A DNA stretch of 39,481 bases, taken from assembly GCA_017453465.1 (NCBI GenBank), contig JAFTEV010000036.1, positions 1 to 39,481 on the forward strand, written 5' to 3'. The notes under the pieces are model-generated. The model saw nothing but the letters and a program-made list of their open reading frames with translations, ran no database searches and had not been told where the DNA came from. Below are positions 1 through 39,481 of this stretch, piece after piece; positions within the stretch are counted from its first letter, which is position 1, and the number at the start of each line of letters is the position of its first letter. The position numbers and the translations under genes were made by a program. The stretch is from Bacteroidaceae bacterium. Its GTDB lineage: Bacteria; Bacteroidota; Bacteroidia; Bacteroidales; Bacteroidaceae.

Positions 1-33
1 CCCATGGTTACGTTTGATTTTGTTTGCCGACTG

Positions 34-66
34 CAAAGGTAACCAAAAGGGCTGAAACCTAACAAA
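34..66 (-). promoter_or_regulatory. Bacteroidetes-type promoter reading off the left edge
   Basis: On the minus strand, TTTG (63-66) and TACCTTTG (34-41) are 21 nt apart, which fits the Bacteroidetes -33/-7 promoter pattern. The gene it would drive lies outside the window to the left. Confidence 0.5.
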
Positions 67-77
67 TGTTTCAGCCC
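49..77. terminator. Hairpin overlapping a leftward promoter
   Basis: A perfect 10-bp stem (49-58 with 68-77, 9-nt loop) lies at the left edge. Read leftward it is followed by TTTTGG, so it could be a weak terminator. It also overlaps a leftward promoter (TACCTTTG on the minus strand at 34-41, TTTG at 63-66), so it could equally be an operator for a gene outside the window. The sequence alone does not decide between these. Confidence 0.45.
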
Positions 78-122
78 TAAATTTATGCTAATGAAAAAAG
101 TTTAGCGGACAGTAATATTTTG

Positions 123-329
123 TTTTCAACACGAATGACACGAAACTTCACGAAACATTCATATTACACGAACAGCACCTTGGGCGGTGCTACGAACCTT
201 TAGCTCGACGAAGTCAATTTCACGAAGCCTGCCGGATGGTTTCGTGTGGTTCGTCACCGTCAAGGTGCTTCGTGAGATGAACATATGCCGCAACGCTTTC
301 GTGAAGTTTCGTGTCATTCGTGTTGAAAA
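123..329. repeat. CACGAA palindromic element, copy 1
   Basis: A 207-bp element is bounded by perfect 32-bp inverted repeats (123-154 and 298-329) built from the word CACGAA. The 143-nt centre also carries scattered CACGAA/TTCGTG words and the core at 194-219 that recurs at 23930-23955. A second copy with the same ends and a related centre lies at 32918-33141. The two copies differ by one base in the arms, and in each copy both arms carry the matching base. No convincing gene lies inside. It sits directly upstream of the promoter at 383-413. Confidence 0.85.
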
Positions 330-519
330 GAACATTGGTGGTATTTTTGCGGATAATCATTTATTTTTTTTCATTTCCCCACTTGGAAATGAAGAAGGAA
401 TTTCGTATCTTTGCGCGTGAAAAGACACAAGCTGCTTTTTATGGCGACAATATATATGATACTATGAAGCTTTTTAAACCAGTTGTCAAGTAAATATGAA
501 CCACTTAAATATAAATTTC
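330..519. other. 5' region of the T9SS-sorted gene
   Basis: The stretch between the CACGAA element and the first secreted-protein gene contains a T-rich run (about 356-376) and the promoter at 383-413. Short open frames here, including one ending at 493 with the peptide MKLFKPVVK, show no recognisable features and I do not call them genes. Confidence 0.5.
383..413 (+). promoter_or_regulatory. Bacteroidetes-type promoter
   Basis: TTGG (383-386) and TATCTTTG (406-413) are separated by 19 nt, matching the Bacteroidetes -33/-7 pattern. The predicted transcript would start near 420, about 100 nt upstream of the first secreted-protein gene. Confidence 0.65.
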
Positions 520-1809
520 ATGAAAACATTTATCACCACAGGCATGATTTGCCTTTCAAGCGTATGTGCGACTGCGCAAGTAATCGTTAACAACAATGGT
601 AATGTAACCTTGGGAACAACTACCACCACCAAAGTTTCTATTAATGAAACACTCAATAATCCAGGTCTGTTTATTCAGAGCAATGGGTCAGAGGGTACAG
701 GTAGCGGTACAGTGTCTAAATCCAGCATCACGGTAAATCCAGACTTTTTCTCTGAGGTGTCCAGTCTGTGTGGCATCACGGCTTGGTCAAGCCCTTCCAC
801 CAATTATTGCTATGGTATCGGCGGTATCAGCTATAATCCGCTTTCACCCATACCGCAGAGCAGAGCTGGCGTGTATGGTTCCAGCAGTGTTGTAGAAGAT
901 ATGGTTGCTGGTACATACGCTGGTTACTTCAATGGCGATGTGCGTGTGACGGGTAGCCTTTATGGTGTGTTGCTTACGCCCTCTGGAACTTCTTCGTCAG
1001 GTTCGAGTGCTTTACAGACAAGTGCGGTTCGCACATTTAACGCAAGCGGAACGAGCGAAGACGAGTGTGTGTCCGACAAGCTTCAACAAGTGCAGCTGCT
1101 TCAGCTCTACCGTTCACCCGAAGCCAATAGATTTACGGCTAAACAGATACAGGCACAGAAGGATTTTATTCGTGAAAGTATGATAGCACAAAAAGCCGTG
1201 CTGACAGATGCAGATACCACTATCGACACGAAAGATGTAGCTACTACAGGAAAAGCTGTAGTTAAAGCACTTGACATGAAAACAATCGAAATTCCCGAAG
1301 AAAAACCTCAGACCCAGCTTGCCACTGTTAAATATGGGCTGGCTGCAGACCAGCTGAAAGAAGTTTATCCCGAATTGGTCTATGAAGACGCGAGCGGTAA
1401 TGTCAGCATTAACTATATTGAAATGATTCCACTGCTGGTGCAGGCTGTGAATGAGCTGAAAGCAGAACTGGCACAAGTGAAAGGTGGCAACGTCGCCATG
1501 GCCAAGACCCGAAATGATGCCACAGCCATCAATACCGTGGACGAGGCAGTGCTCTCCCTTGCACAAAACAACCCCAACCCATTCTCTGAATCCACTTCTA
1601 TTGAAGTCTCTGTTCCCCAGTCTGTTCGTACAGCAATCCTTTTCATCTACGACATGAGCGGCAAACAGTTAAAGCGTATTGATGTTACAGAGCGTGGCAC
1701 ATTTCGTATTCCTGTCACTGCTGACGGCCTCACCGAAGGTATGTTCCTTTACAGCCTCGTTGCAGACGGCAAGATGGTAGGTACAAAAAAAATGATTCTG
1801 ACAAAGTAA
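520..1809 (+). CDS. Secreted protein with S74-like chaperone segment and T9SS type A sorting domain
   Basis: The predicted product is 429 aa and probably goes to the cell surface or outside through the type IX secretion system. I start it at 520 because that ATG begins a clear signal peptide (MKTF, a hydrophobic core, then CATAQ); the frame also has an ATG at 496. The middle (roughly residues 160-330, including LKEVYPELVYED and INYIEMIPLLVQA) resembles the self-cleaving or trimerising tail module (S74 type) seen in many Bacteroidetes surface proteins. The last 85 residues start with AQNNPNPFSE and end in KKMILTK, typical of a type A T9SS C-terminal domain. The N-terminal third is low-complexity and Ser/Thr/Gly-rich, with no known fold that I recognise. 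A promoter lies about 110 nt upstream. The function of the mature part is unknown. Confidence 0.85.
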   Translation: MKTFITTGMICLSSVCATAQVIVNNNGNVTLGTTTTTKVSINETLNNPGLFIQSNGSEGTGSGTVSKSSITVNPDFFSEVSSLCGITAWSSPSTNYCYGIGGISYNPLSPIPQSRAGVYGSSSVVEDMVAGTYAGYFNGDVRVTGSLYGVLLTPSGTSSSGSSALQTSAVRTFNASGTSEDECVSDKLQQVQLLQLYRSPEANRFTAKQIQAQKDFIRESMIAQKAVLTDADTTIDTKDVATTGKAVVKALDMKTIEIPEEKPQTQLATVKYGLAADQLKEVYPELVYEDASGNVSINYIEMIPLLVQAVNELKAELAQVKGGNVAMAKTRNDATAINTVDEAVLSLAQNNPNPFSESTSIEVSVPQSVRTAILFIYDMSGKQLKRIDVTERGTFRIPVTADGLTEGMFLYSLVADGKMVGTKKMILTK

Positions 1810-1845
1810 GTGAAAGGATGAATTATAGTGAAAGGATGAATTAAA

Positions 1846-4227
1846 ATGAAATCGACTATAAATATATTAATAATGATGATGTTGTTCCCATTATGGGCAA
1901 TGGGTCATCAAGACCACACACCGAATCGCAATGTGGAAATCACAGACGAAGGTGTGATTGTGACATACGAATTTCATGGTGGTATTCATCAGCAAGCCCC
2001 TCTTTATCCAAATGCAAAGTTCTGGAAAATACCTGGATTTAGATTGAACGATGTAGCTGGTGAGCCAAGTTATCCCATGAGGTGGGACACATTTACTATT
2101 CCAGATGGAGCCACTGTTTCCATCGAAATTTTAGATAGTGTTTTTTCTGACACAACATTTGTGCTATCTCCTGCTTATCCACCTCTTGAGGACTCTGATA
2201 CTATAAGTTATACTACGAATGTGGTTTGCGCAATAAATGCTTATACAGGTTTTTTCCCAAGAAGCCTGACTGCATTAGGAGAATTTCAGGATTATCGAGG
2301 GCAGAAGTTGGTACATGTTGGTATTATGCCTGTGCACTATGATATGGTGAACCACAAAGTGCGTACTTATTCAAGAATACAATACAAGCTAAAATTTGTC
2401 CAGGCAAATGGAAGCAAAGCGCGGAAAGCTGTATCTTCCGTGGGGACAGGGGCTTCATTTATTGGTGCTTCGGATTGTTTCATCCAGAATGTCGCATTAA
2501 ATTGTCCTGTTCAGTTGGAAACGAACCGAAGAAAAGCGGCTGCACAGACTGCTCTGACTTCACAAGAGGACAATCGTGCTTATTTAATTGTCACAACCAA
2601 CAAGTTCTTGAATGCAGTCAACAAGTTTGCAAAATGGAAGCGGATAAAAGGTTTTCGTGTTTCCATAGAATCCAGAAATCAATGGAGTGATACCACGGCT
2701 GTAAAGAATGTTATTACACAACATTATTTGCAAGATTCCATACAATATTTGCTTATTGTTGGCGACATAGAATATGTCCCTTCATATATTCGTAACAATC
2801 GCCATGTTCATTGTACAGATTTATATTATGGTTGTATGGGAGGTGCGGATGACCATACTCCAGATATCTGCAGAGGACGAATTTCTGTCAAGACAAATGC
2901 TGAGGCAGAGATTGTCTTTAATAAAATCATCAAGTACGAAAAAAATCCCGTTACTGACAATGACTTTTATAATTGGGGGTTGCATTGTGCGTATTTCCAA
3001 GATGAAACAGTTGTCGCATTTGATACTTTAACTAATGAAATCATATATAAACAACGTAGTGATGGCTATGAAGACAGAAGATTTACACTGACATCCGAAG
3101 AAATTCGAAATTATATGACAGCAAAAAAACAAAAATATATAGAGCGTGTTTACGCTGCTACATATAATGTGCCTCCTCATTATTGGAACAATGGAGATTT
3201 TTCTTTTGGCGAGGAGATTCCTGCAGAACTACGTAGTAATGATTTCAATTGGCATGGAACAGCGAATGATATAAATGATTATATAAATAATAGGTCTTTT
3301 TACGTGTTATATAGAGGGCATGGGAGCGAAACATCATGGTCTTCTATTCCTTATTCAAATGGGAATATTTCTTTACTTTCTCATCAAGATTATTATCCAG
3401 TTGTTTTTAGTATTACTTGCAAAACAGGCAAATTCAATTATACCGGTGGAAATTGTTTTGCAGAAACGTTCTTGAAGAAAAGTGGTGGAGGATGTGTAGG
3501 TATTTTTGCCGCAACAGAAAGTAGTTTATCTGGGTATAATGACATATTAGTGGAAAGGATGTTTGATTCTGTTTGGCCTGATACAATTCTCAGAATTCAA
3601 ATGAAGAATGATAGCGACACGATAAAATCGATAGCCATGCCGCAATATGAATTGGGGCGAATTTTGGATCAAGGAATGGAGTACATGGAGGAAATTGGCT
3701 TGGAAGGAATCTTTGGCGATGATAATGAGGCAAATTCTTTATACACCCGTGAACTTTTCCATTGTTTTGGAGACCCTTCTATGATGATGTATACAGAAAC
3801 TCCCAGTCCGTTCTATTCACCTATTATAAATTATGTAAATGGAAATATTGTCGTACAGACTTATGGAACAAGAACAGACAATAGGATTACATTTTACACG
3901 CCATCAAATAGTAAAGTGGATTCGTATGTGGGGAATTATAAAGAATATTCAACAAATGCAGACAGTGTAATTATATGTGTTGATAGGCACAATTGTATTC
4001 CATATATATACACATTTTATAAGAATCTGTATGTTCAGAATGAAACGATTCAAGGCAAACACACCTATGTGGGCGAGACTATTCACGTAGGAACTAATGT
4101 AACATCGACAAAACCCACAGGCGATGTCATTATCCAGAACGCAAATGTGAAGTTTGAGGGTGGGACGGTGATATTACAGCCGAACACAACGATTAGTAAT
4201 TCAAAAGTGGAAATCAATAGTCATTAA
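1846..4227 (+). CDS. C25 family (gingipain-like) cysteine peptidase
   Basis: The product is a 793-aa secreted cysteine peptidase. A signal peptide (MKSTINILIMMML...MG) is followed by a pro-region up to about residue 240. The catalytic part begins near AYLIVTTNKF and includes LLIVGDIEYVPS. The catalytic pair is visible as His492 in YRGHGS and Cys525 in SITCKTG, 33 residues apart as in gingipain R. FGDPSM near residue 645 is also typical of the family. The C-terminus is not a clear type A sorting domain. It ends in a short beta-type repeat (IHVGTNVTS..., VIIQNANVKFEGG) of the kind seen in Bacteroidetes coathanger or beta-helix tails. The gene lies 36 nt after the T9SS-sorted gene and 12 nt before the next. 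Its base composition is visibly more AT-rich than the housekeeping genes to the right, which may mean transfer. Substrate is unknown. Confidence 0.9.
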   Translation: MKSTINILIMMMLFPLWAMGHQDHTPNRNVEITDEGVIVTYEFHGGIHQQAPLYPNAKFWKIPGFRLNDVAGEPSYPMRWDTFTIPDGATVSIEILDSVFSDTTFVLSPAYPPLEDSDTISYTTNVVCAINAYTGFFPRSLTALGEFQDYRGQKLVHVGIMPVHYDMVNHKVRTYSRIQYKLKFVQANGSKARKAVSSVGTGASFIGASDCFIQNVALNCPVQLETNRRKAAAQTALTSQEDNRAYLIVTTNKFLNAVNKFAKWKRIKGFRVSIESRNQWSDTTAVKNVITQHYLQDSIQYLLIVGDIEYVPSYIRNNRHVHCTDLYYGCMGGADDHTPDICRGRISVKTNAEAEIVFNKIIKYEKNPVTDNDFYNWGLHCAYFQDETVVAFDTLTNEIIYKQRSDGYEDRRFTLTSEEIRNYMTAKKQKYIERVYAATYNVPPHYWNNGDFSFGEEIPAELRSNDFNWHGTANDINDYINNRSFYVLYRGHGSETSWSSIPYSNGNISLLSHQDYYPVVFSITCKTGKFNYTGGNCFAETFLKKSGGGCVGIFAATESSLSGYNDILVERMFDSVWPDTILRIQMKNDSDTIKSIAMPQYELGRILDQGMEYMEEIGLEGIFGDDNEANSLYTRELFHCFGDPSMMMYTETPSPFYSPIINYVNGNIVVQTYGTRTDNRITFYTPSNSKVDSYVGNYKEYSTNADSVIICVDRHNCIPYIYTFYKNLYVQNETIQGKHTYVGETIHVGTNVTSTKPTGDVIIQNANVKFEGGTVILQPNTTISNSKVEINSH

Positions 4228-4239
4228 TCATTTATTTTT

Positions 4240-5262
4240 ATGTTATTTCAGAAGATGAAAACTTATATCTGTAAATACAAAAAGAACATTCTGTTTGTCA
4301 TTGCTTTAATATGTGCCTTTACGGTAGAGGCTACACCTGTGAACAGCTTTGGCATTGACAGATTAGACAGCTGGTGTATTTATTGTCGCCAACAAAATGA
4401 AAAATTCAAATATTTGAATGTTGTAAATCTTTCGCAAAGTGTAGAACTGAATGGACGTGTTTATGCAAAGTTTGAAGCGTTTGGACTTGATACATATTTA
4501 TATTTTCGACAAGATGGTGGGAAAATCTATTGCTATTTCCCAGAAAGCCAACAAGAGAAATTAGTGATAGATTTTGACTTGAATGTTGGGGATAAGTTCA
4601 CCATGCAGGATGGTACTGAGATGCAAGTGGAAGAAGTGGGAGACACTTGTGTCTTTACTTATTTTGGGTCTGGTGGGAAGAAAAACAAAATGTTGAAATT
4701 TAGGAGTGTCAGCAATCCTACTCAGAAAGATGTATGGGTAGATGGTATCGGTTCTTTGCGCACAGGTTTTCTTGACCTTTCAGGCATAGATTCTATAGAA
4801 GAAAGTTTCGTATGCCACATGGTAGCCAACAATGATTTATATTACCTCCCTATTGTGGAAAAAGATTATTTGAAAACCACGTGGTTTGTGAGTGATGAGT
4901 CTCTTCCCTATGAACATAAAGATTCGCTTTCATACGAATTTGTCAATGACACCTTGCATGTCACAGGATGTCTTAATCTGTGGGGACATTATCACTATGT
5001 GTTTTGCAACATTTTAGAAGGCAATAGAATTCATGTGGTGTGTCATGATTTACCCGATATATTTGACACCTATCGATTGGAGCCAAACACCATAGATATT
5101 AAAGTGCCTGGTTTCAAGCCCGGCATCTATTCCATAGCAGGGACGGACATTCAGCTTGAATGTAAAAACGCTTCCTCCCTCTACGACCTTGACGGAGACG
5201 GGGTGCTGACGCTGAACGACATCACGGTGCTTATCAATATGTATCTGGAACGTGAGCCGTGA
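4240..5262 (+). CDS. Secreted protein with C-terminal dockerin-like repeat
   Basis: The product is 340 aa and has no family that I recognise over most of its length. The N-terminus is a signal peptide; the start could be 4240 or the ATG at 4255 (MKTYICKYKKN...), and both leave a hydrophobic segment ending near TVEA. The body has alternating beta-type segments and several cysteines. The last 30 residues contain DLDGDGVLTLND followed by ITVLINMYL, a single F-hand calcium-binding half of a dockerin type I repeat. A full dockerin has two such halves. The gene directly follows the C25 peptidase and shares its AT-rich composition, so the two may act together, for example as peptidase and partner or inhibitor. 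That link is inference only. A strong bidirectional terminator follows. Confidence 0.8.
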   Translation: MLFQKMKTYICKYKKNILFVIALICAFTVEATPVNSFGIDRLDSWCIYCRQQNEKFKYLNVVNLSQSVELNGRVYAKFEAFGLDTYLYFRQDGGKIYCYFPESQQEKLVIDFDLNVGDKFTMQDGTEMQVEEVGDTCVFTYFGSGGKKNKMLKFRSVSNPTQKDVWVDGIGSLRTGFLDLSGIDSIEESFVCHMVANNDLYYLPIVEKDYLKTTWFVSDESLPYEHKDSLSYEFVNDTLHVTGCLNLWGHYHYVFCNILEGNRIHVVCHDLPDIFDTYRLEPNTIDIKVPGFKPGIYSIAGTDIQLECKNASSLYDLDGDGVLTLNDITVLINMYLEREP

Positions 5263-5264
5263 GG

Positions 5265-5313
5265 GAAAGAGAAAGGGTTGTTGCTGAAACTTAGCAACAA
5301 CCCTTTCTCTTTC
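5265..5313. terminator. Bidirectional terminator
   Basis: A perfect 21-bp stem (5265-5285 with 5293-5313) with a 7-nt loop sits between two converging genes. Purine-rich left and pyrimidine-rich right arms suit transcription ending in both directions. Confidence 0.85.
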
Positions 5314-5329
5314 TTTCACGAAGTGAAGC

Positions 5330-6082
5330 CTACTTGTTGGTTTCGCGCTCCTTCATCTTGGCCAGCATGATGAACTGGTAGTAGGCTTCGAGGGTGGCTT
5401 TGATGAAACCGGGTGTGCCGTCGCGGAAGCCGCCCTTGAGGAGGTAGGCTTTGAGGAAGCGGTGGAGTGGTCGGTAGATGAGGGCAAGGGCGGGGTAGTG
5501 GTGGTGGGCTTTGCGCTGAAGTTCGTTGTCGGTGTAGAGGTCGGTCTTGATGAGTCGCTGGCTGATGGTGTCGTTGGCCAGATGTTGGAAGGCGAGGTCG
5601 AGCCGCGAGGAGGGGATGCGCTGGGTGCGGCCCTGGACGTGGGGCTGCTGGTGGATGATGGGTGGCCAGTGGGTGACTGCCCCCCGAAAGAAGCGCAGGA
5701 TGTAGTCGGGGTAGTGGCAGTGCATGAAGCGGCCCATGAAGTAGTTTTTGCGGGGGATGTAGAGTCCGTCGGGGCAGTCGGGCTGACGGATGAGGTCGTA
5801 GAGGTAGTCGCGGAGCTGGGGGCTGACGAGTTCGTCGGCATCGACAACGAGTACCCAGGGGTGGGTGGCGTGGTCGATGGCAAACTGGCGGGCTGGTTCT
5901 ACGATGTTATGGCCGGCTCGCGGGAAGGTGATGATGCGGCAGCCGTGCTGGTGGGCGATGGCGAGTGTGTCGTCGGTGGATTCCATGTCGCAGACGATGA
6001 CTTCGTCGAAGTCTTTCACGCTCTGCAACACGGCGGGGAGGTGCCTGTCGGCGTTGTATGTGTTGATGATGACGGTAATCAT
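5330..6082 (-). CDS. GT2 glycosyltransferase, LPS-core (WaaE/KdtX-like) type
   Basis: This is a family 2 glycosyltransferase of 250 aa, probably adding a sugar to the LPS core on the cytoplasmic side. The start at 6082 gives MITVIINTYN, the usual GT2 beginning. An upstream codon at 6097 would include repeat DNA and is unlikely. Visible features are the nucleotide-binding N-terminus, CDMESTDDT, the DxD motif in VVDADE (D81 and D83 from this start), and a C-terminal amphipathic tail (FLKAYLLKGGF, then GFIKATLEAYYQF) typical of WaaE-like enzymes. It is the last gene of the minus-strand envelope cluster, separated from the acyltransferase gene by a repeat block. Acceptor and donor sugars cannot be told from sequence. 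Confidence 0.85.
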   Translation of the reverse strand: MITVIINTYNADRHLPAVLQSVKDFDEVIVCDMESTDDTLAIAHQHGCRIITFPRAGHNIVEPARQFAIDHATHPWVLVVDADELVSPQLRDYLYDLIRQPDCPDGLYIPRKNYFMGRFMHCHYPDYILRFFRGAVTHWPPIIHQQPHVQGRTQRIPSSRLDLAFQHLANDTISQRLIKTDLYTDNELQRKAHHHYPALALIYRPLHRFLKAYLLKGGFRDGTPGFIKATLEAYYQFIMLAKMKERETNK

Positions 6083-6087
6083 GGAAG

Positions 6088-6309
6088 AATTTGACAATTT
6101 GACGATTTACAATTGGACAATTGATATGGGTAGTTAAGGAGATAAGTAGTTATCGCTTCGCTCGTCCTTCGGACAGGAGTTAAACCGTTACGGAGCTTAT
6201 GTATTGGCTTAACTTCTTAACTCCTTTAACTCCTTTAACTCCTTAACTCCTTAGTTGCTGACATTCCGTATAGGCTTAACTCCTTAACTCCTCTAACTCC
6301 TTAACTCCT
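6088..6309. repeat. Composite repeat block (CAATT and AACTCCTT words)
   Basis: The 233-bp gap between two minus-strand genes is filled by reiterated words. First comes a short CAATT/TTGAC stretch (6090-6125). It is followed by a palindromic block (6130-6309) with TTAAGGAGATAAGTAGTT on the left, a core containing CGCTTCGCTCGTCCTTCGGA, and many AACTCCTT units on the right. The same AACTCCTT family recurs at 28838-28961. No gene is seen. A transcript would form long irregular hairpins here, which could lower expression of the downstream glycosyltransferase. Confidence 0.75.
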
Positions 6310-6315
6310 GTTCTA

Positions 6316-7275
6316 CTACAACTTACTGAGGATTCGTTGGCGTTCTTGTTCGGAGAAGAGGGCGTCGAACTCTTGGCGGGTGCGTTTCCAGCGGTTGTGG
6401 GACCAGAGCCAGTAAGGTGGGTTGCGGCGGATGGAGGCTTCGAGCAGCTGGAAGTAGCGGGCTGTGACTTGGAACTTCTCCATGTCGGCGGTGTTGTCGG
6501 TTATCTTGACGAGTTTGCCTACGTAGTAGCCTCGGCGGGGGCGGCGGATGTCAAGGTAATAGACGGTGTAGTCGAGCACGCGGGAAATGCGCTCGCCGCC
6601 TGTGAAGACGGGGGTGAGCTGGTGGAGGAAGGTGGGCCAGTAGTGCATGTTGCTGTAGCCTGGCACTTGGTCGGCTATGAATCCGACGTAGCAGGTGTGG
6701 CCTTTTTTTTTCCATCCCCTGAGGGTCTGGAAGGTGTCGTCCTTGGCGATGGAGATGGCTCCGAAGCGTTGACGGATGTGGAGGAAAAGGTGGTCGAAGA
6801 CGCGGTTTTCGAGTGGGTGGTAGATTTGTGCGCCGATGATGGGGGGCGGGGTGTGGGAGGGCAGTGTGCTGACCCACTCCCAGTTGCAGTAGTGTCCGAG
6901 CATGAGGGCTACGGAGTGGCCGGACTGGAGGGTCGCGGTGAAGTCGTCGATGCCCTGGAAGCTCATGCGGCGATGTATTTCGCGTTGGCTGATGGTGGCG
7001 AGCTTGATGGTCTCGAAGAAGTAGTCGCAGAACCAGTGATAGAAGCGGCGTTCTATCTGCTTCAGTTCTTGCTTGGACTTTTCGGGAAAGGAGTTTTTCA
7101 GGTTGCGCCAGACGATGCGCCTTCTGTATTTGGCCACGTGATAGACCCAGAGGTAGCAGAAGTCGGAAAGCAGGTAGAGCATCCGCAGCGGCAGCAGGGA
7201 AAAGGGGAGTATGGCCAGGTAGCAGAGGGCGCAGAGTATGTGTTCGAGGGGAGAGAGTGGGGTGTCTTTATCCAT
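6316..7275 (-). CDS. Lipid A (LpxL/HtrB-type) acyltransferase
   Basis: The product is a 319-aa inner-membrane acyltransferase that would add a secondary fatty acid to lipid A or a related lipid. An N-terminal membrane segment (ILCALCYLAILPFSLLPL) is followed by the family pattern YRRRIVWRNLKNSFPE. The catalytic HX4E motif is GHYCNWEW (H128 and E133). Further family signs are FIADQVPG and FTGGERIS, and a basic C-terminal part with WLWSHNRWK. The length is normal. It starts 12 nt after the YejM-like gene in the same cluster, so co-transcription is likely and fits a shared role in outer-membrane lipid building. Confidence 0.9.
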   Translation of the reverse strand: MDKDTPLSPLEHILCALCYLAILPFSLLPLRMLYLLSDFCYLWVYHVAKYRRRIVWRNLKNSFPEKSKQELKQIERRFYHWFCDYFFETIKLATISQREIHRRMSFQGIDDFTATLQSGHSVALMLGHYCNWEWVSTLPSHTPPPIIGAQIYHPLENRVFDHLFLHIRQRFGAISIAKDDTFQTLRGWKKKGHTCYVGFIADQVPGYSNMHYWPTFLHQLTPVFTGGERISRVLDYTVYYLDIRRPRRGYYVGKLVKITDNTADMEKFQVTARYFQLLEASIRRNPPYWLWSHNRWKRTRQEFDALFSEQERQRILSKL

Positions 7276-7287
7276 CGTGTGGGGGGG

Positions 7288-9150
7288 TTATTTCATAAAT
7301 CGGTTGAGTTGTTGGGTTGCCTGATTGAACTCGGCCACGTTGATGTGGTAGTCGGTAACGCGGTTCATCTTGGCATCGTAGATTTGGAGTCCGCCTTCGG
7401 CACTTTTCTCCAGGATGGTGTCGCCGCCGATGATGAAGGCGTAGTTGAGTTCGGAGCCGACGACGTGCCACTGGCGGCTGGCGGTGTCGGTGAGCAGATG
7501 GCCCAGTGAGTAGTCGCTGGGCGGATTGGTTACGCCCATGGCTGTGTGCATGATGGTTGGCACTATGTCGTAGTGGGTGGTGCGGTGGCTGAACTGCAGA
7601 GGTGTGTTTGCTGGGGTGTGGACTATGAGGGGCACCATGATTTGGTGGCGTGAGAAGTTGCTGTTGTGCCCCCAGTAGTTCTTCTGGTTCTCGTTAAATT
7701 CTTGAGCGTGGTCGCCCGTGATGACGACCATGGTGTTCTGGTCAAGCCCGGTCTCGCGCAGGGCCGTGAAGATTTGGCCGATGAGTTCGTCGGCTTGGTA
7801 GCAGGTGTTGCGGTAGAGATTCCAGAAGGGGGTGGGGTCGAGCTGGTTGTTGAGTTTGCTGTAGTCGGCATACTGCCATGCGGGTTGGAAGGGCATGGCA
7901 TGGTGGGGTGAAGGCTCGAAGCTGTGGGGCAGGTCGTAGAAGAGGAAGGAGAAGAAAGGCTCCCCTCGCCGTTGCTGTGAGCGGATGTCGGCGATGAAGT
8001 CCTTGGTTATCTGTTCGTCACGGTCATAGACGGTGTTGCCTGGTGTCTCGATGCGGACATCTTTCTCTTTGGCAAAAAGCACACGGCCAAAGGGTGGGTC
8101 GAGCTGGCTGGCACCAGGATAGTTGCGGAAGGTGTACCCCTCGCGGCGTGCCACATCGAAGATGACTGGCGTGATGTGGTTGCTCTCGGCAATGTTCCAG
8201 TAGTATGAACTGATGGCGAAGAAGAGGCTGAAGACTCCGCTGCGTGTGCCGTTGCTGCCGCTGAGGTGGTTGCGGTACCAGTGGTTTTGCTGTGCATAGC
8301 GATAGACGTTGGGCATACAGCTGGCAGTGAGTGCACGTGAGTTCCACGAATCGAGCAAGATGATGAGGACATTATACCGTGCCGTGTCGCCGTCGAGGGG
8401 GTGGAGCGGATAGACCATGTCGCCGCCGTTCAGACCGAAATCCACAGCCTCATGCCGAGGTGGTGTGAGGTGGAGCTGCTCGGTCAGCAGTCCGTAAGAA
8501 GTGGTGGGGAAGTAGTAGGGCAGCAGCCGTTCACTGACAATGACCGACTGCTTCTCGTAGAAGGAAGCAAAAATGTGGTAGATGTGGGCAAAGAGTGTGC
8601 TGCCGACAAGGATGCCGACCAGAGTGCCAATCCGTTTGCCCTTCAGCCTTTTTTGTTTCATTGCCTTGTCCACCAGCCACCAAGCCCCGATGCTCAGAGC
8701 GAGAGCCAGCAGGGTGTAGAGGCCGTAGGTGAGATAGAGCTTCCAGTCGAAGGTGAAAATCTGCCGCGCACTGGGTCCTGTCACCATGTTGAGCACAAAG
8801 CCGTTGATGTGGAATCGGTAGATTTGATACACCTGTTCGTTGATGTAGCCCACGATGAGCAGCACCGTGGCGAGGATGCTCATCAGCGTGCGGGCCAGCC
8901 GTGGCACTCCTATTATTATAAATAATGTATAGAGCAGGTAGGGGATGAGGGCAAAGCAAGCGGCATGAGAGATGCAGGAAGTGAGGTAGAACACCCAGCC
9001 CATGAAGTCCATGACCTCCAGCACCTGACTGCCCAGCAGATACCAGACGAAGAGCAGGGTGAGCATTGCGGTGAGCAACACAAAGTAGGCAAAGCCTGCC
9101 CTTAGGTTTCGGCCTACATAGCCGAAGTAGCGCCGGAAGTCGATGTGCAT
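7288..9150 (-). CDS. YejM/PbgA-like membrane sulfatase-fold protein (DUF3413-like N-terminus)
   Basis: This 620-aa protein has about five membrane helices in the first 220 residues and a periplasmic alkaline-phosphatase/sulfatase-type domain afterwards. The order resembles YejM (PbgA/LapC) of enterobacteria, which has a DUF3413 membrane part and controls LPS synthesis. The region SGSNGTRSGVFSLFFAISS matches the YejM pattern closely. Metal-site residues typical of active enzymes are visible: D267 in IILLDSWN, T302 in SGSNGTRSG in the nucleophile position, and ITGDHAQEF. The enzyme could therefore be active, for example as a phosphoethanolamine or glycerol-phosphate transferase. It overlaps the preceding LTA-synthase-like gene by 37 nt. 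Function as regulator or transferase is unproven. Confidence 0.8.
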   Translation of the reverse strand: MHIDFRRYFGYVGRNLRAGFAYFVLLTAMLTLLFVWYLLGSQVLEVMDFMGWVFYLTSCISHAACFALIPYLLYTLFIIIGVPRLARTLMSILATVLLIVGYINEQVYQIYRFHINGFVLNMVTGPSARQIFTFDWKLYLTYGLYTLLALALSIGAWWLVDKAMKQKRLKGKRIGTLVGILVGSTLFAHIYHIFASFYEKQSVIVSERLLPYYFPTTSYGLLTEQLHLTPPRHEAVDFGLNGGDMVYPLHPLDGDTARYNVLIILLDSWNSRALTASCMPNVYRYAQQNHWYRNHLSGSNGTRSGVFSLFFAISSYYWNIAESNHITPVIFDVARREGYTFRNYPGASQLDPPFGRVLFAKEKDVRIETPGNTVYDRDEQITKDFIADIRSQQRRGEPFFSFLFYDLPHSFEPSPHHAMPFQPAWQYADYSKLNNQLDPTPFWNLYRNTCYQADELIGQIFTALRETGLDQNTMVVITGDHAQEFNENQKNYWGHNSNFSRHQIMVPLIVHTPANTPLQFSHRTTHYDIVPTIMHTAMGVTNPPSDYSLGHLLTDTASRQWHVVGSELNYAFIIGGDTILEKSAEGGLQIYDAKMNRVTDYHINVAEFNQATQQLNRFMK

Positions 9151-11132
9151 AATGTGTCGATGATTAGTTGGTTGCCGTTCATTCGTTCCATGTAACTCTG
9201 GATGATGGCCTTCAGTCGGCCCTCCAGTCGGTCTTGCACTCCCTGTGGAGCCTTTCCCTGCAGGTTGTGCTGCATCATCCAGTCGGTCTTGAAGTTGTAG
9301 AGAGCCTTGGTGTTGCTGCCGTCAAACTGCAATACATGGTCTCCCTCCACATACTGATAGATGCCGTTCTGGTAGTTCACAGCCCAAGTGAGCGAGTCGG
9401 GCGTGGTGAGCAAGTCGCAGCCAAAAGCCACGTAAGGCTGTCCGTAGCCCAGATAGCTCAACACCGTGGGCATGATGTCAATCTGCTGGGCAATGGCATG
9501 GCGGCGACCCGCTGGCAATGTGCCCGAAGGGTCGTAGAACAAGATGGGTGCACCAAACACGCCGAGGTCGGTCTGATACTCCGCATGGTCAGCCCAGTTG
9601 GTGTGGTCGCTGGTCAACACAAACAGCGTGTTCCTGAACCACGGCTGCCGTCGGGCCGTCTCGAAAAAACGTCGCAGAGCCATGTCGGTGTAGCGAATGC
9701 ACTTGTGGATAGGATTGTTGCCCTCTTCGGGATATACGTCTTTGTATTTGTCGGGCACAGTGTAGGGGTGGTGGCTTGATGCAGTGAAAACCGCTGTGAC
9801 GAAAGGCTCCTGCATCTCTGACATCTTCTGGGCATAGAATTGCAGGAAAGGCTCGTCCCAGATGGCCCATGTGCCGTCGAAGTCCGCCTTCCCGTCGAAA
9901 CGTCCGTCTTCGTCGTACTCCGTGCGACCGAAGTAACGCTGAAAGCCAGTAGTTCGGGCAAAAGCCTGAAACCCCATCGACCCATTCTCCGCTCCGTGGA
10001 AGAAGGCCGACTGGTAGCCCACCTTCCCCAGTTCTCCAACCAGTCCGCTGACATCGTTGAGCGAAGCAGGAGTGAGGAAAAACGGCTCTACAAACATGGG
10101 GATGCTGCTCAAGATGGACGGCATACCGTCGATGCTCTTCCTGCCGTTGGCAAACGTGTAGTCAAACGACAGGCTGTGTTGCAACAGCGAATCCACAAAG
10201 GGTGTGTAACCCTTGTAGCTACCACCGTCCAGCCCCTCGTTGTATGCCCCGATGTATTCACGGCCAAAACTTTCCACGATGAGCACTACCACATTCTTCT
10301 GCTGCCCCGTCCTCTCTGCTGCCCCCCGATGGACAGGACTGTAGAGGTTGTCCAGTTCCGTTTTGCTGAAATAGGTCGGCGTTACGAATACCGTCTTGCC
10401 CACCGTGCGAATCAGCGAGAACGGCGTGTTCAGCACCACAGCCGCTTCCAGCGGACGATTCACATACTGGTTCGCATTGCTAATGGTAATGGGGCGAACC
10501 GCTGTTGTCGCGCCGCCCCGCATTCCGCACACCGTCAGCGGAATATAGAAAAGAAAACAGACGGTCGTGATGAGATAGTAAGCCACATATCGCCGCCATC
10601 CCCTCAGTACCGTCTTGCTGCAGGGGTGGGCATACAGCAGGTAGAGCATGGCCCACATTAGCAATGTAAACACAACCAGATACCAGTGGCGAGCCAACTC
10701 CGTGAGGAAGATGCTGCCCAGATTCCCCTCGGCGGCAAACTCCTGCACTACCGACATCGTGGTGCGCCGTCCCGTATATTGGAAATACACCGAGTCGGCC
10801 ACATTGACCGCCACCGCCACCGCATTCACCACGACAAACATCCACTTGGCCACACACCGCCACCTCCTGTCCTCTGCCCACTGCATGGGGACGAGCATCA
10901 GCAGCGCATACAGCGCATTGGTGTAGAGAATGGCCGATGTGTCGAACATCCAGCACCCCGTAAGCAAGTCAGCCCAGGAGTTTTGCAGCAGCGTATGGCT
11001 GAAAGTCCGCCAGTTCTCCACCACAAACTCTATTCGGCACAGCGCATAGACCACATAAACAAATAAAAGATTGCATCCAAACGCTACGACATTAGAATAT
11101 GCACCCTTTCGTATCTCTACCAGTCTTCTCAT
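9114..11132 (-). CDS. LTA-synthase family membrane sulfatase
   Basis: The product is 672 aa, with about five N-terminal membrane helices (to about residue 215) and a large extracytoplasmic sulfatase-type domain. Metal-binding and catalytic positions are visible in VVVLIVESFGREY, NGRKSIDGMPSI (serine or nearby residue in the nucleophile place instead of threonine), FHGAENGSMG and LTSDHTNW. In Gram-negative bacteria such proteins transfer phosphoglycerol or phosphoethanolamine to membrane glycans or lipids. Here the setting in an LPS/glycan cluster supports that general role. Its ATG overlaps the stop of the glycosyltransferase fusion by four bases (ATGA), which implies translational coupling. 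The C-terminal 40 residues lack a clear match. Confidence 0.85.
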   Translation of the reverse strand: MRRLVEIRKGAYSNVVAFGCNLLFVYVVYALCRIEFVVENWRTFSHTLLQNSWADLLTGCWMFDTSAILYTNALYALLMLVPMQWAEDRRWRCVAKWMFVVVNAVAVAVNVADSVYFQYTGRRTTMSVVQEFAAEGNLGSIFLTELARHWYLVVFTLLMWAMLYLLYAHPCSKTVLRGWRRYVAYYLITTVCFLFYIPLTVCGMRGGATTAVRPITISNANQYVNRPLEAAVVLNTPFSLIRTVGKTVFVTPTYFSKTELDNLYSPVHRGAAERTGQQKNVVVLIVESFGREYIGAYNEGLDGGSYKGYTPFVDSLLQHSLSFDYTFANGRKSIDGMPSILSSIPMFVEPFFLTPASLNDVSGLVGELGKVGYQSAFFHGAENGSMGFQAFARTTGFQRYFGRTEYDEDGRFDGKADFDGTWAIWDEPFLQFYAQKMSEMQEPFVTAVFTASSHHPYTVPDKYKDVYPEEGNNPIHKCIRYTDMALRRFFETARRQPWFRNTLFVLTSDHTNWADHAEYQTDLGVFGAPILFYDPSGTLPAGRRHAIAQQIDIMPTVLSYLGYGQPYVAFGCDLLTTPDSLTWAVNYQNGIYQYVEGDHVLQFDGSNTKALYNFKTDWMMQHNLQGKAPQGVQDRLEGRLKAIIQSYMERMNGNQLIIDTLCTSTSGATSAM

Positions 11133-13174
11133 CTTTCAACTACCTTTCTATACACCTCGGCCAGTTTCCGTGCCGACTCTTCCCACGTATATCGTGTCAG
11201 CCGTTCACGCTGTCTCAGCAGCAGTGCCTCCCGCTCCGCTCCGTCGAGGTGGTACAGCGTTTCAAACTGCTCCTCGAAGTCCGACTTTTCCCCCTCCTTC
11301 ATGCGGAAATACACCGCAGCATCTCCCGCAATCTCAGGGAAACAGCTCGCATGGTTCAGCATCACAGGGCAGTCGGCCTTGTAAGCCTCCAGAATAGGAA
11401 TGCCGAAACCCTCATACTCCGACGGATATACAAAGCAGACAGCATGATGGTAGAGGTCCAGCAGCTCCTGGTCTGTCTTCACATAGATTTGCACAAAGCG
11501 GTCGGTTAAACCCAAGAAGTCCAGCAGCACCTGCTCTTCAGGGGAAAACGGCTTACCTGTGCACACCACTCTCAACTCCCCATGCCGCTTCAGCACAGGA
11601 ACCAGCTCACGCAGCAACAGCCTGAAGTTCTTGTACCAATGCCGCTCACCCACATATAGGATGTACTCACCATACCGGTTGCTGCCAAGATTCGGCTTGT
11701 AGGGCGTGCTGTCAGCCCCATGGTACACCACCGTGATTTTCCGCTCTGGCACATCAAACAGCCGCATGATGTCCCGCTTCGTGTTCTCGCTTACCGCCAC
11801 AATGTGGTCGGCACGCGGAATCAGCACCCGCTTGTTGTTCAGCTGAGGCTCATCGGCAGGATAATACTGTGGATACAACTCCGTAATCATGTCGTGCACG
11901 GTCAACACAAACGGAATCCCTTGCAGGTAAGGCAAGAAGTAGGGCGAAAAAAACGTAGGGTGCAGCACATCGCATTCGCCCCGCTGCAACACCCTGATAC
12001 CTTCATGCAGATTCAGCTTGGGACTCCTGTCCCATTGTCCCCACTGTCCATACCCCAAGTTATATTTCAGCTTGTAGAAAAACCTCTTCACTCCGTTAGG
12101 TCCCCACATCTTGAAGTCCTCGTAAGTTTTCCCTACGGCAGGGAACCCCATGTTGTTCAAATACGTATTGTCCGTTTCCACCACCCCGATTCGTCCCTTC
12201 ACGTCCTGAGGCAGATGAGCCGCCAGCTCTGCAAAGCAACGCGATACACCCCCGTGCGTCTGCATATCGAAAGCCTGACTATCATACAGCACCCGAATAT
12301 CCTCTCCCCTCCTCTGTGTCCTCTGTCTTCTCCGTGTGCTCTGTGTTTCCTGCAAGGAAAGCAAGTCCTTTACCAGAAACTTCCCGCCATATCTTATTAA
12401 CGACAAATCGCGAGCCACAGGTTCCCGCTCCATCGACTCCCTCACCTTGCGCTCTATCCTGCTCTCATTCTCCCCCCTCTGTGTCCTCTGTCCTCTCTGT
12501 GCCCTCAGTGCTTCCCGCAGACGCAGCGGCAACAGCCTGTCGATGACCATCCGCCGCTCCCGCTCAATCTCATCCACATGCTGCCCGCTGTAGCCACCCA
12601 GATAGTAGAACGATACAAAAAAATCCAGTGGCCTGTACTCCGCGCCGCGCAACCACCGCTCAAAGAAGAAAGCCCAGTCAGCCACGATGTGAAGCCCCTC
12701 CTCGTAGGGATGTTCCTTCAGCAGACTGCGACGGATGAACGTCGATTGGTGATAGATGGAAGTCTTCAGCAGATGCTCCAGCGTCATGCAACTTGGAGCC
12801 GCAAAACACTGCGCACCCCCGCTGCCCACTTCCACCGTGCTGCCCACATACAGGTCTGCCTCGCCCAGTGCGGCGTTAGCCTTGCTGATGACCTCAGCAT
12901 CGTGAAACTTGTCACCAGCATTCATGAAAATGCAAAACTCCCCCGTTGCCAAATCCACCCCCTTGTTCATGGCATGATAGATGCCTCTGTCCCGCTCGCT
13001 TATCCACTTGTCTGCCACGCCCCCCTCTGCAAGGAACGCTGCCGCCCCATCCGTCGAGCCTCCGTCTATGACAACATATTCAAAATGCCTGTCCGTCTGT
13101 GCCGCCACAGACGCGGTCGTTTTCTTTAGCCCTTCCAGGTCGTTATACACGACCGTAATAACTGAAATCTTCAT
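11129..13174 (-). CDS. GT2-GT4 glycosyltransferase fusion with repeat-derived linkers
   Basis: The product is 681 aa from the ATG at 13174 (MKISVITVVYND, a standard GT2 start); the frame stays open further upstream but without family match. Residues 1 to about 215 form a family 2 glycosyltransferase (VIDGGSTDG, FMNAGDKF). Residues about 293-681 form a family 4 glycosyltransferase (QTHGGVSRCFAELA, VLTVHDMI, ILYVGERHWYKN, VYPSEYEGFGIPILEA). Two arginine/glutamine-rich stretches (about residues 219-237 and 274-292) come from CTCTGTGTCCTCTGT-type repeat DNA. The second is exactly at the domain junction. It seems that two neighbouring genes were joined when repeat DNA removed the stop codon. It starts 13 nt after the pyruvyl transferase gene. 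Sugar specificity is unknown. Confidence 0.85.
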   Translation of the reverse strand: MKISVITVVYNDLEGLKKTTASVAAQTDRHFEYVVIDGGSTDGAAAFLAEGGVADKWISERDRGIYHAMNKGVDLATGEFCIFMNAGDKFHDAEVISKANAALGEADLYVGSTVEVGSGGAQCFAAPSCMTLEHLLKTSIYHQSTFIRRSLLKEHPYEEGLHIVADWAFFFERWLRGAEYRPLDFFVSFYYLGGYSGQHVDEIERERRMVIDRLLPLRLREALRAQRGQRTQRGENESRIERKVRESMEREPVARDLSLIRYGGKFLVKDLLSLQETQSTRRRQRTQRRGEDIRVLYDSQAFDMQTHGGVSRCFAELAAHLPQDVKGRIGVVETDNTYLNNMGFPAVGKTYEDFKMWGPNGVKRFFYKLKYNLGYGQWGQWDRSPKLNLHEGIRVLQRGECDVLHPTFFSPYFLPYLQGIPFVLTVHDMITELYPQYYPADEPQLNNKRVLIPRADHIVAVSENTKRDIMRLFDVPERKITVVYHGADSTPYKPNLGSNRYGEYILYVGERHWYKNFRLLLRELVPVLKRHGELRVVCTGKPFSPEEQVLLDFLGLTDRFVQIYVKTDQELLDLYHHAVCFVYPSEYEGFGIPILEAYKADCPVMLNHASCFPEIAGDAAVYFRMKEGEKSDFEEQFETLYHLDGAEREALLLRQRERLTRYTWEESARKLAEVYRKVVER
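12300..12355. repeat. CTCTGTGTCC repeat tract at the GT2-GT4 junction
   Basis: A tract of CTCTGTGT/CCTCTGT words in coding DNA, in direct orientation with the tract at 12466-12520 and alike over about 50 nt. It encodes the RRRQRTQRRG linker immediately before the GT4 domain. Confidence 0.75.
12466..12520. repeat. CTCTGTGTCC repeat tract within the GT2 C-terminal region
   Basis: A second tract of the same word family, coding for ALRAQRGQRTQRGE within the C-terminal extension of the GT2 domain. It is a direct repeat of 12300-12355. Confidence 0.75.
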
Positions 13175-13187
13175 AGGTATAGGGTTT

Positions 13188-14381
13188 TTATTGGAATGAT
13201 GATAGATTATTTGATAAAAAGCGGACGGAATCCTTTCGCAGCGCATGGAGTTTCCTATCTACAGCCCACCAGTTGATTCTTCGCTGCAATAGCTGCTTAA
13301 CGTCCGTCTCCGCAGTCACGACCCTGTCCTCCAGTCCCAGCTGTGAGAGCAGCGTCAAGATTCTGCTGTTTCCAGCAAACTGGCTTTCTGGCCTAAGGCA
13401 GACAAAGAAGGGGCGGTGCAACAAGATTGAAAAAATCATGCCATGAAACGAAGATGTAAGCACATAGCGGCTTTTCGCTATCAGCCTAATCCAGTCTTGA
13501 ATGTTGGGGTATAGGTATTCCGCATCCTCCAGAAACTCAATGTTCTTTTCGTTTTCTCCGTTGGCGTGTACCGCTATGGGCAAAAGCCCCCTTTGTTTAT
13601 TGTATGCCTGAAACTTCGGCCAATGCAATACGCTTGCCTCTGTTACGTTTACGTGGTAAACAAGCATGAAACGTTTGGGTAGCTCTGCCTTGGATTCCCG
13701 CGAAAGCCATTTGTAGTGCCAGCCTGTCAGCAGCAAAGTCGGGTCAAGCACCAGCTGGGCGTGACAGCCCACTCGTCTACAGATGTCAACCCCCGTCTGT
13801 TCCCTCACACTGATGGCATCAAAGCGTTTCAGCTGCCGAGCCAACTCATCGTTCAGCTCCTCTGGATACTGCTCGACGGCAAAGCTCGGAGCGTATGCAA
13901 TCCTGCGTGTTTCAGGAAAACCAAAGTCAAGGAAAAACGTTTTGTTGTTGGGGCTGGACAGCAACTGGGCCCACACCTGGTCGCTACCTGTCAGGTAGCA
14001 ATCGGCCAGCGGCGGATACCGCTGCAAATCCTCCAAACAATTATACACATACTGCGAAAGATGGATGTGCATCGAGCGGAAATCATCGAAACGCCGATTC
14101 TCTTTGTTTCCTGCCACAACAGGAAATGTTGTTTCAGGTCTGCCAAAGCGTTCCTTCAGGATTTTCTTCAGCCTTTCGCGCAGAGTTCGTGGAGGCAGAG
14201 GCACCGACGAGGGAATTTCCCTCATCTCCCCATGTACGGGTTGCAGATATTCATGGAATCCATACCGTATGATGTAAGGGTAATGCCCCAATTGCATCAG
14301 CACCTGCTGCAAGGCATATGCCTGCAACAACTGACCGTAATTCGTCTGCGACTGAAAAAAAGTAATGACAGCAACCCTCAT
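13188..14381 (-). CDS. Polysaccharide pyruvyl transferase family protein
   Basis: The product is 397 aa and belongs to the CsaB/WcaK-like pyruvyl transferase family, which adds ketal pyruvate to sugars of surface glycans. Typical segments are the N-terminal NYGQLLQAYALQ, LTGSDQVW, RRIAYAPSF, the SVREQTG strand-loop, LDPTLLL, and the C-terminal SSFHGMIFSILLHRPFF. I place the start at the ATG at 14381, which shares its A with the TGA stop of the FrhB-like gene (TGATG). The open frame upstream only offers a TTG at 14387. The coupling with an FrhB-like gene is common in Bacteroidetes capsule and exopolysaccharide loci. Confidence 0.88.
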   Translation of the reverse strand: MRVAVITFFQSQTNYGQLLQAYALQQVLMQLGHYPYIIRYGFHEYLQPVHGEMREIPSSVPLPPRTLRERLKKILKERFGRPETTFPVVAGNKENRRFDDFRSMHIHLSQYVYNCLEDLQRYPPLADCYLTGSDQVWAQLLSSPNNKTFFLDFGFPETRRIAYAPSFAVEQYPEELNDELARQLKRFDAISVREQTGVDICRRVGCHAQLVLDPTLLLTGWHYKWLSRESKAELPKRFMLVYHVNVTEASVLHWPKFQAYNKQRGLLPIAVHANGENEKNIEFLEDAEYLYPNIQDWIRLIAKSRYVLTSSFHGMIFSILLHRPFFVCLRPESQFAGNSRILTLLSQLGLEDRVVTAETDVKQLLQRRINWWAVDRKLHALRKDSVRFLSNNLSSFQ

Positions 14382-15547
14382 CAGCAACCCTCCCCTTCGT
14401 TAACCTCTGCCAACAGGTGAAAATCGGCAGGGCGATTCTTGTATTCCTGGAAAAATGCCGCTCGGTGGGGATTCTCTGGGTAAGGCTTACGCCACGCTTT
14501 GTTGTACTGTATGGCATCCTCAAAACACACGTGCTCCCTCCTACAGTCAAGTTCACCAAACACATGGGCACCTCTTTGTGTGTTGATGATGACAAGGCTC
14601 GTCCCCTTGTCATCATCAAAGCCGTCCACCACCTTGTGCACATTCCAAAAGTCAGCCAGCGTGATGTCGCTGTAGCTTCGTCCGCATTTGCTGGGGCAAT
14701 GGTAGCACGAGGGGCGCAAAGAGGCATCCAGGAGGAAACACCTCATGTAAGGATTATCATAATGCACATTGGCAAGGCTCTCCCCCCGCCGTCCACCCAT
14801 CTTCATGACGAACTGAAAGTGTTTCCATCCCCTATCCTTGTTTCTGAATTCCACACTTTGGATGGACGAAACAGGGTTCAACCCATAGCGCATCCGTGAA
14901 AGCCAATGCTTCTTGGAGAATGATGTAGCTCGATTCTTGATATACCATTGCCATACAGCAGGGCTTGGCACTCCGTGGCAGATGAAATCCACTGTCAGCA
15001 ACAGCGGGTTGGGCTTCCCCAGATAGTGCTGAAGCCCTGCAATCTGACAGGGCGTGCCTACAAACATGACCATCCTTCCCTTCTTCAAGCATGTTTTTGC
15101 TTCATTGTAGCAACGCCCCATGCGACTTTGCACATACTTGCTGCCTTGCAGGTCTTTGAGTTCGGCCTTTGTCGCTGCCTTTCTGTGTACTACATTCCAC
15201 TTTTTGTCAAATGCTGCGCCGAACACAACGCCGTCTCGGTCTATTATCCACTCGGCCAACAGCGGGAACACGCCGCCCGAACTGCTCCGGAGCCTGACAT
15301 CCTCCCTCCTGTTGATGGCAGCAAAGGTCTCCAGAGGCGTTCTCTCCTCGTATGGTGATAACGCAGGACATACCTTCGTGCATCGTCCACATTCTGTGCA
15401 TTTCTCTATATCTACATGGGGATATAAGAACCCTTCCTCATCACTTTGCATGGTGATGCATCCCTGTGTGCAGGTCTGCTCACAAGCAGAACATCCACAG
15501 CAATTCTTTGCGACAAGTGAAATGGGGTGTGCCATCGTTGTGGTCAT
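14381..15547 (-). CDS. FrhB-family iron-sulfur flavoprotein (F420 hydrogenase beta subunit-like)
   Basis: The product is 388 aa. The N-terminus holds two 4Fe-4S ferredoxin motifs, with cysteines at about 16, 19, 22 and 26 and at 50, 53, 56 and 60. An FrhB domain follows (RSSSGGVFPLLAEW, GTPCQIAGL, DFICHGVPSP, CYHCPSKCGRSYSDIT). In anaerobes that lack coenzyme F420 this family is widespread beside polysaccharide pyruvyl transferases, and is thought to do a redox step in surface-glycan making. The exact reaction is not established. It is the first gene of the minus-strand cluster, with a candidate promoter at 15579-15610. A second ATG at 15535 (MAHPISL) is also possible. Confidence 0.87.
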   Translation of the reverse strand: MTTTMAHPISLVAKNCCGCSACEQTCTQGCITMQSDEEGFLYPHVDIEKCTECGRCTKVCPALSPYEERTPLETFAAINRREDVRLRSSSGGVFPLLAEWIIDRDGVVFGAAFDKKWNVVHRKAATKAELKDLQGSKYVQSRMGRCYNEAKTCLKKGRMVMFVGTPCQIAGLQHYLGKPNPLLLTVDFICHGVPSPAVWQWYIKNRATSFSKKHWLSRMRYGLNPVSSIQSVEFRNKDRGWKHFQFVMKMGGRRGESLANVHYDNPYMRCFLLDASLRPSCYHCPSKCGRSYSDITLADFWNVHKVVDGFDDDKGTSLVIINTQRGAHVFGELDCRREHVCFEDAIQYNKAWRKPYPENPHRAAFFQEYKNRPADFHLLAEVNEGEGC

Positions 15548-15578
15548 AATATCTTCAGGGCATCCGTTTATTTTCTTG

Positions 15579-15610
15579 CAAAATAAGTAAAAAAAAAGCT
15601 TTCGAGCAAA
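15579..15610 (-). promoter_or_regulatory. Candidate promoter of the envelope-glycan cluster
   Basis: On the minus strand TTTG (15607-15610) is followed after 20 nt by TTATTTTG (15579-15586), one base away from the TAnnTTTG pattern. It points toward the FrhB-like gene, the first of the cluster. Confidence 0.5.
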
Positions 15611-15640
15611 CTTTTCGCGCTTTTTCTTGATATATCCTGC

Positions 15641-15670
15641 TTGCCGTTTCGTCTAAAAGCTGTATTTTTG
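15641..15670 (+). promoter_or_regulatory. Promoter of serB
   Basis: TTGC (15641-15644) and TATTTTTG (15663-15670) are 18 nt apart, matching the Bacteroidetes pattern. The ATG of serB is only 15 nt further, so the leader would be very short. Confidence 0.65.
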
Positions 15671-15684
15671 CAAAAAAAAGCAAA

Positions 15685-16947
15685 ATGGACGTTGTGGACA
15701 ATACAAATTTAGTGAACGAAAGTAAAGAGGAGCTGATGCTTCTGCGCATCACTGGTGAAGACAGGCCGGGGCTTACGGCTGGCATCATGGAAATTCTGGC
15801 ACGCTATGGGGTGCATATTCAGGACATAGGTCAGGCGGACATCCATTCTACGTTGTCGCTGGGTATCTTGATACGTGTGGCAGAAGAGAGTTCGGGCAGA
15901 GTGATGCGCGAACTGCTGTTCAAGGCTTCGGAACTGAATGTGAACATCAAGTTCTATCCGGTCACGCTGGAGGAGTATGAGGCGTGGGTGGGTCGCCAAG
16001 GCAAGAACCGCTACATGCTGACGGTGCTGGGACGCAAGCTGGAGGCTCGGCAGATAGGTGCTGTGACTCGACTAATTGCGGAGCAAGGGCTGAACATCGA
16101 CGGCATCAAGCGGCTGACGGGGCGTGCCAGTCTGTTGCATCCGTTGGAGAAGACAAGAGCCTGCATCCAGTTCTCGGTGCGTGGCACTCCGAAGGACAAA
16201 GAGCAGCTGCATGGCGAATTGCTGCGGATGTCGAAGGAGCTGGAGATTGACTGCTCGTTCCAGACGGACAACATGTACCGACGGATGCGCCGTCTGATTT
16301 GTTTTGACATGGATTCGACGTTGATTCAGGCAGAGGTGATTGACGAGCTGGCTCGCAAGCATGGCGTATATGACCAAGTAGCAGCCATCACCGCCAGCGC
16401 GATGCGCGGTGAGATTGATTTCAAGGAGTCGTTCACGCGACGTTGCCAACTGCTGAAGGGGCTGGACGTGAGCGTGATGCGCGAGATTGCAGAGAACCTG
16501 CCGTTTACGGAGGGAGTAGATAGACTGATGTATGTGCTGAAGCGTTATGGTTACAAGATTGCCATCCTGTCGGGCGGCTTCACGTTCTTCGGCGAATATA
16601 TACAGAAGAAATATGGTATAGACTATGTGTATGCCAACGAGTTGGAAATAGACGAGACGGGACACCTGACGGGCAACTACGTGGGCGAGATTGTGGACGG
16701 ACGGCGCAAGGCCGAGCTGTTGAGGCTGATAGCCCAAGTAGAGAAGGTGGATTTGCAGCAGACCATTGCCGTGGGCGATGGGGCGAATGACCTGCCGATG
16801 TTGAGCGAGGCGGGTCTGGGCATTGCCTTCCATGCCAAGCCGCGTGTGGTGGCCAATGCGCAGCAGAGCATCAACACGATTGGGCTGGACGGTGTGCTCT
16901 ATTTCCTGGGTTTCAAAGATTCTTATTTGGATGAGCGTGCGCAGTGA
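15685..16947 (+). CDS. serB: Phosphoserine phosphatase SerB with N-terminal ACT domains
   Basis: The product is 420 aa and removes phosphate from phosphoserine in the last step of serine synthesis. The N-terminal half holds two ACT-type regulatory regions (MLLRITGEDRPGLTAGIM at about 18-35 and the segment starting YMLTVLGRKLEA). The C-terminal half is a HAD phosphatase with ICFDMDSTL (D208 nucleophile, D210 acid/base), ILSGGFTFF and GDGANDLPM (around D365). Such double-ACT SerB proteins are common in Bacteroidetes and actinobacteria, and the ACT part may sense serine. It is divergent from the glycan cluster and has its own promoter. Confidence 0.95.
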   Translation: MDVVDNTNLVNESKEELMLLRITGEDRPGLTAGIMEILARYGVHIQDIGQADIHSTLSLGILIRVAEESSGRVMRELLFKASELNVNIKFYPVTLEEYEAWVGRQGKNRYMLTVLGRKLEARQIGAVTRLIAEQGLNIDGIKRLTGRASLLHPLEKTRACIQFSVRGTPKDKEQLHGELLRMSKELEIDCSFQTDNMYRRMRRLICFDMDSTLIQAEVIDELARKHGVYDQVAAITASAMRGEIDFKESFTRRCQLLKGLDVSVMREIAENLPFTEGVDRLMYVLKRYGYKIAILSGGFTFFGEYIQKKYGIDYVYANELEIDETGHLTGNYVGEIVDGRRKAELLRLIAQVEKVDLQQTIAVGDGANDLPMLSEAGLGIAFHAKPRVVANAQQSINTIGLDGVLYFLGFKDSYLDERAQ

Positions 16948-16986
16948 GGGTGTGGAAGATTGAAGACTGAAGATTGAAAATTGGGA

Positions 16987-18435
16987 ATGTTTGCGAGTAG
17001 CAGAGTTTCGGCCATCTATCGGCTGGCCTGTCCCATTGTCATTGCGCAGTTGGGCAGCATTTTGCAGGGCTGGGCTGACACCATCATGGTGGGGCAGTAC
17101 GGCACGCCAGAGTTGTCGGCAGCGGGTTTTGTAAATAATGTGTATAATTTCATCATTTATTTTTTGCTGGGTATGTCGTATGCCACAACGCCTGTGGTGG
17201 GTGCGCATTTCAGCAGGGGAAGTTATGGCAAGGTGTTGCAGACGCTGAGGGACAGCAATGTGGTGAACGTGCTGACGAGCCTTGGGGTGGTGGCCTTGCT
17301 GCTGCTCATGTATGTGAACATGGATTCGCTGGGGCAGCCTGTGGAGCTGATGCCGCTGATTCGTCCTTACTTTCTGGTGCTGATGGTGTCGATGCCGTTC
17401 CTGGCTTTGTTCAATTCTATGAAGCAGTTTTCGGATGCGGTGGGCGACACGAAGACACCGATGTGGGTGATGATTGGCAGCAATGTGCTGAACTTGGTGT
17501 TGAATTATCTGTTTATTTTTGTGCTGGATGGTGGACTTCTGGGGGCAGGCTTGGCTACCATGGTGGCGCGGATGGCAATGGCTTTGTCCATGTATGTTGC
17601 TTTGCGGCGTGGTTCATTGTTAAGGTCTATGCGGGTGAAGGCGGAGGGTGGCCCCCTCTTAACCTCCCCCCTTAGGGGAGGGACTCCATCTGGTGGGCAG
17701 AGAGGGGGGCTGTTGTTGCTGCGCTTGGGTATGCCGATTTCTATACAGATGTGTCTGGAGGCTGGCTCGTTCAATGTGTGTGCCATCTTCATGGGGTGGA
17801 TTGGAGCCACGGCGTTGGCGGCTCATCAGGTAATGGGCACTGTCAGTACGCTGTGTTTCATGGTATATTATGGCATTGGGGCTGCTGCTGCCATTCGCAT
17901 TGCCTATTTCCGTGGGCAGGAGGAGTGGGACGAAGTGGTGAAGACGGCGCGGACAGCACTGTGGATGTCGTTGGCTTCGGGCGTGGTCATTACGACGTTG
18001 ATTGTGGTGGCTGGAGGGCCAATTGCCGGGCTGTTTACCACCAGTCGCGAGGTGGCGTTGCTTTTCTTGGCGATGCTACCTCCATTTGTGTGCTACCAGC
18101 TGGGCGACTGCCTCCAGATTACCTACGCTAATGCACTGCGTGCCATTCAGGACGTGAAGGCCATGATGCTTTTTGCGTTTGTGGCTTATTGTCTGATAAG
18201 TATTCCGCTGGGCTATGTGCTTGCTTTTCCGTGTGGCATGGGTGCAGTGGGCATCTGGTGGAGTTTCCCCTTCGGGCTGACCACGGCGGGGCTACTCTAT
18301 CGGTGGCGGTTTTTACGAATTACGAAATCCGAAAGGTTTAAATCCGAATTACGAAATCCGAAATCCGAATTACGAAACCATCCGGATGGCCTTTCGGATT
18401 TCGGATTTCGTAATTCGGAATTTTTAAATTCGTAA
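16987..18435 (+). CDS. MATE family efflux transporter with two repeat-derived insertions
   Basis: The product is 482 aa, an inner-membrane multidrug/sodium antiporter of the MATE family. I start it at the ATG at 16987 (MFASSRVSAIYRLACPIV); the frame includes an earlier TTG at 16981. About twelve membrane segments are visible, in two halves starting at IYRLACPIVIAQLGS and LLRLGMPISIQMCLEAGS. The loop between the halves (about residues 222-242) is coded by a palindromic CCCCTCTTAACCTCCCC repeat. The last 40 residues (from about 443) come from a TCCGAATTACGAAATC palindrome, giving a charged tail with SELRN twice. Both changes keep the frame and lie in regions that can tolerate extra residues, so the pump may still work. 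Substrate is unknown. Confidence 0.9.
   Translation: MFASSRVSAIYRLACPIVIAQLGSILQGWADTIMVGQYGTPELSAAGFVNNVYNFIIYFLLGMSYATTPVVGAHFSRGSYGKVLQTLRDSNVVNVLTSLGVVALLLLMYVNMDSLGQPVELMPLIRPYFLVLMVSMPFLALFNSMKQFSDAVGDTKTPMWVMIGSNVLNLVLNYLFIFVLDGGLLGAGLATMVARMAMALSMYVALRRGSLLRSMRVKAEGGPLLTSPLRGGTPSGGQRGGLLLLRLGMPISIQMCLEAGSFNVCAIFMGWIGATALAAHQVMGTVSTLCFMVYYGIGAAAAIRIAYFRGQEEWDEVVKTARTALWMSLASGVVITTLIVVAGGPIAGLFTTSREVALLFLAMLPPFVCYQLGDCLQITYANALRAIQDVKAMMLFAFVAYCLISIPLGYVLAFPCGMGAVGIWWSFPFGLTTAGLLYRWRFLRITKSERFKSELRNPKSELRNHPDGLSDFGFRNSEFLNS
17650..17711. repeat. CCCCTCTTAACCTCCCC palindrome inside the MATE gene
   Basis: Nested inverted repeats: an outer pair GCCCCCTCT/AGAGGGGGGC (17651-17659 with 17701-17710) and an inner pair CCTCCCC/GGGGAGG (17663-17669 with 17675-17681). 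It keeps the reading frame and codes for a Gly/Pro-rich loop between the two halves of the transporter. Confidence 0.75.
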
Positions 18436-18440
18436 TTCAT
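18313..18440. repeat. TCCGAATTACGAAATCC palindrome at the MATE 3' end
   Basis: Repeated ATCCGAA/ATTACGAA words on the left and their reverse complements on the right surround a perfect 12-bp palindrome CCATCCGGATGG (18378-18389). The stop codon of the MATE gene lies within the right arm, so the repeat supplies the protein's tail. Confidence 0.85.
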
Positions 18441-18452
18441 AAATTGAAGATT

Positions 18453-18629
18453 ATGACTTTACCTAATGATGTAATGATGTTGCTCAGCACGGTGAATATG
18501 CTGCTGCGCGATGAATACAGTTCGCTGGACGAACTGTGTCAGGCAGAGGGCATTGAACGGGCAGAACTTTGTCGGCGATTGGCCGAGGCAGGCTTTGAGT
18601 ATAGCGAGGTGCATAATAAGTTTTGGTAG
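18453..18629 (+). CDS. DUF4250 domain-containing small protein
   Basis: A 58-aa protein matching the DUF4250 pattern along its whole length: LPND, then MMLLSTVNMLLRD, YSSLDELC, and a C-terminal FEYSEVHNKFW. The ATG at 18453 gives MTLPND, the usual family start; a TTG at 18444 in the same frame is less likely. The middle looks like a short helix-turn-helix (LDELCQAEGIERAELCRRL), but DNA binding has not been shown as far as I know. It lies 17 nt after the MATE stop, directly behind the palindrome that ends that gene. Confidence 0.85.
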   Translation: MTLPNDVMMLLSTVNMLLRDEYSSLDELCQAEGIERAELCRRLAEAGFEYSEVHNKFW

Positions 18630-18633
18630 TGGG

Positions 18634-18779
18634 CGGTTTTTTGTACGGTTATACGGTTGTGCGGTTATACGGTTTTACGGTAGTGTCACCGCAAGACCGC
18701 ACAACCGTAAAACCGCACAACCGCATAACCGTATAACCGCATAACCGCAAAACCGTAAAACCGCATAACCGCAAAACCA
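18634..18779. repeat. CGGTTATACGGTT palindromic element, copy 1
   Basis: Many CGGTTATA/CGGTTGT words on the left are mirrored by AACCGTATAACCG words on the right, around a short centre near 18683-18697. It fills the gap between DUF4250 and the GSCFA gene. Related copies are at 23098-23241 and 38642-38756, and a fragment at 24770-24796. Confidence 0.85.
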
Positions 18780-18788
18780 AAAAGAAAC

Positions 18789-19682
18789 ATGCAATTACAA
18801 ACGACGATTGATATTCCTAAACCAGCTTTCCAGATTTCGCAGGAAGACAAGTTGATGCTCATGGGCTCTTGCTTCGCTGACGAGATTGGCGGGAAGCTGA
18901 CGACAAGTGGGTTCCAGACGATGGTGAACCCCTTTGGTACGCTCTACAATCCAGCCAGCATCGCTGTACTGCTGTTGCGCTGCATCAGCGGGAAGGCATC
19001 GGCGGAGGTTTTTCAGGATGCTGACACGTGGCATTCCTGGTTGCACCACACTCGGTTTTCTGCCCCGACCAAGGCGGAGTTGCTGGGGCGCATCGAGGAG
19101 GCAACGGCGGCTGCGGCTGCCTTCTTGCAGTCTGCCGATGTGCTGTTGCTCACTTTCGGCACGGCCATTGTCTATCGCCTAAAGGAGAGCGGTATGCTGG
19201 TGGCAAACTGCCACAAGCAGCCCGACCGCCTCTTCCTGAGGGAACGCCTTTCGGCTTACGACATTGTGGACCAGTGGCAGATGCTGCTCTCCCTGCTTCG
19301 GTCGGTGAATCCGAATCTGAAAGTAATCTTCACGGTAAGCCCCATCCGCCACAAGCGAGACGGTATGCACGTAAACCAGATTAGCAAGGGCATCCTGCTG
19401 CAAGCGGTGGACGAACTGGTGGGCTGCGTGTCGGCTGGTGACTATTTCCCTTCCTACGAAATCATGCTCGACGAACTGCGCGACTACCGTTTCTATGCTG
19501 ATGACATGGTGCATCCGTCGCCGCTGGCCGTGGAGTACATTTGGCAACGTTTCCAGCAGACTTATATGTCGCCACAGACGGTGGAGCAATGCCACGTGAA
19601 GCTGAAGGAGTGGAAACGGGGGCAACATAGACAGATTTTACAATGTACAATGAACGATGGAATGGAAGTGAAAAGTGAATAG
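18789..19682 (+). CDS. GSCFA domain (SGNH-like) protein
   Basis: The product is 297 aa and belongs to the GSCFA family, related to SGNH/GDSL hydrolases. The name-giving motif is visible as MGSCFADEIG (G26, S27, C28), followed by NPFGTLYNP, LLLTFGTA, FTVSPIRHKRDG and, near the end, the D-x-x-H type segment YADDMVHPSPLAVEYI. The family is predicted to act on acyl groups, but a substrate is not known. The last twelve residues (including MEVKSE) come from the left arm of the GTGAAAA palindrome, so the original stop was probably replaced. The start follows directly after the CGGTT element. Confidence 0.85.
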   Translation: MQLQTTIDIPKPAFQISQEDKLMLMGSCFADEIGGKLTTSGFQTMVNPFGTLYNPASIAVLLLRCISGKASAEVFQDADTWHSWLHHTRFSAPTKAELLGRIEEATAAAAAFLQSADVLLLTFGTAIVYRLKESGMLVANCHKQPDRLFLRERLSAYDIVDQWQMLLSLLRSVNPNLKVIFTVSPIRHKRDGMHVNQISKGILLQAVDELVGCVSAGDYFPSYEIMLDELRDYRFYADDMVHPSPLAVEYIWQRFQQTYMSPQTVEQCHVKLKEWKRGQHRQILQCTMNDGMEVKSE

Positions 19683-19787
19683 TGAAAAGTGAAAAATCTG
19701 AATTTCAGTTTAGCCACTATTAGGCTGCGTTTAGCCTCTGTAACTTAGATTTTTCACTATTCACTATTCATTTTTCACTTCCATTCC
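19659..19787. repeat. GTGAAAA palindromic element
   Basis: Inverted repeats of 43 bp (19659-19701 with 19745-19787) with only three mismatches, around a 43-nt centre. Both ends carry GGAATGGAAG, shared with the GGAGATA element at 24645-24769. The right side is extended by TCATTCCTAATTC words (GGAATTA family). The element ends the GSCFA gene and forms the leader of murF-alr. Confidence 0.9.
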
Positions 19788-19810
19788 TCATTCCTAATTC
19801 TAATCATATT

Positions 19811-22333
19811 ATGTACACAATAGAAACCATAGCTCAAGTAATAGGAGCAAAACGCATTGGCACGGCCAATGCCACCGTGAACTGGCTGCTGATAGACAGC
19901 CGCTCGCTTTGTTTTCCCGACGAGACACTTTTCTTTGCCCTGAAGACTCAGAAGAACGACGGACACAAGTACATCGAAGAGCTGATTCGCCGGGGTGTGA
20001 AGAACTTTGTAGTGGAAGAGGGGTTTAGTGCACAATTCACAATTGACAATGCACAATTGACAATTAACAATGCACAATTTGAGTATCAACTTCTCACTCC
20101 TAATTCCTCATTCCTAAATCCCCTCAACTTCCTCGTTGTCCCCTCCACGCTGGAGGCTTTGCAGCAGCTGGCGGCCTATCACCGTGCTCAGTTCCATATC
20201 CCCGTGGTGGGCATTACGGGCAGCAACGGAAAGACGACGGTGAAGGAGTGGCTCTACCAGCTGCTTTCGCCCGACTACAACGTGTGCCGCTCGCCGCGCA
20301 GTTACAACTCGCAGGTGGGCGTGCCGCTGAGTGTGTGGCTCTTGACGGAGCATCACGACATCGCCATTTTTGAGACGGGCATCAGTCAGCCTGGCGAAAT
20401 GGAACACCTGGCCCGCATCATCCAGCCCACCGTGGGCGTGATGACCAATCTGGGCAGTGCACATCAGGAGAATTTCCTTTCCTACGACATCAAGTGTTCC
20501 GAGAAGATGCAGCTCTTTGCCCACTGCCAGAAGGTGGTGGTGAGCACACAGGACGACACGACCATCCATCGCTGTGCTTCACTCTTGCCCAAGGAAATAG
20601 AACGGCTCTGGCCGACGGCTGTCAGGATTGAGAAGTCCGAACAGCAAGCCACCGTGCATTTCCGCTGGAATGACCAGGACTATAGCTACACCATCCGTTT
20701 CATCGACGATGCTGCCATCCAGAACAGCCTCACCTGTTTCTTGACGGCGTTGGCCCTGGGGGTCAACATCCCTGCCGAGGAACTGGCCCGGCGCATGGAG
20801 CGGCTGGAACCAGTGGCCATGCGACTGGAGGTGAAGGAAGGTGTGCGTGGCTGCACGCTCATCAACGACAGCTACAATTCCGATGTGCATTCGCTCGACA
20901 TTGCGCTCGACTTCATGCGCCGCCGTCCCGACACCCACACCCAGCATCGCACACTGATTCTCTCCGACATCTTGCAGTCGGGACAGCCGCCCCGCACACT
21001 TTATAGCCATGTGGCTCAGATGGCTGCCACGAGGGGCATAGAGAAGGCCATCTTGGTGGGCGAGGAAATCAGCCAGTGTGCGGCGTTCTTCCCGATGGAG
21101 CACGAAGCGTTCCGCACGACGGAGGACTTCCTGACGAGCGACACCTTCCAGTCGCTGCATGATGAGTTTGTGCTCATCAAGGGAGCACGGAAGTTTGGTT
21201 TCGACAGGATTTCCGACTTGCTTGCGCTGAAGGTGCACCAGACCATTCTGGAGGTGAACCTCAGCGCGTTGCGTGCCAACGTAAACTACTATCGCCAGTT
21301 CATGCAGCCGCAGACCAAGATGGTGTGCATGGTGAAGGCTTCGGCCTACGGCGTGGGTTCGCTGGAGACCAGCAAAACGCTGCAAGACGCTGGTGTCGAT
21401 TACCTGGCTGTGGCCGTGGCCGACGAGGGGGCCGACCTGCGCCGTGCGGGTATCACGGCCAACATCATGGTGATGAACCCAGAGACAACCTCCTTCAAGA
21501 TGCTTTTCGACTATCGGCTCGAACCCGAAGTCTTCTCCTTCCAGATACTTGAAGACCTCATTCGGGCAGCAGAGAAGTACGGCATCACCAACTTCCCCAT
21601 CCACATCAAGCTCGACACGGGAATGCACCGCCTGGGCTTCAACCCCACCGAGGATATGCCCAGGCTCACCCAGCGGCTCCGTCGGCAGACGGCACTTGTG
21701 CCTTGCTCCGTGTTTAGCCACTTTGTGGGCAGCGATAGCAACGAGTTCGACGAGTTTTCGCACCGTCAGTTTGCCCTCTTCGACAGTGCCAGCCGCCAGT
21801 TGCAGGCCGTCTATAGCCACAAGATACTGCGCCACATCTGCAATTCGGCAGGCATTGAGCACTTCCCTCAGTACCACCTCGACATGGTGCGCCTGGGGCT
21901 TGGGCTTTACGGCATCAACCCGATGGACAACGGCATATTAAATAATGTGGCGACACTGAAGACCACCATCCTTCAGATTCGCCATGTGCCAGCCGGCGAC
22001 TCCATCGGCTACAGCCGCCGCACCGTCTTGCAGCGCGACTCGCGCATTGCCGCCATCCCCATTGGCTATGCCGACGGACTGAGCCGCAGCCTGGGCAACC
22101 GCCGTTGCTACTGCCTGGTGAACGGGCAGCGGGCCGACTACGTGGGCAACATCTGCATGGATGTCTGCATGATTGACGTGACCGACATTGATGCGAAGGA
22201 GGGCGACAGCGTCATCATTTTTGGCGACGACCTGCCCGTCACGGTGCTGAGCGACGCCATGGGCACCATCCCCTACGAGGTGCTCACGGGCGTATCTACC
22301 CGTGTGCAGCACGTCTATGTGCAATCCACATAG
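19811..22333 (+). CDS. Bifunctional MurF ligase / alanine racemase
   Basis: The product is 840 aa. The first half is UDP-MurNAc-tripeptide:D-Ala-D-Ala ligase (MurF), with the ATP loop GITGSNGKTT (residues 134-143), the conserved SYNSQVGVPLS and LINDSYNSD. The second half (from about 480) is alanine racemase, with the PLP lysine in MVKASAYG (K509), LDTGMHRLGF and the catalytic tyrosine in GYSRRT. The fusion lets one protein supply D-Ala and use it in peptidoglycan building, and is normal in Bacteroidetes. An unusual insert of about 30 residues (roughly 73-106), rich in Q, N and I, comes from CACAATTGACAATTG/CCTAATTCC repeat DNA in the MurF N-terminal domain. The frame is intact, so the enzyme is probably active. 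Confidence 0.95.
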   Translation: MYTIETIAQVIGAKRIGTANATVNWLLIDSRSLCFPDETLFFALKTQKNDGHKYIEELIRRGVKNFVVEEGFSAQFTIDNAQLTINNAQFEYQLLTPNSSFLNPLNFLVVPSTLEALQQLAAYHRAQFHIPVVGITGSNGKTTVKEWLYQLLSPDYNVCRSPRSYNSQVGVPLSVWLLTEHHDIAIFETGISQPGEMEHLARIIQPTVGVMTNLGSAHQENFLSYDIKCSEKMQLFAHCQKVVVSTQDDTTIHRCASLLPKEIERLWPTAVRIEKSEQQATVHFRWNDQDYSYTIRFIDDAAIQNSLTCFLTALALGVNIPAEELARRMERLEPVAMRLEVKEGVRGCTLINDSYNSDVHSLDIALDFMRRRPDTHTQHRTLILSDILQSGQPPRTLYSHVAQMAATRGIEKAILVGEEISQCAAFFPMEHEAFRTTEDFLTSDTFQSLHDEFVLIKGARKFGFDRISDLLALKVHQTILEVNLSALRANVNYYRQFMQPQTKMVCMVKASAYGVGSLETSKTLQDAGVDYLAVAVADEGADLRRAGITANIMVMNPETTSFKMLFDYRLEPEVFSFQILEDLIRAAEKYGITNFPIHIKLDTGMHRLGFNPTEDMPRLTQRLRRQTALVPCSVFSHFVGSDSNEFDEFSHRQFALFDSASRQLQAVYSHKILRHICNSAGIEHFPQYHLDMVRLGLGLYGINPMDNGILNNVATLKTTILQIRHVPAGDSIGYSRRTVLQRDSRIAAIPIGYADGLSRSLGNRRCYCLVNGQRADYVGNICMDVCMIDVTDIDAKEGDSVIIFGDDLPVTVLSDAMGTIPYEVLTGVSTRVQHVYVQST
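20029..20118. repeat. CAATTGAC + CCTAATTCC composite repeat inside murF-alr
   Basis: CACAATT/GACAATT words (20031-20082) are followed by CCTAATTCCTCATTCC words (about 20099-20117). The same two word types, in the same order when read on the other strand, make up the element at 23888-23990. The tract is in frame and adds about 30 residues to MurF. Confidence 0.85.
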
Positions 22334-22450
22334 GTGCAAGAAAATCCCTGTGCCTCCAACTTGGGCATCGACTACGGAATCGACCTGCAATGCGCTTGGG
22401 GAGGACAGGGAAAATATGTGGCTTATAGCTTGTTAGCTATGATTGCGCGG

Positions 22451-22482
22451 CAAAGGTACAAACTTTGTTTTAATCGTGCAAA
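22451..22482 (-). promoter_or_regulatory. Leftward promoter-like sequence without a gene
   Basis: On the minus strand TTTG (22479-22482) and TACCTTTG (22451-22458) are 20 nt apart, a very good Bacteroidetes match. A transcript would run antisense into the 3' end of murF-alr. No gene on that strand is credible. Confidence 0.55.
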
Positions 22483-22792
22483 TAAAAATGCACTTTTTTA
22501 TTTGGCTGTTGACTGAAGCCCTTTGGGGCAGATAGTTGTGCATTGTTTTCTGTCAGCATTTCCCGACAATCCTGAGCCGCCGTCCTACCGCCTCTGCATG
22601 GGCTTTTCCGCAAAATCGGAAAAGATTGGCAGGGGCATTTTTGTGTCCCCTTTTGCGGGGTGTGCAGTTTGTTAAATAAAGTTTATGGCGGCGGAGAACC
22701 ATGATTTACCCAATAAGAAAACGAACCGAACAGCCTCGTAATGAGTAGCGAAAACATACTGAGGGAATTACGTTCTGAATGCTTCTCGCTCA

Positions 22793-22848
22793 CGTAGGCA
22801 ATGCGTCGCTCCCGCGTAGGCAATTGTTGACCCTTGATTGCCTACGCG
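22793..22848. repeat. CGTAGGCAAT direct and inverted repeats
   Basis: CGTAGGCAAT occurs twice directly (about 22795 and 22815). The second copy pairs with an inverted copy: a perfect 12-bp stem is formed by 22813-22824 with 22837-22848 around a 12-nt loop. Purpose unknown. Confidence 0.7.
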
Positions 22849-23058
22849 AGCGCGACCCATTGCTGACATTTCTTAAGAGGTTTCGGTGTGGGGCGTATTT
22901 TCCTTTTGTGAAATGCCTGTTTGCTTGTTCTCTTTGTGTGGCGGCAGGTCGCGATTTTTTCATACGCGCTGCCCTTTCAGCAGTGGGCTTGGCTGTAAAG
23001 TTAATATAAATAGGTGTAAAAAGTCTGAAATTAAATCATATAAAATGTAAAATGTGCT

Positions 23059-23086
23059 TTTGAGAATGATTTTCTTCGTAATTTTG
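23059..23086 (+). promoter_or_regulatory. Possible promoter of the DUF4294 gene
   Basis: TTTG (23059-23062) and TAATTTTG (23079-23086) lie 16 nt apart, slightly closer than usual. The leader would then contain the whole CGGTT element before the start codon at 23246. Confidence 0.45.
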
Positions 23087-23097
23087 CACCTGTTTTG

Positions 23098-23241
23098 TAC
23101 GGTTTTGCGGTTATACGGTTGTACGGTTATACGGTTGTACCACCGTAATACCGCCGAAGCGACCGCCCAACCGTAAAACCGTATAACCGCCCAACCGTTA
23201 AGCGAAGCGACCGTAAAACCGCCCAACCGTAAAACCGCAAA
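23098..23241. repeat. CGGTTATACGGTT palindromic element, copy 2
   Basis: Left arm of GGTTATACGGTTGTACGG words, a centre near 23141, and a right arm of AACCGTAAAACCG words interrupted twice by GAAGCGACCG. It lies in the leader of the DUF4294 gene, ending 4 nt before its start codon. Confidence 0.85.
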
Positions 23242-23245
23242 AACA

Positions 23246-23887
23246 ATGACAAAGAGCCGTTTTTATATATGCCTCCTGTTGCTTGTCTTGTGCTGTGTGT
23301 CGATGCAGGGACAAGTGGTGGCCGACGAGCAGACGAACCAAGACATGACGGGTGCGCCTATCTTCTCTCATGCCATGTACTATACGGGCATGGTGGAGGA
23401 CGGGGGCGAAACGATTCCCAGTTTCATGTTCTCGGATGTCTATGTCTTCCAGAAACTTGTGTTCAAGAATCCGCGTCAGGCCAAGAAGTATTACAAGATT
23501 GCCAATAATATAAAGAAGGTGTATCCCATCGCTGTGGAGATTCAGGGCGTGGTAAGCAAGACCATTGCCCATCTGGATTCGCTGCCGACGAAGGCGGAGA
23601 AGGATGCTTACCTGAAGAAGGCGGAGAAGGAACTGAAGGCTGAGTATTATCCGAAGCTGAAGAAGCTGACTTTTTCGCAGGGCAAGTTGCTGATTAAGTT
23701 GGTTGACCGCCAGTGCGATATGACCAGCTATCAGCTCATCAAGACCTATATGGGTGGCTTCAAGGCTGGTTTCTACAATGCTTTTGCCAGCCTGTTTGGT
23801 GCCAGCCTGAAGAAGCGGTATGACCCAGAGTGTGATGACCGCCTGACGGAACGTGCCATTCTGCTGATTGAGAGTGGGCAGATGTAG
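23246..23887 (+). CDS. DUF4294 domain-containing secreted protein
   Basis: The product is 213 aa with a signal peptide (hydrophobic ICLLLLVLCCV, cleavage near MQGQ). The rest matches the Bacteroidetes DUF4294 family: DGGETIPSFMFSDVYVF, RQAKKYYKIANNIKKVYP, GKLLIKLVDRQCDMTSYQLIK and a final segment around GFYNAFASLFG. It probably works in the periplasm or the outer membrane, but no reaction is known. The gene has a repeat element in its leader and is followed by another before the methyltransferase gene. Confidence 0.85.
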   Translation: MTKSRFYICLLLLVLCCVSMQGQVVADEQTNQDMTGAPIFSHAMYYTGMVEDGGETIPSFMFSDVYVFQKLVFKNPRQAKKYYKIANNIKKVYPIAVEIQGVVSKTIAHLDSLPTKAEKDAYLKKAEKELKAEYYPKLKKLTFSQGKLLIKLVDRQCDMTSYQLIKTYMGGFKAGFYNAFASLFGASLKKRYDPECDDRLTERAILLIESGQM

Positions 23888-23990
23888 GAGGAATAAGGAA
23901 TTAGGAATGAGGAATTAGGAATGGTGGGGGAACCTTTTGCTCGGCGAAGCCAATTGTCAAATTGTAAATTGTCAAATTGTCCAATTCAGA
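23888..23990. repeat. GGAATTA + core + CAATTGTC composite repeat
   Basis: AGGAATTAGGAATG words (23890-23922) are followed by a core (23930-23955) and by CAATTGTCAAATTG words (23951-23986). The core matches 194-219 in the CACGAA element at 23 of 26 positions although the surrounding words differ. The same word pair occurs within murF-alr at 20029-20118. The element ends immediately before the start of the methyltransferase gene. Confidence 0.85.
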
Positions 23991-24524
23991 ATGCGTAAAC
24001 TGAAGATAACGGAGATGGGGCGGATGAACGCAGGTGAGTTCAGAGCCTCGGAGAAGATGCCGCTGGTTGTGGTGCTCGACGATGTGCGCTCCATGTACAA
24101 CGTGGGCAGCGTGTTTCGCACAGCCGATGCCTTCCGGGTGGAGGCCATCTATCTGTGTGGCATTACCGCCCAGCCCCCTCATGCCGAGATTCACAAGACG
24201 GCACTGGGCGCAGAAGAAACGGTGGCTTGGCGATATTTCAAGGAGACGACCGATGCCGTGGCGGAACTGAAGGCGCGGGGCTATCGGGTGTGTGCCATTG
24301 AGCAGTGTGAGGGTTCCACAGCGTTGCAGGACTTGCAACTGGAAGTCTCGGCTCGCTATGCCATCGTCTTGGGCAACGAGGTGAAGGGCGTGAAGCAGGA
24401 GGTGGTTGACCAATGTGCAGCTTGTCTTGAAATTCCCCAGTTCGGCACAAAACATTCGCTGAATGTCAGCACAGCGGCAGGGATGGTGATTTGGGAATTT
24501 GCTAAACAAATGCTCATTCAATAG
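23991..24524 (+). CDS. TrmH-family (SPOUT) RNA methyltransferase
   Basis: The product is 177 aa and should methylate a ribose 2'-hydroxyl in tRNA or rRNA using S-adenosylmethionine. I start it at 23991 (MRKLKITEMGRMNAGEF), because the longer frame from 23937 would be translated repeat DNA. SPOUT motifs are clear: LDDVRSMYNVGSVFRTADAF, AIVLGNEVKGV and SLNVSTAAGMVIWEF. It lacks the N-terminal substrate-binding domain of RlmB-like enzymes, so it is closer to the short TrmH/TrmL type. The exact RNA target is unknown. Confidence 0.9.
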   Translation: MRKLKITEMGRMNAGEFRASEKMPLVVVLDDVRSMYNVGSVFRTADAFRVEAIYLCGITAQPPHAEIHKTALGAEETVAWRYFKETTDAVAELKARGYRVCAIEQCEGSTALQDLQLEVSARYAIVLGNEVKGVKQEVVDQCAACLEIPQFGTKHSLNVSTAAGMVIWEFAKQMLIQ

Positions 24525-24596
24525 TGGTAAAACGGCGCAAAATGTTGCCGTTTTTTGTTTGTTTTAATGCATAAAGCCAAATAGTGCGGCTTTTAT

Positions 24597-24627
24597 TTTG
24601 TCTTTTTGTAAAGTTTTCGGAACTTTG
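24597..24627 (+). promoter_or_regulatory. Candidate promoter of korA
   Basis: TTTG (24597-24600) and GAACTTTG (24620-24627) are 19 nt apart, one base off the TAnnTTTG pattern. The leader of about 165 nt would contain the GGAGATA element. Confidence 0.5.
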
Positions 24628-24644
24628 CGCCGTGAAAGCGTAAG

Positions 24645-24769
24645 ATGGAATGGAAGTTAAAGGGAGATAAAAGGAGATAGAAGACGATACTAAACTTCCG
24701 TAATGTCCTTTATCTCCGTCGCTGGAAGCGACATATCTCCCTTTATCTTCCTCTATCTCCCTTCCATTC
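24645..24769. repeat. GGAGATA palindromic element, copy 1
   Basis: Left arm (GGAATGGAAGTTAAAGG, then GGAGATA words) and right arm (TATCTCC words, then CCCTTCCATTC) pair imperfectly. The middle holds a small hairpin GTCGCT-GGA-AGCGAC (24718-24732). The same middle and arms recur at 29676-29791. A short CGGTT-family piece follows (24770-24796), so the whole korA leader is repeat DNA. Confidence 0.85.
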
Positions 24770-24799
24770 AAAACCGAATAACCGTAAAACCGTAAATAT

Positions 24800-26647
24800 A
24801 TGGCAGAAACATTGGAAGTAAAGGAATTGGCCGAAGTGGCCGTCCGTTTTTCGGGTGACTCTGGCGACGGAATGCAGCTCGCCGGAAACATTTTCTCTAC
24901 AGTTTCAGCTACTGTAGGCAATAGTATCAGTACTTTCCCCGACTATCCGGCTGACATCCGTGCCCCGCAGGGTTCGCTGACGGGTGTGAGCGGATTCCAG
25001 GTGCACATCGGTGCTGACATGGTCTATACGCCAGGCGACAAGTGCGATGTGCTCGTGGCCATGAACGCTGCGGCTCTGAAGACGCAGTATAAGTATGCAA
25101 AGCCAGGTGCAGCCATCATCATCGACACCGACTCTTTCCAGGCGGCTGACCTGAAGAAGGCTGCTTTTGCCACGGAAGACTATCTTGGCGAAATGGGCAT
25201 TGACCCCGACCGTGTGATTGCTTGCCCCATCACGCAGATGGTGAAGGACTGTCTGGCCGACAGTGGCATGGACGTGAAGGCAATGCTGAAGTGCCGCAAC
25301 ATGTTTGCACTGGGACTGGTCTGCTGGCTCTTCGACCGCGACCTCAACATTGCTTTCAATTTCTTGAAAGAGAAGTTTGCCAAGAAGCCCGGCGTAGCCG
25401 AAGCCAACATCAAGGTGATTCAGGCTGGCTACGACTATGGTCACAACACCCACAGCTCGGTAGCCAATGTCTATCGCATCGAGACCAAGCACAAGGTGCC
25501 GGGCCGTTACATGGACATCACGGGCAACAAGGCCACGGCCTACGGATTCATTGCCGCCGCAGAGAAGGCTGGACTGAAGCTCTATCTGGGTTCTTACCCC
25601 ATCACACCCGCTACCGATGTGTTGCACGAACTGAGCAAGCACAAGTCGCTCGGTGTAACGACCGTGCAGTGTGAGGACGAAATTGCTGGCTGCTCCTCTG
25701 CCGTAGGTGCTTCCTTTGCGGGTGCATTGGCTGTCACTTCCACGTCTGGCCCCGGCATCTGCCTGAAGTCGGAAGCCATGAACCTGGCTGTCATCATGGA
25801 GCTGCCGCTGGTGGTGCTCGACGTGCAGCGCGGCGGTCCTGCTACGGGTCTGCCCACGAAGTCGGAACAGACCGACCTCTTGCAGGCTCTCTTCGGACGT
25901 AATGGCGAAAGCCCCATGCCCGTCATTGCTGCCACCTCGCCAACGGACTGTTTCGATGCCGCCTACGCAGCCAGCAAGATGGCATTGGAGCACATGACTC
26001 CTGTCATCCTGATGACCGACGCTTACGTGGCCAATGGTTCAGCAGCCTTCAAGTTGCCCGACTTGGCCAGCTATCCAGCCATCAATCCACCCTACGTGCC
26101 CGAAGAACTCCGTGGCCAGTGGGCTCCCTACCTGCGCAATCCCGAAACGGGAGTACGCTACTGGGCTGTGCCTGGCCGTGAAGGTTTCCAGCACATCCTC
26201 GGCGGACTGGAGAAGGACAACAAGACGGGTGCCATCTCTACCGACCCCGAAAACCACAACTTGATGACTCATCTGCGTCAGGAGAAGATTGACAAGATTC
26301 CCGTGCCCGACCTCGAAGTGCTGGGCGACAAGGACGATGCCGACCTGCTCATCGTTGGCTTCGGCGGCACCTACGGACACCTCCACGCCGCCATGGACGA
26401 ACTCCGCAAGGCTGGCAAGAAGGTGGCTCTTGCCCACTTCAAGTACATCAATCCGCTGCCCAAGAACACAGCCGCCGTCCTCGGCAAATATCCCAAGGTG
26501 GTCGTTGCCGAACAGAACATGGGACAGCTTGCCGCCTGGCTCCGCATGAAGGTTGACAACTTCACCCCCTTCAAGTTCAACCAAGTGAAAGGCCAACCCT
26601 TCGTGGTGGAAGAACTGGTAGAAGCGTTTACACAAATAATATCATAA
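24800..26647 (+). CDS. korA: 2-oxoacid:ferredoxin oxidoreductase subunit alpha (KorA-type, gamma-alpha fusion)
   Basis: The product is 615 aa. With KorB it should convert 2-oxoglutarate (or another 2-oxoacid) and CoA to acyl-CoA with transfer of electrons to ferredoxin. The first 190 residues are the gamma domain (RFSGDSGDGMQLAGN, FPDYPADIRAP). A pyruvate-flavodoxin-type alpha domain follows (GSYPITPATDVLHEL, QCEDEIAGCSSAVGASFAGA, TSTSGPGICLKSEAMNLAV, QRGGPATGLPTKSEQTD), then a C-terminal domain (DDADLLIVGFGGTYGHLHAA). The partner korB lies downstream, but a GxxExxY cassette stands between them, starting two bases after this stop codon. Confidence 0.93.
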   Translation: MAETLEVKELAEVAVRFSGDSGDGMQLAGNIFSTVSATVGNSISTFPDYPADIRAPQGSLTGVSGFQVHIGADMVYTPGDKCDVLVAMNAAALKTQYKYAKPGAAIIIDTDSFQAADLKKAAFATEDYLGEMGIDPDRVIACPITQMVKDCLADSGMDVKAMLKCRNMFALGLVCWLFDRDLNIAFNFLKEKFAKKPGVAEANIKVIQAGYDYGHNTHSSVANVYRIETKHKVPGRYMDITGNKATAYGFIAAAEKAGLKLYLGSYPITPATDVLHELSKHKSLGVTTVQCEDEIAGCSSAVGASFAGALAVTSTSGPGICLKSEAMNLAVIMELPLVVLDVQRGGPATGLPTKSEQTDLLQALFGRNGESPMPVIAATSPTDCFDAAYAASKMALEHMTPVILMTDAYVANGSAAFKLPDLASYPAINPPYVPEELRGQWAPYLRNPETGVRYWAVPGREGFQHILGGLEKDNKTGAISTDPENHNLMTHLRQEKIDKIPVPDLEVLGDKDDADLLIVGFGGTYGHLHAAMDELRKAGKKVALAHFKYINPLPKNTAAVLGKYPKVVVAEQNMGQLAAWLRMKVDNFTPFKFNQVKGQPFVVEELVEAFTQIIS

Positions 26648-26648
26648 T

Positions 26649-27163
26649 AACCACTGATTACACGGATTACACAGATTGATGTGGCCAATTAAGAACAGAT
26701 TTCACAGATTGGGATGATGGAAGATTTTCTGTATAAAAGGGAAACATACAAGATTATTGGTGCAGCAATGGCTGTACATCGTGAGCTTGGATGTGGCTTT
26801 ACGGAAAAGGTCTATCAGGAAGCACTTGAAATGGAGTTTCAAGAACAAGAAATTCCTTATCAACGCGAAAAGCCTATCTATGCGAATTATCATGGTCATC
26901 AGTTGAAGACTGAGTTTGTGCCTGATTTCATCTGTTTTGATAATATCATTGTTGAACTGAAAGCCGTAAAAGATTTAGAAGACTATCATCGTGCCCAGGC
27001 TATCAATTATGCAAAGGTTGCCAAGGCCGACATAGCGCTTCTCATCAATTTTGGAAAGCGGTCCTTGCAACATGAACGCTACATCACTACGCAATAGCTT
27101 CAAATCTGTGTAATAAGTAATAAATTAAAGAGATAATCTGTGAAATCAGAGTAATCTGTGGTT
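26649..27163. mobile_element. Putative GxxExxY cassette with 29-bp terminal inverted repeats
   Basis: A 515-bp unit is bounded by imperfect inverted repeats (26649-26677 and 27135-27163) that match at 25 of 29 positions and consist of ACACAGATT words. Further CACAGATT words lie just inside on both sides (26695-26711 and 27103-27112). It contains only the small GxxExxY gene and is more AT-rich than korA and korB on either side. I see no clear target-site duplication. Calling it mobile is inference from its ends, its cargo and its position splitting a conserved gene pair. Confidence 0.6.
26714..27097 (+). CDS. GxxExxY protein (PD-(D/E)XK nuclease superfamily), copy 1
   Basis: The product is 127 aa. 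The name-giving motif is GFTEKVY (G28, E31, Y34). PD-(D/E)XK-type residues are seen as P70-D71 and E81-L-K83 (VPDFICFDN, then IIVELKAV), so a metal-dependent nuclease fold is likely, although no activity has been shown here. IIGAAMAVHRELGCG and HRAQAINYAK are conserved with the second copy in this window (33166-33552); about half the positions agree by eye. There is a neighbouring ATG at 26717. The gene is AT-rich, sits alone between korA and korB and lies inside a unit with inverted terminal repeats. Confidence 0.88.
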   Translation: MMEDFLYKRETYKIIGAAMAVHRELGCGFTEKVYQEALEMEFQEQEIPYQREKPIYANYHGHQLKTEFVPDFICFDNIIVELKAVKDLEDYHRAQAINYAKVAKADIALLINFGKRSLQHERYITTQ

Positions 27164-27188
27164 CACATAAATAAACAAATAAAAAGTT

Positions 27189-28193
27189 ATGGCATATACA
27201 GCACAAGACTATAAGAAAGGACAGCCACGTTGGTGTCCTGGATGTGGAGACCACTTCTTCCTCGCCTCACTCCACAAGGCAATGGCAGAAATCGGTGTTG
27301 AACCTTGGAACACTGCCGTCATTTCAGGCATAGGATGTTCATCGCGACTGCCACACTACATGGCCACTTACGGCATGAATACCATCCACGGACGTGCAGC
27401 AGCCATTGCCACAGGCGCAAAGGTTGTCAACCCCAAGCTGGCCGTATGGCAGGTCAGTGGCGACGGCGACGGACTGGCCATCGGTGGCAACCACTTCATT
27501 CACGCCAATCGTCGCAATATCAACCTCAACATGATTCTGCTGAACAACCGCATCTACGGACTCACCAAGGGACAGTATTCGCCCACCAGCCCACGCGGTT
27601 TCGTCAGCAAGTCCAGTCCTTACGGCACCGTGGAAGACCCCTTCCGCCCTGCTGAACTCTGCTTTGGCGCACGCGGCCACTTCTTTGCACGCGCCGTAGC
27701 CACCGACGCTCCAGGCACCGTGGAAATTCTGAAGGCTGCCTACCAGCACAAAGGTGCCGCCGTCTGCGAAATCCTTCAGAACTGCGTCATCTTCAACAAC
27801 GGCACACACGACACTGTCTATTCAAAGGAAGGACGTGCCAAGAACGCCATCTACGTGCAGCACGGCAAACCCCTCATCTTCGGTGAAAACAACGAATACG
27901 GCCTTGTGCAGGAAGGCTTTGGCCTGAAGGTCGTAGAGATAGGCAAGGACGGCGTGACTGAAGCCGACATCCTTGTGCACGATGCTCATTGCCAAGACAA
28001 CACCCTCCAGCTGAAGCTCGCCCTCATGGGTAACGGCGACGGCTTCCCCGTGGCTCTCGGTGTCATTCGCGATGTGGATGCGCCTACCTACGATGACTGC
28101 GTCAATGCCCAAATCGAAGAGGTGAAAGCCGCCAAGAAATACCACAACTTCGCAGAACTTCTTGAAACCAACGACATCTGGGAAGTGAAATAA
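27189..28193 (+). CDS. korB: 2-oxoacid:ferredoxin oxidoreductase subunit beta (KorB-type)
   Basis: The product is 334 aa, the thiamine-diphosphate subunit paired with KorA. Visible features are WCPGCGDHFF near residue 15 (conserved cysteines), GIGCSSRLPHY, HGRAAAIATGAK, the TPP/magnesium motif SGDGDGLAIGGNH, then LLNNRIYGLTKGQYSPTS. The length is usual for KorB. It normally follows korA closely; here the gap is 541 nt and filled by the GxxExxY cassette. Translation of korB may depend on read-through of transcription across the cassette. Confidence 0.94.
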   Translation: MAYTAQDYKKGQPRWCPGCGDHFFLASLHKAMAEIGVEPWNTAVISGIGCSSRLPHYMATYGMNTIHGRAAAIATGAKVVNPKLAVWQVSGDGDGLAIGGNHFIHANRRNINLNMILLNNRIYGLTKGQYSPTSPRGFVSKSSPYGTVEDPFRPAELCFGARGHFFARAVATDAPGTVEILKAAYQHKGAAVCEILQNCVIFNNGTHDTVYSKEGRAKNAIYVQHGKPLIFGENNEYGLVQEGFGLKVVEIGKDGVTEADILVHDAHCQDNTLQLKLALMGNGDGFPVALGVIRDVDAPTYDDCVNAQIEEVKAAKKYHNFAELLETNDIWEVK

Positions 28194-28209
28194 TATCACA
28201 CTAAACAAC

Positions 28210-28818
28210 ATGGATAAACTCTCTTATTCACTCGGTCTCGGCATTGGTCAGCAACTGATGCAAATGGGACTGAAAGACACACTCGTTATCGAAGACTTTG
28301 CAGCTTCCATTACAGACGTGCTGCAAGGCAACACACTCAAGGTCAGCCATCAGGAAGGACAGCAAATCGTCAGCAAGTTCTTCGCCGACATGGAAGCCAA
28401 GCAGAAGGCCGCTGCCGCTGAAGCAGACAAGGCAGCCAAGCAGCTGGGCGAACAGTTTCTGGCTGAAAATGCCAAGCGCGACGGCATTACCACGACCAAG
28501 AGCGGCCTTCAGTACGAAGTGCTCAGCGAAGGCACAGGTCGCCAGCCCAAAGCCACCGACACCGTGCGCTGCCACTACGAAGGCCGACTCATCGACGGCA
28601 CTGTCTTCGACTCCTCCTACAAGCGCAATGCGCCAGCCGACTTCGGTCTTCAGCAGGTCATTGCGGGCTGGACAGAAGGCGTACAGCTGATGAAGGAAGG
28701 CTCCAAGTTCCGCTTCTACATCCCCTATATGCTTGCATACGGAGAGGGTGGGGCAGGTGCCATGATTCCTCCCTACTCAGCCCTCATTTTCGATGTCGAA
28801 CTGATTAAAGTGTTATAA
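28210..28818 (+). CDS. FKBP-type peptidyl-prolyl isomerase
   Basis: The product is 202 aa and should speed up proline cis/trans change during protein folding. The N-terminal 100 residues look like the helical dimerisation part of FkpA/Mip proteins (SLGLGIGQQLMQMG, an Ala/Lys/Glu-rich helix). The C-terminal part is the FKBP domain (VRCHYEGRLIDGTVFDSSY, QVIAGWTEGVQLM, FYIPYMLAYG, LIFDVELIKV). There is no signal peptide, so it would be cytoplasmic, unlike most Mip-like proteins. It starts 16 nt after korB and is probably co-transcribed. Confidence 0.92.
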   Translation: MDKLSYSLGLGIGQQLMQMGLKDTLVIEDFAASITDVLQGNTLKVSHQEGQQIVSKFFADMEAKQKAAAAEADKAAKQLGEQFLAENAKRDGITTTKSGLQYEVLSEGTGRQPKATDTVRCHYEGRLIDGTVFDSSYKRNAPADFGLQQVIAGWTEGVQLMKEGSKFRFYIPYMLAYGEGGAGAMIPPYSALIFDVELIKVL

Positions 28819-28837
28819 CCCTCTGAGGGAATAACGC

Positions 28838-28961
28838 AGTTAAGGAGTTAAGTAGTTAAGCCAATATCGACAGACCAGTAACAGCTTGACTTCTTAACTC
28901 CTTAACTGCTTCCAGAAGCCAGTAACTCCTTAACTTCTTAACTCCTTAACTCCTCAACTTC
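28838..28961. repeat. AACTCCTT palindromic element, copy 2
   Basis: TTAAGGAGTTAAGTAGTTAA on the left (28839-28858) pairs with TTCTTAACTCCTTAACTGC on the right; further AACTCCTT units run up to the start codon of the SGNH hydrolase gene. The same family fills 6130-6309. Confidence 0.8.
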
Positions 28962-28962
28962 A

Positions 28963-29640
28963 ATGAAAATCCAAAACCTCTTAGCCTTATTCCTCCTGCT
29001 GCCATGCTTCGCTTCCCCCCTCTGTGCACAGCAGGTGCTCAACATCATTGGCGACTCTTACGTGGCCAACCATCGCCGTCCCAAGGAAGAAGCATGGCAC
29101 TACAAGATGGCCACAAACCTTGGCCTTACCTATAACAACTACGGACGCAATGGCTCCTGTGTAGCTTTCGACCGCACGCACGACGGCAAGTACAACTTTG
29201 GCCCTGCCATGTGGGTGCGCTACAAGGAAATGGACCCCACCGCCGACTACGTCATCATCATCGCAGGACACAACGATGCCGGCAAGGTAAACGACAACCC
29301 CGACTCGCTCCGTATGTTCTGCGATTCGCTCGAAGCCCTCATCACGGGCATTCAGCAGCTTTGTCCCAAGGCCAAAATTGGCTACGTCACACCGTGGTAT
29401 GTTGACCGCCCAGGCTTCCAGTCCGTATGCAAGACCATCAAGAAAGTCTGCAAACGCCACCACATCCCTGTGCTCTGGAACTACACGTCCAAATGCGTGA
29501 TTCAGGTACGCAACGATGACTTCCGCCGCCAATACTTTCAGGGTCCCAACGACACGGCTCACCTGAATGCCGCAGGCCACGACCTCTTCCTCCCCATCGG
29601 CACGGCTTGGTTCCAGAAGTACATGCTGAAACGGCCATGA
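28963..29640 (+). CDS. Secreted SGNH/GDSL-type hydrolase
   Basis: The product is 225 aa with a signal peptide (hydrophobic LLALFLLLPCF, cleavage near LCAQ). The SGNH blocks are visible: IIGDSYV with the serine at 32, NNYGRNGS, IIIAGHNDAG, and the final DTAHLNAAGH with Asp and His. It is predicted to hydrolyse an ester or deacetylate a glycan outside the cytoplasm; the substrate is unknown. A repeat element lies immediately upstream, and the gene is followed by another repeat element and a terminator. Confidence 0.88.
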   Translation: MKIQNLLALFLLLPCFASPLCAQQVLNIIGDSYVANHRRPKEEAWHYKMATNLGLTYNNYGRNGSCVAFDRTHDGKYNFGPAMWVRYKEMDPTADYVIIIAGHNDAGKVNDNPDSLRMFCDSLEALITGIQQLCPKAKIGYVTPWYVDRPGFQSVCKTIKKVCKRHHIPVLWNYTSKCVIQVRNDDFRRQYFQGPNDTAHLNAAGHDLFLPIGTAWFQKYMLKRP

Positions 29641-29675
29641 AGCCTTTGGGGGTACTTCCTTAACTGTCTCGTCTT

Positions 29676-29791
29676 ATGTAGTTAGATGTAGTTAGAAGGA
29701 GATAAAAGAAGATAGAAGACAATCCAGTAACGTCCTTTATCTCCGTCGCTAAAAGCGACATATCTCCTTTAATCTTCTTTTATCTACTTAA
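29676..29791. repeat. GGAGATA palindromic element, copy 2
   Basis: This copy has the same middle as 24645-24769: GTCCTTTATCTCC, then the hairpin GTCGCT-AAA-AGCGAC (29744-29758). The arms are GGAGATAAAAGAAGATA and the matching TATCTCCTTTAATC side. The loop bases differ (GGA versus AAA) while the stem is kept. Confidence 0.85.
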
Positions 29792-29800
29792 CATGCGAAC

Positions 29801-29840
29801 AAAAAAACAGAGGACAACACTGCTTGTCCTCTGTTTTTTT
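29801..29840. terminator. Bidirectional terminator
   Basis: A perfect 17-bp stem (29801-29817 with 29824-29840) with a 6-nt loop, and runs of A on the left and T on the right, lies between the converging SGNH and HIT genes. Confidence 0.92.
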
Positions 29841-29858
29841 GATGCTTATTCAATATGC

Positions 29859-30257
29859 TCAGAGTTTCTGAAACTTTGCATAAATCTTGTCGGCAATCGA
29901 CTGGAACTCTTCTGCTGCCAACTTCAGCTTCTCGCGCTTGAAGTCCACGTCAGCCTCGCTCTGCATCGGGATGAGGTGGATGTGGGCATGAGCCACTTCC
30001 AGTCCGAGCACCACTTCGGCCACTTTCACGCAGGGGAAAGCTGCCTTGATAGCCTTGGCCACACGCTTGGCAAACTGCTGGTAGCGGGCAATCTCGTCGT
30101 CCTCCATGTCGAAGATGTAATCTACTTCGCGGCGCGGAATGACCAGTGTGTGTCCCTTCACCAGCGGATTGATGTCGAGGAAGGCATAGAACTCCTCGTT
30201 CTCTGCACACTTGTAGCTGGGAATCTCGCCAGCTGCTATCTTAGAAAAAATGTCCAT
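29859..30257 (-). CDS. HIT family protein
   Basis: The product is 132 aa, a small nucleotide-binding protein of the histidine triad family (Hint-like). The start MDIFSKIAAGEIPSYK, the segment AFLDINPLVKGHTLVIPRREVDYIFD and the histidine triad HAHIHLIP (H90, H92, H94) are typical. Such enzymes hydrolyse AMP-amine bonds or similar dinucleotides; the real substrate here is unknown. The start lies two bases after greA on the same strand, a common arrangement in Bacteroidetes, so both are probably one transcription unit ending at the terminator near 29820. Confidence 0.93.
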   Translation of the reverse strand: MDIFSKIAAGEIPSYKCAENEEFYAFLDINPLVKGHTLVIPRREVDYIFDMEDDEIARYQQFAKRVAKAIKAAFPCVKVAEVVLGLEVAHAHIHLIPMQSEADVDFKREKLKLAAEEFQSIADKIYAKFQKL

Positions 30258-30259
30258 CG

Positions 30260-30727
30260 CTATCCTACACCAATGCTAATGATTTCCAAATCAATGTTGC
30301 CAGCCGGCACATTCACCGTGACGATGTCGCCCACCTTGTGGCCAAGCAATCCCTTTGCAATGGGGGTGGTAACGCTAATCTTGTTCTCACGGATGTTAGC
30401 CTCGCCGTCGCTCACGATGGTATAGGTCATCTTCGTGCCCGTCTTCACCATCTTCAGTTCCACCTTCGAGAGGATAGACACCTCATCCGTCTTCACGCGG
30501 CTGGCATCCAGAATCTTCGTGTCGGCCAACTGAGCCTTCAGCTGGGCAATCTTGGTTTCCAGTTTGCCTTGAGCTTCCTTTGCAGCGTCATACTCTGCGT
30601 TCTCTGAGAGGTCACCCTTTTCGCGGGCCTCCTGAATCTGCTGGATTACCTTGGGGCGTTCCACCTCCTCCAGCTCTTTAATCTGGGCACGTAGTTTGTC
30701 GTACCCCTCTTGTGACATGTATGCCAT
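30260..30727 (-). CDS. greA: Transcription elongation factor GreA
   Basis: The product is 155 aa. It binds RNA polymerase through the secondary channel and helps cleave RNA in stalled complexes. The N-terminal coiled coil is visible (YDKLRAQIKELEEVERPKVIQQ), with the acidic tip GDLSENAEYDAAKE (D39, E42). The C-terminal part has SILSKVELK, YTIVSDGEAN, ISVTTPIAKGLLGHKVGD. Length is normal. It is transcribed from a good promoter at 30838-30868, and the leader has a hairpin followed by a T-run, which might limit its own expression. Confidence 0.95.
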   Translation of the reverse strand: MAYMSQEGYDKLRAQIKELEEVERPKVIQQIQEAREKGDLSENAEYDAAKEAQGKLETKIAQLKAQLADTKILDASRVKTDEVSILSKVELKMVKTGTKMTYTIVSDGEANIRENKISVTTPIAKGLLGHKVGDIVTVNVPAGNIDLEIISIGVG

Positions 30728-30784
30728 TTCTATCTCTTTTTTAATTAGTTAAATATACTTCTTGTTTTATTTGGACAGACAGAG

Positions 30785-30816
30785 CAAAAAAGAATCCCGA
30801 AACGTCGTTTCGGAAC
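30785..30816 (-). promoter_or_regulatory. Terminator-like hairpin in the greA leader (possible attenuator)
   Basis: On the minus strand CCGAAAC-GAC-GTTTCGG (30797-30813) is followed by GATTCTTTTTT. It lies about 15-45 nt after the predicted transcript start and well before the greA ATG, so it may end part of the transcripts early. The greA leader of E. coli also carries a terminator that yields a small RNA (GraL); similarity here is in position only. Confidence 0.5.
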
Positions 30817-30837
30817 CCTTTTTACCTTAAAACGCTG

Positions 30838-30868
30838 CAAAGGTACGCCTTTTCCACTACTCCACAAA
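30838..30868 (-). promoter_or_regulatory. greA: Promoter of greA
   Basis: On the minus strand TTTG (30865-30868) and TACCTTTG (30838-30845) are 19 nt apart, an excellent Bacteroidetes match. Transcription would start near 30830. Confidence 0.7.
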
Positions 30869-31083
30869 ACTTTTTTGTTCAAAAAAAGCTAATTTCACCA
30901 ACTTTTCTTCCTTTTCTGCGGACATTCTTTAGCACAAAGCAGCACGCTTTCCGTGCCATCGCTATATATATAAATAATGTGTATGACCCCTCGCCCACTT
31001 CTGTCCCACTTCAGTCAGCCCACCATCCCGATACAGACCCAAATTTCCGCCTCTGTGCAGGAAACTCATTCTTGTTGGCAAAT

Positions 31084-31178
31084 AAAGTTGACGCAACGGC
31101 GTTGTTTTTGTAAACAACGCCGTTGTTTCTAAAAACATCGCTCGTTGTTTTTACAAACAACGCCGTTGCGTCAACTTT
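31084..31178. repeat. Nested AACAACGCCGTTG palindrome
   Basis: Outer arms of 24 bp (31084-31107 and 31155-31178) are perfect inverted repeats. The left arm also forms its own hairpin with the following bases (31096-31107 with 31112-31123, 12 bp perfect, 4-nt loop). A third GTTGTTT/AAACAAC hairpin lies before the right arm. Two alternative foldings are therefore possible. Confidence 0.85.
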
Positions 31179-31258
31179 CATTGCGGACGTGAATGGTTTT
31201 GCACCTTGCAAACAGAAAAATAAAAAGCACTCCGGGTGGGTAAAAAAAACTTAATTCC

Positions 31259-31289
31259 TTGGCATTCTCAGTGGTTTAGCGTAATTTTG
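31259..31289 (+). promoter_or_regulatory. nadB: Promoter of nadB
   Basis: TTGG (31259-31262) and TAATTTTG (31282-31289) are 19 nt apart, matching the Bacteroidetes pattern. The start codon is 20 nt further. Confidence 0.65.
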
Positions 31290-31308
31290 CAACCTTAAAA
31301 CCATTAAC

Positions 31309-32898
31309 ATGACACGCAAATACGATTTCCTGATTATTGGTTCGGGGGTGGCAGGCATGAGTTACGCACTGAAAGTAGCCGCTGCCCACAAGGGTAAGAT
31401 AGCCATTATCTGCAAGACAACCATTGAGGAAGCCAATACCGCCAAGGCTCAGGGCGGCATTTCATCGGTCACCAACTTGCTGGTTGACAATTTCGAGAAA
31501 CACATTGAGGACACCATGATTGCGGGCGACTGGATTTCCGACCCCGAAGCCGTGCGTCAGGTGGTGACCCGTGCGCCCGAAGGCATCAAGGACTTGGTGC
31601 GCTGGGGCGTGAATTTTGATAAGAACCCCGACGGCACATACGACTTGCATCGAGAGGGCGGGCACAGCGAATTTCGCATCCTGCACCATGCCGACGACAC
31701 GGGTGCGGAGATTCAGCGCGGACTGATTGAGGCTGTCCGAAACACCGATGGAATCGACATATTTGAGGGCTTTTTTGCCGTTGAAATCATCACGCAGCAC
31801 CATCTGGGCATCCGTGTGACGCGCCGCACACCCGACATCGAGTGTTTCGGCGCATACGTGTTGAACCCCAACACGGGAAAGATTGAGACATTCCTCTCGA
31901 AAGTGACCCTCATGGCCACGGGCGGCACGGGGGCTATCTATGCCACGACCTCCAACCCCTCGATTGCTACGGGCGACGGCATCGCCATGGTCTATCGCGC
32001 CAAGGGCAAGGTGAAGGACATGGAGTTTGTGCAGTTCCACCCCACCGTGCTCTACAATCCGCAGGAGACCCATCCCGCCTACCTCATCACGGAGGCCATG
32101 CGCGGTTATGGCGGCATTCTGCGTCTGCCCAACGGCGAGGAGTTCATGCAGAAGTACGACGAGCGGCTTTCGCTGGCTCCACGCGACATTGTGGCTCGTG
32201 CCATCGACAACGAAATGAAGATTCACGCTCTGGACCACGTCTGCCTGGACGTTACTCACAAGGATCCAGAGGAGACGAAGCACCACTTCCCCAACATCTA
32301 CGCCAAGTGTCTGAGCATCGGCATCGACATCACGAAGCAATATATTCCGGTGGCTCCGTCGGCCCACTACATGTGCGGTGGCATCGTGGTTGACCTCGAT
32401 GGGCAGAGCACCATTCGCCGCCTCTATGCTGTGGGCGAATGTTCCTGCACGGGTCTGCATGGCGGCAACCGCCTGGCCAGCAACTCGCTCATCGAGGCTG
32501 TGGTCTATGCTGACGCTGCGGCCAAGCACTCGCTGGAGGTGATTGACCAGTACGACTTCAACGACCGGATTCCCGACTGGAACGACGAGGGCACCATGAC
32601 GAATGAGGAGAAGGTGCTGATTGCCCAGGATGCAAAGGAGGTCGGGCAGATTATGTCCACCTACGTAGGCATTGTGCGCAGCGACTTGCGTCTGCATCGT
32701 GCCTGGGAGCGTCTCGACCTGCTCTACGAGGAGACCGAGCACCTCTTCAAGCGTGTGAAACCCACGAAGGACATCTGCGAACTCCGCAACATGATTAACG
32801 TGGGCTACCTCATCACCCGCCAGGCCCTGGAACGCAAGGAGTCACGCGGCCTGCACTATACGGTGGATTATGCAAAGCACGCTCTGGACAAGAAGTAG
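31309..32898 (+). CDS. nadB: L-aspartate oxidase NadB
   Basis: The product is 529 aa, a flavoprotein that oxidises L-aspartate to iminoaspartate, the first step of NAD synthesis. The FAD-binding start is FLIIGSGVAGMSYAL. Further typical pieces are ANTAKAQGGISS, REGGHSEFRILHHADDTG, MATGGTGAIYATTSNP, DMEFVQFHPTVLY, LAPRDIVARAI, YMCGGIVVDLDG and the C-terminal GLHGGNRLASNSLIEA. The helical C-terminal domain (from about 430) is complete. nadA and nadC are not next to it in this window. In an anaerobe the electron acceptor is likely fumarate. Confidence 0.95.
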   Translation: MTRKYDFLIIGSGVAGMSYALKVAAAHKGKIAIICKTTIEEANTAKAQGGISSVTNLLVDNFEKHIEDTMIAGDWISDPEAVRQVVTRAPEGIKDLVRWGVNFDKNPDGTYDLHREGGHSEFRILHHADDTGAEIQRGLIEAVRNTDGIDIFEGFFAVEIITQHHLGIRVTRRTPDIECFGAYVLNPNTGKIETFLSKVTLMATGGTGAIYATTSNPSIATGDGIAMVYRAKGKVKDMEFVQFHPTVLYNPQETHPAYLITEAMRGYGGILRLPNGEEFMQKYDERLSLAPRDIVARAIDNEMKIHALDHVCLDVTHKDPEETKHHFPNIYAKCLSIGIDITKQYIPVAPSAHYMCGGIVVDLDGQSTIRRLYAVGECSCTGLHGGNRLASNSLIEAVVYADAAAKHSLEVIDQYDFNDRIPDWNDEGTMTNEEKVLIAQDAKEVGQIMSTYVGIVRSDLRLHRAWERLDLLYEETEHLFKRVKPTKDICELRNMINVGYLITRQALERKESRGLHYTVDYAKHALDKK

Positions 32899-32917
32899 TG
32901 AACACGAATGATATTTT

Positions 32918-33141
32918 TTTTCAACACGAATTACACGAAACTTCACGAAGCTATGCAGATTGAAGAATTTACACAAAACGCCTTGACGGCGACGAATTTC
33001 ACGAACCTTCGGCTCGGTGTAGCCTGCTGTCTATCTGGATGGTTCGTGACATTCGTAGCACGTCAAGTGCTCCTTCGTGGAATAACATCTGCCACAAGAT
33101 AGTTGAAGGTTCGTGAAGTTTCGTGTAATTCGTGTTGAAAA
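32918..33141. repeat. CACGAA palindromic element, copy 2
   Basis: A 224-bp element with perfect 32-bp inverted ends (32918-32949 and 33110-33141). Its centre (160 nt) is related to that of copy 1 at 123-329: both have AATTTCACGAA, GGATGGTT, CGTCAAG and AACAT-TGCC stretches in the same order. An extra AACACGAATGA lies just outside on the left. It ends about 24 nt before the second GxxExxY gene. Confidence 0.88.
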
Positions 33142-33165
33142 ATAGCATTTGTGTTTGAGGTAAAA

Positions 33166-33552
33166 ATGTCAACGGGCATGAAGGAAATTATTTATAAAGA
33201 AGAAAGTTATGCCATCATTGGTGCCGCATTGGAAGTGCACAAAATACTTGGATGTGGATTTGCCGAGAAGGTATATCAAGACGCTTTAGAAATAGAGTTT
33301 ACTCAAAGAAATATTCCTTTTCAGCGTGAGAAACATTTGCCCGTTTCGTATAAGGGGCTGCAAATAAAACATGACTTCTTTGCTGATTTTATTTGTTATG
33401 ATAAAATCGTCATAGAATGTAAGGCTGTTGCAGGGCTTCTGCCTATCCATCAAGTTCAAACACTGAATTATCTCAAAATAGGGCAATTCAAATTAGGCTT
33501 GCTTATAAACTTTAGTCAACAAAACTTAGAATATAAACGAATTGTAAACTGA
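33166..33552 (+). CDS. GxxExxY protein (PD-(D/E)XK nuclease superfamily), copy 2
   Basis: The product is 128 aa from the ATG at 33166; other possible starts are GTG 33151 and ATG 33178. The motif GFAEKVY (G31, E34, Y37) is present. The nuclease-type residues are D74 (ADFICYDK, with Ala instead of Pro before it) and E84-C-K86. It resembles copy 1 at 26714 over its whole length, yet the two are clearly diverged, so they are not a recent duplication. The gene is AT-rich. Its TGA stop shares a base with the ATG of the M16 peptidase (TGATG). It directly follows the CACGAA element. Activity is unproven. Confidence 0.87.
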   Translation: MSTGMKEIIYKEESYAIIGAALEVHKILGCGFAEKVYQDALEIEFTQRNIPFQREKHLPVSYKGLQIKHDFFADFICYDKIVIECKAVAGLLPIHQVQTLNYLKIGQFKLGLLINFSQQNLEYKRIVN

Positions 33553-36359
33553 TGAAAAAACTACTTTCGCTGTTGCTGCTGTGCTGCGCATTTGTTGCGG
33601 CTTCGGCACAGGACGTGACGATTCCGCTCGACCCTGCGGTGAGGAAGGGCACACTGCCCAACGGTCTGACTTATTACCTGCGTTACAACAACTGGCCAGA
33701 GAAGCGGGCCAACTTCTACATCGCCCAGAAGGTGGGCTCGATGCAGGAGGAGGAGAACCAGCGCGGTCTGGCTCACTTCTTGGAGCACATGTGTTTCAAT
33801 GGAACGACAAACTTCCCCGGCGACCGCCTGAAGAAGTATCTGGAGACTATCGGCGTGAAGTTTGGTGAGAACCTGAATGCTTACACCAGCTTCGACGAGA
33901 CGGTCTATAATATAGATAATGTGAACGTGGAAATCAAGGGCGCGCTGGACAGCTGTCTGCTCATCCTGCACGACTGGAGCCACGACCTTCTGCTGGAGGG
34001 CAACGAGATTGACAAGGAGCGCGGTGTCATCAACGAAGAGTGGCGTATGCGCTCTTCGGCCATGATGCGTATGTACAACGTGGGTCTGCCACAGCTCTAC
34101 CCTGGCAGCAAGTACGGCGTGCGTCTGCCCATCGGACTGATGGACATCGTGATGAACTTCCCCTACGACGACTTGCGTGCATACTACAAGAAGTGGTACC
34201 GCCCCGACCTGCAGGCACTGGTCATCGTGGGTGACTTCGACCTCGACCAGATGGAGCAGAAGATTCAGCAGACCTTTGCCGACATCAAGCCCGCTGCTGC
34301 CGATGCCGCAGAGCGTATCTATTTCCCCGTGCCCGACAACCAGGAACCCATCGTCACTGTGCTGAAGGACAAGGAGCAGGTGCAGACCATGGCCTTCCTG
34401 ATGTGGAAGACCGAGGCCATGCCACGCGAAATGAAGTCCAACCTGCAGTATTACATTGTCAACTATGCTCAGGGAGCCATGGCTTCGATGTTCCGCGACC
34501 GCATCCGTGAGATTCTGCAAAAAGAGAATGCTCCGTTCCTCAATGCCAGTTTCGGCAAGGACTCCTATTTGGTGTCGAGCACCAAGGACGCATACACCGG
34601 CACGGTCATTTGCCAGGACAATCAGTATAAAGAGGCTATTCAGGCCCTCTACCGCGAAATCCTGCGTGTGAAGCGTCATGGTTTCACGGCCAGCGAGTTT
34701 GAACGCTTCAAGACCGAGTTCCTCTCTCAGCTGGAGAGCAGCTACCTGCACCGCGACAAGGTGAGCAGCAAGTCGTATGTGAACGAATACGTGGAACTCT
34801 TCCTCAACAACGAGCCAGCACCAGGCATTGAGTGGGAGTACAACACGATGAACAAGGTGGTGCCACAGGTGCCCGTGGAGCTGGTGAACCAGATTGCCGC
34901 ACAGATGCCCGACTCCAACTTTGTCATTGCCATGTTCATGCCCGACAAGGATGGCGTAGTCTATCCCACGAAGGACGAACTGCTCAGCATCGTGAAGGAA
35001 GTGGAGTCGGAACAGATTGATGCCTACGTGGAAGAAGTGGACAACAGTCCGCTCATCCCCGAAATGCCCGCACCTGGCACGGTGAAGAGCATCAAGGACG
35101 ACATCTTCGGTGCTCGCCTCGTCACGCTGAGCAACGGTATTAAAGTACACGTGAAGCAGACCGACTTCTCGCCCAACCAGATTTCCATGCGTGCCAGCAG
35201 CTGGGGCGGCACATCGCTCTACAGCAATGATGAATACTTGCAGTCGTCGAACACCAATGTGGTCAGCGTCGGCGGTTGGGGCAACTACTCTGCCACGAAC
35301 CTGAAGAAACGTCTGGCTGGCATTCAGGCAGGTGTAGGCCCCAGCGTGGGTGACCGCGCAGAGGGACTGAATGGTTCGTGCGTAAAGAAAGACTTCGAGA
35401 CCATGCTTCAGCTGACCTATCTTGCTTTCACGGCTCCACGCAAAGACCAGGAGGCATTCAACTCCGTCATTCAGCGTTCAAAGGCCAGCCTGGAGAATGC
35501 CGAGCTTGACCCCAAGACAGCCCTGCAGGACACCATTGCCAAGGTGCTTTATAATAATAATGTGCGTGCAATGCGCGAGAAGCCCGAAGACCTCGACAAG
35601 CTCGACTACGACCGCATTCTGGAGATTTACAAGGAACGCTTTGCCGATGCAGGCGACTTTGAGTTCTACATCGTGGGCGACTGCAATGCCGACAGCATTG
35701 CTCCGCTGCTGGCCAAGTACCTCGGCGCACTGCCCAACCTGAAGTCGAAGGAAAAGGCCAAGGTCATTGACCGTCGTCTGGCCAAGGGCGAAATCAAGAA
35801 CGTGTTTGAGAAGCACCAGGAGACACCCAACTCCATCGTGATGTTCCTCTACCACGCCCCGATGAAGGAAAACCTGCGCAACGAACTCATCGTCAGTATG
35901 CTCGAACAGGCCATGGAAATGGTATATACCGAGACTGTGCGTGAGGACGAAGGTGGAGCCTACGGCACACCCGTGAGTGCTAATATCGCAGACTATCCGG
36001 AGGAGATAGCCCTGTTCCAGGTTCAGCTGCCTACAGCTCCAGAGAAGCGTGAACGCATGACCCAGGTCATCTACAAGGGCATTGACGACATGGTGCAGAA
36101 TGGCCCGTCAGCCGAGAACTTGCAGAAGATTAAGGAATACATGCTCCGCTCACACGCCGAGTCGCTGAAGAGGAACAACTACTGGATGAACGCGCTCATC
36201 AACAAGACACGCTACAACATGGACTCCGTCACTGGCTACGAAACCCTTGTGAGCAGCATCACGGCTGCCGACATCCAGAAGATGGCCAAGAAAATCTTCA
36301 GGAGCGGCAACCGCATCGAAGTCGGCATGACCAGTCCGCTGTCTGACGTAAGTAAATAA
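33552..36359 (+). CDS. M16 family zinc metallopeptidase (two-domain, secreted)
   Basis: The product is 935 aa with a signal peptide (MKKLLSLLLLCCAFVAASAQ). The zinc motif HxxEH is H75-F-L-E78-H79 in GLAHFLEHM, and the third zinc ligand is probably in the segment following NEEWRMR. The protein has two M16 halves; the second begins near DDIFGARLVTLSNGIKVHVK and lacks the zinc motif, as normal for pitrilysin-like enzymes. It probably degrades peptides in the periplasm. Translation looks coupled to the GxxExxY gene before it. The next gene starts at the base after this stop. Confidence 0.93.
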   Translation: MKKLLSLLLLCCAFVAASAQDVTIPLDPAVRKGTLPNGLTYYLRYNNWPEKRANFYIAQKVGSMQEEENQRGLAHFLEHMCFNGTTNFPGDRLKKYLETIGVKFGENLNAYTSFDETVYNIDNVNVEIKGALDSCLLILHDWSHDLLLEGNEIDKERGVINEEWRMRSSAMMRMYNVGLPQLYPGSKYGVRLPIGLMDIVMNFPYDDLRAYYKKWYRPDLQALVIVGDFDLDQMEQKIQQTFADIKPAAADAAERIYFPVPDNQEPIVTVLKDKEQVQTMAFLMWKTEAMPREMKSNLQYYIVNYAQGAMASMFRDRIREILQKENAPFLNASFGKDSYLVSSTKDAYTGTVICQDNQYKEAIQALYREILRVKRHGFTASEFERFKTEFLSQLESSYLHRDKVSSKSYVNEYVELFLNNEPAPGIEWEYNTMNKVVPQVPVELVNQIAAQMPDSNFVIAMFMPDKDGVVYPTKDELLSIVKEVESEQIDAYVEEVDNSPLIPEMPAPGTVKSIKDDIFGARLVTLSNGIKVHVKQTDFSPNQISMRASSWGGTSLYSNDEYLQSSNTNVVSVGGWGNYSATNLKKRLAGIQAGVGPSVGDRAEGLNGSCVKKDFETMLQLTYLAFTAPRKDQEAFNSVIQRSKASLENAELDPKTALQDTIAKVLYNNNVRAMREKPEDLDKLDYDRILEIYKERFADAGDFEFYIVGDCNADSIAPLLAKYLGALPNLKSKEKAKVIDRRLAKGEIKNVFEKHQETPNSIVMFLYHAPMKENLRNELIVSMLEQAMEMVYTETVREDEGGAYGTPVSANIADYPEEIALFQVQLPTAPEKRERMTQVIYKGIDDMVQNGPSAENLQKIKEYMLRSHAESLKRNNYWMNALINKTRYNMDSVTGYETLVSSITAADIQKMAKKIFRSGNRIEVGMTSPLSDVSK

Positions 36360-36740
36360 ATGCAGCGAACCTTTCAAGCTAACATATCCTATAAACACTA
36401 CGTACTGCTGGCAGCCCTGCTGCTTGCAGTCGTGTGTTTATATTGGATGCCTGTCCATCGTGCCATGACGGGGTGCCTCTTGGCTGTGCTGCTCGTGTTC
36501 ATGGTCATCACCGTGTCCAGGGCTACGACCCGGTGCTACATCGTCAGCAGCGACGGGTGGGTGGAAATCCAGAACGGACGCTTCAGCCGCAGTGTACGCA
36601 TCTGCATTGACGACATTCAGCGCATTGACAAAATCCGAGGCGGAGCACTGGTCATTGTGCTCAAGGACCAGACCGAACACTTCATTACTCCACGCAACGA
36701 AACAGACTTTATACGATGCATAGAAAAATATCACTCCTGA
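36360..36740 (+). CDS. Small membrane protein with PH-like domain
   Basis: The product is 126 aa. Two membrane segments are visible (YVLLAALLLAVVCLYWM, then a segment from MTGCLLAVLLVFMVITV). A small soluble part follows that resembles bacterial PH-like domains: RCYIVSSDGWVEIQNG, ICIDDIQRIDKIR, LVIVLKDQTEHFITPRNETDFI. Its role is unknown. It starts directly after the M16 stop codon and overlaps the start of the PBP4 gene by 25 nt, so these genes are probably co-transcribed and coupled. Confidence 0.8.
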   Translation: MQRTFQANISYKHYVLLAALLLAVVCLYWMPVHRAMTGCLLAVLLVFMVITVSRATTRCYIVSSDGWVEIQNGRFSRSVRICIDDIQRIDKIRGGALVIVLKDQTEHFITPRNETDFIRCIEKYHS

Positions 36741-37975
36741 CCACCACACTGCTGCTGTGCCTGTCCCTGACGGCGCAAGTTCAGCCATTCACGACCGAGC
36801 CAGTAGAACCTCGGTGGGAATACAGCATTCGGGCGGCGCTCGACCGATTCCTGCCCGAACTGGATGCAGCCTACTACAACACGGGCATCCAAGTCTATGA
36901 CCTGACGACCGACTCCGTGCTCTGGGCCTACCATGCAGGCAAAGTGATGCGTCCAGCTTCGTGCCAGAAACTGCTCACCACCATTTCGGCCTTGGACCTG
37001 CTGGGCAGCAGCCACACCGTGAGCACACGTGCCTACTACACGGGCAGCATTGTCGATTCCGTCCTGCAGGGCAACATCTATGTAGTGGGTGGTTTCGACC
37101 CCACCTACACATACGACGACCTCTGCGGACTGGCAGCCCGAATCCGTGCGCTGGGTATCAACAGCATCAAGGGGCGCATCATGGGCGACACCAGTTTCAA
37201 GGACACCCTGCGCATCGGCAACGGCTGGTGCTGGGACGACAAGCCTTCGGTCTTCCACCCCTACCTCAGTCCGCTACTCTTCGACCGTGGCAGACTGTCA
37301 CCGCAAAGCGACAAATACCCCACAGACATCTTCTTTAATCCAGCCGAACACTTCCTGCGCACACTCTGCACCGAACTGGGCTTGCTGCCCGACCGACTCT
37401 CATACGGCTTTGCCTCGGTGCCCCCTCAGGCTCAGCTCTTCTATGTGCACGAAAGCCACATCAGCGACCTCCTGACGAGAACGCTGAAGAACTCGGACAA
37501 TCTTTATGCCGAGGCCATCTTCTATCAGATTGCCCACCTCAATGCTGGGGCTAATGCTACGGCTACCGACGGCGCACGGCTCATTGACAATGTCATTCGG
37601 AAGGCAGGAGCCAACAGTACCTTTTGCGAGATACACGACGGTTGCGGCCTGTCGCCCTACGACTTCCTCACTCCCGCCACGCTGGTAGCTATGCTTCGTT
37701 ACGCCTATCGCAATGCCAACATCTACTATTCGCTCATCGAGGCATTGCCCATCAGTGGCAAGGACGGCACACTCTCGTCCCGCATGAAGACCGGCCCCGC
37801 CTACCTCAATGTCCACGCCAAGACAGGCACCGTCACGGGAGTCTCCAGTCTGGCTGGCTATGTCACGGCCTCCAATGGCCACACCTTGGCCTTTGCCATC
37901 ATCAACAACGGATTACTCAAAACTACTACAGGACACAACATACAAGACAAAATATGCCAAGAACTTGCACGATGA
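36716..37975 (+). CDS. dacB: D-alanyl-D-alanine carboxypeptidase/endopeptidase (PBP4, S13 family)
   Basis: The product is 419 aa with a signal peptide (hydrophobic LLTTTLLLCLSL, cleavage near TAQV). It acts on peptidoglycan in the periplasm, trimming or cutting cross-links. The catalytic motifs are S82-C-Q-K85 (SxxK), SDN in KNSDNLYAEA and KTG in HAKTGTVTGVSSLAGY. The length is normal for the family. The gene overlaps its upstream neighbour by 25 nt and the downstream M23 peptidase by four bases (ATGA), so the two wall enzymes are translated together. Confidence 0.93.
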   Translation: MHRKISLLTTTLLLCLSLTAQVQPFTTEPVEPRWEYSIRAALDRFLPELDAAYYNTGIQVYDLTTDSVLWAYHAGKVMRPASCQKLLTTISALDLLGSSHTVSTRAYYTGSIVDSVLQGNIYVVGGFDPTYTYDDLCGLAARIRALGINSIKGRIMGDTSFKDTLRIGNGWCWDDKPSVFHPYLSPLLFDRGRLSPQSDKYPTDIFFNPAEHFLRTLCTELGLLPDRLSYGFASVPPQAQLFYVHESHISDLLTRTLKNSDNLYAEAIFYQIAHLNAGANATATDGARLIDNVIRKAGANSTFCEIHDGCGLSPYDFLTPATLVAMLRYAYRNANIYYSLIEALPISGKDGTLSSRMKTGPAYLNVHAKTGTVTGVSSLAGYVTASNGHTLAFAIINNGLLKTTTGHNIQDKICQELAR

Positions 37976-38592
37976 CCCTCAGACACCACTTGCTGTTCGC
38001 TTTGCTGCTTAGCCTTTCGTCCTTAACTGCCACAGCCCAGGACTCCATTCCCGACATAGACCAGTGGCAAATACTGAAGGGCGAAGCAGCCAAAGACCCG
38101 TTTGCACATAAGAATCAGTTTACCATCAACTTCAAGCAATACACCGAAGGCAAGGACTGGGCTTACCCCCTGCCTGGCGGCAAAGTCATCAGCCCCTATG
38201 GTGGCAAGCGTCACCATGGCGGCACAGACATCAAGACCTGCCCCAACGACACCATCCGTGCCGCCTTCCCTGGCCATGTCACCCTCAGCGCACCCCATTA
38301 TGGCTACGGCAACGCCATCATCATCCGCCATGCCAACGGACTGGAAACCCTCTACTCCCACCAGTCGAAGAACCTCTGCAAGAAGGGCGACTGGGTGTGG
38401 GCAGGCCAACCCATCGGACTGACAGGCCGCACAGGGCGTGCCACCACCGAGCACCTGCATTTTGAAACCCGCGTGAACGGCAAGTCTTTCGACTCCGCAC
38501 GGCTCTTCGACCATGCGAACCACTGCCTTTGGCCTTATCTCTTTGTTTTCACCAAGCAGGGCAGTGGCGTGAAGATAACCTATGAGAAGTAG
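37972..38592 (+). CDS. M23 family (LytM-type) peptidase
   Basis: The product is 206 aa. The ATG at 37972 gives a signal peptide (hydrophobic LLFALLLSLSSL, cleavage near TAQD) and overlaps the stop of dacB as ATGA. The frame is open much further upstream, but that part only reads dacB in another frame. Zinc-site motifs are present: H82-G-G-T-D86 and H161-L-H163 in TEHLHFE, as well as SPYGGKRHHGGTD and GYGNAIIIRHANGLETLYSH. With both sites intact it should cut peptidoglycan cross-bridges or stems. A strong terminator follows immediately. Confidence 0.93.
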   Translation: MTLRHHLLFALLLSLSSLTATAQDSIPDIDQWQILKGEAAKDPFAHKNQFTINFKQYTEGKDWAYPLPGGKVISPYGGKRHHGGTDIKTCPNDTIRAAFPGHVTLSAPHYGYGNAIIIRHANGLETLYSHQSKNLCKKGDWVWAGQPIGLTGRTGRATTEHLHFETRVNGKSFDSARLFDHANHCLWPYLFVFTKQGSGVKITYEK

Positions 38593-38594
38593 CA

Positions 38595-38640
38595 ACAAAA
38601 AACGCACATTCCTTCAAGTTGAGGAATGTGCGTTTTTTGT
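38595..38640. terminator. Bidirectional terminator
   Basis: A perfect 19-bp stem (38595-38613 with 38622-38640), 8-nt loop, A-run on the left and T-run on the right, between converging genes. Confidence 0.92.
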
Positions 38641-38641
38641 G

Positions 38642-38756
38642 TGCGGTTATGCGGTTATATGGTTTTGCGGTTATGCGGTTTTGTGGTTGGATGATTGTTC
38701 TACCATAAAACCGTAAAGCAAAGCGACCGCACGACCGTATAACCGTAAAACCGCAT
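38642..38756. repeat. CGGTTATACGGTT palindromic element, copy 3
   Basis: CGGTTATGCGGTTATATGG words on the left, a centre near 38690, and AACCGTAAAACCG words on the right with an inner AAGCGACCGC. It fills the gap between the terminator and the right-edge gene. Confidence 0.83.
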
Positions 38757-38758
38757 CC

Positions 38759-39481
38759 TTACGGTTCTACTCGCTGCAAGCCGAAGCGGTTCGGTATGAA
38801 CACTTGGGTGGCTTCTGCTGGCATTCGTGTGAAGAAGATTCCCTTCCTGCCGTTCTTGAAAAACTGCTGGTAGCCAAACTTATCTTCGTCTTGAACCAAG
38901 ATGCTGTCATCCAGGTACCCACATATCCTGTAGGAATGGTTGTGGTCGCTCTTGATGACGAGATAGTCCCTTGCTATGATAATCCAGCGATTGTAGAACA
39001 TTTCCCAGAGGTCGAAACGTGGACTGACCTTGCCCGTGCTGAAGCGCAGCTTGTTGCAATAAGTCAGGTCGGAATGATGCTCCGTGGCGTATGCAACTTC
39101 TACCCCAGCCACGGTGCGAAACTCTGGGTAGAAACCATAGTAGTATGAATTGCCCACGGGGTCCCAGCAGTTCACGTATTCGCCCGTGCCCCCAGCATAC
39201 ACGCCACAGAAATAGCCGTTTTCCCACGAGACAATTCCCGGCAGCTTGACGTGCATGTCTTTCCCCTTGTTGTCTATCACCGTGGTCAGCACACCCCCTG
39301 TGCCCACCGTGTAGATGGCCAGGGCAAAGAAGCCGCTCCGTTTCTCCAGCCGGTCAATCTGCTTGAAGCGGGCAGGGCAGGTGACTCGTCCGTTTCGCAT
39401 CACGCCGTAGTGTCCGTCTTGCAGGAAAACCTCCAGCCCTGTTCTGCGTTGGCCGCTGCTCTTGATATAGACCATTTCCAG
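38759..39481 (-). CDS. WG-repeat-like protein, partial at the right edge
   Basis: The last 240 codons of a longer minus-strand gene are visible; the frame is open to the window edge, although an ATG lies at 39475. I recognise no firm family. The segment QDGHYGVMRNGRVTCPARFKQI and later EDKFGYQQFFKNGRKGIFF resemble WG beta-propeller-like repeats (DG-x-WG-x-NxxG). The rest has many aromatic residues and the pattern YNRWIIIARDYLVIKSDHNH. It ends at 38759, just beyond the CGGTT element. A role cannot be given. Confidence 0.7.
   Translation of the reverse strand: MEMVYIKSSGQRRTGLEVFLQDGHYGVMRNGRVTCPARFKQIDRLEKRSGFFALAIYTVGTGGVLTTVIDNKGKDMHVKLPGIVSWENGYFCGVYAGGTGEYVNCWDPVGNSYYYGFYPEFRTVAGVEVAYATEHHSDLTYCNKLRFSTGKVSPRFDLWEMFYNRWIIIARDYLVIKSDHNHSYRICGYLDDSILVQDEDKFGYQQFFKNGRKGIFFTRMPAEATQVFIPNRFGLQRVEP

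Follow-up and report, generated by a model that had tools for sequence, protein, structure and literature searches.

A GxxExxY nuclease-fold gene in a module-ended cassette between korA and korB: a candidate nuclease-helped mobile palindrome

The window analysed here, a 39,481-nt stretch of DNA from a Bacteroidaceae bacterium, carries between korA and korB a 515-bp cassette (26649–27163) with one GxxExxY gene between inverted ends, and the same ends recur elsewhere in the source genome around short elements that have no gene. Many bacterial genomes carry cassettes of this type, with or without the gene, and this recurrence points to a poorly known kind of mobile DNA. The 515-bp unit may be a short mobile palindrome in its gene-bearing form, and we give about even chances to the reading that it is a nuclease-helped, REPIN/RAYT-like mobile palindrome, the helper being a minimal RecB/Cas4-like nuclease and not a transposase. 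The features are as follows.

24800–26647, + strand: left neighbour, korA-type 2-oxoacid:ferredoxin oxidoreductase subunit with POR and POR_N domains (Pfam/NCBIfam match)
26649–26677, + strand: left end, three 9-nt modules (AA CCACTGATT ACACGGATT ACACAGATT) (inverted-arm and module comparison)
26694–26710, + strand: left inner modules (AACAGATT TCACAGATT), also present inside gene-less copies (word search)
26714–27097, + strand: GxxExxY gene, 127 aa, predicted minimal RecB/Cas4-like PD-(D/E)XK fold with invariant E, Y, D, ExK and QxxxY (profiles, alignment and predicted fold)
27103–27119, − strand: right inner module(s) (AATCTGTGTAATAAGTA on the + strand) (inverted-arm and word search)
27135–27163, − strand: right end, three 9-nt modules, inverted (inverted-arm and module comparison)
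27189–28193, + strand: right neighbour, korB-type subunit with the TPP enzyme C-terminal domain (Pfam/NCBIfam match)

An earlier sequence-only reading had described 29-bp inverted ends, a start two bases past the korA stop, a small PD-(D/E)XK-type gene as sole content, a composition more AT-rich than that of korA and korB, and an end word repeated just inside both ends, and all of this was borne out. The two 29-nt arms, 457 nt apart, match at 25 of 29 positions (86% complementary), and none of 200 dinucleotide shuffles of 26400–27400 reached this value (maximum 21), ruling out a chance inverted repeat as the origin of the ends. The korA stop occupies 26645–26647, so the cassette starts at the second base past this stop. 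Besides the GxxExxY gene, a single listed ORF lies inside, with 65 aa and on the opposite strand. GC was 0.36–0.40 in windows wholly or mostly in the cassette, compared with approximately 0.54–0.62 in korA and korB. The CACAGATT word recurs at 26694–26710 and 27103–27119, with six matches in the window at up to two mismatches against 0.37 expected. The ends are arrays of three 9-nt modules (xCxCxGATT) rather than plain terminal inverted repeats, with one or two further modules just inward of each arm.

The window holds other palindromes as well. A second GxxExxY gene is present at 33178–33552, and directly upstream of it is a complete gene-less palindrome (32917–33142) of CACGAATT words with 33-nt perfect arms; this arrangement of gene and upstream palindrome recurs by eye in G021, G012 and G018 (L106, L109 and L180). 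By eye, a gene-less palindrome of GTTAAGGAGTTAAG words, somewhat like those flanking four-helix-bundle genes elsewhere, follows the gene at 28210–28818 (28838–28962). No known RNA family reached the gathering score in 26500–29100, the cassette being without any match, and four sub-threshold miRNA-family matches at 28810–28928 were taken as hairpin artefacts.

The cassette protein is a member of TIGR04256 (E 2e-41, 141 bits against a curated cut-off of 35) and PF13366 (E 1e-38, 132.8 bits against a cut-off of 22). By sequence, no relative of known structure was found (best E 0.25). Its AlphaFold2 model (pLDDT 95.8) gave as top Foldseek match in the PDB SSO0001 (E 5.7e-4, TM 0.59 by query), which we take to be a Cas4 and which was the only row under E 0.001; further matches were to a DinG, AdnAB, an alkaline exonuclease, RecE and the Cas4 Pcal_0546, with RNA-splicing endonucleases and a weak match to I-Bth0305I lower down. 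Alignment of 23 diverse GxxExxY members showed E30, Y33, D70, E80, K82, Q94 and Y98 (126-aa numbering) to be invariant, and no conserved cysteine was present in these 23 rows. The D...ExK...QxxxY residues are presumably those named as motifs of RecB/Cas4-like PD-(D/E)XK nucleases, and together with the predicted core fold the catalytic D, ExK and QxxxY place the protein in that group, as a predicted minimal member. A weak match to the phage endonuclease I profile (E 0.029, below its cut-off, and E 0.5 in another search) is not significant and at most hints at junction cutting, and in PHROGs two matches near E 4e-4 were to an endonuclease and a CRISPR-associated family.

Of 17 gene pairs tried for dN/dS, six were saturated and 11 gave a ratio, ten of 0.01–0.12 and one of 0.40 with few changes, showing from codon comparison that the GxxExxY gene is under purifying selection; selection of this kind would also suit a gene domesticated at its fixed site. 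A phage origin was rejected (tblastn matches in 0 of 50,697 phage records and 8 of 72,556 plasmid records), as was a defence system (no PADLOC model at E <= 1), and no helicase or CRISPR gene lies immediately beside the cassette gene. The literature searched, a scope outside which most subscription journals lay, yielded no function for GxxExxY proteins and no match to six repeat words of 15–17 letters.

We then compared the korA-korB site among relatives. The genus search covered 45 genomes, 40 of them with matches, and the gap was read at 30 loci including that of the source genome (G000); the gaps of G018 and G036 (~200 and ~440 bp by match coordinates) are outside these 30. The gap was empty at 21 loci (22–24 nt), confirming that korA and korB are normally adjacent, and held a GxxExxY cassette, with its gene on the kor strand, at all nine others, the source locus included. 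Empty sites in relatives thus exist as anticipated, but their junctions do not coincide exactly with 26649 and 27163: in the source genome 26 nt of the gap are left outside the cassette, compared with 22–24 nt in the empty gaps, the sequence has diverged, and no exact empty-site junction was found. By eye, the end words are of a GATT class in G000, G037 and G030 and of a CGAAT class in G012, G010, G014, G015, G026 and G043, and within one element the modules of both arms mostly agree. Arrays of CGATAATT words with another GxxExxY subfamily were seen ~2 kb from the gap on the korA side in G012, G014 and G041 (L191, L211 and L128).

The kor and GxxExxY trees conflict in their inner groupings. 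The kor tree joins G000 and G037 as sisters (98/93), the empty G042 being next to them, whereas a sister pairing of their GxxExxY proteins is rejected (AU p 0.0001); conversely, kor rejects the groupings favoured by the GxxExxY tree, G037 with G030 (p 0.019) and G000 with G026 and G043 (p 0.010). The tested groups were chosen after the trees had been seen, and recombination of kor itself could contribute. One clade of the nine filled kor rows was not rejected (p 0.12), and the nine korA-korB GxxExxY proteins form one group (76/85, unstarred). A single insertion followed by simple descent was set aside on the conflict of inner groupings; gain, loss and exchange may each have played a part. Cassettes of different lineages at one site might instead reflect a homing-endonuclease-like gene whose nuclease cuts the empty korA-korB gap and which is then copied in by gene conversion. 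The tree discordance would suit this, as would the korA-korB gap of G024 (L114), which holds a distant GxxExxY gene whose words are different, and the presence of I-Bth0305I, a PD-(D/E)XK-like homing endonuclease, among the weak fold matches. The many unrelated sites, the gene-less copies and the shared ends, which homing genes do not need, make it distinctly improbable.

The source genome assembly is 85% complete and 6% contaminated. At up to three mismatches the end pattern matched 55 places in it, compared with none for the reversed control, as 20 converging pairs and 15 unpaired matches. Eighteen of the pairs are gene-less elements of 127–218 bp and the remaining two are the korA-korB cassette and one duplicate contig copy, a ratio of gene-less to gene-bearing forms of 18 to 1 for this word, so that a search for the 29-bp ends with and without the gene, as had been proposed, recovered both forms. 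These converging pairs are dispersed extragenic inverted doublets of the REPIN type; five of the 18 gene-less elements overlapped an ORF of at least 120 codons by more than 40 nt, such ORFs covering 70% of the sequence of the loci. The same stretch was seen on two contigs in G000 (C5/C86, 281 nt identical) and in G014 (C45/C54, equal match scores), and some copy counts may therefore be inflated by assembly redundancy. In one stretch (L345, G000 C27:2054-2487), CGAAT-word elements lie in or beside CACAGATT-word ends, two of them in tandem.

Eighteen elements, the korA-korB cassette among them, were compared, leaving out the pair on C86, which lies in 281 nt that repeat part of C5 exactly in reverse complement, and one other pair that had no full flanks. 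C at module positions 2 and 4 and the GATT were nearly fixed, and other positions varied. Left arms resembled their own right arms (0.864) about as they did those of other elements (0.855), with 903 of 5000 permutations as high. Conserved modules whose arms do not covary suit a protein-bound motif better than hairpin pairing alone, and hairpin pairing as the sole cause of the ends was rejected. A target-site duplication was not detected among these elements (4 of 18 with at least 5 nt, against 17% in the null), and old insertions could have lost theirs.

The same comparison bears on whether the ends pair as a stem in korAB RNA, to be excised or processed RNase III style, with the protein acting on its own hairpin RNA. 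The 23S rRNA intervening sequence shares the layout of terminal inverted repeats and a small ORF (described in the available part of PMC4990558), and the gene follows the kor strand in every filled gap. Such an element is quite unlikely here, given arms without covariation beyond chance and best fold matches that are DNA nucleases, though RNA-splicing endonucleases stand lower down.

Unpaired end matches were examined for 13 of the 15, at 12 places, the two near contig starts being left out. Five places had a partner 61–436 bp off with no gene noted, and seven had none within 900 nt. Inward of these partnerless ends, where 122–1500 nt were available, the longest frames of six ends matched a carbamoyltransferase, YceG, DUF3990 or nothing, that of the seventh having only 31 aa. 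Thus no transposase was found in the paired elements or in the six scanned frames of this incomplete genome.

It is very unlikely, in our view, that the cassette is a static remnant of an old insertion, no longer mobile, in which slippage and palindrome correction keep the repeats alike; its retention in several species under purifying selection would be expected on that account, whereas the scatter of copies with the same ends, the nested copies, the presence/absence pattern and the tree conflict would not. The presence/absence, copy number, nesting and tree conflict support the idea, already put forward from the window, of a minimal mobile unit, whose movement we infer.

Next, we asked how general the inverted flanks are. 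TIGR04256 was detected in 152 of 296 phylum genomes at E <= 0.001 (149 over the curated cut-off), with up to 12 matches per genome. In a first set of 59 GxxExxY loci (30 from the phylum and 29 from the genus, 57 usable), 33 of 57 had an inverted flank score of at least 12, compared with 0 of 66 other ORFs, 24 of 600 mispaired flanks and 0 of 285 shuffles. Forty further genus loci were added, and under a looser score with 200-nt flanks, a setting without a control, 42 of the 50 rows listed scored at least 12. A second set was drawn from the best 80 of 565 loci in a genome collection, these 80 coming from Bacteroidota, Ignavibacteria, Planctomycetota, Cyanobacteria, Chloroflexota and others. Of them 70 were tested (left out were five short or frameshifted, one at an edge and four not entered), and 44 of 70 reached 12; among displaced controls 2 of 260 did so, and among mispaired flanks 85 of 800. 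The high mispaired values of both sets fit words that are common to several species. Below the threshold were 24 of 57 loci in the first set and 26 of 70 in the second. Relatives without the cassette exist and inverted ends flank many other GxxExxY genes, so that neither outcome that would have told against the earlier reading was seen.

The words themselves follow the protein. The shared-word signature was found in 146 of 171 distinct elements, a mark that mispaired flanks also reached in 402 of 1000 cases. With 103 pairs in homologous surroundings left out, word sharing occurred in less than 1% of pairs below 30% protein identity and in 20% above 60%, and it correlated with protein identity (Mantel r 0.24, null maximum 0.079 in 2000 permutations).

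The repeat population of a genome follows the gene as well. The three-module CACAGAG pattern was present in 50 of 296 phylum genomes, and TIGR04256 in 47 of these compared with 105 of the 246 negative genomes (Fisher 1.7e-12), the gene being absent from three of the 50; the link held without the large family f17 (4.6e-8) and on within-family permutation (7/5000). The CACAGAG counts take in the flanks of the GxxExxY genes themselves. They lie far above gene number in some genomes, as in G228 with 12 matches and one gene, and in G000, among the matches listed, 0 of 26 repeats lay on C8 or C30, the contigs of its three genes. Within the genus, the three GATT-class cassette genomes were the richest of 38 in CACAGATT arrays (44, 34 and 26; next 11), which was noticed afterwards. 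For CGAAT arrays the prediction was written down before the test, and the six CGAAT-class genomes had 6–62, the median of the other 39 genomes being 1 (p 3e-4), a value that, like the other genus array p-values, overstates independence since lineages are few (about five); G007 (41) and G037 (27) were also CGAAT-rich. The class of the cassette word was the commoner of the two searched in nine of nine korA-korB cassette genomes, at pattern stringencies that differ, and the word carried by the G037 cassette (CACGGATT/AACGGATT) is no more than a variant of that genome's commonest repeat.

Four-helix-bundle genes (TIGR02436), which are not nucleases, also have inverted flanks: of 30 loci 28 were usable, and 10 of these 28 scored at least 12. 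The palindromes may thus be driven by something more general, and these flanks are the most serious counter-evidence to nuclease-driven movement. Their flanks use other words, such as CTAAGATTCTGAG (L149–L178). TIGR02436 was present in 223 of 296 phylum genomes and in 47 of the 50 CACAGAG-positive ones (Fisher 5e-4), an association lost within families (1266/5000). The palindromes might be spread by a different enzyme, such as an IS transposase working on the ends, with small genes like GxxExxY and four-helix-bundle genes merely captured. The four-helix-bundle flanks speak for such captured passengers, and a Porphyromonas MITE with IS5-type ends is known (available part of PMC4596501). Three observations make this unlikely: the word follows GxxExxY identity across non-homologous sites, the repeats follow TIGR04256 far better than TIGR02436 within families, and the paired elements and scanned frames held no transposase.

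A second site gave a similar picture with a different word. In G012 it holds a GxxExxY gene with A-rich modules, and by eye no such element is present in G010, G043, G007 or G037; G014 and G015 have a gene-less element of another word there, and G000 another hairpin. A 2-kb query from G012 gave 85 matches in G014, 44 in G007, 31 in G030 and 27 in G037 (flank and gene matches included), most of those listed falling on the ~55-nt ends of the cassette, some as converging pairs, as in G014. Of 20 G014 regions read, 19 were gene-less, and a palindrome of ~100–350 bp was visible in most of these; the G014 gene matched that of the query at 74%. One gene-less palindrome in G014 (L248, C42) lies within ~1 kb of a GxxExxY gene, both having a rarer CCAG word variant that differs by eye from the other G014 copies compared. 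G010 and G015 had flank matches only (two and four), and no GxxExxY gene of the A-rich-word subfamily was recognized in G015 or in G010, two of whose four genes were unread. A-rich repeats without a gene of that subfamily were seen in G000 and, as far as five of six genes read allow, in G030, which counts against a strict link between repeat and gene.

Taken together, our results are best read as follows. The 9-nt end modules, xCxCxGATT in this cassette, would be binding sites for the only product of the element, the GxxExxY nuclease, which would recognize them at both ends and cut or process the element, possibly as a cruciform or a single-stranded hairpin; host repair would then put a copy back into AT-rich intergenic gaps. 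Copies without the gene but with the modules would be mobilized in trans, much as RAYTs are thought to mobilize REPINs. We think it most likely that the nuclease recognizes the modules and drives the movement of both forms, recognition being read from the correlation of word with protein; the route of binding, cutting and re-insertion we infer. Against nuclease-driven movement counts a lone nuclease without obvious joining chemistry. More tentatively, and with rather more doubt than belief, we suggest that a kind of mobile DNA extends over several phyla in which a minimal RecB/Cas4-like nuclease takes the place of the transposase and sets the word by its preference, gene-less palindromes are parasitic on it, and the words of each genome evolve in concert; palindromes of four-helix-bundle genes, and with them rRNA intervening sequences, may form a sister class.

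A link between GxxExxY proteins and these repeats would offer a testable substrate for a protein of a common family (about half of the sampled phylum genomes), would explain a class of intergenic repeats (CACAGAG, CACAGATT and CGAAT types), suggests a nuclease-only route to mobility and may bear on the spread of rRNA intervening sequences.

Among known systems, RecB/Cas4-like nucleases (SSO0001, AdnAB, RecE and Exo5) share the predicted fold and D...ExK...QxxxY, whereas GxxExxY proteins have only 126–127 aa and lack conserved cysteines (23 rows), and no helicase or CRISPR gene adjoins the one in the korA-korB cassette of the window. The 23S rRNA intervening sequence, with its S23/four-helix-bundle ORF, likewise places a small ORF inside terminal inverted repeats (available part of PMC4990558); the present cassette sits in the korA-korB gap, between protein genes rather than in an rRNA gene, and encodes a predicted nuclease of another fold. 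MITEs such as BrickBuilt, with IS5-type ends, are short, gene-less and bounded by terminal inverted repeats (in the part of PMC4596501 available), as are the gene-less copies here, which differ in having module-array ends, no detected target-site duplication and no transposase-bearing parent with these ends found here. The closest likeness is to REPIN/RAYT systems, in which numerous copies of short palindromic extragenic elements are found, each repeat type having its own distinct helper gene next to it, the RAYTs being single-copy Y1 transposases seemingly unable to move themselves (from the accessible part of PMC3116915). The elements described here share the short palindromic, multi-copy, extragenic form and a distinct helper gene for each repeat type, but the helper is a PD-(D/E)XK protein by Pfam/NCBIfam match and fold rather than a Y1/HUH transposase, it often lies inside the palindrome with up to a dozen matches in one genome, and the ends are built of tandem 9-nt modules.
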